Assembly (NCBI RefSeq): GCF_000745455.1 | Contig: NZ_JQJI01000023.1 | Coordinates: 1 to 38,606 of the forward strand | Length of the DNA: 38,606 nucleotides | Direction: 5' to 3' | Source: Mesoaciditoga lauensis cd-1655R = DSM 25116 | Lineage (GTDB): Bacteria > Thermotogota > Thermotogae > Mesoaciditogales > Mesoaciditogaceae | Shown here: positions 1 to 38,606 of the stretch, in pieces | Position numbering within the stretch: position 1 is the first letter of the stretch | How the letters are laid out: each line of letters opens with the position of its first letter | Program-made: the position numbers and the translations under genes | Notes under the pieces: generated by a model | Told to the model about the DNA's origin: nothing | The model's input: only the letters and a program-made list of their open reading frames with translations | Database searches by the model: none

Positions 1-104
1 AAATGACATATTTTTATTTGATTTTTAACTTAAATGAAATACAAAGTGCGGTATTGGCCCTTTCATTTGGAGATGCGGAACATCATATTCTCCTATCAAA
101 TGCC

Positions 105-148
105 TTCCAATAAGAAAGGTACCCTTAAGGGTACCTTTCTTATTGGAA
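105..148. terminator. 44-bp perfect palindrome, probable bidirectional terminator after pulA
   Basis: Positions 105-126 are the exact reverse complement of 127-148, with a GC-rich centre (GGTACCCTTAAGGGTACC) and A/T-rich outer arms. It lies 22 bases beyond the pullulanase stop codon. Transcribed from either strand it gives a stable hairpin with a U-rich 3' arm, as expected of a terminator shared by converging transcripts. The gene to its left is outside the window. The remainder of 1-169 shows no gene that I can recognise. Confidence 0.75.
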
Positions 149-169
149 ATTTTGAAGCGAAACACTTCT

Positions 170-2776
170 TTATTGTTGATATAACACGTAAACAGAAGTT
201 GGAAATACTTTGATTTTTCCCGAGAGCACTTTCAGGGTATCAATTCCCGCTTTTTCAGCGTTAACCACCATCTTCCATTTCCCTTGTGGAAGGGTGAACT
301 CAGACGGTGTTGATTCGCCGTTGTATATCACAAGAATGTTTTTCCAGCTGTCACCATTGGCATTTCCTTTTATTTCATAAGCAACAAGGGCCAAAGGCAT
401 TCTCAGATATTTAGTCACTTGTTTAAACTGTTTTGGGAAGAAAGTGATATGTTCCTTTATCATCTTTGGATCGTTCATTCTAAAAGCCGGGTGGCTTATT
501 CTGAGTTTTATCAATCCAGCGTAGTATTCATCGACATCTTTGAAAGCCTTCAAACGTGACCAATCAAAGCCGTTGACGCTGTCACCGGCATTGTAACTGT
601 TTCCATTGCCTCCCTTAGTTCTGGCAAATTCCACTCCTCCGGCCAAGAAAGGCACTCCTTGAGATGTTAGTATTATGGCGTTGGCAAATTTTTGCGCTGC
701 TTTTTTCTGTTCAAGCGTCCAACTTGGTTCAGCCGCGTTTATTCTATCCCAAAGGGTGTAATTATCATGGGAGGTAACGTAATTTACAGTTTCGTCTGGG
801 TTTTGTGTGAAACCAGATATAAGCGTGCTGTAGTTTATTTCACCTACCACTCCTCTTTCAATTACCGTGTTCTTTTTCATTCCCTCCATGAATCCTTTTG
901 CTTTTGGATCAAAAACACTTCCTATTATGCCGTCTCTTAAATTATCGTTAAACACGGCTATATGCATTCCTTTTTGATCCCCTTTGCCAAAAAGAGGAGT
1001 TACTCCCCATCCACCCCAGGGTTCACCATACAGGATCACATGGGGATCGATTTTTCTCAATTGAGTGGCTATCTCTTTAACGGTTTGAGGATCATACAAC
1101 CCAAGCAAATCAAATCTAAATCCGTTGATATGGTACTCTTTTAACCAATATTTTAGAGAATCCAGGATGAATTTGCGCGCCATATAATTCTCCGTTGCAA
1201 TGGTATTTCCAACACCTGATTGATTGAGATATGCACCTTTCCTATCTATACGGTAGTAATAATAAGGAACGCTCTGATCAAATGCGGAATATTTTCCCAC
1301 GCCAGACGTGTGATTGTAAACTACATCCATTATCACACCTATGCCGGCATTATGAAGAGCCATAACCATTTCTTTAACTTGTTTTATCGTGGCAACAGGA
1401 CTTGAAGGCAAAGTTGAATACTGGGCTTCCGGAACGTTGAAAAGATACGTTATGTATCCCCAATTGTACTGGTCAAAAGGTTCGTTCCAAAAGTCTTGAA
1501 TGGGCATGAGGTGAACGTCTGTTATTCCCAATGCTTTAAGATGATCTATACCTGTCGGAATCTTATCGTATGTGGTACCATGAACGGTTAGGCCCATGTA
1601 CTTACCGCGATATTCTTTCGGAACTCCGGAATTTGGCAAAGAAGTGAAATCTCTTACGCTCATTTCGTATATTACGGCGTCTGTTTGATTTGACAGGCCT
1701 TTGTAAGAATCTTCGACCCATTTTGCAGGATTCGTTTTGTTTAAATTGACTACCATAGATTTTCTGTTGTACATATCCGCAGCGTAACAATAAATATCTG
1801 GGGCCCTTCTGATTTTGCCATAGGAGTTAAACTGGTACAGGTAATAAATCCCATTTAAGTCTCCATTTACCTTAACACTCCAAACACCTGATTCGTTCCT
1901 TTTCATTGTGTAAGTGGCATAAGGAACAGTATCGGATGCTTTTTTGTACAATAAAACTTTCACGCTTTTAGACACGGGAGACCATACTTTGAAAGTGGTA
2001 GAATGTTCTGAATAAATCGGGCCAAGTTGGCCATTATAGTGAAAAATTGGATCGTTGAGTGCTTTATAAGCGTAAATAGTTGCATCTGAAAAGCCTTTTA
2101 TTTGTAAAATCATCTTTTTGGAAACATCCCATGCAGATAACGGTTTTGCGAGCGTGACTTCTACATAATTAGTCTTTGTTATATCGCCAGGAATGGCAGG
2201 TGCAACGTTTTTTATAGGCCACTCCACGCCACCAATTACCACTTTTACTTCGTCTTTCCAGTTTTTCGTCTCTATGGCATTGGTAAGAAAAGCATCAACT
2301 TTCGTTAAAGAGTTCAGAAAGCATCCCAATGCCCTTGGAGAGATATCTATTTTGCTTGGGTCGGTGTACCAATCATGTTGGCCTTGAACAACCCATATTT
2401 CTGCAACTCCAGAAGGTGGTATATCGGCGAACCTGTCTACTGAAACATCTTTCGCTTTCCAATCATCTAATCTCACAATAAATCCAAGTGAAGTGTATTT
2501 TTGGGGAAATTTTATTATTGCGTATTTACCGTAAGCGTCTTTCCCCGTAAATTGATAAGCTGCTCCCGGAATGCTCACGGGCTTATGAGGCCATATCCAT
2601 AAATTCCAACCGGCATAATTACCATCATAGCGATGGTAATGAACAATCAAGACGGTTTTGGCTCCAAAATCCGCAGCCGTTTTGCCACTTCCTATGGCTT
2701 TGAACTGTGAAGAAGCCAAAATTGGCGAAAGAAGTACGACGCTTAGAATAAACACCACAACCAAAAATTTCTTCAC
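170..2776 (-). CDS. pulA: secreted type I pullulanase
   Basis: This 868-aa exported enzyme should hydrolyse alpha-1,6 branch points of pullulan, starch and glycogen. Residues 1-24 form a signal peptide. Residues 40-140 look like a CBM41 starch-binding domain (Trp-rich, GWNLWIW) and residues 250-335 like a CBM48 domain. The GH13 catalytic barrel follows. It carries the type I pullulanase motif YNWGY (437-441), DVVYNHT (484-490), nucleophile Asp556 in GFRFD, acid/base Glu585 in YGEPWGG, and Asp671 in YVTSHDN. The length fits secreted Thermotoga-type pullulanases. It starts 6 bases after the stop of the upstream small membrane protein, so the two are probably co-transcribed from the extended -10 promoter near 3150. 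The family and catalytic residues are clear. Location in the periplasm or toga is inferred from the signal peptide. Confidence 0.96.
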   Translation of the reverse strand: MKKFLVVVFILSVVLLSPILASSQFKAIGSGKTAADFGAKTVLIVHYHRYDGNYAGWNLWIWPHKPVSIPGAAYQFTGKDAYGKYAIIKFPQKYTSLGFIVRLDDWKAKDVSVDRFADIPPSGVAEIWVVQGQHDWYTDPSKIDISPRALGCFLNSLTKVDAFLTNAIETKNWKDEVKVVIGGVEWPIKNVAPAIPGDITKTNYVEVTLAKPLSAWDVSKKMILQIKGFSDATIYAYKALNDPIFHYNGQLGPIYSEHSTTFKVWSPVSKSVKVLLYKKASDTVPYATYTMKRNESGVWSVKVNGDLNGIYYLYQFNSYGKIRRAPDIYCYAADMYNRKSMVVNLNKTNPAKWVEDSYKGLSNQTDAVIYEMSVRDFTSLPNSGVPKEYRGKYMGLTVHGTTYDKIPTGIDHLKALGITDVHLMPIQDFWNEPFDQYNWGYITYLFNVPEAQYSTLPSSPVATIKQVKEMVMALHNAGIGVIMDVVYNHTSGVGKYSAFDQSVPYYYYRIDRKGAYLNQSGVGNTIATENYMARKFILDSLKYWLKEYHINGFRFDLLGLYDPQTVKEIATQLRKIDPHVILYGEPWGGWGVTPLFGKGDQKGMHIAVFNDNLRDGIIGSVFDPKAKGFMEGMKKNTVIERGVVGEINYSTLISGFTQNPDETVNYVTSHDNYTLWDRINAAEPSWTLEQKKAAQKFANAIILTSQGVPFLAGGVEFARTKGGNGNSYNAGDSVNGFDWSRLKAFKDVDEYYAGLIKLRISHPAFRMNDPKMIKEHITFFPKQFKQVTKYLRMPLALVAYEIKGNANGDSWKNILVIYNGESTPSEFTLPQGKWKMVVNAEKAGIDTLKVLSGKIKVFPTSVYVLYQQ

Positions 2777-2782
2777 TTTTTC

Positions 2783-3124
2783 TCACCTCTCATTTTCCCA
2801 AAATTTGACCTTCACATTTTTTCTAAACAACATCTGCATTCCAATACCTATAAGGTAGGAAGCTATGAAAGCCATAAAAATTTGCGATTTAGAAGTTGAA
2901 GAAAAACTGAAGAGGTCAAACGCTCTTGTGAACATATAAGCTGAAAAGAGCAATCCGCCTATTCCAACGAAGTTTTTGCCAATCAGTTCCCTTACTCCTT
3001 CTACGGCAAAAAGCATCGCAAAGAGTATCTCCATGATAAAGCCGAAAGTCATGTTGACAAATCCAAAAAGAGACAGAAAAAGCAATATCCCTGCTAACAC
3101 AAGAAAAACAGAAAATGCCTTCAC
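2783..3124 (-). CDS. small integral membrane protein, function unknown
   Basis: This 113-aa protein is almost wholly hydrophobic. It has four likely membrane segments (about residues 4-22, 24-42, 52-68 and 80-100) and a basic C-terminal tail (RKNVKVKFWENER). It starts with GTG behind a GGGAG ribosome binding site and ends 6 bases before pulA, so it appears to be the first gene of a two-gene operon. I do not recognise the family. It resembles generic four-helix DUF-type membrane proteins and has no catalytic motif. A role in export or in anchoring pullulanase would be a guess from position only. Confidence 0.75.
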   Translation of the reverse strand: MKAFSVFLVLAGILLFLSLFGFVNMTFGFIMEILFAMLFAVEGVRELIGKNFVGIGGLLFSAYMFTRAFDLFSFSSTSKSQIFMAFIASYLIGIGMQMLFRKNVKVKFWENER

Positions 3125-3149
3125 TTTTCACACTCCCTTCTCACTTCAA

Positions 3150-3155
3150 ATTATA
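3150..3155 (-). promoter_or_regulatory. extended -10 promoter of the membrane protein-pulA operon
   Basis: On the minus strand the sequence reads TGATATAAT, a perfect -10 box with an extended TGn motif, about 26 bases before the GTG start. No good -35 box is present at 17 bases, which is typical of extended -10 promoters. Confidence 0.55.
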
Positions 3156-3179
3156 TCATTTATGTTTTGAACTTATTGT

Positions 3180-3206
3180 CTCATCCTGTGCACGAAGATT
3201 ACGAGA
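3180..3206 (+). repeat. solo terminal fragment of the dispersed intergenic repeat
   Basis: CTCATCCTGTGCACGAAGAT and the bases that follow match the outer left end of the large repeat (copy B starts CTCATGCTGTGCGTGAACAT, copy D CTCATCCCGCGCAAGCATTA). Nothing else of the element remains. It sits between the divergent pulA-operon and csp promoters. Confidence 0.5.
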
Positions 3207-3237
3207 TGAAAAAATGTTCAAAAAATAAAAAAACAAC

Positions 3238-3266
3238 TTGACTTTATCTTTAATAAGTGATATGAT
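3238..3266 (+). promoter_or_regulatory. strong sigma70-type promoter of csp
   Basis: TTGACT (3238-3243) and TATGAT (3261-3266) are separated by exactly 17 bases. Transcription should begin near 3273, giving a leader of about 40 bases. That leader opens with a small hairpin, TGACC-AAAAA-GGTCA (3274-3288), ahead of the AAGGAGG ribosome binding site. Confidence 0.75.
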
Positions 3267-3313
3267 GGATTTGTGACCAAAAAGGTCATAGGAATTTTAA
3301 GGAGGCAATTTGC

Positions 3314-3514
3314 ATGAAAGGTACTGTTAAGTGGTTTGACCCAAAGAAAGGCTATGGATTCATCACGATGGAAGACGGGAACGATATATTCGTTCACTAC
3401 TCTGCGATAACGATGGATGGCTTCAAGACTCTCGAAGAGAATCAGAAAGTCGAATTCGATATCACGGAAGGCCCAAAAGGGAAACAAGCTTCCAACGTGA
3501 GAGCAGCAGACTGA
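3314..3514 (+). CDS. csp: cold-shock domain protein
   Basis: This is a 66-aa single-domain RNA/ssDNA-binding chaperone of the CspA/CspB family. RNP1 (KGYGFI, residues 12-17) and RNP2 (DIFVHYS, 24-30) are intact, as is the N-terminal GTVKWF strand. The length is the family norm. An AAGGAGG ribosome binding site precedes the ATG, a strong promoter lies about 50 bases upstream, and a hairpin terminator follows, so it is monocistronic. The short hairpin at the start of the mRNA may affect stability or cold induction, but this is inference. Symbol given at family level. Confidence 0.97.
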
Positions 3515-3538
3515 TCTCATATCGTCAAACTGAAAATG

Positions 3539-3562
3539 AAAGCCCGGCTTAAGCCGGGCTTT
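3539..3562 (+). terminator. rho-independent terminator of csp
   Basis: AAAGCCCGGCTT/AAGCCGGGCTTT forms a perfect 24-base palindrome 25 bases past the csp stop and is followed by an A/T-rich tract containing TTTTGTTTTT. Confidence 0.85.
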
Positions 3563-3583
3563 AAATATTCATTTTGTTTTTAA

Positions 3584-3924
3584 CTCATGTTGTGCGCGAA
3601 CATTACAAAAATTCTCTATAAGAACATGTAAGCAACGCATTGGAATACAATCCTTTTTGATTTAAAACCCGCTTTCCAAGCGGTCAAAGCTATTTTTTTG
3701 AAGTCCTGTCAGAACGCATTCGCTCTTCTTTCCGCCTTCCAATTCAAAATATGAGGCACGCTCAGACGCTCGTCCATGAGCGCTTTGCTTTCTCGGCACG
3801 TCCTGTGCCTCTCAACCTCATATTTTGAACTTCCGGCTGGAGAGCTCATATGTTCTGACAAGTACTTCGAGGGTGAAATTTAATCCTTTTTTGAAATACT
3901 TTGTAATATTGACGCACAGGATGG
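3584..3924 (+). repeat. dispersed structured intergenic repeat, copy A
   Basis: This is the most complete copy of a family found at least four times in the window. The left end CTCATGTTGTGCGCGAACAT is mirrored at the right end (reverse complement CATCCTGTGCGTCAATATTA). Inside are a second inverted pair (GAAGTCCTGTCAGAAC against GTTCTGACAAGTACTTC) and a third (TTCAAAATATGAGG against CCTCATATTTTGAA). The third pair encloses a core with two small hairpins, CGCTC/GAGCG and GGCAC/GTGCC. The eight bases GTTTTTAA occur at 3576-3583 and again at 3925-3932, directly flanking the element and resembling a target-site duplication. It fills the gap between the converging csp and cstA genes and has no convincing reading frame. 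Confidence 0.85.
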
Positions 3925-3962
3925 GTTTTTAAATGTTTCATCAATTGATAAGCAAAATGGGT

Positions 3963-3996
3963 AAAAAAAAGGAAGGGAATTTTCCCTTCCTTTTTT
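3963..3996. terminator. bidirectional terminator after cstA
   Basis: GGAAGGGAA-TT-TTCCCTTCC (3971-3990) is preceded by eight A and followed by six T, so it works as an intrinsic terminator on either strand. It lies 24 bases beyond the cstA stop. Confidence 0.85.
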
Positions 3997-4019
3997 ATTT
4001 TAATTGACTTTGAACTTCC

Positions 4020-5753
4020 TCATTCGAATTCTTCTACTTCTTGCAAGCCTTTCTTGTGTTGAGAATGAGTCTTCATTATCGCGGCAAAGGCTTCGACTAT
4101 TAACCAAAGCATCGTTATGAACACGATTATAGCTATGGTGAGAAGCAGTACGTTGTGTGTAGCGTTGAAATGCTTGATGTTCATTACCATAGCCCATCCC
4201 GTCATGATTACCATGAATACCATTGGAATGCCAGCTATCAGGTAAGAAGAATGTTTCTTTAACAGATAGACTGTTGCAACTAAGAGCGCCAAGCCTGCGA
4301 GCAGCTGATTAACCGTTCCAAACAACGGCCAAAGTATCAAAGCACCTTTTCCGTTTGGAGCAGCCATTGCCAAAGCAAAAGCGCTTAAAATGGCTATAAG
4401 GGTTGCTGGATGTTTTTTCGTCATCCATTTCATGTGAAGGTCTTTCCCTAACTCTTGAATAACATATCTCTGAGAACGTGCAGCTGTGTCAAGAGAAGTT
4501 CCAGCGAAACTCACTATGAAAACACCCATTATCGTTGTTATAAGGCCTTTTATGTATCCACTGTCTCCAAAAAGATAGGTGAGCATGTTCGTTGAACCAG
4601 TGATGAATCCGCCTATCTTGGCTCCAAGACCAGAAGCGGCTGCCCAACTTGAATAATGCTGATTCCAAAGTGCCAACCCTCCAGCTTTCGTAGCAGCCGT
4701 GGTTCCAATACCAGCAGAAACTGCCAATATAACGAGTGCGGCCAATATACCTTCGGAAACCATTCCACCGTAGCCGATGAGTTTTGCATCACTTTCTTTA
4801 TCGACTTGCTTGGAAGAGGTACCAGATGAAACGAGAGAATGAAATCCGGAGATAGCACCACAAGAAATTGTAACGAATATGAAGGGCCAGAATGATGGAG
4901 CACCCTTTGGATGAAGATTAAAAGATGGTGCCACAAATGCGAGATGCTGTGGAGATCTTATGAGTGCTGCCACAGCACCCAGGAAGATCAAGCCAATCGC
5001 AACAAGCAGCTCATGAGCGTTGATGTAATCCCTTGGCTGCAGCAACGTTTCAACTGGAAGTACCGATGCTATGTAAGAGTAGATAAGCATTATGACAAGC
5101 CAGCTAACTACGGCATTCCCCGGCAACTTTATCGGTATGAAAACACCTATAGCAATGGTGGCATACATGGCTACCAAAGCCAACCATGACCACAGATCAA
5201 GACTTTTCTTTCTCTTGAAAACCATATGAGAAAGTAAAAGGGCTATCGGTATTTCCATCCAGACTGGGAAAACGGAAGAAGGATACATGTTGAAAAGAAT
5301 ACCCATTATCAAAGCAAAAACGGCTATAACAATCCATAGTTCAAGAAATATAACTATGAAGAAAAGGTATCTCGCTCTTGGACCTATAATCTTAGCGGTA
5401 ACTTCTCCCAAACTTTTTCCTTTGTTTCTCATAGAGATAACTAAGGCTGAAAAGTCATGGACTGCGCCGGCAAAGATGGTCCCTAAAGTTACCCATAACA
5501 AAGCGGGCACCCATCCCCATATTATTCCAATGGCAGGCCCTACTATTGGCCCCAGACCGGCAATAGAAGTGTAGTGGTGTCCCCAAACAACCCATTTGTT
5601 TGTGGGAACGTAGTCAACTCCATCTTTCAACTCGTGAGCAGGGGTTACTCTTTTATCGTCGAGCTTGAAAACTTTTTTTGCGATGTATCCCCCGTATAGT
5701 TTGTACATCACAAAAAACCAAATAAGAGCTATTAAAAAGATAACAAAACCCAC
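4020..5753 (-). CDS. cstA: carbon-starvation (CstA/BtsT) family transporter, probable pyruvate or peptide uptake
   Basis: This 577-aa inner-membrane protein has many hydrophobic segments and the CstA N-terminal hallmark NKWVVWGHHYTSIAGLGPIVGPAIG, followed by the conserved FAGAVHDF. Characterised members carry pyruvate with protons (BtsT, CstA of E. coli) or are linked to peptide use. The GTG start has a good AAGGAGG box. It lies just downstream of, and on the same strand as, a LytTR regulator and LytS kinase, the same pairing as BtsS/BtsR with BtsT, which favours pyruvate as substrate. A candidate -10 (TATACT at 5798-5803) has no good -35, which fits activator dependence. Family is certain; substrate is inferred. 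Confidence 0.93.
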   Translation of the reverse strand: MGFVIFLIALIWFFVMYKLYGGYIAKKVFKLDDKRVTPAHELKDGVDYVPTNKWVVWGHHYTSIAGLGPIVGPAIGIIWGWVPALLWVTLGTIFAGAVHDFSALVISMRNKGKSLGEVTAKIIGPRARYLFFIVIFLELWIVIAVFALIMGILFNMYPSSVFPVWMEIPIALLLSHMVFKRKKSLDLWSWLALVAMYATIAIGVFIPIKLPGNAVVSWLVIMLIYSYIASVLPVETLLQPRDYINAHELLVAIGLIFLGAVAALIRSPQHLAFVAPSFNLHPKGAPSFWPFIFVTISCGAISGFHSLVSSGTSSKQVDKESDAKLIGYGGMVSEGILAALVILAVSAGIGTTAATKAGGLALWNQHYSSWAAASGLGAKIGGFITGSTNMLTYLFGDSGYIKGLITTIMGVFIVSFAGTSLDTAARSQRYVIQELGKDLHMKWMTKKHPATLIAILSAFALAMAAPNGKGALILWPLFGTVNQLLAGLALLVATVYLLKKHSSYLIAGIPMVFMVIMTGWAMVMNIKHFNATHNVLLLTIAIIVFITMLWLIVEAFAAIMKTHSQHKKGLQEVEEFE

Positions 5754-5784
5754 TTTAGTCCCTCCTTCTCCAAAAAAATTAGGT

Positions 5785-5803
5785 TTAACTTTGGTTAAGT
5801 ATA
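5785..5803 (-). promoter_or_regulatory. candidate cstA promoter -10 with adjoining TTAAC-GTTAA palindrome
   Basis: On the minus strand TATACT (5803-5798) is followed by TTAACCAAAGTTAA, whose TTAAC and GTTAA arms are complementary (5785-5798). The palindrome would overlap the transcription start, a typical repressor position. No consensus -35 is visible. Confidence 0.35.
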
Positions 5804-5854
5804 ATTCCTATTTTTTCCAAAAGAGGAGAAGAAGGAATAAGAGGGGGATTTCGA

Positions 5855-5886
5855 GGAATGAAATGCAATTTTTATGGAGTCAAAGG
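5855..5886 (-). promoter_or_regulatory. candidate LytTR-type direct repeats upstream of cstA
   Basis: On the minus strand CCTTTGACTCC (5886-5876) and CATTTCATTCC (5865-5855) match at 8 of 11 positions and are 21 bases apart, two helical turns. Direct repeats with this phasing are the usual target of LytTR regulators. The second repeat includes GCATTTCAT, close to the site reported for E. coli YpdB. The upstream repeat overlaps the 3' end of the regulator gene itself. Inference from pattern only. Confidence 0.35.
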
Positions 5887-6578
5887 TCAAATAATTCCTT
5901 GACAGATTTCAAAAGATGCTTACTTATTGGAATGTGATCTTCACACTCCATTATCATTTCCCAATTACCAAAGCGTTTTTCCATTTTGAGTACTTTTTTT
6001 ACGTTCACGATATATGATTTGTGTATTCTCATGAAATTGTCTGGAAGCTTTTCCTGAAGGGAAGTCAACGTCATTCTTTTAAGCGTGTGTTCGGCATCTA
6101 AAGTATGCATTTTTGCATCTTTGCCAATTCCTTCTATGAAACAGATATCCTCAACGTCTATAAAATCTATCGCTTTTTCGCTTTTAACAGGAATCTTTTC
6201 CAATGTTGAAAAGATCAATGGAAAATTCTTTTCTATCTTTTGTACGGTCATTTCAAATCTGGAAGGTGATATGGGCTTCGTCAAATAGTCGATAGCATTC
6301 ACTTTAAACGCTTCCAATGCGTATTCATCGTATGCACTTACGAAAACGATCATGCATTTGAATTTTTTCAAAGTTTTTGCAAGTTCCAATCCATTCATAC
6401 CTGACAATTGAATGTCGAGAAAGATAACATGAGGTTTGAACTTCCTGATTTTTCCTATTGCATCTTCCGCAGAGCTTGATTCCGCAATTACCTCCAAACA
6501 TCCGTAATTGCTTATCAATTCTTTCACACTTTCTCTTGAATACTTTTCGTCATCAACTACCATGGTTTTTATTTTCAT
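5880..6578 (-). CDS. btsR: LytTR-family response regulator
   Basis: This 232-aa regulator has an N-terminal receiver domain (about 1-120) with acidic pocket Asp9/Asp10, phosphoacceptor Asp55 in VIFLDIQLSG, and the switch lysine in the YLTKP motif. A LytTR DNA-binding domain follows (about 135-232) with FIEGIGKDAKMHT and RIHKSYIVNVKKV. Its start overlaps the end of the sensor kinase by 26 bases, so the two are translationally coupled. The domain architecture and the adjacent CstA-type transporter are those of BtsR/YpdB/LytR. The likely target is the cstA promoter about 80 bases downstream. The symbol is by analogy. Confidence 0.92.
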   Translation of the reverse strand: MKIKTMVVDDEKYSRESVKELISNYGCLEVIAESSSAEDAIGKIRKFKPHVIFLDIQLSGMNGLELAKTLKKFKCMIVFVSAYDEYALEAFKVNAIDYLTKPISPSRFEMTVQKIEKNFPLIFSTLEKIPVKSEKAIDFIDVEDICFIEGIGKDAKMHTLDAEHTLKRMTLTSLQEKLPDNFMRIHKSYIVNVKKVLKMEKRFGNWEMIMECEDHIPISKHLLKSVKELFDL

Positions 6579-8241
6579 CTATATTCATCACCTCAAAATC
6601 TTTGTTGTATGGAATGTATATTTGTGTTTCACATCCCTTGTTTAGAGTGGAAACTATAGAGATCTTTGCATCACTCCCAAAAAGATTGTAAAGCCTCTTT
6701 TTAAGAAGTTCTATCCCCAAGCCTTGTGATTTTTTGGAAGGGTTAAAACCCTTCCCGTTGTCTTTAACCATAAGGAGGATTTTATCATTCTTTTTGCCAC
6801 CTTTGACTGATATCTTCAACTTCTTAGAAGGGATTTTAGCATGTTTGATGGAGTTCTCTATTATAGGTTGAAGAATAAAAGAGGGTATTTTCACGTTTTC
6901 ATCTATTTCGTTTGAGATCTCATATTCAAACTCATCGTCATAACGATATTTCATGAATTTCAAATAATGATTTACAAACTCCATTTCTCTTTTCACATCT
7001 ATCATCGTATTTTCCTCTTTAACGGTGTATCTTAACAATTCGGAAAGTTCAAATATCATTTCTCGAGCCTTAAAAGGATCACTTTTCACGAGATATGAAA
7101 TGGCGTTCAAAGCGTTGAAAAGAAAATGAGGCTTGAATTTGGATAAAACGGAACGATATTTGATTTCATACATCATTTGTGAATCTTTCAAAGCTCTTGA
7201 AAGGCTCACCTCCATGGATATGATTTGGGAGAGCCCCCGAGCCAATTCAACATCTGATTTGCTGATGGCGTATTCTCGTGTTCTATAAAATTTTATGGCT
7301 CCGATGATGCTACCATCTACCAATTTGATCGGAGCTATAACTGCCGACTTTAAAGGGCATTCCTCCTTTGAACAACCAATAAGGTCTTTTTTTCTTATTA
7401 CTCTTCCTTTTCCTCTTACCAACACATCTCTGGTAGCTTTTGTCAAGATAGGCGCATTTGGTAAATGATGATCTTCTCCTGCTCCCACGTGAGCCAACAC
7501 TACCTTTTTATCCGTTATGGCAACCGCATCGAAATCGGTGTGGTTTTTTATCTCTTTTGCTAACTTCTCGGCATTTTTTGCAAGTCCCCGATCTACTATA
7601 TCGATCGTGTTTTCAACTATTTTGAAAATAGCGGACGTAGTTGTCGCCGTTATGTTTTCAAAATCTTTTTCGGTTTCCGAGAATATAGCCACCAACACCG
7701 CGACCGAAAATGTGTTTGTGGCCACCATGGTGAACATAACCGTCTCAGTTATATCGACTGCCAACATGTGAGGTCGAACCATAAAAAAGACATATGCCAG
7801 ATGAACCATTTCAATTATGATGACATAAACAGTTGCAAATTGAACGTTAAAAATTCTTCTTCCATAAACATGAGAAAGCACTCCAGTAACAATACCAGCT
7901 GTCATGGTTCCTAAAAAACATGGAAAAGCGGTAATACCACCTAAAAACAATCTGTGAGTTGCTGCTATGCCAGCGCCTATCAGCCCGGCCGGCATTCCAC
8001 CTATTAAAGATGCAACTATGACACCAGTATCCCTGTAATTGATGATTGCACCCTTGTAATTTATTCCCAGATACGTTCCAAGAACCCCAAGTGCACCACC
8101 AAGTAATCCAATCCATATTGAGCGTTTCAATGAAGGATTGATTTTCAGTATCCTTTTCGTAATTTGAAATCGAAAAGTAAGGTACACAATCATAAGCATC
8201 AAAGATGCCCTTTCCATCAAGACAAAAAGGGGAGAATTCAT
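6553..8241 (-). CDS. btsS: LytS/BtsS-family membrane sensor histidine kinase
   Basis: This 562-aa kinase begins with a 5TM-5TMR_LYT membrane sensor (about residues 10-190, Gly-rich, with MPAGLIGAGIAATHRLFLGG). A GAF-like domain follows (about 205-345) containing a Cys cluster, CSKEECPLKS, where a metal or redox ligand is possible. Next come a His_kinase region with phosphoacceptor His372 in KFKPHFLFNALNA and an HATPase domain with DNGKGF. E. coli BtsS and Bacillus/Staphylococcus LytS with this architecture respond to external pyruvate. An ATG start with a GGAG box is present. The upstream neighbour is a 94-aa unknown and the downstream neighbours are the regulator and cstA. Sensing of pyruvate is inferred from family and context. 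Confidence 0.92.
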   Translation of the reverse strand: MNSPLFVLMERASLMLMIVYLTFRFQITKRILKINPSLKRSIWIGLLGGALGVLGTYLGINYKGAIINYRDTGVIVASLIGGMPAGLIGAGIAATHRLFLGGITAFPCFLGTMTAGIVTGVLSHVYGRRIFNVQFATVYVIIIEMVHLAYVFFMVRPHMLAVDITETVMFTMVATNTFSVAVLVAIFSETEKDFENITATTTSAIFKIVENTIDIVDRGLAKNAEKLAKEIKNHTDFDAVAITDKKVVLAHVGAGEDHHLPNAPILTKATRDVLVRGKGRVIRKKDLIGCSKEECPLKSAVIAPIKLVDGSIIGAIKFYRTREYAISKSDVELARGLSQIISMEVSLSRALKDSQMMYEIKYRSVLSKFKPHFLFNALNAISYLVKSDPFKAREMIFELSELLRYTVKEENTMIDVKREMEFVNHYLKFMKYRYDDEFEYEISNEIDENVKIPSFILQPIIENSIKHAKIPSKKLKISVKGGKKNDKILLMVKDNGKGFNPSKKSQGLGIELLKKRLYNLFGSDAKISIVSTLNKGCETQIYIPYNKDFEVMNIDENKNHGS

Positions 8242-8274
8242 TTTTCACACTCCGTTATTTCTTCGTTCACCATC

Positions 8275-8559
8275 TTAGCAAACGTCCTTGTCTATCCCTC
8301 TTTCACCGAACTCATCCAATTGAGAAAAGTACACATCGTTAAGACCTTTCTTGCATTTTTTCGCATCTTTCAAAGGGTTAGTCGTAAGCTTTATTTCGCA
8401 GTAATCCATCTCTTTCAAAAGGTCTTTAGCCGATCCCATCGGAGGAAAAGCTGTGAACACGATATAACGTTTGGCAAATCCATCATCAAACGATTTCTTT
8501 ATTCCCCTAGCATCTACCAAGCCGAATTTTCTTCCATAAAGAATTGCAACATCGTACAT
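8275..8559 (-). CDS. hypothetical protein, 94 aa, leads the kinase-regulator operon
   Basis: I do not recognise this protein. It is soluble, mixed alpha/beta in look, with a GRKFGLVDARG segment near the start and three Cys residues in the second half (about 54, 69 and 94, the last being the C-terminal residue). The ATG has a clear AAGGAGAA box, and the stop is 33 bases before the LytS-type kinase start, so it is very likely co-transcribed with the kinase and regulator. It could be an accessory factor for that system, but nothing in the sequence shows how. Confidence 0.7.
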   Translation of the reverse strand: MYDVAILYGRKFGLVDARGIKKSFDDGFAKRYIVFTAFPPMGSAKDLLKEMDYCEIKLTTNPLKDAKKCKKGLNDVYFSQLDEFGERGIDKDVC

Positions 8560-8620
8560 TTCGCATTCTCCTTTTCGGTAATTTTATCCCACAAACTCTT
8601 AATGTGTATCAAGTTTATAA

Positions 8621-8662
8621 GTGAATAGTGAATAGTGAGTTGTAAGAAGTGAGTAGTTAAAG
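8621..8662 (+). repeat. degenerate 7-bp tandem repeat
   Basis: Six consecutive heptads read GTGAATA, GTGAATA, GTGAGTT, GTAAGAA, GTGAGTA, GTTAAAG. The array lies about 50 bases left of repeat copy B, upstream of the 94-aa gene. It contains no spacer structure and is not a CRISPR. Confidence 0.6.
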
Positions 8663-8710
8663 AATGACTAAGAGCACAAATGATAATTTTCCTAAGTTTC
8701 CAAATTAGAT

Positions 8711-9071
8711 CTCATGCTGTGCGTGAACATTATGAAAAGTATTACGAGAGACAAAAATTACTATGAGAACATGTGAGCAACACATTGGAATACAATCCTT
8801 TTTGATTTAATACCCGCTTTCCAAACGGTCAAGGTAATTTTTTTCGAAGTCCTGTCAGAACGGATTCGCTCTTCTTTCCATCTTATAATTCAAAATATGA
8901 GGCACGCTCAGCCACTCATCCGTGAGTGCTTCGCTTTCTCGGCACGTCCTGTGCCTTTCAACCTCATATTTTGAATTTCCAGCTGGAGAGCTCATATGTT
9001 CTGACAAGTACTTCGAGGGTGAGATTTAATCCCTTTTTGAAATGCTTTGTAATATTGATGCACAATGTGAG
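8711..9071 (+). repeat. dispersed structured intergenic repeat, copy B
   Basis: Same order and orientation as copy A, with good terminal symmetry: the left end CTCATGCTGTGCGTGAACAT and the right end, read in reverse complement, CTCACATTGTGCATCAATAT. The core hairpin stem is CACTC/GAGTG where copy A has CGCTC/GAGCG, a paired change. The GGCAC/GTGCC hairpin and the TTCAAAATATGAGG/CCTCATATTTTGAA stem are kept. It accounts for most of the 600-base gap between the 94-aa gene and pgk-tpi. No direct repeat is seen at its borders. Confidence 0.85.
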
Positions 9072-9125
9072 CTGTCCTATAGAAAAACTTAATTGTTACC
9101 TCTATATTCGTCAAGAAATTCTAAG

Positions 9126-9153
9126 AATAAAGCCAGCTAAAGCTGGCTTTATT
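9126..9153. terminator. terminator of the gap-pgk-tpi operon
   Basis: AATAAAGCCAGCT-AA-AGCTGGCTTTATT is a near-perfect palindrome starting 8 bases beyond the pgk-tpi stop, with T-rich sequence on both sides when read from either strand. Confidence 0.85.
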
Positions 9154-9160
9154 TTGAATT

Positions 9161-11116
9161 TTAACAAAGCTTCGTAGCTATACGATGGATAGATGAGAAA
9201 TCTTCGACTTTTAACGAAGCTCCCCCGATCAGTCCACCATCTATATCTGGCAAGAGGAAGAGCTCTTGGCAATTGCTAACTTTTACACTCCCGCCGTACA
9301 GAATAGAAATTCTCGAAGCAATTTCTTCCGTGAATATTTCGGTCAGGACGCTTCTCACATAGGCGATCGCTTCTTGTGCCTGGTATGGCCTTGCTACTAC
9401 ACCTGTACCTATAGCCCATACAGGCTCGTAAGCTATCGTCAACTTTGAAACATCGTTTACCTTCACGTCTTTCAAATCCTTGGTTAACTGCTCCTTCAAC
9501 ACTTCAAAAGTTTTTCCCGCTTTTCTTTCTTCTAAAGTTTCTCCAATGCAAAGCACGACTGACATATCGTTTTCCAAAGCGGTTTTCACCTTTTCGTTGA
9601 GGAAATCATCGGTTTCACCAAAAATATGGCGTCTTTCTGAGTGCCCTATAAGAACATGGGTTATTTCCATGTCTTTAAGCATGGGAACACTTATTTCACC
9701 GGTAAAAGCGCCTGAGAGTTTTGAGTGAACGTTTTGAGCACCAACAACGATATCACTCCCTGTGAATATTTCCTTGACTGTTGGTAATGAGACGTAAGGA
9801 GGAAATACCCACACCTCTGCGTTTGAGTTCATATCAAGCGCCTTCAACAATTCTCGCGAAAAACTCCTCGCTTCAGATGGGGTTTTGTTCATTTTCCAAT
9901 TGCCTGCAACTATTAGAGGACGTTTCTTCTTCGAATCAAGTATGGAGGCTATTCCTGGGAGTTCCTTTCCCTCTAAGAATTCAAGGGAGGCTCCTCCACC
10001 AGTGGAAACGTGTGAAACTTCGTTTTCAAGCCCAAATTTTTTCACAGCTGCTGCGCTGTCTCCGCCACCAATAACCGTTAAAGCGTCTTTCATACTTGCA
10101 AGCGTTTGTGCAACGGCTTTAGTACCGTTGGCAAAGTCGTCTATCTCGAAAACGCCCATCGGGCCGTTCCAAACAACGGTCTTCGCTCCAGAAAGCTTTT
10201 CCTTGAAAAGCTCCACACTCTTAGGACCTATATCAAGCCCCATCCATCCTGATGGAATCCCTTCTGCTATGGTGAACGTTTTCTTTTCGACGCCAGCCTT
10301 CAATTCTTGGGCACACACTGCATCAACTGGCAAAACGATTTCCACTCCAGCCTCTGAAGCTTTTTTCAAAATATCTTTGGCAAGATCTATTTTGTCTTCT
10401 TCGTATCTAGATGAGCCTATTTCATGGCCTTGTGCTTTTAAGAACGTGAACATCATTGCGCCGCCGATGAGAAGCTTGTCAGCCTTGTTTAAAAGATTTT
10501 CTATGACTCCTATCTTGTCGGATACTTTTGCTCCTCCGAGTATGACAACATATGGTTTCTCTGGAGAAAAGGTTACTTTAGACAACATGTCTATCTCTTT
10601 CTCCATCAAAAAGCCGGCTACTGATGGAAGGAACCTCGCCACTCCAACGTTTGACGCATGTGCACGATGGGCTGTACCAAACGCATCGTTAACGTGAATA
10701 TCTCCAAGTTTTGCCAAAGATTTTGCAAAATCTGGATCGTTTTTCTTTTCACCAGCGAAAAATCTGGTGTTCTCTAGGAGCACCACATCACCAATTTTGA
10801 GGTTCTCAGAAAGCCTTTCCGCTTCTTCGCCTATGGTTTGTTTACAGAAAATGACTTCCTTTCCCAAAAGTTCCCCTAGCCTTTTTGCTACAGGTTCAAG
10901 GGAATATTTGGGATCTGGTTCACCCTTAGGACGGCCAAGGTGAGACATAAGTATCACCTTGGCACCTTGATCAAGGGCATACTTTATAGTCGGAAGCGCT
11001 GCCTGAATTCGAGTGTCATCTGTTATTTTCCCTTCACTCATGGGAACGTTGAAATCCACTCTCATCAGGACGCGTTTATCTTTTAATTCAACTTCCTTGA
11101 TCGTGAGCTTTTTCAT
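9161..11116 (-). CDS. pgk-tpi: phosphoglycerate kinase-triosephosphate isomerase fusion
   Basis: This single 651-aa reading frame carries two consecutive glycolytic enzymes. Residues 1 to about 395 are PGK ([47 protein letters not shown]). About 400-651 are TIM (GNWKMN, IGHSERR, the catalytic segment [16 protein letters not shown]). In Thermotoga maritima the same fusion is reported to need a programmed frameshift between overlapping genes. Here it is in frame. The open frame can start at GTG 11125, but AAGGA is 10 bases before ATG 11116 and almost touches the GTG, so ATG 11116 is preferred. It follows gap directly and ends in a strong terminator. Confidence 0.97.
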
Positions 11117-11129
11117 GTGGCTCACATCC

Positions 11130-12140
<1,011 letters not shown>

Positions 12141-12156
12141 CTACCTCCTTGTTTTA

Positions 12157-12486
12157 TTAAAAATTGGGTAAATTCATTCCGCCGGTTACGGCTTTCATTT
12201 CCGCGTCTGCTCGCTCCTTCACCCTAAAAGCGTACTCGTTAAATGCACTCACAAGAAGGTCCTTAAGCATCTCCTTGTCTTCGAGTACTTCAGGCTTTAT
12301 CTCTATGTCTTTCACTTCATAATCGCAATTTCCCTTTACTTTTACAGCTTCACCTCCTACAGATACCTCTATTTCTATGTTTTTCAGATTCTCCTGAACT
12401 TCCGCAGCTTTTTTTTGCATCTCCTGCGCTTGCTTCAGAAGTTTTGACATGTTCATTCCGCCAAATCCTTTGAATTTGTTAGACAA
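12157..12486 (-). CDS. ybaB: YbaB/EbfC nucleoid-associated protein
   Basis: This is a DNA-binding protein of the YbaB/EbfC family, a small coiled-coil dimer. The start is chosen at TTG 12486, which gives 109 aa (family norm about 100-115), because GGAAGGAGG lies 6 bases upstream. A longer frame starting at 12522 would run inside dnaX. Visible features are the MSKLLKQAQEMQKKAAEVQENL helix region, the VSVGGEAVKVKGN strand region, and a Met/Gly-rich tail (MKAVTGGMNLPNF). The start overlaps the dnaX stop, the very common dnaX-ybaB pairing, so translation is coupled. Confidence 0.93.
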   Translation of the reverse strand: MSNKFKGFGGMNMSKLLKQAQEMQKKAAEVQENLKNIEIEVSVGGEAVKVKGNCDYEVKDIEIKPEVLEDKEMLKDLLVSAFNEYAFRVKERADAEMKAVTGGMNLPNF

Positions 12487-13915
12487 TTTCTTCTCCTCCT
12501 TCCGGCAGGACTTTTCCTCCAAATACGCTCAGGGCTTTAACAACGGCTTCCCTTGTTTTAGGCTCTATTTTATCAAGGGAAATCGCCGAATAAGCGTTCA
12601 AAACCTTTACCTTTCTTTCAGTTATGCGCTGAAAATCTTTTTCCACCTCTTCCACACGTGATTTTAGGTTTTCATGGCACAATTGTGTGTCAGCAATTAC
12701 CAACAATCTATCTCCAAAATCCTTTAAATTCGCCTTTGCCAGACAGGCAAAAATCGAAATATCTCCTTCATTTGCATACCATTCAAGCAACTTGTCCACA
12801 TCACTTTTAACGATAGGGCCACTGCTGCCTTCCTTTGAAACTTCTTTTTCACTTTTGATCGGTATTTTTTCGCTTTCCGAAGTTGTTTCTTGCTCCTGCG
12901 TTTCAACGCGAGAGTAACTAAGAGCTTCAAAGACGCTTAACATCTTAAATGTGTCTAACGTTCTTTCTTCATTTTTAAGCCGATAAGAAAGATCGGAAAG
13001 GAACTTACCCACTTTTGCCATATTTGGTTCTACCACATGCTCACTTACAAAATCCACTGCCTGGTTTAAAAAATTCCTCACTTCTATTCCTTCTGATTCC
13101 AACCTTTCAACAACGCTCACCAAAGAATTAACATTTCCCGAAATTATCGTGGAAATGTACTCTTCTACCACATTCTGTGGAGCTTCTCCCAAGATGAGCA
13201 GGGCATCCTTTAAGGTAATTTCTTCAGAGGAAAACCTTGAAATTTCTTCTAACAAGCTTATGGCATCGCGCATTCCGCCCGTAGCTCTTTTTGCTATATG
13301 TCTTATCGCATCTTCTTCGTATTTTATGCCTTCCTTTTCACATATCTCTTTCAGCCTTTTTTCTATAGCTTCAACGGGTATTCTATGGAATTCCACCACT
13401 TGACATCTGGAGAGAATCGTTTCAGGAACTTTTTGCATTTCAGTGGTAGCCAGAATGAAAAACGTATGCTCAGGTGGTTCTTCAAGGGTTTTTAAAAGCG
13501 CGTTGAACGCTTCTTTGGTAAGCATATGAACTTCATCTATTATGTAAACCTTGTATTTGGCTTCAACGGGCAGGTAGCCAACTCTATCACGTATCGCTCT
13601 TATTTCATCTATTCCGCGATTGGAAGCTGCATCCATCTCAACGATATCCATGGATCTTCCACTATCTATGGCCAAACACGATTCGCACTTGTTGCATGGT
13701 TCGTAACCATCTACCAAGTGCTCGCAATTCAAGGCTTTTGCAAGTATGCGAGCGGTGGAAGTCTTACCCGTTCCACGAGGACCAGCAAAAAGGTAAGAAT
13801 GAGATACCATATTTTTACTCAAAGCGTTTTTAAAAAGCTTCGTTATATGAGGCTGTCCGACGATCTCCGAAAAGTTTTTCGGTCTGTACTTCAAATAAAG
13901 TGTTTCCATCTTCAC
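12479..13915 (-). CDS. dnaX: DNA polymerase III subunit gamma/tau
   Basis: This is the clamp-loader ATPase of the replisome, 478 aa. The AAA+ module (about 1-225) has Walker A GPRGTGKTS, a four-Cys zinc site (NCEH, EPCNKCESC), Walker B IIDEVHML, sensor ATTEMQ and the SRC arginine finger LSRCQV. The clamp-loader collar follows (about 225-330), then a Lys/Glu/Ser linker and a short C-terminal domain. No canonical X XXY YYZ slippery heptamer with a nearby stop was found, so separate tau and gamma forms are not evident. The start is GTG 13915 or the in-frame ATG two codons later; the GGAG box is compatible with both. ybaB overlaps its end. Confidence 0.95.
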   Translation of the reverse strand: MKMETLYLKYRPKNFSEIVGQPHITKLFKNALSKNMVSHSYLFAGPRGTGKTSTARILAKALNCEHLVDGYEPCNKCESCLAIDSGRSMDIVEMDAASNRGIDEIRAIRDRVGYLPVEAKYKVYIIDEVHMLTKEAFNALLKTLEEPPEHTFFILATTEMQKVPETILSRCQVVEFHRIPVEAIEKRLKEICEKEGIKYEEDAIRHIAKRATGGMRDAISLLEEISRFSSEEITLKDALLILGEAPQNVVEEYISTIISGNVNSLVSVVERLESEGIEVRNFLNQAVDFVSEHVVEPNMAKVGKFLSDLSYRLKNEERTLDTFKMLSVFEALSYSRVETQEQETTSESEKIPIKSEKEVSKEGSSGPIVKSDVDKLLEWYANEGDISIFACLAKANLKDFGDRLLVIADTQLCHENLKSRVEEVEKDFQRITERKVKVLNAYSAISLDKIEPKTREAVVKALSVFGGKVLPEGGEEIV

Positions 13916-13939
13916 CGCTCTCCGTTCACAATTCAGTTT

Positions 13940-13945
13940 ATTTTA
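13940..13945 (-). promoter_or_regulatory. extended -10 promoter of dnaX
   Basis: On the minus strand the sequence reads TGGTAAAAT, a TGn-extended -10 (TAAAAT), about 25 bases before the dnaX start. No convincing -35. Between here and copy C (13946-14156) I see only A/T-rich sequence with no gene. Confidence 0.4.
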
Positions 13946-14156
13946 CCATAAATCGTTAAAGGCTTGTTTTTCAATAAGTGATTTTTTTAACTAAATTGTT
14001 TCGTGTAAAAACCAAGCTGAAATCAATTATGTTCTCACCTTGTACGTCGATGTTAAAAAGCATCACCACTGCCAAACACTGCAAACAACCAAATTAACTA
14101 AAATGAGACTAAAAACGCGTGAAAAGCAACTACAAATCACGAAGCTAATCAAAAAG

Positions 14157-14457
14157 AAATTAAATCTAATCCTCGAAGTACTTGTCAGAACATATGAGCT
14201 TTCCCTCTGAAGACTCATAAAAACGAGGTTGGAAAACACACGGATGTGTTGAGAAAGCGAAGCACTCATGGATGAGTGTCTGAGCGTGCCTCGTTTTTTG
14301 AGTCGTAAGATGGATAAAAGAGCGAATCCGTTCTGACAGGACTTCGAAAAAATGTCTTGACCACTTGGAAAGCGGTGTTTAAATGTGGCTCACATGTTCT
14401 CATAGGGAGATTAATGCTTTTTGTAATACCTTTAGTAATGTTCACGCACAACATGAG
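14157..14457 (-). repeat. dispersed structured intergenic repeat, copy C (reverse orientation)
   Basis: Read on the minus strand it begins CTCATGTTGTGCGTGAACAT and follows the order of copies A and B. It lacks the GGAATACAATCC segment of the left arm and its distal right arm is degraded. The core stems are changed on both sides: ACTCAAAAAACGAGG pairs with CCTCGTTTTTATGAGT, and AACACA pairs with TGTGTT where A and B have GGCAC/GTGCC. This paired divergence argues for selection on base pairing. The copy fills the gap between livF and dnaX. Confidence 0.85.
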
Positions 14458-14474
14458 TTCTGGAAAAGTTGACA

Positions 14475-14509
14475 CAAAAAAGGCCGCCCGGCATGAACAC
14501 AGGCGGTGG
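14475..14509 (-). terminator. intrinsic terminator of the liv operon
   Basis: On the minus strand CCGCC and GGCGG pair around a 13-base loop, followed by CC and a run of seven T, 23 bases past the livF stop. Confidence 0.75.
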
Positions 14510-14531
14510 TAGGAGGAAGCGTTACAAAAAT

Positions 14532-15254
14532 TCAGACGGTAACACCCAGATATGCACGTCTTACTTCATCGTTCGCAAGTAATTCCTTACCTTTTCCTTC
14601 AAGCACTATAGTGCCCGTTTCCAAAACATATCCATAATCTGCTATTGACAAGGCAGCGGCAGCGTTTTGCTCAACGAGAAGAACCGTCTTTCCTTCTTTC
14701 TTTACCGTTTCTATAACCTCAAAAACTTCTTTTACAAGCAAAGGTGCTAATCCAAGTGAAGGCTCATCCATCATAAGAATAGATGGATTTGCCATCAAAG
14801 CCCTTGCAATGGCCAACATTTGCTGTTCTCCACCGGAGAGCGTGCCACCCATTTGTTTTAAACGTTCTTTAAGTCTTGGAAAAAGTTCAAGCACCCATTC
14901 ACGATCTCTCTTTATTCCAGCTTTGTCTTTTCTGAAATAGGCGCCCATTTTTAAATTCTCATCCACCGTTAAATTTGGGAAAATTCTTCTCCCTTCTGGT
15001 GCTAAACTGATCCCGGATTTAACTATGGCATCTGCTCTCAAATGTGTTATATCTTTTCCGTTATAGACGATGTTTCCCTTTTTATTTCTTATTAATCCTG
15101 CTATAGAATTTAGCGTAGAAGTCTTTCCGGCGCCATTTGCACCTATTAAAGTCGTTATCTCGCCTTCCTTAACGCTTATGTTAATTCCTTTAACAGCGTG
15201 AATGGCACCGTAATAAACGTTAAGTTCTTTTATCTCCAACACTGCATCAGACAT
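14532..15254 (-). CDS. livF: branched-chain amino acid ABC transporter, ATPase LivF
   Basis: This is the second ATPase of the high-affinity Leu/Ile/Val importer. Walker A is GANGAGKTS, the signature is LSGGEQQ, Walker B is SILMMDEPSLGLAP, and the switch His region is replaced by the LivF-typical LLVEQNAAAAL. The start is set at ATG 15254 (240 aa), which overlaps the livG stop and has GGAG 9 bases upstream; the open frame extends five codons further to 15269. It is last in the liv operon, just before the terminator. Confidence 0.96.
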   Translation of the reverse strand: MSDAVLEIKELNVYYGAIHAVKGINISVKEGEITTLIGANGAGKTSTLNSIAGLIRNKKGNIVYNGKDITHLRADAIVKSGISLAPEGRRIFPNLTVDENLKMGAYFRKDKAGIKRDREWVLELFPRLKERLKQMGGTLSGGEQQMLAIARALMANPSILMMDEPSLGLAPLLVKEVFEVIETVKKEGKTVLLVEQNAAAALSIADYGYVLETGTIVLEGKGKELLANDEVRRAYLGVTV

Positions 15255-16116
15255 AGCTCTCATCTCCAAGATACGCTTCTATAACTTTCTTGTTGTTTTG
15301 AATTTCTTCTGGAACACCATGGGCTATTATCTTGCCATAATCAAGCACGTATATTCTTTCGCATATCTTCATAACAAATTTCATATCATGTTCTATCAAA
15401 AGTATGGTAACCGAGAATTTCTTTCTAACGTCCTGGACAAATTCTGCCAATTCTTGAGTTTCTTGAGGGTTCATACCAGCTGCTGGTTCATCCAAGAGCA
15501 ACAAATAAGGCCTGGTTGCCAGAGCACGTGCTATTTCCAACTTCCTTTGAGGACCATATGGAAGCGCTGAGGCTTTCAAATGGGCAAACCTATCCAGATC
15601 AACAGCTTTTAACAGCTCATAAGCGTAATCTTTCATGTGCCGTTCCATCTTCAAATAGTCTGGTGTCTTCAAAACAGCACTCCAGAACCATGGTTTCCAG
15701 TGAGGCTTTGGAAATTTTTCAGGTTCATGCTTATGGAGAATTTTGCGCGCTTTGTAATTTTGCAGCCACGAATGCTCTGCTACAAGGACATTTTCAAGCA
15801 CGGTCATGTCAGAAAAGAGCCTTATGTTCTGAAAAGTCCTTGCGATACCCAAATGTGTTATAACGTAAGGCTTCATTCCCGTTATATTAACTCCGTTAAA
15901 CGTAACCGTTCCATACGTGGGAGCGTATATGCCAGTTATCATGTTAAATATCGTGGTTTTTCCCGCACCATTTGGCCCTATAAGCCCTATGAGTTCTCCT
16001 TCTTTCAGATAACCGTTAAAGGAATCGACAGCTGTTAAACCACCGAATTTTATCGTCAGATTTTCCAAACGCAATACGTCTTTTCTTTCGTCTTTTTTGT
16101 CGTTAATCTTGATCAC
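15247..16116 (-). CDS. livG: branched-chain amino acid ABC transporter, ATPase LivG
   Basis: This 289-aa ATPase has Walker A GPNGAGKTT, the LivG-type signature LPYGPQRKLEIARAL, Walker B YLLLLDEPAAGMNP and switch LLIEHDMKFVM. It is longer than most LivG proteins (about 255 aa) because of a charged and aromatic insertion after the Q-loop (about residues 125-155, with KPHWKPWFW) and a short Lys/Asp-rich N-terminal extension. GTG start overlapping the livM stop by 14 bases, so translation is coupled. Confidence 0.96.
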   Translation of the reverse strand: MIKINDKKDERKDVLRLENLTIKFGGLTAVDSFNGYLKEGELIGLIGPNGAGKTTIFNMITGIYAPTYGTVTFNGVNITGMKPYVITHLGIARTFQNIRLFSDMTVLENVLVAEHSWLQNYKARKILHKHEPEKFPKPHWKPWFWSAVLKTPDYLKMERHMKDYAYELLKAVDLDRFAHLKASALPYGPQRKLEIARALATRPYLLLLDEPAAGMNPQETQELAEFVQDVRKKFSVTILLIEHDMKFVMKICERIYVLDYGKIIAHGVPEEIQNNKKVIEAYLGDESYV

Positions 16117-17164
16117 CTGCTTTCTTGGTAAAGTGATCGTATATGTACTGCCAGCTCAACTCGTCTTTTCCCATGATACCTCTCCTCCAGAAGAGCATGA
16201 TCAATATGAAAACAGTTGCGAAGATGAGCATACTCATTCCAGGAATACCAGGTATGGTGATCCCAAAGAATTTCATAGGTGACTCGACTATCCTTAGCCA
16301 TTGAGCCGCAAAGGCGAAGAAAATGGCTCCCAAAACGGCGCCGGAGATACTTCCCAGCCCACCAATGACTATCATTATCAACACGAAGAAAGTCAGCATT
16401 ATTCCCAAACTGGTTGGTCGCGGATCGATGGTGGTAAGCCAATGAGCGTAAAGAGCGCCACCTATACCCGCGAAGAACCCACTTACCACGAAAGACATGA
16501 GCTGATGTTTGAAAACGTTTATTCCCATAGCCCCTGCTGCCACGGTGTCTTCCGACATTGCTCGCAAAGCACGACCGTAACTGCTGAATTTTAAACTTCC
16601 TATAGCTATGATCGTCACCAACAACCATCCCCATGCCCACCAAATGTTGGTATATGGAGGAATCCCTTTCAAACCAAGCGAACCGTTCGTGACGCTATAA
16701 GAATTCTGAATAACTATTCTTATTATTTCTGCAAATGCGAGAGTGGCTATCGCGAAGTAGTCACCGGTTACTCTTAACGATGGATACCCTACTAAGAAAG
16801 CGGCAAAAGCGGCAACTAACCCTGCTATTATGGTAGCGGGGAAGAAACCTATCTGTATGCTGTTCAATGGCCAAATAAGAGGTGCTATGAAAAACGACAT
16901 GGTTTTTTGTTGAATAGGAAGAGTTAAAAGTGCGGCCGTGTAAGCACCAACGGCAATGAATCCGGCATGACCAAGAGAAAAAATTCCAGTTACGCCGTTA
17001 ACAAGCGTGTAACTTATGGCCATTATCGAATATATGGCCATCAACGTTATTATCCTAATCCAATAATCTCCTACCGAATGGCTCGCCCCTAGAAGAAGAA
17101 AGCCAATTCCTATAACAAAAACAGTTGTAAGTAGGAAATTGGTTTTAAATGAAATCCTCTTCAT
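16103..17164 (-). CDS. livM: branched-chain amino acid ABC transporter, permease LivM
   Basis: This 353-aa permease has about nine to ten hydrophobic segments and the LivM signatures YTLVNGVTGIFSLGHAGF, GYPSLRVTGDYFAIATLAFAEI and the cytoplasmic GRALRAMSEDTVAAGAMGIN coupling region. It pairs with LivH to form the channel. It starts 3 bases after the livH stop with an AAGGTG box and overlaps livG. Confidence 0.96.
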   Translation of the reverse strand: MKRISFKTNFLLTTVFVIGIGFLLLGASHSVGDYWIRIITLMAIYSIMAISYTLVNGVTGIFSLGHAGFIAVGAYTAALLTLPIQQKTMSFFIAPLIWPLNSIQIGFFPATIIAGLVAAFAAFLVGYPSLRVTGDYFAIATLAFAEIIRIVIQNSYSVTNGSLGLKGIPPYTNIWWAWGWLLVTIIAIGSLKFSSYGRALRAMSEDTVAAGAMGINVFKHQLMSFVVSGFFAGIGGALYAHWLTTIDPRPTSLGIMLTFFVLIMIVIGGLGSISGAVLGAIFFAFAAQWLRIVESPMKFFGITIPGIPGMSMLIFATVFILIMLFWRRGIMGKDELSWQYIYDHFTKKAGDQD

Positions 17165-17167
17165 ACA

Positions 17168-18058
17168 TCACACCTTCTGTTCCGAGTAAACTGTGAATAT
17201 CCCAGTAGGTCTGAACATCAAAAGCACTATCAATATGACGTATGCGAAGACATCTCTGTACCCTGCCAAGTTCGGAAAGAATCCAACGACGAGAATTTCC
17301 GTCATGCCCAAGATGAATCCTCCAACAACTGCACCTGGGACGGAACCTATTCCACCTATAACAGCGGCTATAAATGCTTTTAACCCAGGAACGAATCCCA
17401 TGTAAGGCTGAACCTGTGGATACCTCATAGCCCACATTATTCCAGACGTTGCAGCCAGCATAGAACCGATTATGAACGTCAAGCTTATTATGTTATCAAC
17501 GTTGGCTCCCATCAAACTTGTGGTGGGTATGTCGGTGGCAATGGCACGCATAGCCGTACCCGTTTTTGTTCTGTAGAGCAACCATAATACTCCAAACAGT
17601 AGAACAAACGTGACACCAAGTATGAAGAAGGTTAGCATTTGTATTCTAAGATGATTGAATATAATAATCTTGTTGAAAAACTTTGGATAGATGTTAAAAG
17701 ATTTTGGAATACCCCCAAAAACAACGACAGCTAAACTTTCCAAGAAGAAAGAAATACCAATGGCTGTTATCAAAGCTGAAATTCTTGGAGCGTTTCTGAG
17801 AGGTCTGTAAGCCACCTTTTCAACAGTGAATCCCAACAATCCGGCCAGCGCTATTCCAACGAGAAATCCTAGCCACCAAGGCATGCTCAAGGCTATTACC
17901 GTGTAAAGCGCAAAGTAGACACCCCACATCAATATATCACCATGGGCAAAATTTATGAGCCTCAATATTCCATAAACCATGGTGTACCCTATTGCTATAA
18001 GTGCGTACAATCCTCCCAACAAAGTTCCATTTATAAGGTTCTGCGCGATGTGAGACAA
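17168..18058 (-). CDS. livH: branched-chain amino acid ABC transporter, permease LivH
   Basis: This 296-aa permease carries the LivH hallmark GGLYALIAIGYTMVYGILRLINFAHGD near the N-terminus, the TKTGTAMRAIATD coupling helix and the C-terminal FRPTGIF motif. It starts with TTG behind GGAGGAG. It is separated from the upstream binding-protein gene by 130 bases that hold a large hairpin, so its expression is probably lower than that of livK. Confidence 0.96.
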   Translation of the reverse strand: MSHIAQNLINGTLLGGLYALIAIGYTMVYGILRLINFAHGDILMWGVYFALYTVIALSMPWWLGFLVGIALAGLLGFTVEKVAYRPLRNAPRISALITAIGISFFLESLAVVVFGGIPKSFNIYPKFFNKIIIFNHLRIQMLTFFILGVTFVLLFGVLWLLYRTKTGTAMRAIATDIPTTSLMGANVDNIISLTFIIGSMLAATSGIMWAMRYPQVQPYMGFVPGLKAFIAAVIGGIGSVPGAVVGGFILGMTEILVVGFFPNLAGYRDVFAYVILIVLLMFRPTGIFTVYSEQKV

Positions 18059-18099
18059 GTGATATCATCTCCTCCAAAAATTTAAGACTTCTCATATAT

Positions 18100-18147
18100 G
18101 AGATGGAAATGCTTTGTTAGCCATTTAAACAAGAGCATTTCCATCTC
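18100..18147 (-). promoter_or_regulatory. intercistronic hairpin between livK and livH
   Basis: GAGATGGAAATGCT (18100-18113) and AGCATTTCCATCTC (18134-18147) are perfect reverse complements around a 20-base loop. No T-run follows in the direction of transcription, so it is more likely an mRNA-stabilising or partial attenuation element than a full terminator. Such elements are common after binding-protein genes. Confidence 0.7.
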
Positions 18148-18188
18148 AAAGATATAAGCTTTATCTAAATGTTATCGAAGATTGAAAC

Positions 18189-19298
18189 TTACGGATTGAT
18201 GGTGGTAACGTAGGTGAATTTGCCATTCTTTACTACGTTTACAACAGCCGACTTGATGGTATTTCCGTATTTGTCAATCGTTATGTAACCGGTGGCACCT
18301 TCAAAATGTTTCGTATTTCTCAAAGCTTCAGCTATCTTTTCTGGTTCTGCGGAATTTGCGCGTTGAATTGCATCCCTCAGCAAGAGGTAAGCGTCAAATC
18401 CCAAGGCTGCTAGAGCTGATGGGGATTCTTTATACATTTCTTTGTACTTGGCTACGAATTTCTTTCCGACTTCGGTAAAGGGAGCGTCGGCGTTGAAATG
18501 AGATGTGTAGTAAACGCCGTTTACGGCATCTCCACCGATTTTAACAAGTTCCGGTGCCTCTGCACCATCGCCAGCGAGGAATGGGCCAGTGTAACCGAGT
18601 TGCCTTGCTTGTCTGGCCATCAGGGCTATTTCTGGATAATACCCAGGTACGTATATGACATCCGGATTCTTACTCAAAGCATCTGTAAGCTGAGCACTGA
18701 AGTCCTGGTCGCCAGTTTGATAAAATTCCTTGTAAACTTTCCCACCCATGGCCACAAAATCTTTCACAAAGAAATTGGCAAGACCAACGCTGTAATCTTG
18801 GACAACGTCTGTGAAGACAACGGCCGTTTTAGCTTTTAGATAGTTGCGAGCAAAAACGGCAGCAACATGACCCTGGAACGGATCGATAAAGCAAGCTCTG
18901 AAGACGTAATGCTTTCCCTGGGTTACAAGCGGGTTTGTTGAAGCAGGTGAGAGCATAGGAACGTGTTTCTCTTCTGCAATGGATCCTCCTGCCAACGAGT
19001 GAGAACTCGCTATTTCACCGATTATTGCCACGACGTGGTTGTAGTCTATCAATCTGCTAACAACGTTTGCCGCTTCGGTTTTGTCAGATCTGTTATCCGC
19101 AACGATAAGTTCAATTTTCTTTCCAAGCACCGTTGGATACAAGCTTTCCGCGACCTTAACCCCGTTTAAAGTCATTTGACCAAACGCGGCAATTCCCCCC
19201 GTCATTGGAAAAGCAACGCCGATCTTTATGGTTTCCGCTCCAAACACCACAGAAACCATCAACAACGCGATACTGATCAACACTAATGTTTTTTTCAT
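18189..19298 (-). CDS. livK: branched-chain amino acid ABC transporter, substrate-binding protein LivK
   Basis: This 369-aa secreted binding protein has a signal peptide of about 20 residues (MKKTLVLISIALLMVSVVFG) and the peripheral-binding fold of the Leu/Ile/Val family: KIGVAFPMTGGIAAFGQ, GEIASSHSLA, SPASTNPLVT and FDAYLLL. There is no lipobox Cys at the cleavage site, so it is probably a soluble periplasmic protein. It is first in the liv operon, with a strong promoter and an operator-like palindrome upstream. The exact ligand (Leu, Ile, Val or another amide) is not set by the sequence. Confidence 0.95.
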   Translation of the reverse strand: MKKTLVLISIALLMVSVVFGAETIKIGVAFPMTGGIAAFGQMTLNGVKVAESLYPTVLGKKIELIVADNRSDKTEAANVVSRLIDYNHVVAIIGEIASSHSLAGGSIAEEKHVPMLSPASTNPLVTQGKHYVFRACFIDPFQGHVAAVFARNYLKAKTAVVFTDVVQDYSVGLANFFVKDFVAMGGKVYKEFYQTGDQDFSAQLTDALSKNPDVIYVPGYYPEIALMARQARQLGYTGPFLAGDGAEAPELVKIGGDAVNGVYYTSHFNADAPFTEVGKKFVAKYKEMYKESPSALAALGFDAYLLLRDAIQRANSAEPEKIAEALRNTKHFEGATGYITIDKYGNTIKSAVVNVVKNGKFTYVTTINP

Positions 19299-19348
19299 TT
19301 ACTTCCCTCCCTTTCTTACTTGCCTTGAACAACAGGCTGAATTTATAT

Positions 19349-19383
19349 GTGTAAATTTTACACTAAAAAAAAGAATATGTCAA
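19349..19383 (-). promoter_or_regulatory. liv operon promoter with 15-bp palindromic operator
   Basis: On the minus strand TTGACA (19383-19378), a 17-base spacer and TAAAAT (19360-19355) form a near-consensus promoter. GTGTAAATTTTACAC (19349-19363), a perfect 7-1-7 palindrome, covers the -10 box, a classical site for a repressor that blocks RNA polymerase. The rest of the 331-base gap (19384-19629) holds only the plus-strand MFS promoter region. Confidence 0.75.
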
Positions 19384-19554
19384 CATTTAATTCAAAAACT
19401 GTGTTTTTATTAAGTACACACATTGTGATATTCATTTTTTTGTAACTAAATCCAGTGTGAAATCTTAAAAAGAATTCTCAGATAAAAAGCTGGGAATCTC
19501 TTTACCTTAAAGTGATCTTTTTATCTTTCAAAAAAAACCCTTTGAAAAAAATAT

Positions 19555-19583
19555 TTGCATTGCGTACTTGTTATGTGTAAGAA
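19555..19583 (+). promoter_or_regulatory. candidate promoter of the MFS operon
   Basis: TTGCAT (19555-19560) is followed after 17 bases by TAAGAA (19578-19583). This is a moderate match and ends about 46 bases before the ATG. Confidence 0.35.
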
Positions 19584-19629
19584 TACAAGTATGAAAAGTT
19601 GGTCAAGAGTTACCAGCATGAGGTGAAAA

Positions 19630-20778
19630 ATGATCCCTTACAAATTGAAGATGTATTCTTATTTCACTTTTTTTGCTTTTGGTTTTTACGTTGTAATACT
19701 TTCAAGCGCCTTTCCGAAAGTTTTGGAAGATCTTTCCATTAATTATTTGTATGGTGGTTACCTTTTTCTTTTCGGAACACTTGGGTATGTTGTAGGTTCG
19801 GCACTGTGCGCCCTTTTTGCACATAAGATGGGATTGAAGCTGATAGCACAACTTGGTGCGTTTTTACTTTTAATAGGATCGTTAGGGTACGTCATAAGTG
19901 ATGATTTCGTTAAAATTGCTTTTTCTGGTTTTATTGCAAATGCAGGCACTGGCTTGATAGAAGTCGGAGTGGGTTCTCTTATAGGGACGATAAAAAAGGA
20001 AAAGGCGGCCAGGTTGCTCAATCACGTGAATACATTCTTCGCTCTTGGAGCACTTGTTGGACCTTTTGTGGTTTCGTTTTTCATTCATTGGTCGTTGGGA
20101 TGGAGAAGTGTTTACATATTGGAAGCACTTATCGCATTGACTGCTTTTCTCTTTTCGATTAAAATGGAAAAGCCTGTAATTACATTGGAAGAAAAATTCG
20201 ACTTCAAATCGATATTGGATCCAAAAATCATCATTCTAAACCTCCTTATAATGATATATGTTGGATATGAGGTTGGATTCTCAGCTTGGGTAAGTACTTT
20301 CCTCGTTCACGCAAGAGGTATAAATGTTTCTTCAGCAGCAGCTATAGCCGCCATTTTTTGGATGGGAATGTTTCTCGGAAGGTACGGAGCAAGCTATGTA
20401 AAAATGGAGGAAAAGAGATGGCTTATGCTAATAACCGTTTTTTCTTTAACAAGCGTTGTTGCTTTTATGCTTTCCATAAATTTGTATGTTGCGATGACTT
20501 TCATATTCTTAAGCGGATTGGGCTTTGCAAGTACTTACCCCACTATACAAGCTATGCTTGCAAATTACGCTGAAGGGAAAGTTGGAAATCTCATGGGAAT
20601 GTTTGTAGTTTTTGTTGGGATAGGTGCATCGTTGTCAGAGTGGATGGTAGGTGGTATTTCGAACATGCAAGGAATATTTTATGGATTTACCGTCGTACCA
20701 GCATTGATATGTGCAGAAATACTGCTGGTTATTTTTTCTGGAAAGCTCATACGTGCAAAAAGGAGTGAATATTTATGA
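19630..20778 (+). CDS. MFS transporter, substrate unknown
   Basis: This 382-aa protein is a major facilitator superfamily permease with about twelve membrane segments in two halves, a Gly-rich helix pattern (GTLGYVVGSALCALFAHKMGLK, matching the MFS loop 2-3 motif in degenerate form) and a helix-5 motif region (NTFFALGALVGPFVVSF). A GAGGTG box precedes the ATG. Its last bases overlap the start of the antioxidant fusion gene (ATGA), so the two are one operon. That link could point to a sulfur amino acid or its oxidised form as substrate, but this is guesswork. Confidence 0.85.
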   Translation: MIPYKLKMYSYFTFFAFGFYVVILSSAFPKVLEDLSINYLYGGYLFLFGTLGYVVGSALCALFAHKMGLKLIAQLGAFLLLIGSLGYVISDDFVKIAFSGFIANAGTGLIEVGVGSLIGTIKKEKAARLLNHVNTFFALGALVGPFVVSFFIHWSLGWRSVYILEALIALTAFLFSIKMEKPVITLEEKFDFKSILDPKIIILNLLIMIYVGYEVGFSAWVSTFLVHARGINVSSAAAIAAIFWMGMFLGRYGASYVKMEEKRWLMLITVFSLTSVVAFMLSINLYVAMTFIFLSGLGFASTYPTIQAMLANYAEGKVGNLMGMFVVFVGIGASLSEWMVGGISNMQGIFYGFTVVPALICAEILLVIFSGKLIRAKRSEYL

Positions 20779-21566
20779 AAAAAAAGGTGGATGAATTCAA
20801 GAAAGAACGAGAGCATCTAAACGAAATCGTAATGAAGTATGCGAAAAAACATATAAAAAGATTCTACAACTTGGATACGAATGTTTATCTGGATGGTGCT
20901 TTGCCCAGAAAAATCAAAGAGCTGTTGGGACTTGTCTCATCGCTTGTCCTAAGATGTGATGACTGCATTGAGTATCATCTTATAACATCACACGAAAATG
21001 GTGTAACTTCAGCTGAAATAGAAGAGGCGCTTTCGATAGGATTGATCGTTGGAGGCTCCATAGTTATTCCGCATTTAAGGAGAGCGTTTGAAATATGGGA
21101 TGAATTGGAAGAAAAAAAGATGAAGGAATTGTTGGAAGAAATCGAAAGCATTCTGAACTCTTCAAAAGAAAAAGATAAAAAACTTAAAAGTGTATGTGAA
21201 TTTTTAAAAACCAATGTCGAACATTATGATTGGGTAGGTTTTTACATAGTCAACTCAACTGAAAACGAACTCATTCTTGGTCCCTTTGTTGGAGAAGAGA
21301 CTGAACATGTTAAAATCAAATTTGGGGAAGGCATTTGTGGCCAAGCTGCTGAGAGAGAAAACCTCTTCATAGTTCAAGATGTCTCGAAAGAGAGCAACTA
21401 TCTTTCTTGCAGCCCTAAAGTTAAATCGGAAATTGTCGTTCCAATTTTTAAAAACGAAAAGGTTATAGGTGAATTGGATATAGATTCTCACAAAACTGAA
21501 CCTTTCACCCAATGGGATGAAGAATTTCTTTCAAAGGTATGTGAAATGGTTGGACAAATCCTTTAA
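20775..21566 (+). CDS. AhpD-like (CMD) domain fused to free methionine-(R)-sulfoxide reductase
   Basis: This 263-aa protein has two domains. The N-terminal part (about 15-112) is a carboxymuconolactone decarboxylase/AhpD-like helical domain with the redox motif Cys61-X-X-Cys64-X3-His68. A charged helix links it to the C-terminal GAF domain (about 130-263), which has the free-Met-R-sulfoxide reductase signatures WVGFYIV, LGPFVGE, GEGICGQ, LSCSPKVKSEIVVPI and GELDIDS. Of the three enzyme cysteines (Cys84, 94, 118 in E. coli), Cys188 and Cys212 match the last two, while the first is replaced by His178. The AhpD-like Cys pair may supply the missing resolving or reducing function. The domains are recognised from family knowledge; the cooperation is inferred. 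Confidence 0.85.
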   Translation: MKKKVDEFKKEREHLNEIVMKYAKKHIKRFYNLDTNVYLDGALPRKIKELLGLVSSLVLRCDDCIEYHLITSHENGVTSAEIEEALSIGLIVGGSIVIPHLRRAFEIWDELEEKKMKELLEEIESILNSSKEKDKKLKSVCEFLKTNVEHYDWVGFYIVNSTENELILGPFVGEETEHVKIKFGEGICGQAAERENLFIVQDVSKESNYLSCSPKVKSEIVVPIFKNEKVIGELDIDSHKTEPFTQWDEEFLSKVCEMVGQIL

Positions 21567-21580
21567 GGAGGCCTTGAGGC

Positions 21581-23032
21581 ATGTCTAGAAAATTTTTGAT
21601 TTTGTTAGCGATTGGAGTCTTATCGATAATTTTAGTGGGGTGCACTTTTGTAAATTCTTCCACTCATACGATAGGCGGCTACGTAAAAGATGCGTTGGGG
21701 AATGCCGTGCCAAATGTCACGTTACATATTTCTTATCCCAATGGTTATAAGACCACAGTTACCGATGACAGAGGATATTGGTCAGAAAGTGATGTAATAG
21801 GTAAAGCAACGATCACGCCAGAGGCAACCGGTTGGACTTTTAATCCTCCAACGAAAACCTTATACGTTGACAAGAACGAAAACAACGTGAATTTCACTGG
21901 GAATCCTTTGAATTATTTTGTAAGTGGATACGTTAAAGACGGGGAAGGGAACGGGCTTTCAGGGGTAACGATAACTTTTGAAAGTTCCCAAAGCGAGGCA
22001 ACTCCTGTTAAAACTAATTTAAGTGGTTTTTGGAAAAGTGGGCTCTTGAATGGCGAAGTCAAGGTAAGAGCGCTGAAAAATGGATGGCTCTTTCATCCAA
22101 ATGAAATTTCTGTGAGTGGTTTAAGAGATGACGTGAATTTCACTGCGGAAAAAGGCATTGGGGAAACGATGTACATCCCTCTTCAAGGAAATCCTGGTGG
22201 TTTGACCGTGGATGAAGAAGGTGGAAGGTTGTTCGTTTCCAATTCTTCCACTGATACCGTGATAGTATTTAACGTCTACGGTTACAATAAAATTGGAGAA
22301 TACCACGTGGGCTCTTCACCAGCCGGGATTTGTTACGATCCCAACGACAATCGTTTATTCGTGGCGAATTCTGCAACTGACACCATCAGCGTTGTCGATG
22401 CCTCTAACGATAAGCTGATCAAAAACGTTCTTATAGGTGGCACACCCCAGGGCATTGCATTCAATCCTACAACCAATTTGGTTTACGTGACAAACTCTTA
22501 TTACAACGCGGTGAACGTTCTGAAAGCCTCTCCTACCAACATAATTGCCACCATTCGTGTGGGTAAGTCTCCAAATGGTGTGGCCGTAAATCCAATAACA
22601 AACATGATTTACATTACCAACAAGACAGATGGTACTGTAAGCGTTATAAACGGCAAAGATAATTCATTGGCAGATGATATAAAGGTAGGGAGCGAACCCA
22701 TAGGAGTAGCTGTAAATTACGTGACAAACAAGATATACGTTGTGAACCACGGTAACGGTACAGTCAGCGTTATAAATGGTGAAACAGATGCAGTTGTAAA
22801 AACCATAAAAGTTGGAAATGGACCAAGTTATGTTAGCGTGAATACGCTCCAAAACATGATCTATGTTACCAACACATCCGATAATACTTTAAGTGTTATA
22901 GACGGAGACACCGATACCGTAATTCAAACGGTAATAGTCGGAAAAGGACCAACATGGGTAACCTTTAATAAGAAAATAGGGGTTGTTTACGTTTCAAATA
23001 CCGAAGAAAAAACGGTGAGTGTTGTTCACTAA
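21581..23032 (+). CDS. lipoprotein with two carboxypeptidase-regulatory-like domains and a YVTN beta-propeller
   Basis: This 483-aa exported lipoprotein has a signal peptide ending in the lipobox LVGC (Cys21). Two Ig-like carboxypeptidase-regulatory repeats follow (about 30-105 and 112-188, GGYVKDALGNAVPNV and SGYVKDGEGNGLSGV). A propeller of about seven YVTN-type blades then runs from 195 to the end, each with a pattern such as VYVTN/SVINGxTDxVVxTIxVGxxP. Such propellers are binding or structural platforms. No catalytic motif is seen. AAGGAGG precedes the ATG. It follows the antioxidant fusion by 14 bases and precedes the Ppx/GppA gene by 6, so it is probably in the same transcript. Confidence 0.88.
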   Translation: MSRKFLILLAIGVLSIILVGCTFVNSSTHTIGGYVKDALGNAVPNVTLHISYPNGYKTTVTDDRGYWSESDVIGKATITPEATGWTFNPPTKTLYVDKNENNVNFTGNPLNYFVSGYVKDGEGNGLSGVTITFESSQSEATPVKTNLSGFWKSGLLNGEVKVRALKNGWLFHPNEISVSGLRDDVNFTAEKGIGETMYIPLQGNPGGLTVDEEGGRLFVSNSSTDTVIVFNVYGYNKIGEYHVGSSPAGICYDPNDNRLFVANSATDTISVVDASNDKLIKNVLIGGTPQGIAFNPTTNLVYVTNSYYNAVNVLKASPTNIIATIRVGKSPNGVAVNPITNMIYITNKTDGTVSVINGKDNSLADDIKVGSEPIGVAVNYVTNKIYVVNHGNGTVSVINGETDAVVKTIKVGNGPSYVSVNTLQNMIYVTNTSDNTLSVIDGDTDTVIQTVIVGKGPTWVTFNKKIGVVYVSNTEEKTVSVVH

Positions 23033-23038
23033 ATATCC

Positions 23039-23911
23039 ATGAGAATAGCTTTGGTGGATGCGGGAAGCAATTCTTTCATTTTGCTTATCGCTGAAAAGAA
23101 AGATGGAAAGGTAAATTATCTTCTGGATCTTTCCACCATCGTTGGAATGGGAAAGATGAAGTGTGAAGATGATGGCATTTTTGAAAAAGCGCTCAAAACT
23201 ACAGAAAAATACTTGAGAATAAGTGAAGAATATGGCGTGAGCAAACGCATTATTGTAGGAACAGAAGTTTTTCGAAAGTTGCCTTCAAAGTACTTTGAAA
23301 AATTGTCCGAAAAATTCGATAGTGCACGCATACTTTCGGGAAAAGAAGAAGCAGAACTTTCTTACCTTTCTGTAGCTGACGATGAGAAAATTCCAATTCA
23401 TTCACCGTTGGTTATGGATATCGGTGGAGGAAGCGTGGAATACTCTTTTAAAATCGAAAAAGGATTGATCTCACGAAGCATTCCGATGGGCGCCATAGTG
23501 TTAACTGAAAAATATGTACGTTCTTATCCTGTCCATGATCAACTGGAAAATGCGAAAAAATTCATAGAAAAAGAACTTTCTTTTCTTCCACAACTTCCAT
23601 TGGTTTCTATTGGCGGAACAGGTACAACCGTTGCGAGTGTCTTGAAAGGCAAACCGTTTTCAGCAAGTTTGATTCATGGAATTTACATATCCATAAATGA
23701 GATCGAATCACTTTACAAGCGTGTATGTTCCATGTCTTTAAATGAAGTTTCTAATCTTCCTGGTATGGAAAAAGGAAGGGAAAAGGTGATAGCAGCAGGC
23801 ATGCTAATTCTTTTGGAAAGCGCCAAAATGTCATCGAACAGAGGAATTTATATATCGATTAGGGGTCATCGGTACGCAATGGCAAAGAAAATCTTGGAGA
23901 GTGGCATATGA
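23039..23911 (+). CDS. Ppx/GppA-family phosphatase
   Basis: This 290-aa protein has the ASKHA fold of exopolyphosphatase and pppGpp phosphohydrolase: phosphate-1 motif IALVDAGSNSFILLIAE (near residue 3-19), phosphate-2 VMDIGGGSVEYS and the IGGTGTTVASV segment. It has only the two catalytic subdomains and lacks the extra C-terminal HD domain of long Ppx proteins. Substrate (polyphosphate or pppGpp) cannot be told apart. Its end overlaps the next gene by ATGA. Its own start is 6 bases past the lipoprotein stop without a strong ribosome binding site. Confidence 0.9.
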   Translation: MRIALVDAGSNSFILLIAEKKDGKVNYLLDLSTIVGMGKMKCEDDGIFEKALKTTEKYLRISEEYGVSKRIIVGTEVFRKLPSKYFEKLSEKFDSARILSGKEEAELSYLSVADDEKIPIHSPLVMDIGGGSVEYSFKIEKGLISRSIPMGAIVLTEKYVRSYPVHDQLENAKKFIEKELSFLPQLPLVSIGGTGTTVASVLKGKPFSASLIHGIYISINEIESLYKRVCSMSLNEVSNLPGMEKGREKVIAAGMLILLESAKMSSNRGIYISIRGHRYAMAKKILESGI

Positions 23912-25053
23912 TAATAGTCTATCTGAAAAAGAGAGGCGCGGAAAAGGTTCAAAGAGGGCACCTTTGGATATACGAAGATGAGATAAAAAGCGTTGATTCA
24001 GATGAAGAAGTCGGAATCGCGAATATCTTTTTCGAAGATGAATTTATGGGAAGAGGGCTTTACAATCTGAGAGCGAATCCTCGTCTAAAACTTTTAACCA
24101 GAAAATACGAGGAGATAAACGAAGAATTCTTCGTTAGAAGGTTCCAATCAGCTTTAAAAAGGAGAAGCAGCCTTCTTACCTCTTTTAGAAGAGAGTTCAA
24201 TGCAGAGGGAGATCTAATTCCATCGCTTATCATCGACAGGTTTGCCGATACACTGGTAGTTCAAATAAGATCGAAGGCTCTTGAAAAGATGAAAGAAGAC
24301 ATGATAAACGCCATGGTAAAAGTATATGCTCCCATGACCATTTACGAAAGAAGCGACTTTGAGTCGATGCCAGAACCAGGCCTTTCTCGTGAAAAAGGGG
24401 TGCTTTACGGTCTTTATCCAACCGAAAAAACATTGGAGGAAGATAAATTAAAGTTCAAGGTAAACATAGTCAAAGGCCAGAAAACTGGCTTTTTTTACGA
24501 TCAAAGAGAATCAAGGACATTTGCAAAAAAGGTGGCAGTTAAAGGTGGAAAAGCTCTTGATCTTTTCACCTATACAGGAGGGTTTGCCATTTCGTTGGCT
24601 TCAGAAGGCATGAAAGTCGATGCCGTTGACATATCTAAGGAGGACCTCCAACTCGCCTCTGAAAATGCGAAACTGAACAAGGTCAAGGTGAATTTCATCT
24701 GTCAAGATGCTTTCAACCTGAACGGATTGGAAATGTACGATCTCATCATTGCAGATCCACCTTCGTTGATAAAGAACCGCTCTCAAAAACCTAAGGCTTT
24801 TGAGCTACTCAAAACGTTGATGGATCAAATAATAGATCATCTGAACGAAAATGGGAAGTTCAGCATTTGTTCTTGCGCTTACAACATAGACGAAGAAATG
24901 TTGAAAAAGATCGTGTTGAGAAGTGCAACGGAAAAGAAGAAAGTTGTAAGGTTGATAAATTGGACTGGCTTGCCTTTAGATCATCCTCATCTTTTGTCGA
25001 TGCCAGAAACGAATTATCTGAAATGTCTATGGGGAGAAATATTTAACTTTTGA
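23908..25053 (+). CDS. rlmI: RlmI-like 23S rRNA (cytosine-5) methyltransferase
   Basis: This 381-aa protein has an N-terminal PUA domain (about 1-75, with RGHLWIYEDEIKS), a middle domain, and a Rossmann SAM-dependent methyltransferase. Motifs are GQKTGFFYDQRESR, LDLFTYTGGFAISLA (SAM binding), ADPPSLI (the DPP motif) and the catalytic CSCAYN. This is the YccW/RlmI architecture, which methylates cytosine in 23S rRNA. The precise target base is inferred. The ATG overlaps the Ppx/GppA stop. The 144 bases to def hold a weak hairpin near 25093-25122 and the def promoter. Confidence 0.9.
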   Translation: MIIVYLKKRGAEKVQRGHLWIYEDEIKSVDSDEEVGIANIFFEDEFMGRGLYNLRANPRLKLLTRKYEEINEEFFVRRFQSALKRRSSLLTSFRREFNAEGDLIPSLIIDRFADTLVVQIRSKALEKMKEDMINAMVKVYAPMTIYERSDFESMPEPGLSREKGVLYGLYPTEKTLEEDKLKFKVNIVKGQKTGFFYDQRESRTFAKKVAVKGGKALDLFTYTGGFAISLASEGMKVDAVDISKEDLQLASENAKLNKVKVNFICQDAFNLNGLEMYDLIIADPPSLIKNRSQKPKAFELLKTLMDQIIDHLNENGKFSICSCAYNIDEEMLKKIVLRSATEKKKVVRLINWTGLPLDHPHLLSMPETNYLKCLWGEIFNF

Positions 25054-25170
25054 ACTGAAATTCAGTTGTGTGAAAGATATGTCTTGAAACCCCGCTAGCA
25101 AAAATTCACTCTTTTTTTAGCAAAGGCCTCACAAAGAAAACAGATGTTCTATAATTTTGAAAAGATCACA

Positions 25171-25179
25171 TGATATAAT
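25171..25179 (+). promoter_or_regulatory. extended -10 promoter of the def operon
   Basis: TGATATAAT is a perfect -10 with a TGn extension, 18 bases before the def ATG, so the leader is very short. No clear -35 lies 17 bases upstream. Confidence 0.55.
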
Positions 25180-25197
25180 TCGCATGAGGTGATTTGA

Positions 25198-25722
25198 ATG
25201 CTCATCAGGTTGTATGGAGATCCTGTCCTCAGAAAAGTCGCGAAGGAGATAGATCCAACATCGTTGAAAGATGAATTTATAAAAGAAATGGCAAATACTA
25301 TGTACGTGGAAGATGGCGTAGGTTTAGCCGCTCCCCAGATAGGTATTTCTGAAAGGTTTTTTCTTTACGATGTTGGGGAAAAGTTGCACTTGATCATAAA
25401 CCCACAAATATTGGAAATGTCTCCGGAAAAAGAAGAAGGAGAGGAAGGCTGTTTAAGTATTCCTGATATTTTTGAAGAGGTTCCTAGATCGTTGAAAATA
25501 AGGGTAAAGTATTACGATAATTTCGGAAAAGAATACACACGAGAGCTCGAAGGATACGAAGCAAGGGTTTTTCAACATGAGTTCGATCACTTGAACGGCA
25601 AGCTTTTCATCGATTATATAAGCCCTGTAAAGAAAAGATTGTTAAAGCAAAAACTGAACGACATCAAAAAGAAAAGCGCTGAGATACTTAAAGAAATAGA
25701 AAAAACAGCCGCTCGCAAATAA
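25198..25722 (+). CDS. def: peptide deformylase
   Basis: This 174-aa metalloenzyme removes the formyl group from nascent protein N-termini. All three family motifs are present: GVGLAAPQIG (40-49), EEGCLSIP with metal ligand Cys85, and QHEFDHLNG with ligands His127 and His131 and catalytic Glu128. The Lys-rich C-terminal helix fits ribosome binding. A GAGGTG box precedes the ATG. It is paired with fmt, its partner in the formylation cycle, with a hairpin terminator lying across its own stop codon. Confidence 0.97.
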   Translation: MLIRLYGDPVLRKVAKEIDPTSLKDEFIKEMANTMYVEDGVGLAAPQIGISERFFLYDVGEKLHLIINPQILEMSPEKEEGEEGCLSIPDIFEEVPRSLKIRVKYYDNFGKEYTRELEGYEARVFQHEFDHLNGKLFIDYISPVKKRLLKQKLNDIKKKSAEILKEIEKTAARK

Positions 25723-25734
25723 CGAGCGGTTTTT
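25709..25734 (+). terminator. terminator or attenuator across the def stop codon
   Basis: CCGCTCG (25709-25715) pairs with CGAGCGG (25723-25729) and is followed by TTTTTC. The stem includes the last codons of def, and the TAA is in the loop. fmt starts 26 bases later with no promoter that I can see, so read-through must feed it. Confidence 0.7.
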
Positions 25735-25754
25735 CATCTAATGGAGGTGTACTA

Positions 25755-26675
25755 ATGAAAGTTTTGTTTTTAGGTTCTGCACAATTCGCAGTAGAAACTT
25801 TGAAATATCTTTCCAAAGCTCACGAAATCCCACTTGTCATAAGCCAACCATCACGGCCAGCTGGAAGAAGCAGGAAACTCAAACCTACTCCGGTTTCGCA
25901 ATTTGCCGTTGAACACGATCTTCCCTTGTTGGAAACGGAAAACGTAAATTCTCAGGAGATTTTGGAAAAAATAGAAGAAATGAAGCCGGATGTTGCCATA
26001 GTGGTAGCTTTTGGACAACTTCTTAAAAAAGAATTGCTGGCAAGCGTGGGACGTGGCTTTTTCAACGTCCACGCGTCCATTTTACCCAAATATCGTGGGG
26101 CAGCCCCCATACAAAGAGCTCTTTTAGATGGAGTGACTCAAACCGGCGTTACGCTTTTCAAAATAGATGAAGGAATGGATACAGGCGATATAGCACTTGT
26201 CGAAAAGACGACTGTCGATCCGTTTGAAACTTTTGATAGCCTTTATGAAAGGCTGGCAAAGATGGGAGCCTCACTTGTTGAAAGATTTCTTTCAAATCCA
26301 GATATCCCTTTAACACCCCAAACTGGTGAAGCGTCTAAAGCCCCCAAAATATCCATACAAGAAACTTTTATAGATTGGAATCAACCGGCGGAAATTGTCG
26401 CAAATAAGATACGCGCATTTGACTCCACGCCGGCAGCACGTGCCAAATTAAAGGGAGAAGTGGTAAAACTCTTTGGGGTGAAGGGAATTTCAATGACAGG
26501 CAAGGGAAAACCAGGTCAAATAGTCAGCATTCGTGGCCATGCGCTGATCGCTTGTAGTGAAGGAGGCGTGATGGTGGAAAGGATTCAATTCCCTTCAAAG
26601 AAGGTGATCACGTTTAGTGATGCGGAGAACGGTCATAAGCTTTCTCGCGGTATTTCTTTCGATCCTTGCTGTTGA
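25755..26675 (+). CDS. fmt: methionyl-tRNA formyltransferase
   Basis: This 306-aa enzyme formylates initiator Met-tRNA. The N-terminal formyltransferase domain has the catalytic HASILPKYRGAAPIQRA segment (with the N-V-H core) and GMDTGD. The C-terminal anticodon/acceptor-binding domain contains IDWNQPAEIVANKIRAFDSTPAARA. GGAGGT precedes the ATG. The C-terminus overlaps the start of the next gene by 59 bases in a different frame, which is long. The tail (LSRGISFDPCC) still aligns with the usual family end, so the frame looks intact. Confidence 0.96.
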   Translation: MKVLFLGSAQFAVETLKYLSKAHEIPLVISQPSRPAGRSRKLKPTPVSQFAVEHDLPLLETENVNSQEILEKIEEMKPDVAIVVAFGQLLKKELLASVGRGFFNVHASILPKYRGAAPIQRALLDGVTQTGVTLFKIDEGMDTGDIALVEKTTVDPFETFDSLYERLAKMGASLVERFLSNPDIPLTPQTGEASKAPKISIQETFIDWNQPAEIVANKIRAFDSTPAARAKLKGEVVKLFGVKGISMTGKGKPGQIVSIRGHALIACSEGGVMVERIQFPSKKVITFSDAENGHKLSRGISFDPCC

Positions 26676-28239
26676 GGCTTTTAGCCTTAGCATTCAAATA
26701 GATCAATCTCTAAAAATTTCAAGTTCATTTGGAAGCTCAAAAATTCTTGAAGCGCTTTCGCTTCCAATGAATTTTTTTATATCACAGGAATTGGCCATGC
26801 GCTTGTGGGGAAACATAACACCACTTTTTTATGTTTCCGGAGAAATTCGCAATACAAATGTGGATAGTTTTGTTTTGGAATACATTCCATGGGGTCTGGA
26901 TTTTGGAACTGTTCAGATGAAAATGCCGGGGAGTTATTCACTATCGATAATGGGGCTCTCCTCCAAAAATTTTTCCATAGGTCAATTGAGGGGAGACAGA
27001 AGGGTAGTAAATTTCACCGTTGACAGAGTGAATCAGAGTTTTTTTCTTGGCAGCGTGGCTTACGGTAGCGTTGAAGTTTACCTTAACGGCCACCTTATAC
27101 CTTCTTATCAATACGTGTTGAACTATCAAGATGGGCTCTTGAGCGTTCCAAATGCCATTCCTTCGGATGTTATAACCGTCGAATATCAGAGTTTAACCAA
27201 TGCGTGTCCCCTTTACGCGATGAGTGCTTACAAGAAAATTGACATAGGCAAAAGTGTTTTGGAAGTGGGTTTAACCACGCTTTCTTCAACGATAACAAAT
27301 GCCCAATACTTTTTGCACTTGGGACTGAAGAAAGAGGGATTTCTTTTGTCTAATTCCTGGGACTTTGAAAAGAGCCTTTCATTTAAAATAGCACTTGCTA
27401 AAAGTTTTTCCATTTTTGGTATGGACAGCACGTTAAAGCTAGGGTTCAATAGCGAAAATTTCAGAGAACCCATGGGAATACCTCAAGATGTTAACTTTTC
27501 TTTTGACTTATCTTCTCATAATCGTGTTGGACGTGTAGAGCTTTTTTCAAACATGCAAGAGATGGGCATTTCCCTGAAATCCACCTCTGCAGATCTCCTC
27601 TTCAAAATAGGAAAAGAAGAAAACCTCTTTTTGAGAGCATCTACCAAAAATTTCCGTAGTGCTTTAAAAGTTGGGAAAAATGCAGCTATTTTCTTCCAGG
27701 AAATATCCGAAGGTCCTCTTGTCGCATCATTTGAAAAAGATTTAATTTCAAACCAATACGTCACACATATTGCATTATCCACGCCGATCACTTTTGAAGC
27801 TTCCATAACTTCCTCAACTGTGGGGATGAAACTATCAAAGAATTTCGGGAATTTCGGAATTTCATACGATTATTTTAATGAAGATAAATCAGGAAGAGAA
27901 TTCGATCTCAATTTAAATGGCAGAGTCATGGCGCCTCAGATTGAATGGAAAGCAACCCTTCATTTAAAAGATCAAAAGTCAACTCTTTCAGCCTTTTCAA
28001 AACTTTCAAGTTCCATCGGCAATATGTCTGTGAGTTTTTCTGGTTCTGACACGACATTCAAATGGTCAAATCAAAACGCATTTTTAAGCGTTGATTTACA
28101 AAGTAACCTTGTAAAATTAAATTTTGGCCTCACAAAAAAAATCAACTCCTGGTATGGCGGCTTTTATCTCACAGCAGGTTGGGATGATGGAGAAATAGGT
28201 GGAGCTATTTCGTTTAAGGTTTGGAGGAATGATTTTTGA
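26617..28239 (+). CDS. putative outer-envelope beta-barrel protein
   Basis: This 540-aa protein has a signal peptide (MMRRTVISFLAVFLSILAVEAFS). The rest is rich in alternating polar/hydrophobic strands, has few Cys, and ends in an aromatic residue (WRNDF), a hallmark of outer-membrane barrel proteins. A middle region (about 105-200) has a PEGA- or Ig-like look, with GSVEVYLNGHLIPSYQYVLN. I do not recognise a named family. GTG 26617 or ATG 26620 are both possible starts and neither has a strong ribosome binding site, so coupling to fmt translation through the 59-base overlap is likely. A place in the toga is inferred. Confidence 0.75.
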   Translation: MMRRTVISFLAVFLSILAVEAFSLSIQIDQSLKISSSFGSSKILEALSLPMNFFISQELAMRLWGNITPLFYVSGEIRNTNVDSFVLEYIPWGLDFGTVQMKMPGSYSLSIMGLSSKNFSIGQLRGDRRVVNFTVDRVNQSFFLGSVAYGSVEVYLNGHLIPSYQYVLNYQDGLLSVPNAIPSDVITVEYQSLTNACPLYAMSAYKKIDIGKSVLEVGLTTLSSTITNAQYFLHLGLKKEGFLLSNSWDFEKSLSFKIALAKSFSIFGMDSTLKLGFNSENFREPMGIPQDVNFSFDLSSHNRVGRVELFSNMQEMGISLKSTSADLLFKIGKEENLFLRASTKNFRSALKVGKNAAIFFQEISEGPLVASFEKDLISNQYVTHIALSTPITFEASITSSTVGMKLSKNFGNFGISYDYFNEDKSGREFDLNLNGRVMAPQIEWKATLHLKDQKSTLSAFSKLSSSIGNMSVSFSGSDTTFKWSNQNAFLSVDLQSNLVKLNFGLTKKINSWYGGFYLTAGWDDGEIGGAISFKVWRNDF

Positions 28240-29465
28240 AGCTAAAAATCGAAAAGATCGTTTACGGCGGTTACGGATTGGCACATACAAATGGCACGAC
28301 TTACTTTGTAAGAGGTGCCTACCCGGGTGAAGAAGTTAACGTGAAGATTCTCAAGCAAAAAAAAGACTTATGCTTTGCTCAAGCGGAAAAGATTGTAACT
28401 CCTTCCCCATTCAGAATTCAGCCATCTTGTAAGCATTTCGAAAAATGCGGCGGATGCGAATGGATGGACGTATCTTACGAACAACAGCTGGAATTCAAAA
28501 GAGAGATATTCAAAGAACAGATGAAGAGAATCGCCAAATACAAAATAAAAGACATTTTCATATCTCAGACGAATAAAAAACATTACAGGAACAAAGTGGA
28601 ATTCGTCGTCCATAATTCAAAACTAGGGTTTTTCAAAAGGAAGAGTCACGAATTTGTAGAAATAGATGAATGTGAAATTCTATCTGAAAAGATAAACGAA
28701 GCGAAGAGAAAAGTGGAAAACGTTTTGAAATCCCATCCAAACTTTTCTTCAAAAGTGGATCATGTCATAATCAAAGAAGGAGAAAACGGAATCATGGTCA
28801 TATTCACTTCAACGCGAGATATTACTCCTCCTTATCTTGATGGCGTTGAAAGTGTGGTAACTTTGAAAAGGAAAGCCACTTCTCATGTGATTGTAAGCGG
28901 AAAAGAAAGGGTATGCCAGGGTACAACCTTGGAAAAGACGATAAATGGGATAAGATATAGAATACCGGCAAAGTCCTTTTTTCAAGTTAACGATGAAGGG
29001 GCAAAACTTTTGGCAGAATTGGTAAAAAATTATGCTGGTTATGGAGAGAATGTTTTAGATCTTTATTGCGGGGTTGGTTTTTTCAGTCTTCAGCTTCACG
29101 ACAATTTTAAGAGAGTATTTGGAGTAGAAAGCTCGCCTCCTTCCATAAGGGTAGCAAAAGAAAACGCTAAGCTTAACGGTTTTGACAACATTCAATTCCA
29201 AGTCAAAAGAATAGAAAATTGGCAATCGTCGAAAAAATTCGACGTGATCGTGGTGGATCCTCCAAGAAGCGGCTTGGGAAAAAGTGTTGAAAAAATTTCC
29301 ACCATAACTGATAAAGTTGTTTACGTTTCTTGTGATTCTTCAACTTTTGCAAGAGACACCGCCGCGTTTATGAAAAAAGGCTTTGAAATTAAAAAGGTGA
29401 AACTCATAGACATGTTCCCACAAACTCATCATTTTGAAACGATCGCTTTGTTTGAGAGAATGTGA
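28236..29465 (+). CDS. 23S rRNA (uracil-5)-methyltransferase, RlmD/RlmC/TrmA superfamily
   Basis: This 409-aa enzyme has an N-terminal TRAM domain (about 1-58), a four-Cys iron-sulfur site (CKHFEKCGGCEW plus a Cys nearby), and a SAM methyltransferase domain with FFQVND, LDLYCGVGFFSL, VDPPRSGL and the catalytic Cys in VSCDSSTFARD. The TRAM plus Fe-S arrangement is that of the RlmD-like RNA m5U enzymes; which uridine is modified is not clear. TTG start with GGAGG, overlapping the preceding stop codon. It is the last gene of the def-fmt cluster. Confidence 0.93.
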   Translation: MKLKIEKIVYGGYGLAHTNGTTYFVRGAYPGEEVNVKILKQKKDLCFAQAEKIVTPSPFRIQPSCKHFEKCGGCEWMDVSYEQQLEFKREIFKEQMKRIAKYKIKDIFISQTNKKHYRNKVEFVVHNSKLGFFKRKSHEFVEIDECEILSEKINEAKRKVENVLKSHPNFSSKVDHVIIKEGENGIMVIFTSTRDITPPYLDGVESVVTLKRKATSHVIVSGKERVCQGTTLEKTINGIRYRIPAKSFFQVNDEGAKLLAELVKNYAGYGENVLDLYCGVGFFSLQLHDNFKRVFGVESSPPSIRVAKENAKLNGFDNIQFQVKRIENWQSSKKFDVIVVDPPRSGLGKSVEKISTITDKVVYVSCDSSTFARDTAAFMKKGFEIKKVKLIDMFPQTHHFETIALFERM

Positions 29466-29490
29466 GAAATAAACAGTGAATGACGCGTAT

Positions 29491-29595
29491 CTGAGCGTGC
29501 CTCATATTTTGGATTGTCAGATGAGAAAAAGAGCGAATCCGCTCTAGCAGGACTTCGAAAAAATGCCTTAGCCGCTTGGAAAGCGGTAGTAAAAT
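29491..29595 (-). repeat. dispersed structured intergenic repeat, fragment E
   Basis: This is a half copy in reverse orientation. It keeps one side of the core stem (GAGGCACGCTCAG and CCAAAATATGAGG on the minus strand), the GGATTCGCTC and GAAGTCCTGC segment, and the CCGCTTTCCAAGCGG hairpin of the left arm. The other half of the core and both outer ends are gone. It lies between the converging rRNA methyltransferase and focA genes. Confidence 0.75.
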
Positions 29596-29678
29596 GTCAA
29601 AGGATGCTATTATTCGAAATATGTTATCCACACAGATTCGCAGAGAACTAAATTTTTCCATCAAAACAAGAGAAAGGT

Positions 29679-30539
29679 TTATTTTTTCGCTTCAAACTCG
29701 CATGATTTATGAGGCTTTAAGGCTACAAAATACAAGAACGACACGAAAAAAGCACCACCTATTATGTTTCCAATCGTCACGGGTACAAGATTTCTCCAAA
29801 GAAAGCCACCGAAAAATGTCAAATTTCCAAGTTTGCCACCACTTAAATTCGCCGCTTGCACCACCGTTTGCTGCGTTTTCATGAACAACCCGATAGGAAT
29901 GAAATACATATTCGCAACGCTGTGCTCAAAACCACTGGCCACGAACGCCGTTATTGGGAAAAAGATTCCGAATATCTTACCTACCACGTTTTTCGATGCA
30001 ATCGCCATTATAACCGCTAAACACACCAACCAATTACAGAGTATGCCCCTTGTCATTGCCTCCAAAAATCCAAGACTCGTTTTAGATGCCGCTATTTTCA
30101 AAGCAAAAACTCCGACGTTGTAGTCGTTGACTTTCCATAAACCAGAAGCGAATATCAGCCACACTAAGAAAATCGCACCAACGAAATTGAAAACGTAAAC
30201 CCAAAACCAGTTCCTAACAAGCCTTGACCATTTTGAATGGCCTGTGCAAGCCGATACCACAATAAGGTTGTTGCCGGTGAAAAGCTCAGCACCTGCTATA
30301 ACGACCAACATGAGCCCTACGCTGAAAACTCCACCCATTACGAGCTTTTGCATGCCCACTCCAAGATATTTTGAAAGATCGTTTCCCACCATCGTGGCAA
30401 GCGCCGCCCCAAAAGCTATATATGCCCCCGCAAAAAATCCTAATATGGCCGTTTGATGCCAACTCAGATCACATTTGGATTTTCCAACATCGATCAATTT
30501 TTCCACAGTCTCTTTGGGAGTGTTAAAAAAATCTGCCAT
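29679..30539 (-). CDS. focA: FocA/NirC-family formate/nitrite channel
   Basis: This 286-aa pentameric-type channel subunit has six membrane helices and FNT signatures: GFFAGAYIAFGA, ELFTGNN, RGILCNWLVCLAV and the central ASGFEHSVANMYFIP, whose His lies in the pore. Members carry formate, nitrite, hydrosulfide or related small anions. There is no pyruvate formate-lyase or nitrite reductase gene nearby to decide. AGGAGG lies upstream of the ATG. The gene is divergent from nagB. Confidence 0.93.
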   Translation of the reverse strand: MADFFNTPKETVEKLIDVGKSKCDLSWHQTAILGFFAGAYIAFGAALATMVGNDLSKYLGVGMQKLVMGGVFSVGLMLVVIAGAELFTGNNLIVVSACTGHSKWSRLVRNWFWVYVFNFVGAIFLVWLIFASGLWKVNDYNVGVFALKIAASKTSLGFLEAMTRGILCNWLVCLAVIMAIASKNVVGKIFGIFFPITAFVASGFEHSVANMYFIPIGLFMKTQQTVVQAANLSGGKLGNLTFFGGFLWRNLVPVTIGNIIGGAFFVSFLYFVALKPHKSCEFEAKK

Positions 30540-30620
30540 TTTAAAACACCTCCTTTGATTTTGTGAATTTTATAACAATTTAATTTTAGCACAAAAGACA
30601 AAAAAATAAAAATTTTTCTG

Positions 30621-30649
30621 TTGACACAAAGCATACATCATTGTATACT
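30621..30649 (+). promoter_or_regulatory. strong nagB promoter
   Basis: TTGACA (30621-30626), 17 bases, TATACT (30644-30649). The sequence ACTTGTATGTACATC across the transcription start has TGTA/TACA dyad arms like GntR/HutC-type operators, which often control amino-sugar genes. The operator reading is tentative. Confidence 0.7.
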
Positions 30650-30687
30650 TGTATGTACATCGACATTCAACGAATGGAGTGAAGTAT

Positions 30688-31419
30688 ATGAAAGTAAAAG
30701 TATTCAAAAATGCCGAAGAAATAGGTTTAGAAGGAGCCAAAATTTTGGCAACACAGATAATAAAAAAGCCATCTTCCGTAATAGCGTTGCCAACAGGCAT
30801 GACGCCGCTTGAAATGTACAAAAATTTTGTTTCTTTCGTAAAAACAGGCATTTTGAATCTAGAAAAAGTCCATTTCTTTAATTTAGACGAATACGTTGGG
30901 TTATCTCCAGATAATCCCTTATCATACGCCTATTACATGAATGAGAATCTTTTCTCGAAAATCCCATCCGTTACTCATGAAATTCCCAAAACTGATGCTC
31001 CTAATCCAATCAAGGAAGCGGCGAGTTATGAAGAGAGGATCAAAAAGGCCGGCGGATTCGATCTTTGTTTTTTGGGAATAGGAGTGGATGGTCATATAGG
31101 ATTCAACGAACCCGGAAGCGAATTTTCTTCCATAACCAGAGTTGTAAAACTCCATCCTTCCACGCTTGAAAGAAACTCAAAGCAATCTGGCCAGAAAGTT
31201 CCCACTACGGCCATAACGGTTGGAATAAAAACGATAATGAAATCCCGCCGCATTGTTTTAATGGCGACGGGAAAAGAAAAAGCAGAAATAATGGAAAAAG
31301 CGCTTTGGGGAAGTGTGAATCAGGACGTGCCAGCCTCTATATTGCAAATCCACCCAGATTTAACGGTGCTGTTAGACGAAGAGGCGGCCGTTCACATCCA
31401 GCGCCACGTTGTTCCTTGA
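30688..31419 (+). CDS. nagB: glucosamine-6-phosphate deaminase
   Basis: This 243-aa enzyme converts glucosamine-6-phosphate to fructose-6-phosphate and ammonia. Motifs are LPTGMTPLEMYKN, FNLDEYVGL (catalytic Asp) and GIGVDGHIGFNEPGSEF. The start is ATG 30688, which has GGAGTG just upstream. The open frame extends to an ATG at 30649, but that codon overlaps the -10 box and cannot be translated from this promoter. Its end overlaps the 3' end of cysS on the other strand by 28 bases. Confidence 0.95.
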   Translation: MKVKVFKNAEEIGLEGAKILATQIIKKPSSVIALPTGMTPLEMYKNFVSFVKTGILNLEKVHFFNLDEYVGLSPDNPLSYAYYMNENLFSKIPSVTHEIPKTDAPNPIKEAASYEERIKKAGGFDLCFLGIGVDGHIGFNEPGSEFSSITRVVKLHPSTLERNSKQSGQKVPTTAITVGIKTIMKSRRIVLMATGKEKAEIMEKALWGSVNQDVPASILQIHPDLTVLLDEEAAVHIQRHVVP

Positions 31420-32768
31420 GCGGAATCTCTTATCTCAACGCTCAATTTTTTCAAAGTGTCTCTTATTTCATCGGCCTGCTTGTAATCCTTGCGCAAGCGG
31501 GCTTCGTTTCTTAATTTTATGAGCTCTTCTATAAATCCATCGACCTCTTTTGAGACGTTTTCCTCTTCAAAATTGAATCCAAAAAAGTAATTCCATTCAT
31601 CGAAAAGGTTCCTTATTTGAGAAAGTATTTCTTTTCTTTCTTCAGACAAAGCAAGTTTTACCAATTCAAAGATCACGGAAAAAGCTTGAGGGGTGTTGAA
31701 ATCGTCATCCAAAGCTTCGATCATCTTTCCCCTCCATTCCTGGGTGAAGGTGTCTTCATCTGAGTTAAAATCTCCTATTTTTCTGTTTATCTCATCCAAT
31801 GCGTTTGAAATCCTTTTAAACGCAGCTTTCGCTTCTTCCATCCTTTCGGATGAAAATTCGATGGGACTCCTGTAATGTTTGGAAAGTAAATACATTCTTA
31901 AGGCATTTGAACCATAGATTTTCAACGCTTGCCGAACGTTGAAGATATTTCCAACGGATTTTGACATCTTTTCCTCTTTAACGGCAACCATCCCGTTGTG
32001 CATCCAGTAGCTTACCCATTTCTTTCCCGTCCTCGCTTCCGACTGAGCTTTTTCATTTTCATGGTGTGGGAAAATAAGGTCGTTTCCCCCAGCGTGAATA
32101 TCGAAAGCATCGCCTAAAAGGCTGGAAGACATGGCAGAACACTCTATGTGCCAACCGGGCCTTCCTTTTCCCCAGGGACTATCCCAACTGGGTTCATCTG
32201 GTTTAGCGGCCTTCCAGAGCGTGAAATCAAGTGGATCATCCTTAGCTTCATTTACTTCTATCCTTGCCCCTGCTCGCATATCTTCCGGTTTTCTATGTGA
32301 TAATTCTCCATAATTCTTGAATTTGCTCACATCAAAATAAACGTCACCGTTTCTTTCATACGCGTAACCTTTTTCTTGAAGCTCTTGAACGAATTTTATT
32401 ATTTGATCCACAAAATCCGTGGTTCTAGGATGAAATGTAGCCGGTCTTACTCCAAGGGCACAGGCATCTTTAAAGTATTCCGCTATGTATTTATCAGACA
32501 ATATCTTTGAAGATATTCCTTCTTCGTTGGATGCTTTTATTATCTTGTCATCTATATCCGTAAAATTTTGCGTGTAAGTTACGCTGTAACCACGATATTC
32601 CAAATACCTTCTGAAACTATCGAATACCACCGCAGCTCTCGCATTTCCAACATGAATAAGATTATAAACGGTCGGGCCACAAACGTACATTTTCACCTTA
32701 TTTGGTTCAAGGGTTTTAAGCTCTTCTTTTTTCCCACTTAAGGTGTTTGTTATCCTTATCAACTTCAT
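31392..32768 (-). CDS. cysS: cysteinyl-tRNA synthetase
   Basis: This 458-aa class I synthetase has the zinc ligand Cys30 in YVCGPTVYNLIHVGN (with the HIGH-type motif HVGN at 39-42), WHIECSAMS, HHENEKAQSEA with further zinc ligands, and KMSKSVGN. The C-terminal IRDSAQGTTWRWM matches the usual family end. Its start overlaps the gltX stop by ATGA. The 3' end overlaps nagB, which converges on it, so a shared terminator is absent. Fourth in the barrel-mnmE-gltX-cysS operon. Confidence 0.97.
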   Translation of the reverse strand: MKLIRITNTLSGKKEELKTLEPNKVKMYVCGPTVYNLIHVGNARAAVVFDSFRRYLEYRGYSVTYTQNFTDIDDKIIKASNEEGISSKILSDKYIAEYFKDACALGVRPATFHPRTTDFVDQIIKFVQELQEKGYAYERNGDVYFDVSKFKNYGELSHRKPEDMRAGARIEVNEAKDDPLDFTLWKAAKPDEPSWDSPWGKGRPGWHIECSAMSSSLLGDAFDIHAGGNDLIFPHHENEKAQSEARTGKKWVSYWMHNGMVAVKEEKMSKSVGNIFNVRQALKIYGSNALRMYLLSKHYRSPIEFSSERMEEAKAAFKRISNALDEINRKIGDFNSDEDTFTQEWRGKMIEALDDDFNTPQAFSVIFELVKLALSEERKEILSQIRNLFDEWNYFFGFNFEEENVSKEVDGFIEELIKLRNEARLRKDYKQADEIRDTLKKLSVEIRDSAQGTTWRWM

Positions 32769-34207
32769 CCCTCCAAGAATTTTCTCAGTCTTGAAACAAC
32801 GTTTTCCCTTCCAAGAAGAAATATCAAGTTTACCAGATCAGGGCCAGAATCTTTTCCGGTCAAAATTTCACGTAACGGGTGATAAAATTCTTTTCCTTTA
32901 ACTTTTGAATCTTTCAAAACCTTTCTCGTGACATCTAGAATGCTTTCTATCTTCCACTCATTCAATGACTCATAAGCATCACGCAAACTTTTAAATGCCA
33001 TGATCACGCCGGATTTTTCCAATGCTTTTTTCAACTTCAAATTCACGGCAGGTTCTTCAAAATAAACGCTGAGTTTTTCTGGCAATTCAGATAAAGTTTC
33101 AACTTCTGTTTTAACGGATTCAAGTGCTAGCATTATCCATTTTTTGTTTGTTACATATTCTTCTTCATTGAACAAGGTAGGTACGACAAAAGACTTTGCG
33201 TATTCGTAAAATTCCTCATTTGAAAGCTTTCTTATGTATTGGCCATTCATCCACGTTAGTTTCTTTTCATCGTAGACGGCCGGGTTCTTTGAAACCCTAT
33301 CCAGATCGAACTCTCTGATCAATTCATCAAAATCTATAAGCTCCTTCAATTGAGGATGGGACCATCCCAACAAAGCAAGATAATTCACCATGGCCTGTGG
33401 AAGATATCCTCTCTTTCTGTACTCTTCAACGGATGTGGAACCGTGCCTTTTGCTCAATCTACTCCTATCAGGGCCTAATATCGTTGAAAGATGTGCAAAT
33501 TGAGGGATATCGAAGCCTAACGCTTCGTAGAGCGCTATCTGTTTGACCGTGTTGGAAAGATGATCGTCTCCCCTTATAACGTGCGTGATTTTCATAAGTG
33601 CATCGTCTATAACCACGGCGAAGTTGTAGGTGGGAAGCCCGTTGGAACGCAGCAGGGCAAAATCTCCCATTGAATCCTCACCAAAACGTACATCGCCTTT
33701 TACAAGATCTTTCAAAATACGTTCTTTTCTGTCCATAGCAAAATATATGGCAGGCTTCTTTCCGGCATTTTTCCTTTCTTCAACTTCTTCTGGTGAAAGA
33801 AGTGATTGAAGCATCTCTCTTGTGTAATGCGGCGCCTGTGATTTGGATATGAGCTCTTCTCTCAATTTTTCCAGCTCTTCTGCTTCGGCGTAAACGTAAT
33901 AAGCTTTTCCTTCATCCACAAGTTTTTGAGCGTATTCTTGATATATCTTAATTCTCTCACTCTGTCTGTAAGGACCGTATTCTCCGCCCTTATCTGGTCC
34001 CTCGTCCCAATCAAAACCAAGCCATTTTAAGTCTTCCATCAAGCTCTTTTCAGATTCTTTCGTGGATCTTTCAACATCCGTGTCTTCTATTCTGAGAACG
34101 AATTGCCCCCCATGTTTTCTTGCATATAAAAACGAAAATAACGCTGTCCGTGCCCCTCCAACGTGTAAATATCCTGTTGGACTGGGTGCAAAACGTGTTC
34201 TTATCAT
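32765..34207 (-). CDS. gltX: glutamyl-tRNA synthetase
   Basis: This 480-aa class I synthetase has RFAPSPTGYLHVGGARTALFS (HIGH motif HVGG at 15-18) and the KMSKS counterpart RLSKRHG. Length is typical for bacteria. In Thermotogota two GltX paralogues are common, one charging tRNA-Gln for amidation, and this sequence alone does not tell which type it is. It starts 9 bases past mnmE and overlaps cysS. Confidence 0.96.
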   Translation of the reverse strand: MIRTRFAPSPTGYLHVGGARTALFSFLYARKHGGQFVLRIEDTDVERSTKESEKSLMEDLKWLGFDWDEGPDKGGEYGPYRQSERIKIYQEYAQKLVDEGKAYYVYAEAEELEKLREELISKSQAPHYTREMLQSLLSPEEVEERKNAGKKPAIYFAMDRKERILKDLVKGDVRFGEDSMGDFALLRSNGLPTYNFAVVIDDALMKITHVIRGDDHLSNTVKQIALYEALGFDIPQFAHLSTILGPDRSRLSKRHGSTSVEEYRKRGYLPQAMVNYLALLGWSHPQLKELIDFDELIREFDLDRVSKNPAVYDEKKLTWMNGQYIRKLSNEEFYEYAKSFVVPTLFNEEEYVTNKKWIMLALESVKTEVETLSELPEKLSVYFEEPAVNLKLKKALEKSGVIMAFKSLRDAYESLNEWKIESILDVTRKVLKDSKVKGKEFYHPLREILTGKDSGPDLVNLIFLLGRENVVSRLRKFLEG

Positions 34208-34216
34208 TTTCCTTCC

Positions 34217-35512
34217 TCACTTTCCCACACAGAATTTTGAAAATACAACATCTAATATATCTTCCGAATATTTCTTTCCAACAAGCGTATCTAAGAATTC
34301 TATCGCTCTACGTATGTTTATCTCCGCTATGTCTATTGGTAAGCCAGCTTCAAAAGCTTCTTGAGCTTCTTCCAATTCTTTAACGCATTTTTTTATTAGA
34401 TCGTATTGCCTTTCAGCTATAAGAACTGCCTCGGCGGAATTCATCTTTTCGGCAACGCCAACGGCCAATTTGGCAATGGCCTTTCTTAATTCTTCAATGC
34501 CGTGCCCCGTTTTGGCGGAGACGTTAAGCGCATTTTCAAGCTTCCTTTGTACCAAATCGCTCTTGTTCACTACAACGATATCTGCCGGCAGATTGGGAAT
34601 CTCATTTGAAGTGGCATCCACAACATGAACCTTTATGTGGGCCTCACTTGCAGCTTTTTTTGCCCTTTCTACGCCTATCTTTTCAACCTCATCTGAGGCC
34701 TCTCTTATTCCAGCTGTGTCTATTAAAACAACTTTTAGTCCATTTATGAACAAGTTTGCCTCTATGGTATCGCGCGTCGTACCGGCCTTAGAGGTAACGA
34801 TTGCTCTTTCTTCCCCTAACAAAGCATTCAATATGGAGGATTTTCCCACGTTCGGGGCACCCAACAAGGCCACCTTTACTCCTTCAATGGCGGTTTGAGC
34901 TGGATCGTAAGTTGATAAAAGGGCTTTCATATCTTTTATCGTATTAGATAAATTGGGTTTGTATTCTTCTTCAAATTCATCCGGATAGTCTATACGCACC
35001 TCTATATTTGCGGATATTTCTAAAAGCTTTTTCCTTTCCTTTTCAATCAGCTTGGATAATTGTCCACTCATGGCATTTCTGGATATTTTCAGGCCAAGAT
35101 CGCTGGTTGAATCTATGATCTTTTCCACGGCTTCAGCTTCTACAAGATCCATCTTACCGTTGAGAAAAGCTCTTTTCGTAAACTCTCCACCTTGTGCTGG
35201 ACGAGCTCCGTCTTCCGTTAAAATTCTAACCGCTTTGGACAGGATCAACGGATTGCCATGAAATGAAATTTCAACCATATCTTCACCAGTATATGAACGA
35301 GGTGCCTTGTAGAAAAGAGCTACAACATCGTCAAGGACGTCTTTTTTCCGTTTTTTTAAAAAATTCGTGTAATACACCCTTTTTGGTGAGGGTTTGGAAA
35401 GTGGCAGATGCTTTAGCACTATCTTCCATGCATCTGGCCCGCTCAACCTTACAATCCCCAACGCTGCCTTGCCTATTGGAGTTGAAATTGCAACTATGGT
35501 ATCCGTTACCAT
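34217..35512 (-). CDS. mnmE: tRNA modification GTPase MnmE
   Basis: This 431-aa enzyme with MnmG makes the cmnm5 modification of wobble uridine. The N-terminal folate-binding domain (about 1-115, TIVAISTPIGKAALGIVRLSG, GGEFTKRAFLNGKMDL) is followed by a helical domain. The inserted G domain has GAPNVGKSSILNALL, the TTRD switch, DTAGI and NKSD. The C-terminus ends FCVGK, the conserved C-[IV]-G-K. It overlaps the stop of the upstream small barrel gene by 7 bases. Confidence 0.97.
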   Translation of the reverse strand: MVTDTIVAISTPIGKAALGIVRLSGPDAWKIVLKHLPLSKPSPKRVYYTNFLKKRKKDVLDDVVALFYKAPRSYTGEDMVEISFHGNPLILSKAVRILTEDGARPAQGGEFTKRAFLNGKMDLVEAEAVEKIIDSTSDLGLKISRNAMSGQLSKLIEKERKKLLEISANIEVRIDYPDEFEEEYKPNLSNTIKDMKALLSTYDPAQTAIEGVKVALLGAPNVGKSSILNALLGEERAIVTSKAGTTRDTIEANLFINGLKVVLIDTAGIREASDEVEKIGVERAKKAASEAHIKVHVVDATSNEIPNLPADIVVVNKSDLVQRKLENALNVSAKTGHGIEELRKAIAKLAVGVAEKMNSAEAVLIAERQYDLIKKCVKELEEAQEAFEAGLPIDIAEINIRRAIEFLDTLVGKKYSEDILDVVFSKFCVGK

Positions 35513-35958
35513 CTGTATCCCACTTTCACCTCAGGGGCCCACCCGTCGAAGTTCACAAGCTGACGGGAGTCATTTATCGCCTTTATTCCCTTAAAAATAC
35601 CTAGGGTAAGTTCAAAATGACGGTATTCTATTCCACTTTCAATAAACGCAGAAAAAAGGATTGCCTTCGCTCCCTCGTATGCAAAAAGAAAAGAAGCGTC
35701 CAATCCAGCACTTAGCGACATACCAACGGTTCCGTCTTTTTGCCACGTCAATCCGAGTCTTTGATTCATAAGAAATGCTAGCTTATTTGCAGATACTCCC
35801 GTTGACAAGTAGATATTTCCCATACTTTGGGAAACCATCACGCCAAATGCCGAGTCAAACCAACCTGCCTCCAAAGAATACGAGAGTGCTGTGCTTCCCA
35901 CGAAAGTGATCGAAGATAGAATTACGATAAAAATCACCAATTTCACGTTCACTTTCAC
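35506..35958 (-). CDS. putative small outer-envelope beta-barrel protein
   Basis: This 150-aa protein has a signal peptide (about 1-24, with LVIFIVILSSITFVGS). It is followed by amphipathic strands (YSLEAGWFDSAFGVMV, MSLSAGLDASFLFAY, FIESGIEYRHFELTLGIF), and the last residue is aromatic (VGYRW), as in 6-8-stranded outer-membrane barrels. I do not recognise the family. GTG start behind AAGGTG. It heads the mnmE-gltX-cysS operon, an odd partner for translation genes. No clear promoter could be fixed in 35959-36060. Confidence 0.7.
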   Translation of the reverse strand: MKVNVKLVIFIVILSSITFVGSTALSYSLEAGWFDSAFGVMVSQSMGNIYLSTGVSANKLAFLMNQRLGLTWQKDGTVGMSLSAGLDASFLFAYEGAKAILFSAFIESGIEYRHFELTLGIFKGIKAINDSRQLVNFDGWAPEVKVGYRW

Positions 35959-36063
35959 ACCTTCTCATATTTGCATATTTGAACGGTAAATTTTCCTTCA
36001 CAAAGATCTTACCACATTCAAAGTAAAGTTCACTCTATTTTTAAAAAACGGACACTTTAAATG

Positions 36064-36107
36064 TTGACTTTGAAAAAAGGATAGAGTATAATGTTTAACG
36101 CTGTTAA
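36064..36107 (+). promoter_or_regulatory. consensus promoter and palindromic operator of the XRE-cupin/spe operon
   Basis: TTGACT (36064-36069), 17 bases, TATAAT (36087-36092). TTAACGCTGTTAA (36095-36107), a 5-3-5 palindrome, sits at the expected transcription start and is a good site for autoregulation. The leader of about 155 bases before the regulator start is A/T-rich, and I see no known riboswitch in it. Confidence 0.75.
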
Positions 36108-36259
36108 TCATTAAGTTTAATAACATACGATTTCAACCTCGTTTTTCAGGATAAAAAGAACATATTCTAAAAATTTATGGTGTCAATATCCTTGCTATAA
36201 GTGGTAAAGATCAGTGTTTATTATTTTAAACATTTTAATACTATTAATTAGGAGATAAG

Positions 36260-36793
36260 ATGGAAATAGGAGAAAAGCTTAAAAGATTAAGGCTCTCAAG
36301 AGGATTCACTCAAGAGGAACTGGCCGAAAGAGCCGATCTAACCAAAGGATTTATCTCTCTACTGGAAAGGGATAAAACGTCTCCTTCAATTGCAACTTTG
36401 GAGCAACTTTTAGAAGTGCTAGGCGTAAGCTTGAAGCAATTTTTTTCAGAAGAGAGCTCCACACAGGTTGTTTTTACGAAAAAAGATAGGGTTCCCATTT
36501 ACGATGAACCTGAGGGAGTCAAAACGCAGCTTTTAATTCCAGGTGTTGAAGATAAAAAGATAGATCCAAGGTTGGTCGTTTTGAAACCTGGAAGCGAAAC
36601 CGAAGCCGAAGATTACCATCAGGGTGAGGAATTCGGGTACGTTATAGAAGGCAGCCTTGAGCTTTGGCTTGACGAAACCAAGTACAAGGTGAAGAGTGGA
36701 GAATGTTTTTACTACAAGGCAGATCACAGGCACCAAATAAGAAACACCTCAAAAAGTAAGAAAACGGTTTTTTTATGGATAACCATAGATTGA
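36260..36793 (+). CDS. XRE-family regulator with C-terminal cupin domain
   Basis: This 177-aa protein has an N-terminal helix-turn-helix (about 5-60, LKRLRLSRGFTQEELAERADLTKGFISLLERDKTSPSIATLEQLLEVLG) and a C-terminal cupin_2 sensor barrel (about 105-177, YHQGEEFGYVIEGSLELWL and ECFYYKADHRHQIRN, with metal-type His/Glu residues). PuuR-like proteins of this build respond to polyamines or related small molecules. It is placed directly before speD and speE, in the same transcript, so it is probably a local regulator of polyamine synthesis acting on the palindrome at 36095. GGAGAT box before the ATG. Confidence 0.93.
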   Translation: MEIGEKLKRLRLSRGFTQEELAERADLTKGFISLLERDKTSPSIATLEQLLEVLGVSLKQFFSEESSTQVVFTKKDRVPIYDEPEGVKTQLLIPGVEDKKIDPRLVVLKPGSETEAEDYHQGEEFGYVIEGSLELWLDETKYKVKSGECFYYKADHRHQIRNTSKSKKTVFLWITID

Positions 36794-36821
36794 AATCGAA
36801 AGAAGAATGGAGGCATGAACA

Positions 36822-37229
36822 ATGAAATCTTTGGGGAGACATCTTTTGATCGAATTTTACGATTGTGACGAAAAAATTCTGGATGACGTAGCCGCTATAG
36901 AAGATCATATGAGAACAGCGGCAAGAAGAGCAAATTCAACGATAGTGAATTCAACTTTTCACAGATTCAGTCCATATGGCGTAAGCGGTGTTGTTGTTAT
37001 AGCTGAATCACATCTTTCAATACATACATGGCCGGAATATGGATACGCAGCGGTAGATCTTTTCACGTGTGGTGAATCTGTCGATCCATGGAAAGCCTTT
37101 GAATACCTCAAAGATGTTTTGAAATCAAAAAGAGAATCCACGGTAGAGCTCAAAAGAGGAGAATACGAAAAGATAGGTATCTCCGATGACTCCAGTTACA
37201 AGGCGTTAGAAGGTGTTGAAATTGGCTAA
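36822..37229 (+). CDS. speD: S-adenosylmethionine decarboxylase proenzyme
   Basis: This 135-aa pyruvoyl enzyme is made as a proenzyme that cleaves itself between Glu62 and Ser63 in [12 protein letters not shown]; Ser63 becomes the pyruvoyl group. Ser63, His68 and Cys83 sit at the same positions as in Thermotoga maritima AdoMetDC. It makes decarboxylated AdoMet for SpeE. GGAGG before the ATG. The end overlaps speE. Confidence 0.97.
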
Positions 37230-38076
37230 GAGCGATTCCGCTATTCAATTTAACGAAGTCTTTTGTAACGGAAATGTTGGTTCTTTTTTCAAAATAGACA
37301 AGGTGAATTTCACAAAACAAAGTAAGTTTCAAAGAATAGACATCTTCGAAAGTTCGGATCTAGGCAAGATATTTGCACTAGACGGCGTTACGATGTTGAA
37401 TGAGAGGTGGGAATTCACCTATCATGAAATGATAGCACACATTCCCATGATGTCCCATGAAAATCCCAAAAATGTGCTTGTCATCGGCGGAGGAGACGGA
37501 GGAACGGTTAGAGAAGTTTTGAAACATCCTTCCGTTGAAAAAGTTGATCTCGTGGAAATAGACCCAGATGTTGTTGACGCATGCAGAAAATATCTGCCTT
37601 CTACTGCGTCCAAACTGTCCGACGAAAGGGTTTCCATCTACAACGAAGATGGAAAAAATTTCGTTATGAACAAGAAAAATGCTTACGATGTGATAATTGT
37701 CGACTCGACAGATCCATATAAAGGAGCGGGCGAATCACTTTTCACCGAAGAATTTTACGCCGGCTGCAGAGATGCGCTGAAGGAAAATGGTGTCTTCTCG
37801 GCAGAAGCAGAAAACCCAGTTTACGATGGAAAAGAAATGGAAAGATGCTTTGGAGAAATGAGAAAAGCTTTTCCAATAGTTAAACCTTACACTGCCTTTG
37901 TCCCAATGTATCCATCGGGATTTTGGGTATTCGCATACGCTTCGAAAAATGTACAGCCGACTTTGAAAGATGAAAAGAGAATGGAAGAGCTTAGAGGAAC
38001 ACTCTTTTATTACAATCCAGAGATACACTCATCCTCTTTTACCCTTCCAACATTCCTGAAAAAACTTATAGGATGA
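37222..38076 (+). CDS. speE: polyamine aminopropyltransferase (spermidine synthase)
   Basis: This protein of about 284 aa transfers aminopropyl groups from decarboxylated AdoMet to putrescine or another amine. Motifs are [18 protein letters not shown] (nucleotide binding), [17 protein letters not shown] (catalytic Asp) and [11 protein letters not shown] 37222 is preferred as the start because AGAAGG lies 8 bases upstream; the frame also has GTG 37213 and TTG 37216. It overlaps speD and forms a complete synthesis pair, but no arginine or ornithine decarboxylase is present here. A 12-base tandem duplication (TAGGATGATCAT, 38069-38092) spans its stop codon. Confidence 0.95.
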
Positions 38077-38099
38077 TCATTAGGATGATCATCTTTAAT

Positions 38100-38345
38100 C
38101 GCTCATCCCGCGCAAGCATTACGAAAGATATCACAAGGAGAACATGGGAACAACATTGGAATACAATCCTTTTTGATTTAGCACCCATTCAAGTGGCAAA
38201 GACATTTTCCTCGAAGTACTTGTTCAGAACATATGAGCTCTCCATCTGAAGATTCACAAATATGAGGTTGAGAGGCACAGGACGTGCCGGGAAAGCGAAG
38301 CACTCATGGACGAGTGTCTGAGCGTGCCTCATATTTTGAATCGGA
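38100..38345 (+). repeat. dispersed structured intergenic repeat, copy D (rearranged and truncated)
   Basis: The left arm (starting CTCATCCCGCGCAAGCATTA and including GGAATACAATCCTTTTTGAT) has the same orientation as in copies A and B. From about 38210 the sequence continues with the reverse complement of the core of A and B (CGAAGTACTTG, GAACATATGAGCTCTCC, GAGGCACAGGACGTGCC, GAGCGTGCCTCATATTTTGA). The core is therefore inverted relative to the arm. After 38345 the expected remaining arm is missing and unrelated A/T-rich sequence leads into the transposase. Confidence 0.8.
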
Positions 38346-38428
38346 TATTCTAAAAAGTCAAGAGTGAAATAGAAAATTTAAAGAGTTTAAAAATTAAAAA
38401 GTATCAATTGGTCTGTTGGTCTTTGAAA

Positions 38429-38606
38429 TCAAGGCATAGAAGGGTCAAAATCAACCCCTTTCTTCCATATCGCATAAACGAGTTCTGCCAGTTTTCTAGC
38501 TATAGCAGTGAGAATAACCTTGGGATGTTTTCCTCTTTTCCTCATGTCATCGTATTTAAGTCTGTACTTTGGAATGATTCTCAAGGCCCTAACAGCGAAA
38601 TTGTAA
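38429..38606 (-). mobile_element. IS110-family transposase, C-terminal part (runs off the window)
   Basis: The last 58 codons of a reading frame enter from the right edge and end in TGA at 38429-38431. The translation contains ALRIIPKYRLKYDDMRKRGK, then HPKVILTAIARKLAELVYAI, then WKKGVDFDPSMP. This is the usual end of the Transposase_20 domain of IS110/IS116 transposases (R-x-RGK-x-x-x-x-A-x-A-RKL-x-x-x-x-[YW]). The catalytic Ser domain and the N-terminal RuvC-like DEDD domain would lie outside the window. IS110 elements encode a bridge RNA at one end, so one may be present outside the window. The 83 bases between the stop and the break in copy D would be the short right end of the element. 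Confidence 0.8.

Follow-up and report, generated by a model that had tools for sequence, protein, structure and literature searches.

MITEs of Mesoaciditoga lauensis carry a divergent TwoAYGGAY-like core that may act as a decoy for CsrA

TwoAYGGAY (RF01731) is an RNA family for which, to our knowledge, no function has been proven since 2010. It was listed as a probable RNA by Weinberg and colleagues, whose original report gave its distribution as human gut, gammaproteobacteria, and Clostridiales (PMC2864571). Binding to CsrA was put forward in the RMfam paper, which also pointed out the tandem GAs (PMC4333381). Small RNAs arise from the QMITE1 and QMITE2 elements of Coxiella burnetii, MITEs of 150–400 bp with about 50 copies (PMC5896051), and the passages on ERIC and Correia elements in PMC10969869 present these as high-copy bacterial MITEs. 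In the literature on Thermotoga, Marinitoga, and Mesoaciditoga repeats, no description of the repeat family reported here was found.

The window analyzed in this study, a stretch of 38,606 nucleotides of M. lauensis DNA, contains five copies of the family, all of them between genes:

3584..3925, plus strand: copy A, a full family I MITE of 342 bp, with a profile and terminal inverted repeat (TIR) match and a 7-bp duplication on each side
8711..9071, plus strand: copy B, a full family I MITE of 361 bp without detectable target duplication
14034..14457, minus strand: copy C, of a 424-bp subfamily, the element being reversed; the same subfamily occurs at L079:2519-2942
29472..29656, minus strand: partial copy comprising the left arm and half of the core (profile positions 49-220)
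38105..38345, unstranded: partial, rearranged copy with a core at 38242-38348, RNA sense plus

A preliminary description of this DNA had recognized the family but counted four long copies and two fragments, where we find three long and two partial copies; the end that it gave for copy A (3584-3924) moves by one base. Its account of intergenic repeats, in which nested inverted repeats surround a pair of small hairpins, agrees with our results, and no open reading frame was common to the copies, as it had stated. In folding, which it had proposed as a check, copies A and B far surpassed shuffled sequence in stability (z of about -7.4 and -7.3, respectively). The genes on either side of copy A (window 3314-5753) are a cold-shock gene and cstA. 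The latter is known as a target of CsrA in E. coli, which may be coincidental. Elsewhere in the window, phosphoglycerate kinase and triosephosphate isomerase are fused in one gene of 654 aa (9161-11125, minus strand). An ORF running off the window end (38429-38605, minus strand) looked by eye like the end of an IS110-type transposase, a reading that was dropped as Pfam gave it no support.

Full copies measure 342-424 bp and carry inverted ends of the form CTCA..TTGTGCGTG; they open with CTCAYGTTGTGCGTGAACATTACGAAA and close with the inverted TTTGTAACATTGACGCACAATGTGAG form. The shell of copy A is made up as follows:

3577..3583, unstranded: left target-site duplication TTTTTAA, an exact copy of 3926-3932
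3584..3610, plus strand: left TIR, CTCATGTTGTGCGCGAACATTACAAAA; this end was found at 81 genome sites (control 0) and matches the end of a transposase-bearing insertion sequence in a sister genome
3899..3925, minus strand: right TIR, degraded, with 5 mismatches; this end was found at 63 genome sites (control 0)
3926..3932, unstranded: right target-site duplication TTTTTAA, an exact copy of 3577-3583

Some 15 of the copies sampled, copy A among them, have exact flanking duplications of 7-8 bp. Elements with common ends fall into length classes of about 95, 206-236, 265, 361, and 424 bp. As TIR-only elements of 95 bp and 265 bp are also flanked by duplications, movement requires neither the left arm nor even the core. 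The repeats are thus short and non-coding, have terminal inverted repeats and, in many copies though not in copy B, target-site duplications, and share their ends with an autonomous element of the sister genome; that they are MITEs is close to certain. Duplications of 7 bp suggest a DDE transposase, and an IS200/IS605-type element was set aside for this reason. Integron attC sites were likewise considered and set aside.

The transposase-bearing elements were found in the sister Mesoaciditoga genome G012, which holds two related insertion sequences, IS#1 and IS#2, with DDE transposases. There, IS#2 ends in CTCACCCTGTGCGTGAACATTACGAAATATGTTACAAG, resembling the left end of family I, and its N-terminal part is broken by another MITE; a 595-bp remnant with both ends visible lies in genome G016. 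The window genome retains IS#2 only as a short relic and has IS#1 at several contig ends. Pfam classified both transposases as DDE, the full copy scoring above the DDE_Tnp_1 cut-off, while an incomplete copy of 229 aa stayed below the NCBIfam cut-offs for IS4_4 (54.1 bits vs 250) and IS701_3 (50.3 bits vs 170). On contig 39, a pair of TIRs spanning 1042 bp was considered as the autonomous element and rejected, as it encloses a nitrilase-like gene (function assigned by eye). A further MITE family of about 300 bp in G012 has IS#1-type ends (CTCACGTTGTGCGTGAAGATTAAG) and no core; its sites are L097:852 and 6353 in G012, and L079 near 3144 and L078 near 4427-4453 in G000. One of its copies interrupts the IS#2 transposase gene.

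Genome-wide counts were obtained from pattern searches and samples. A 24-base core pattern, allowing ≤3 mismatches, matched 183 sites in the 2.17-Mb genome, and the reversed control pattern matched none, so that similar copies do exist elsewhere, one of the points on which the preliminary description had made its claim depend. None of 67 sampled cores lay inside a gene although 88% of the sample is coding, in a 438.6-kb sample partly picked for hits and with genes taken as long ORFs rather than curated annotation. Among named genomes, from which the window genome's own records may have been left out, the exact core is confined to Mesoaciditogaceae. It was not found in viral contigs, where three looser pattern matches were rejected by the covariance model. 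The preliminary description had offered a MITE-like element, a structured RNA, and a recombination or packaging site as candidates; the first two combine in our reading, and no support was found for the third.

Each long copy in the window encloses a structured core, detected with R1, a covariance model built from the family cores:

3732..3840, minus strand: structured core of copy A, RNA sense minus (R1 114.8 bits; alignments A1, A3)
3795..3809, minus strand: first GGA-loop hairpin of copy A, RNA sense GGCAC(AGGAC)GTGCC
3767..3782, minus strand: second GGA-loop hairpin of copy A, RNA sense CGCTC(ATGGAC)GAGCG, with a compensated A-U to G-C pair private to copy A
3669..3683, minus strand: terminator-like hairpin CCGCTTGGAAAGCGG with GTTTT behind it, located downstream of the copy A core in RNA sense; in other genera the hairpin persists although its stem letters differ
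8878..8986, minus strand: structured core of copy B, RNA sense minus (R1 125.6 bits; RF01731 24.8 bits at 8868-8996, minus)
14203..14313, plus strand: structured core of copy C, family II-type, RNA sense plus (R1 131.5 bits; RF01731 27.3 bits at 14205-14311, plus)

That the repeats belong to no named family, as first described, holds at the Rfam default cut-off, at which the window gave no match. It does not hold with permissive settings: RF01731 was then the best Rfam match of copies B and C, and relatives in the phylum pass the cut-off. The permissive search of the copy A region returned only flanking terminator-like matches, and an RF01731 search of the window's own genome gave nothing significant. 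A family II copy scored 26.2 bits. In other Thermotogota, RF01731 matched seven of the places found by R1, on the opposite strand and in some cases above the cut-off, and relatives in another Thermotogota genus reached 52 bits. The core has the two AYGGAY-loop hairpins and the tandem GA in one stem that characterize TwoAYGGAY; since copies B and C remain under the gathering score of 43 bits, it was filed as a variant and not as a member of the family. It is clearly homologous to the relatives that RF01731 matches, and its homology to TwoAYGGAY itself is very likely.

The structured center is not specific to the MITE family of the window. Family II elements have different ends, a less clear target duplication, and one or two cores per element, with 88 core sites at ≤2 mismatches; tandem cores about 290-300 bp apart were noticed at L039:16463-17150 and L040:15410-15950. 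Elements in G013, G014, and G016 also bear the core, two of those in G014 within exact 7-bp duplications, and some elements of this group have an extra hairpin domain. Such a variant, with CGCAGCTAYCGCTTTGGTCGT plus a hairpin, occurs at L072:4030-4197 and L066:169-334, and the stem of this hairpin differs by compensated letters between two genomes. The covariance-model search of other Thermotogota, proposed at the outset, returned R1 matches in two further families, represented by three genera (G038, G039, G042, G043, G052, and G102). Copies from other genera seem balanced in orientation.

A possible role of the core is suggested by the genome of the host, which has an intact csrA adjoining a fliW-like gene (FliW named by eye). 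Relatives with csrA and without the core exist as well. The short non-coding MITEs would once have been mobilized by a DDE transposase that used their CTCA...TTGTGCGTG ends, with the 7-bp target duplications left behind. Their cargo would be a divergent TwoAYGGAY-type structured RNA, which for copy A is encoded on the minus strand. If transcribed, this RNA would present two GGA hairpin loops to which CsrA could bind, and many copies might jointly form a decoy for the protein. To this full reading, a MITE with a divergent TwoAYGGAY cargo that most likely serves as a CsrA-binding decoy, we give about an even chance, and a decoy function of the core is plausible in its own right.

The evidence on expression needs to be read with care. 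A simple scan of copies A and B for sigma-70-like promoters found none on the RNA strand, and the orientation of family I relative to genes is random, without bias. Of 32 family II cores, 23 lie behind a gene on the same strand, mostly just past the stop codon; as they follow the strand sense of the upstream gene, read-through would yield the non-RNA strand. A wobble asymmetry leans to the RNA strand and is not decisive. Given these observations, expression of the core and its binding by CsrA are inferred. The missing promoter and the random orientation also suit a MITE without a decoy role, as do the MITE anatomy and the presence of the core in multiple copies in most genomes that have it. 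Here the fold would serve the element itself, for example through a transcript hairpin that spares neighboring genes some harm or serves as a substrate of RNase III, as is known from other bacterial MITEs; the likeness to TwoAYGGAY would go back to a selfish repeat from which both descend, and RF01731, too, may be a family of repeats. We regard this as a serious possibility, though on balance not the probable one. A generic hairpin would have no need of the GGA loops and the tandem-GA stem, the letters of which are conserved across families while the stems vary. The expected loop is present in the first hairpin of 88 of the 98 copies and in the second hairpin of 84, the first hairpin of family I often having the shorter loop AGGAC; the tandem-GA stem GCGAAG/CTGAGC is exact in 86 of 98. 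GC-to-AT mutation at CpG was examined as a source of loop variation and was not convincing.

Compensatory changes reveal a conserved fold. In the 31-sequence alignment, 97% of cells are paired, compared with 24-50% when partners are slid. Double changes in 11 of 32 pairs exceed all 500 shuffles, a strong result that is not to be read as a probability, since the shuffles keep relatedness. Eight stem pairs differ on both sides between the two families, I and II, and still pair. This argues against a fixed double-strand site, and the conserved features fit a motif defined as RNA; a cruciform or single-stranded DNA hairpin bound by a protein, without any RNA role, is therefore improbable, despite the long near-palindromes, the random orientation of family I, and a weak strand asymmetry (G-U vs A-C, 40 vs 30 distinct variants, not decisive). 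Template switching at quasi-palindromes during replication, to which long palindromes are prone, could have left compensatory changes without selection, such as the private paired change in the copy A hairpin stem, but this origin of the fold as a by-product of palindrome correction is very improbable, as loop and internal-loop letters are conserved across families too and family I diverges less at paired than at unpaired positions (0.034 vs 0.060).

The occurrence of a TwoAYGGAY-like RNA as the core of high-copy MITEs in cultivable thermophiles offers an explanation of how such an RNA could multiply, and suggests that the class is able to spread as a passenger of mobile DNA. It also extends the range of TwoAYGGAY to another phylum and makes the proposal of CsrA binding directly testable. 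As a caution, an orphan RNA family may turn out to be a mobile repeat. More speculatively, and rather doubtfully, TwoAYGGAY RNAs might have spread through Thermotogota in several MITE shells, so that their summed transcripts would titrate CsrA and the copy number of a transposon would tune a circuit of its host.

Compared with known systems, the present repeats differ from ERIC and Correia elements in their ends and hosts, and the passages on those elements in the source given above make no mention of a TwoAYGGAY-like core. They share with QMITE1 and QMITE2 the status of bacterial MITEs; there, however, individual insertions give rise to the RNAs, for which no named family was reported, whereas here a conserved structured RNA lies at the center of most copies and recurs in different MITE families. 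CsrB and RsmX/Y/Z are promoter-driven genes with more GGA sites. Like them, the core has GGA in hairpin loops, csrA is present in the genome, and RsmY and TwoAYGGAY share Rfam clan CL00106; unlike them, neither copy A nor copy B shows a promoter. TwoAYGGAY (RF01731, clan CL00106) differs from the core in its outer stem and junction, and the core scores below the cut-off within this genome and resides inside MITEs at about 180 sites. Both have two hairpins with GGA terminal loops, a tandem-GA stem, and an enclosing stem, in the same order and on the same strand.

Follow-up and report, generated by a model that had tools for sequence, protein, structure and literature searches.

How is a methionine repair enzyme without a resolving cysteine of its own returned to its reduced state? 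The question is raised by a gene in a 38,606-nucleotide stretch of DNA from the heat-loving bacterium Mesoaciditoga lauensis (in the following, the window, i.e. the whole stretch analysed). In its product, a sulfoxide reductase and a CxxC redox domain are joined in one chain. A preliminary description, made from the letters alone, had proposed an AhpD-like N-terminus and a free methionine-R-sulfoxide reductase (fRMsr) C-terminus. Pfam, phmmer and fold matches agree with this domain pair, and the residues then pointed out (Cys61, Cys64, His68, His178, Cys188 and Cys212) are all numbered correctly in the translated open reading frame (Table 1). The best-supported reading of the fusion is that the AhpD-like domain serves as a built-in reducing partner of the reductase.

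Table 1. Features of the fusion gene and its upstream neighbour (positions of the window)
Feature	Position	Strand	Evidence
MFS transporter gene	19630..20778	+	MFS_1 4.3e-29; 4-base overlap with fusion start
CMD(AhpD-like)-fRMsr fusion gene	20775..21566	+	ATG start, 263 aa; intact orthologues known
N-terminal AhpD-like CMD domain, residues 1-115, TM1620 type	20775..21119	+	Pfam CMD 1.6e-13 (residues 29-106); 1vke 4.7e-31 (residues 7-115)
Glu49, counterpart of AhpD proton-relay Glu	20919..20921	+	12 residues before first Cys; 36/36 linked loci
C61-D62-D63-C64 redox motif	20955..20966	+	C61, D63, C64 each 36/36 linked loci
His68 of CxxC-x3-H	20976..20978	+	36/36 linked loci
Residues 95-129, one long domain-joining helix, predicted (codons)	21057..21161	+	AlphaFold2 model m60baa32a31c0
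C-terminal type II free Met-R-sulfoxide reductase domain, residues 116-263	21120..21563	+	GAF 9.3e-12 (Pfam, residues 152-262); 4mmn 7.4e-28
Cys141, extra cysteine kept in linked fRMsr domains	21195..21197	+	residue count across loci
His178, at place of resolving Cys of three-cysteine fRMsr	21306..21308	+	His in 201/201 scored domains
Cys188 (T. acidophilum Cys60)	21336..21338	+	phmmer alignment; 201/201 scored domains
Cys212 (T. acidophilum Cys84, catalytic)	21408..21410	+	alignment; 201/201; role reported in excerpt of PMC6211008

An assembly accident does not explain the fusion, as 6 of 103 Thermotogota and 5 of 54 Caldisericota genomes carry it in intact form. An AlphaFold2 model of the full-length protein consists of two domains (pTM 0.80); loop 207-213 has a pLDDT below 50. 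In a VIA-align run on the fusion, coverage by at least 1/5 of the rows is confined to residues 110-263.

The N-terminal domain is above the cut-off of both Pfam CMD and TIGR00778, and its closest structures are those of TM1620, 1vke by sequence and both 1vke and 1p8c by fold. The CxxC-x3-His redox centre ascribed to it earlier was found as C61-x2-C64-x3-H68 and, together with Glu49, Asp63 and Tyr67, is invariant in all 36 linked loci (33 with fused or adjacent genes and 3 pairs 1.2 to 4.1 kb apart). In AhpD, the relay is reported to consist of Glu118, Cys130, His132, Cys133 and His137, with a Tyr at the middle place in PA0269 (excerpt of PMC3141380). Asp63 stands at this middle place, where other AhpDs have His or Tyr. 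For this reason the domain is named AhpD-like and not an AhpD peroxidase.

The C-terminal domain appears from alignment and residues to be a type II fRMsr of the Thermoplasma acidophilum kind. By phmmer, it matches T. acidophilum Ta0848 (4mmn, a structure deposited under the name of type II free Met-R-sulfoxide reductase) at 3.3e-27; Cys188 and Cys212 pair with Cys60 and Cys84, and His178 with a His. When the domain was modelled alone (AlphaFold2 model m1b39984d5937, pLDDT 93.7), Foldseek ranked 4mmn first (rmsd 1.0 A over 130 columns). The E. coli fRMsr entry 1vhm is also among the sequence matches, and His178, Cys188 and Cys212 presumably correspond to E. coli Cys84, Cys94 and Cys118. In an alignment with the Staphylococcus aureus fRMsr (3ksf), His178 faces the Cys of 'PACVHI'.

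The preliminary description had pointed out that the first cysteine is missing. The replacement itself is a fact, but His, Cys and Cys occupy the three positions in 201 of 201 distinct fRMsr domains scored. This means, His178 is a mark of the whole subfamily and no change accompanying the fusion. The set of 201 comprises the collected fRMsr-like loci minus duplicate records and five odd rows: two broken frames (L162, an adjacent pair in G212, and L292) and three GAF domains without the cysteines (L224, L225 and L227). L121 to L130 were kept outside the scoring; of these, L121-L128 and L130 are longer versions of loci collected before, and L129, which encodes a GGDEF protein, was viewed separately. 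An expected split into linked His-type and unlinked Cys-type enzymes was not seen, as all 201 are His-type, a uniformity that is neutral as to whether AhpD replaces the resolving cysteine. Unlinked type II domains carry the same three residues as linked ones, so that nothing at these positions marks dependence on AhpD. Cys141, absent from the earlier residue list, is conserved in 11/11 fused, 21/22 adjacent and 65/165 unlinked fRMsr domains. Its counterpart by alignment is T. acidophilum Cys15, which is reported to be unimportant (excerpt of PMC6211008).

For the T. acidophilum enzyme, Cys84 has been described as the nucleophile and Cys60 as needed, yet forming no disulfide, unlike the bacterial and yeast fRMsrs with their intrachain disulfide (PMC6211008). 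The same paper reports that type II fRMsr has no resolving cysteine, proposes resolution by a separate thiol and describes activity of the T. acidophilum enzyme with Trx/TrxR in vitro. Because type II fRMsr is thus reported to need an outside thiol, a fused CxxC domain is a sensible reducing partner.

The same domain order was searched for in other genomes, as had been suggested, and the fusion was found in 11 of them, 6 Thermotogota (among 103 genomes, 2 more of which have separate adjacent genes) and 5 Caldisericota (among 54). Among 201 distinct fRMsr loci, 11 are fused to AhpD and 22 adjacent to it (less than 400 bases apart on the same strand), the adjacent genes mostly overlapping or lying within about 35 bases. 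AhpD is upstream in 33 of these 33 loci. All 33 fall in one 90-member fRMsr clade (support 0.88) and none among the other 111 domains (Fisher 6e-14, relatedness ignored). Linkage is a property of one fRMsr clade in some phyla. Fusions occupy several separate places of the fRMsr tree, and since its deep supports are low, it is uncertain how often a fusion arose.

In many of the genomes searched in Thermoplasmatota and in phyla picked irrespective of linkage, 6 candidates per genome were scored. Among the matches listed for 389 Thermoplasmatota genomes, 26 have both genes, and by hand count 8 of these 26 have them within 2 kb (chance about 1e-15 under random positions); adjacent genes are present in 14 of 132 genomes of the phylum of a Zixibacteria MAG. 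The high-linkage phyla had been picked after a linked locus was found in them. Two phyla were picked irrespective of linkage. For that of an Anaerolineae MAG (400 genomes) and that of a Jordarchaeia MAG (227 genomes), adjacency was found in 0/3 and 0/10, respectively, of the genomes with both genes among the matches listed. In the latter phylum, 3 genomes have both genes within 5 kb on opposite strands. That the two pieces stay together across several distant microbes is a hint that the AhpD-like piece helps to recharge the repair enzyme.

Several borderline loci were decided individually. L061 (Chitinivibrionales) was dropped as a fusion, its next gene not being an fRMsr. G596 and G588 score as adjacent instead of fused; the G596 translation has a stop between the genes. 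G581, where fRMsr begins at the contig end, was counted as unlinked. In the acidobacterial G109, a possible fRMsr begins after AhpD but is truncated by contig ends, and the complete fRMsr copy was counted as unlinked. Among viral contigs, 32 pattern matches yielded 0 confirmed cases.

The pairing is not strict. A hand count over the 103 Thermotogota genomes, which are related and not independent, gave 72 with both genes, 5 with AhpD only, 17 with fRMsr only and 9 with neither. Hence, a TM1620-type AhpD is missing in 17 of 89 fRMsr-positive genomes, and AhpD is not obligatory for fRMsr.

In the family of the window, the gene order is MFS transporter, fusion (or AhpD then fRMsr), a lipoprotein gene in some genomes, Ppx/GppA and RlmI, followed by def-like and fmt-like ORFs, as judged by eye. 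An ORF similar to the MFS gene in start and size lies upstream in G001, G003, G004, G008 and G006; the MFS profile match comes from the window protein alone. Past the fusion, at 23039-26675, the window itself contains Ppx/GppA-like and RlmI-like genes as well as two ORFs that correspond in position to the relatives' def-like and fmt-like ORFs. With equal gene order, the site that holds the fusion in 3 genomes of genera g1 and g3 holds separate, adjacent genes in 2 genomes of genus g4. In G006, which belongs to the split-gene genus, AhpD is missing between MFS and fRMsr (L128:160-1761, minus strand), and no TM1620-type AhpD was found elsewhere in this genome. G006 has MsrA and MsrB; in its congeners G004 and G008, AhpD is present while both Msr are missing.

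The genome of the window has an MsrA match and no match for MsrB. Within the families searched, the fusion is therefore the one R-sulfoxide reductase recognised in this genome. A general tie between MsrB loss and linkage was considered and rejected: In family f1, MsrB is present in 0/5 linked and 5/5 unlinked genomes, but the fused G011, G017 and G023 (family f3) have MsrB.

In 5/5 Caldisericota genomes with the fusion, it is flanked by a rubrerythrin gene on one side and a flavodiiron gene on the other, with a flavin reductase gene coming next; at L041 the cluster also includes rubredoxin. Flavin-reductase genes were found no more than 2 kb away in 5/5 Caldisericota and 5 other linked genomes versus 0/107 unlinked loci, a comparison that covers 28 linked records with larger flanks (one a duplicate genome) and is biased by queries taken from linked loci. 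G002 lacks a TM1620-type AhpD; there, an AhpC/TSA peroxiredoxin gene overlaps fRMsr by 4 bases (L419:4406-5319, minus strand).

Other fRMsr architectures were encountered as well. In G036, a protein of 778 aa (L129:1982-4318, minus strand) combines a type II fRMsr domain with intact His/Cys/Cys and, after it, a GGDEF diguanylate cyclase domain; it is possibly a Met-sulfoxide-linked c-di-GMP enzyme. Open frames of 778-786 aa with fRMsr occur in G022, G034, G036, G084, G085, G086, G089, G090 and G091 (two Thermotogota genera); the domain scan covered that of G036, where it identified GGDEF. Most Thermotogota fRMsr frames of 303-374 aa have an extra N-terminal domain of about 170 aa (e.g. L016:1036-1944 and L010:1039-1965). 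In these two, it matches no Pfam family above cut-off, and for that of L016 a PDB sequence search up to E 1 gave no match. In genome G019, DUF1667 and a type II fRMsr domain form a single fused chain (L130:3259-4101, plus strand), and two genes upstream resemble FAD-dependent oxidoreductases by eye.

The reading of the fusion as a two-module repair enzyme, whose AhpD-like CxxC resolves and recharges the type II fRMsr, is the simplest one that takes in all the facts and in our judgement narrowly probable. Cys212 would attack free Met-R-sulfoxide, release Met and end as sulfenic acid. As the fRMsr domain has no resolving cysteine, the sulfenate would be resolved by a thiol of the AhpD-like domain, either fused or, in relatives, separately encoded. 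The Cys61/Cys64 pair would turn into a disulfide, to be re-reduced by a general cellular reductant via a thioredoxin, dihydrolipoyl or rubredoxin/flavin route. The two domains, their residues and fold and the repeated pairing are observed, and the need for an outside thiol is taken from the literature; that the AhpD-like CxxC is this thiol, and where the electrons come from, is what we infer. The idea of a built-in reducing partner gains from the recurrent pairing and the invariant redox residues and loses from AhpD not being obligatory. That the enzyme is 'self-contained', as had also been proposed, is unlikely, since the AhpD CxxC must itself be re-reduced.

The reducing-partner reading is favoured by the intact AhpD redox residues in all linked loci and by fusion or adjacency of the pair in more than one phylum, with AhpD always upstream, the genes close or overlapping and the fRMsrs all in one clade. 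Proximity in Thermoplasmatota, the Caldisericota cluster, split genes in g4 versus fused genes in g1 and g3, and MsrB not being matched in the genome of the window point in the same direction. It is weakened by the absence of AhpD from 17 of 89 fRMsr-positive Thermotogota genomes (including G006), the same three residues in unlinked type II domains, the choice of high-linkage phyla after a linked locus had been found, the lack of adjacency in the Anaerolineae-MAG and Jordarchaeia-MAG phyla, the Trx/TrxR activity of the T. acidophilum fRMsr in vitro, the peroxiredoxin neighbour in G002 and the low pLDDT of loop 207-213.

Part of this evidence can be read as parallel defence: The AhpD-like domain would be an independent weak peroxidase, the fusion would co-produce two oxidant defences, and thioredoxin or another cellular thiol would recycle fRMsr. 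An AhpD-like protein is reported to reduce H2O2 (excerpt of PMC3141380), and the rubrerythrin, flavodiiron and flavin-reductase neighbours in Caldisericota, along with flavin-reductase genes in some others, would suit such a role. The fRMsrs without AhpD and the G002 peroxiredoxin in AhpD's place, which is not expected to serve as reductant, are consistent with a less strict coupling between peroxide removal and repair. However, the fixed AhpD-fRMsr order and repeated true fusion exceed what co-expression calls for, Asp63 instead of His/Tyr in the relay may weaken peroxidase activity, and the source of the resolving thiol is left unexplained. We regard parallel defence as possible, if rather doubtful.

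Two other roles for the N-terminal domain leave its cysteines idle or turn it into a target. As a scaffold, a hexameric CMD ring would carry or stabilise the fRMsr domains without using its cysteines in fRMsr catalysis. AhpD-like proteins are described as mostly hexamers (excerpt of PMC3141380), the TM1620 PDB entries hold 6 chains each, and one continuous predicted helix may join the two domains. Invariant Cys61, Cys64, His68 and Glu49 are at odds with this, and separate adjacent genes would obtain no scaffold benefit, which makes a scaffold improbable. Still less credible, to the point of being very improbable, is a sensor, in which Met-sulfoxide bound to the GAF/fRMsr domain would control the activity of the AhpD domain or of some other partner. 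The same type II domain does accompany a GGDEF domain in G036 with its residues intact, but by Pfam the window protein has no output domain, and its reductase residues are fully conserved.

No description of an AhpD-fRMsr fusion was found in titles and abstracts of the open-access literature searched, a scope in which a subscription paper may be missed; in the available part of PMC2673044, the two families appear only as separate entries of a reference set. Ta0848 (4mmn/4mn7) is the nearest relative of the C-terminal domain, being the best match in sequence and fold with His at the resolving place and two Cys kept. In contrast to the fusion, it is a stand-alone chain of 149 residues without an AhpD domain. 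Type II fRMsr has been left with an unnamed thiol donor, and a fused or co-encoded CxxC partner names a candidate. TM1620 of T. maritima (1vke, 1p8c) shares 52-57% identity with the N-terminal domain in fold alignments and the same CDDC-x3-H, but is a separate single-domain protein, for which the matched entries give no tested function.

PilB of Neisseria meningitidis (N-terminal redoxin-MsrA-MsrB) likewise combines a sulfoxide reductase and a built-in disulfide reductase in one chain, and its redoxin domain is reported to reduce its MSRB domain intramolecularly (excerpt of PMC6210582). PilB is periplasmic and uses a TlpA/Trx-fold redoxin with MsrA/MsrB, whereas the window protein consists of an all-helical CMD and a GAF-type free Met-R-O reductase. 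The fusion is not a PilB member; at most, it may work like PilB. In the AhpC/AhpD system of Mycobacterium tuberculosis, AhpD is a CxxC adaptor for a thiol enzyme with the same Glu/Cys/Cys/His spacing (excerpt of PMC3141380). There, the client is a peroxiredoxin, and His132 takes the place of Asp63. If the reducing-partner reading is true, the clients of AhpD-like proteins widen from peroxiredoxins to methionine repair.
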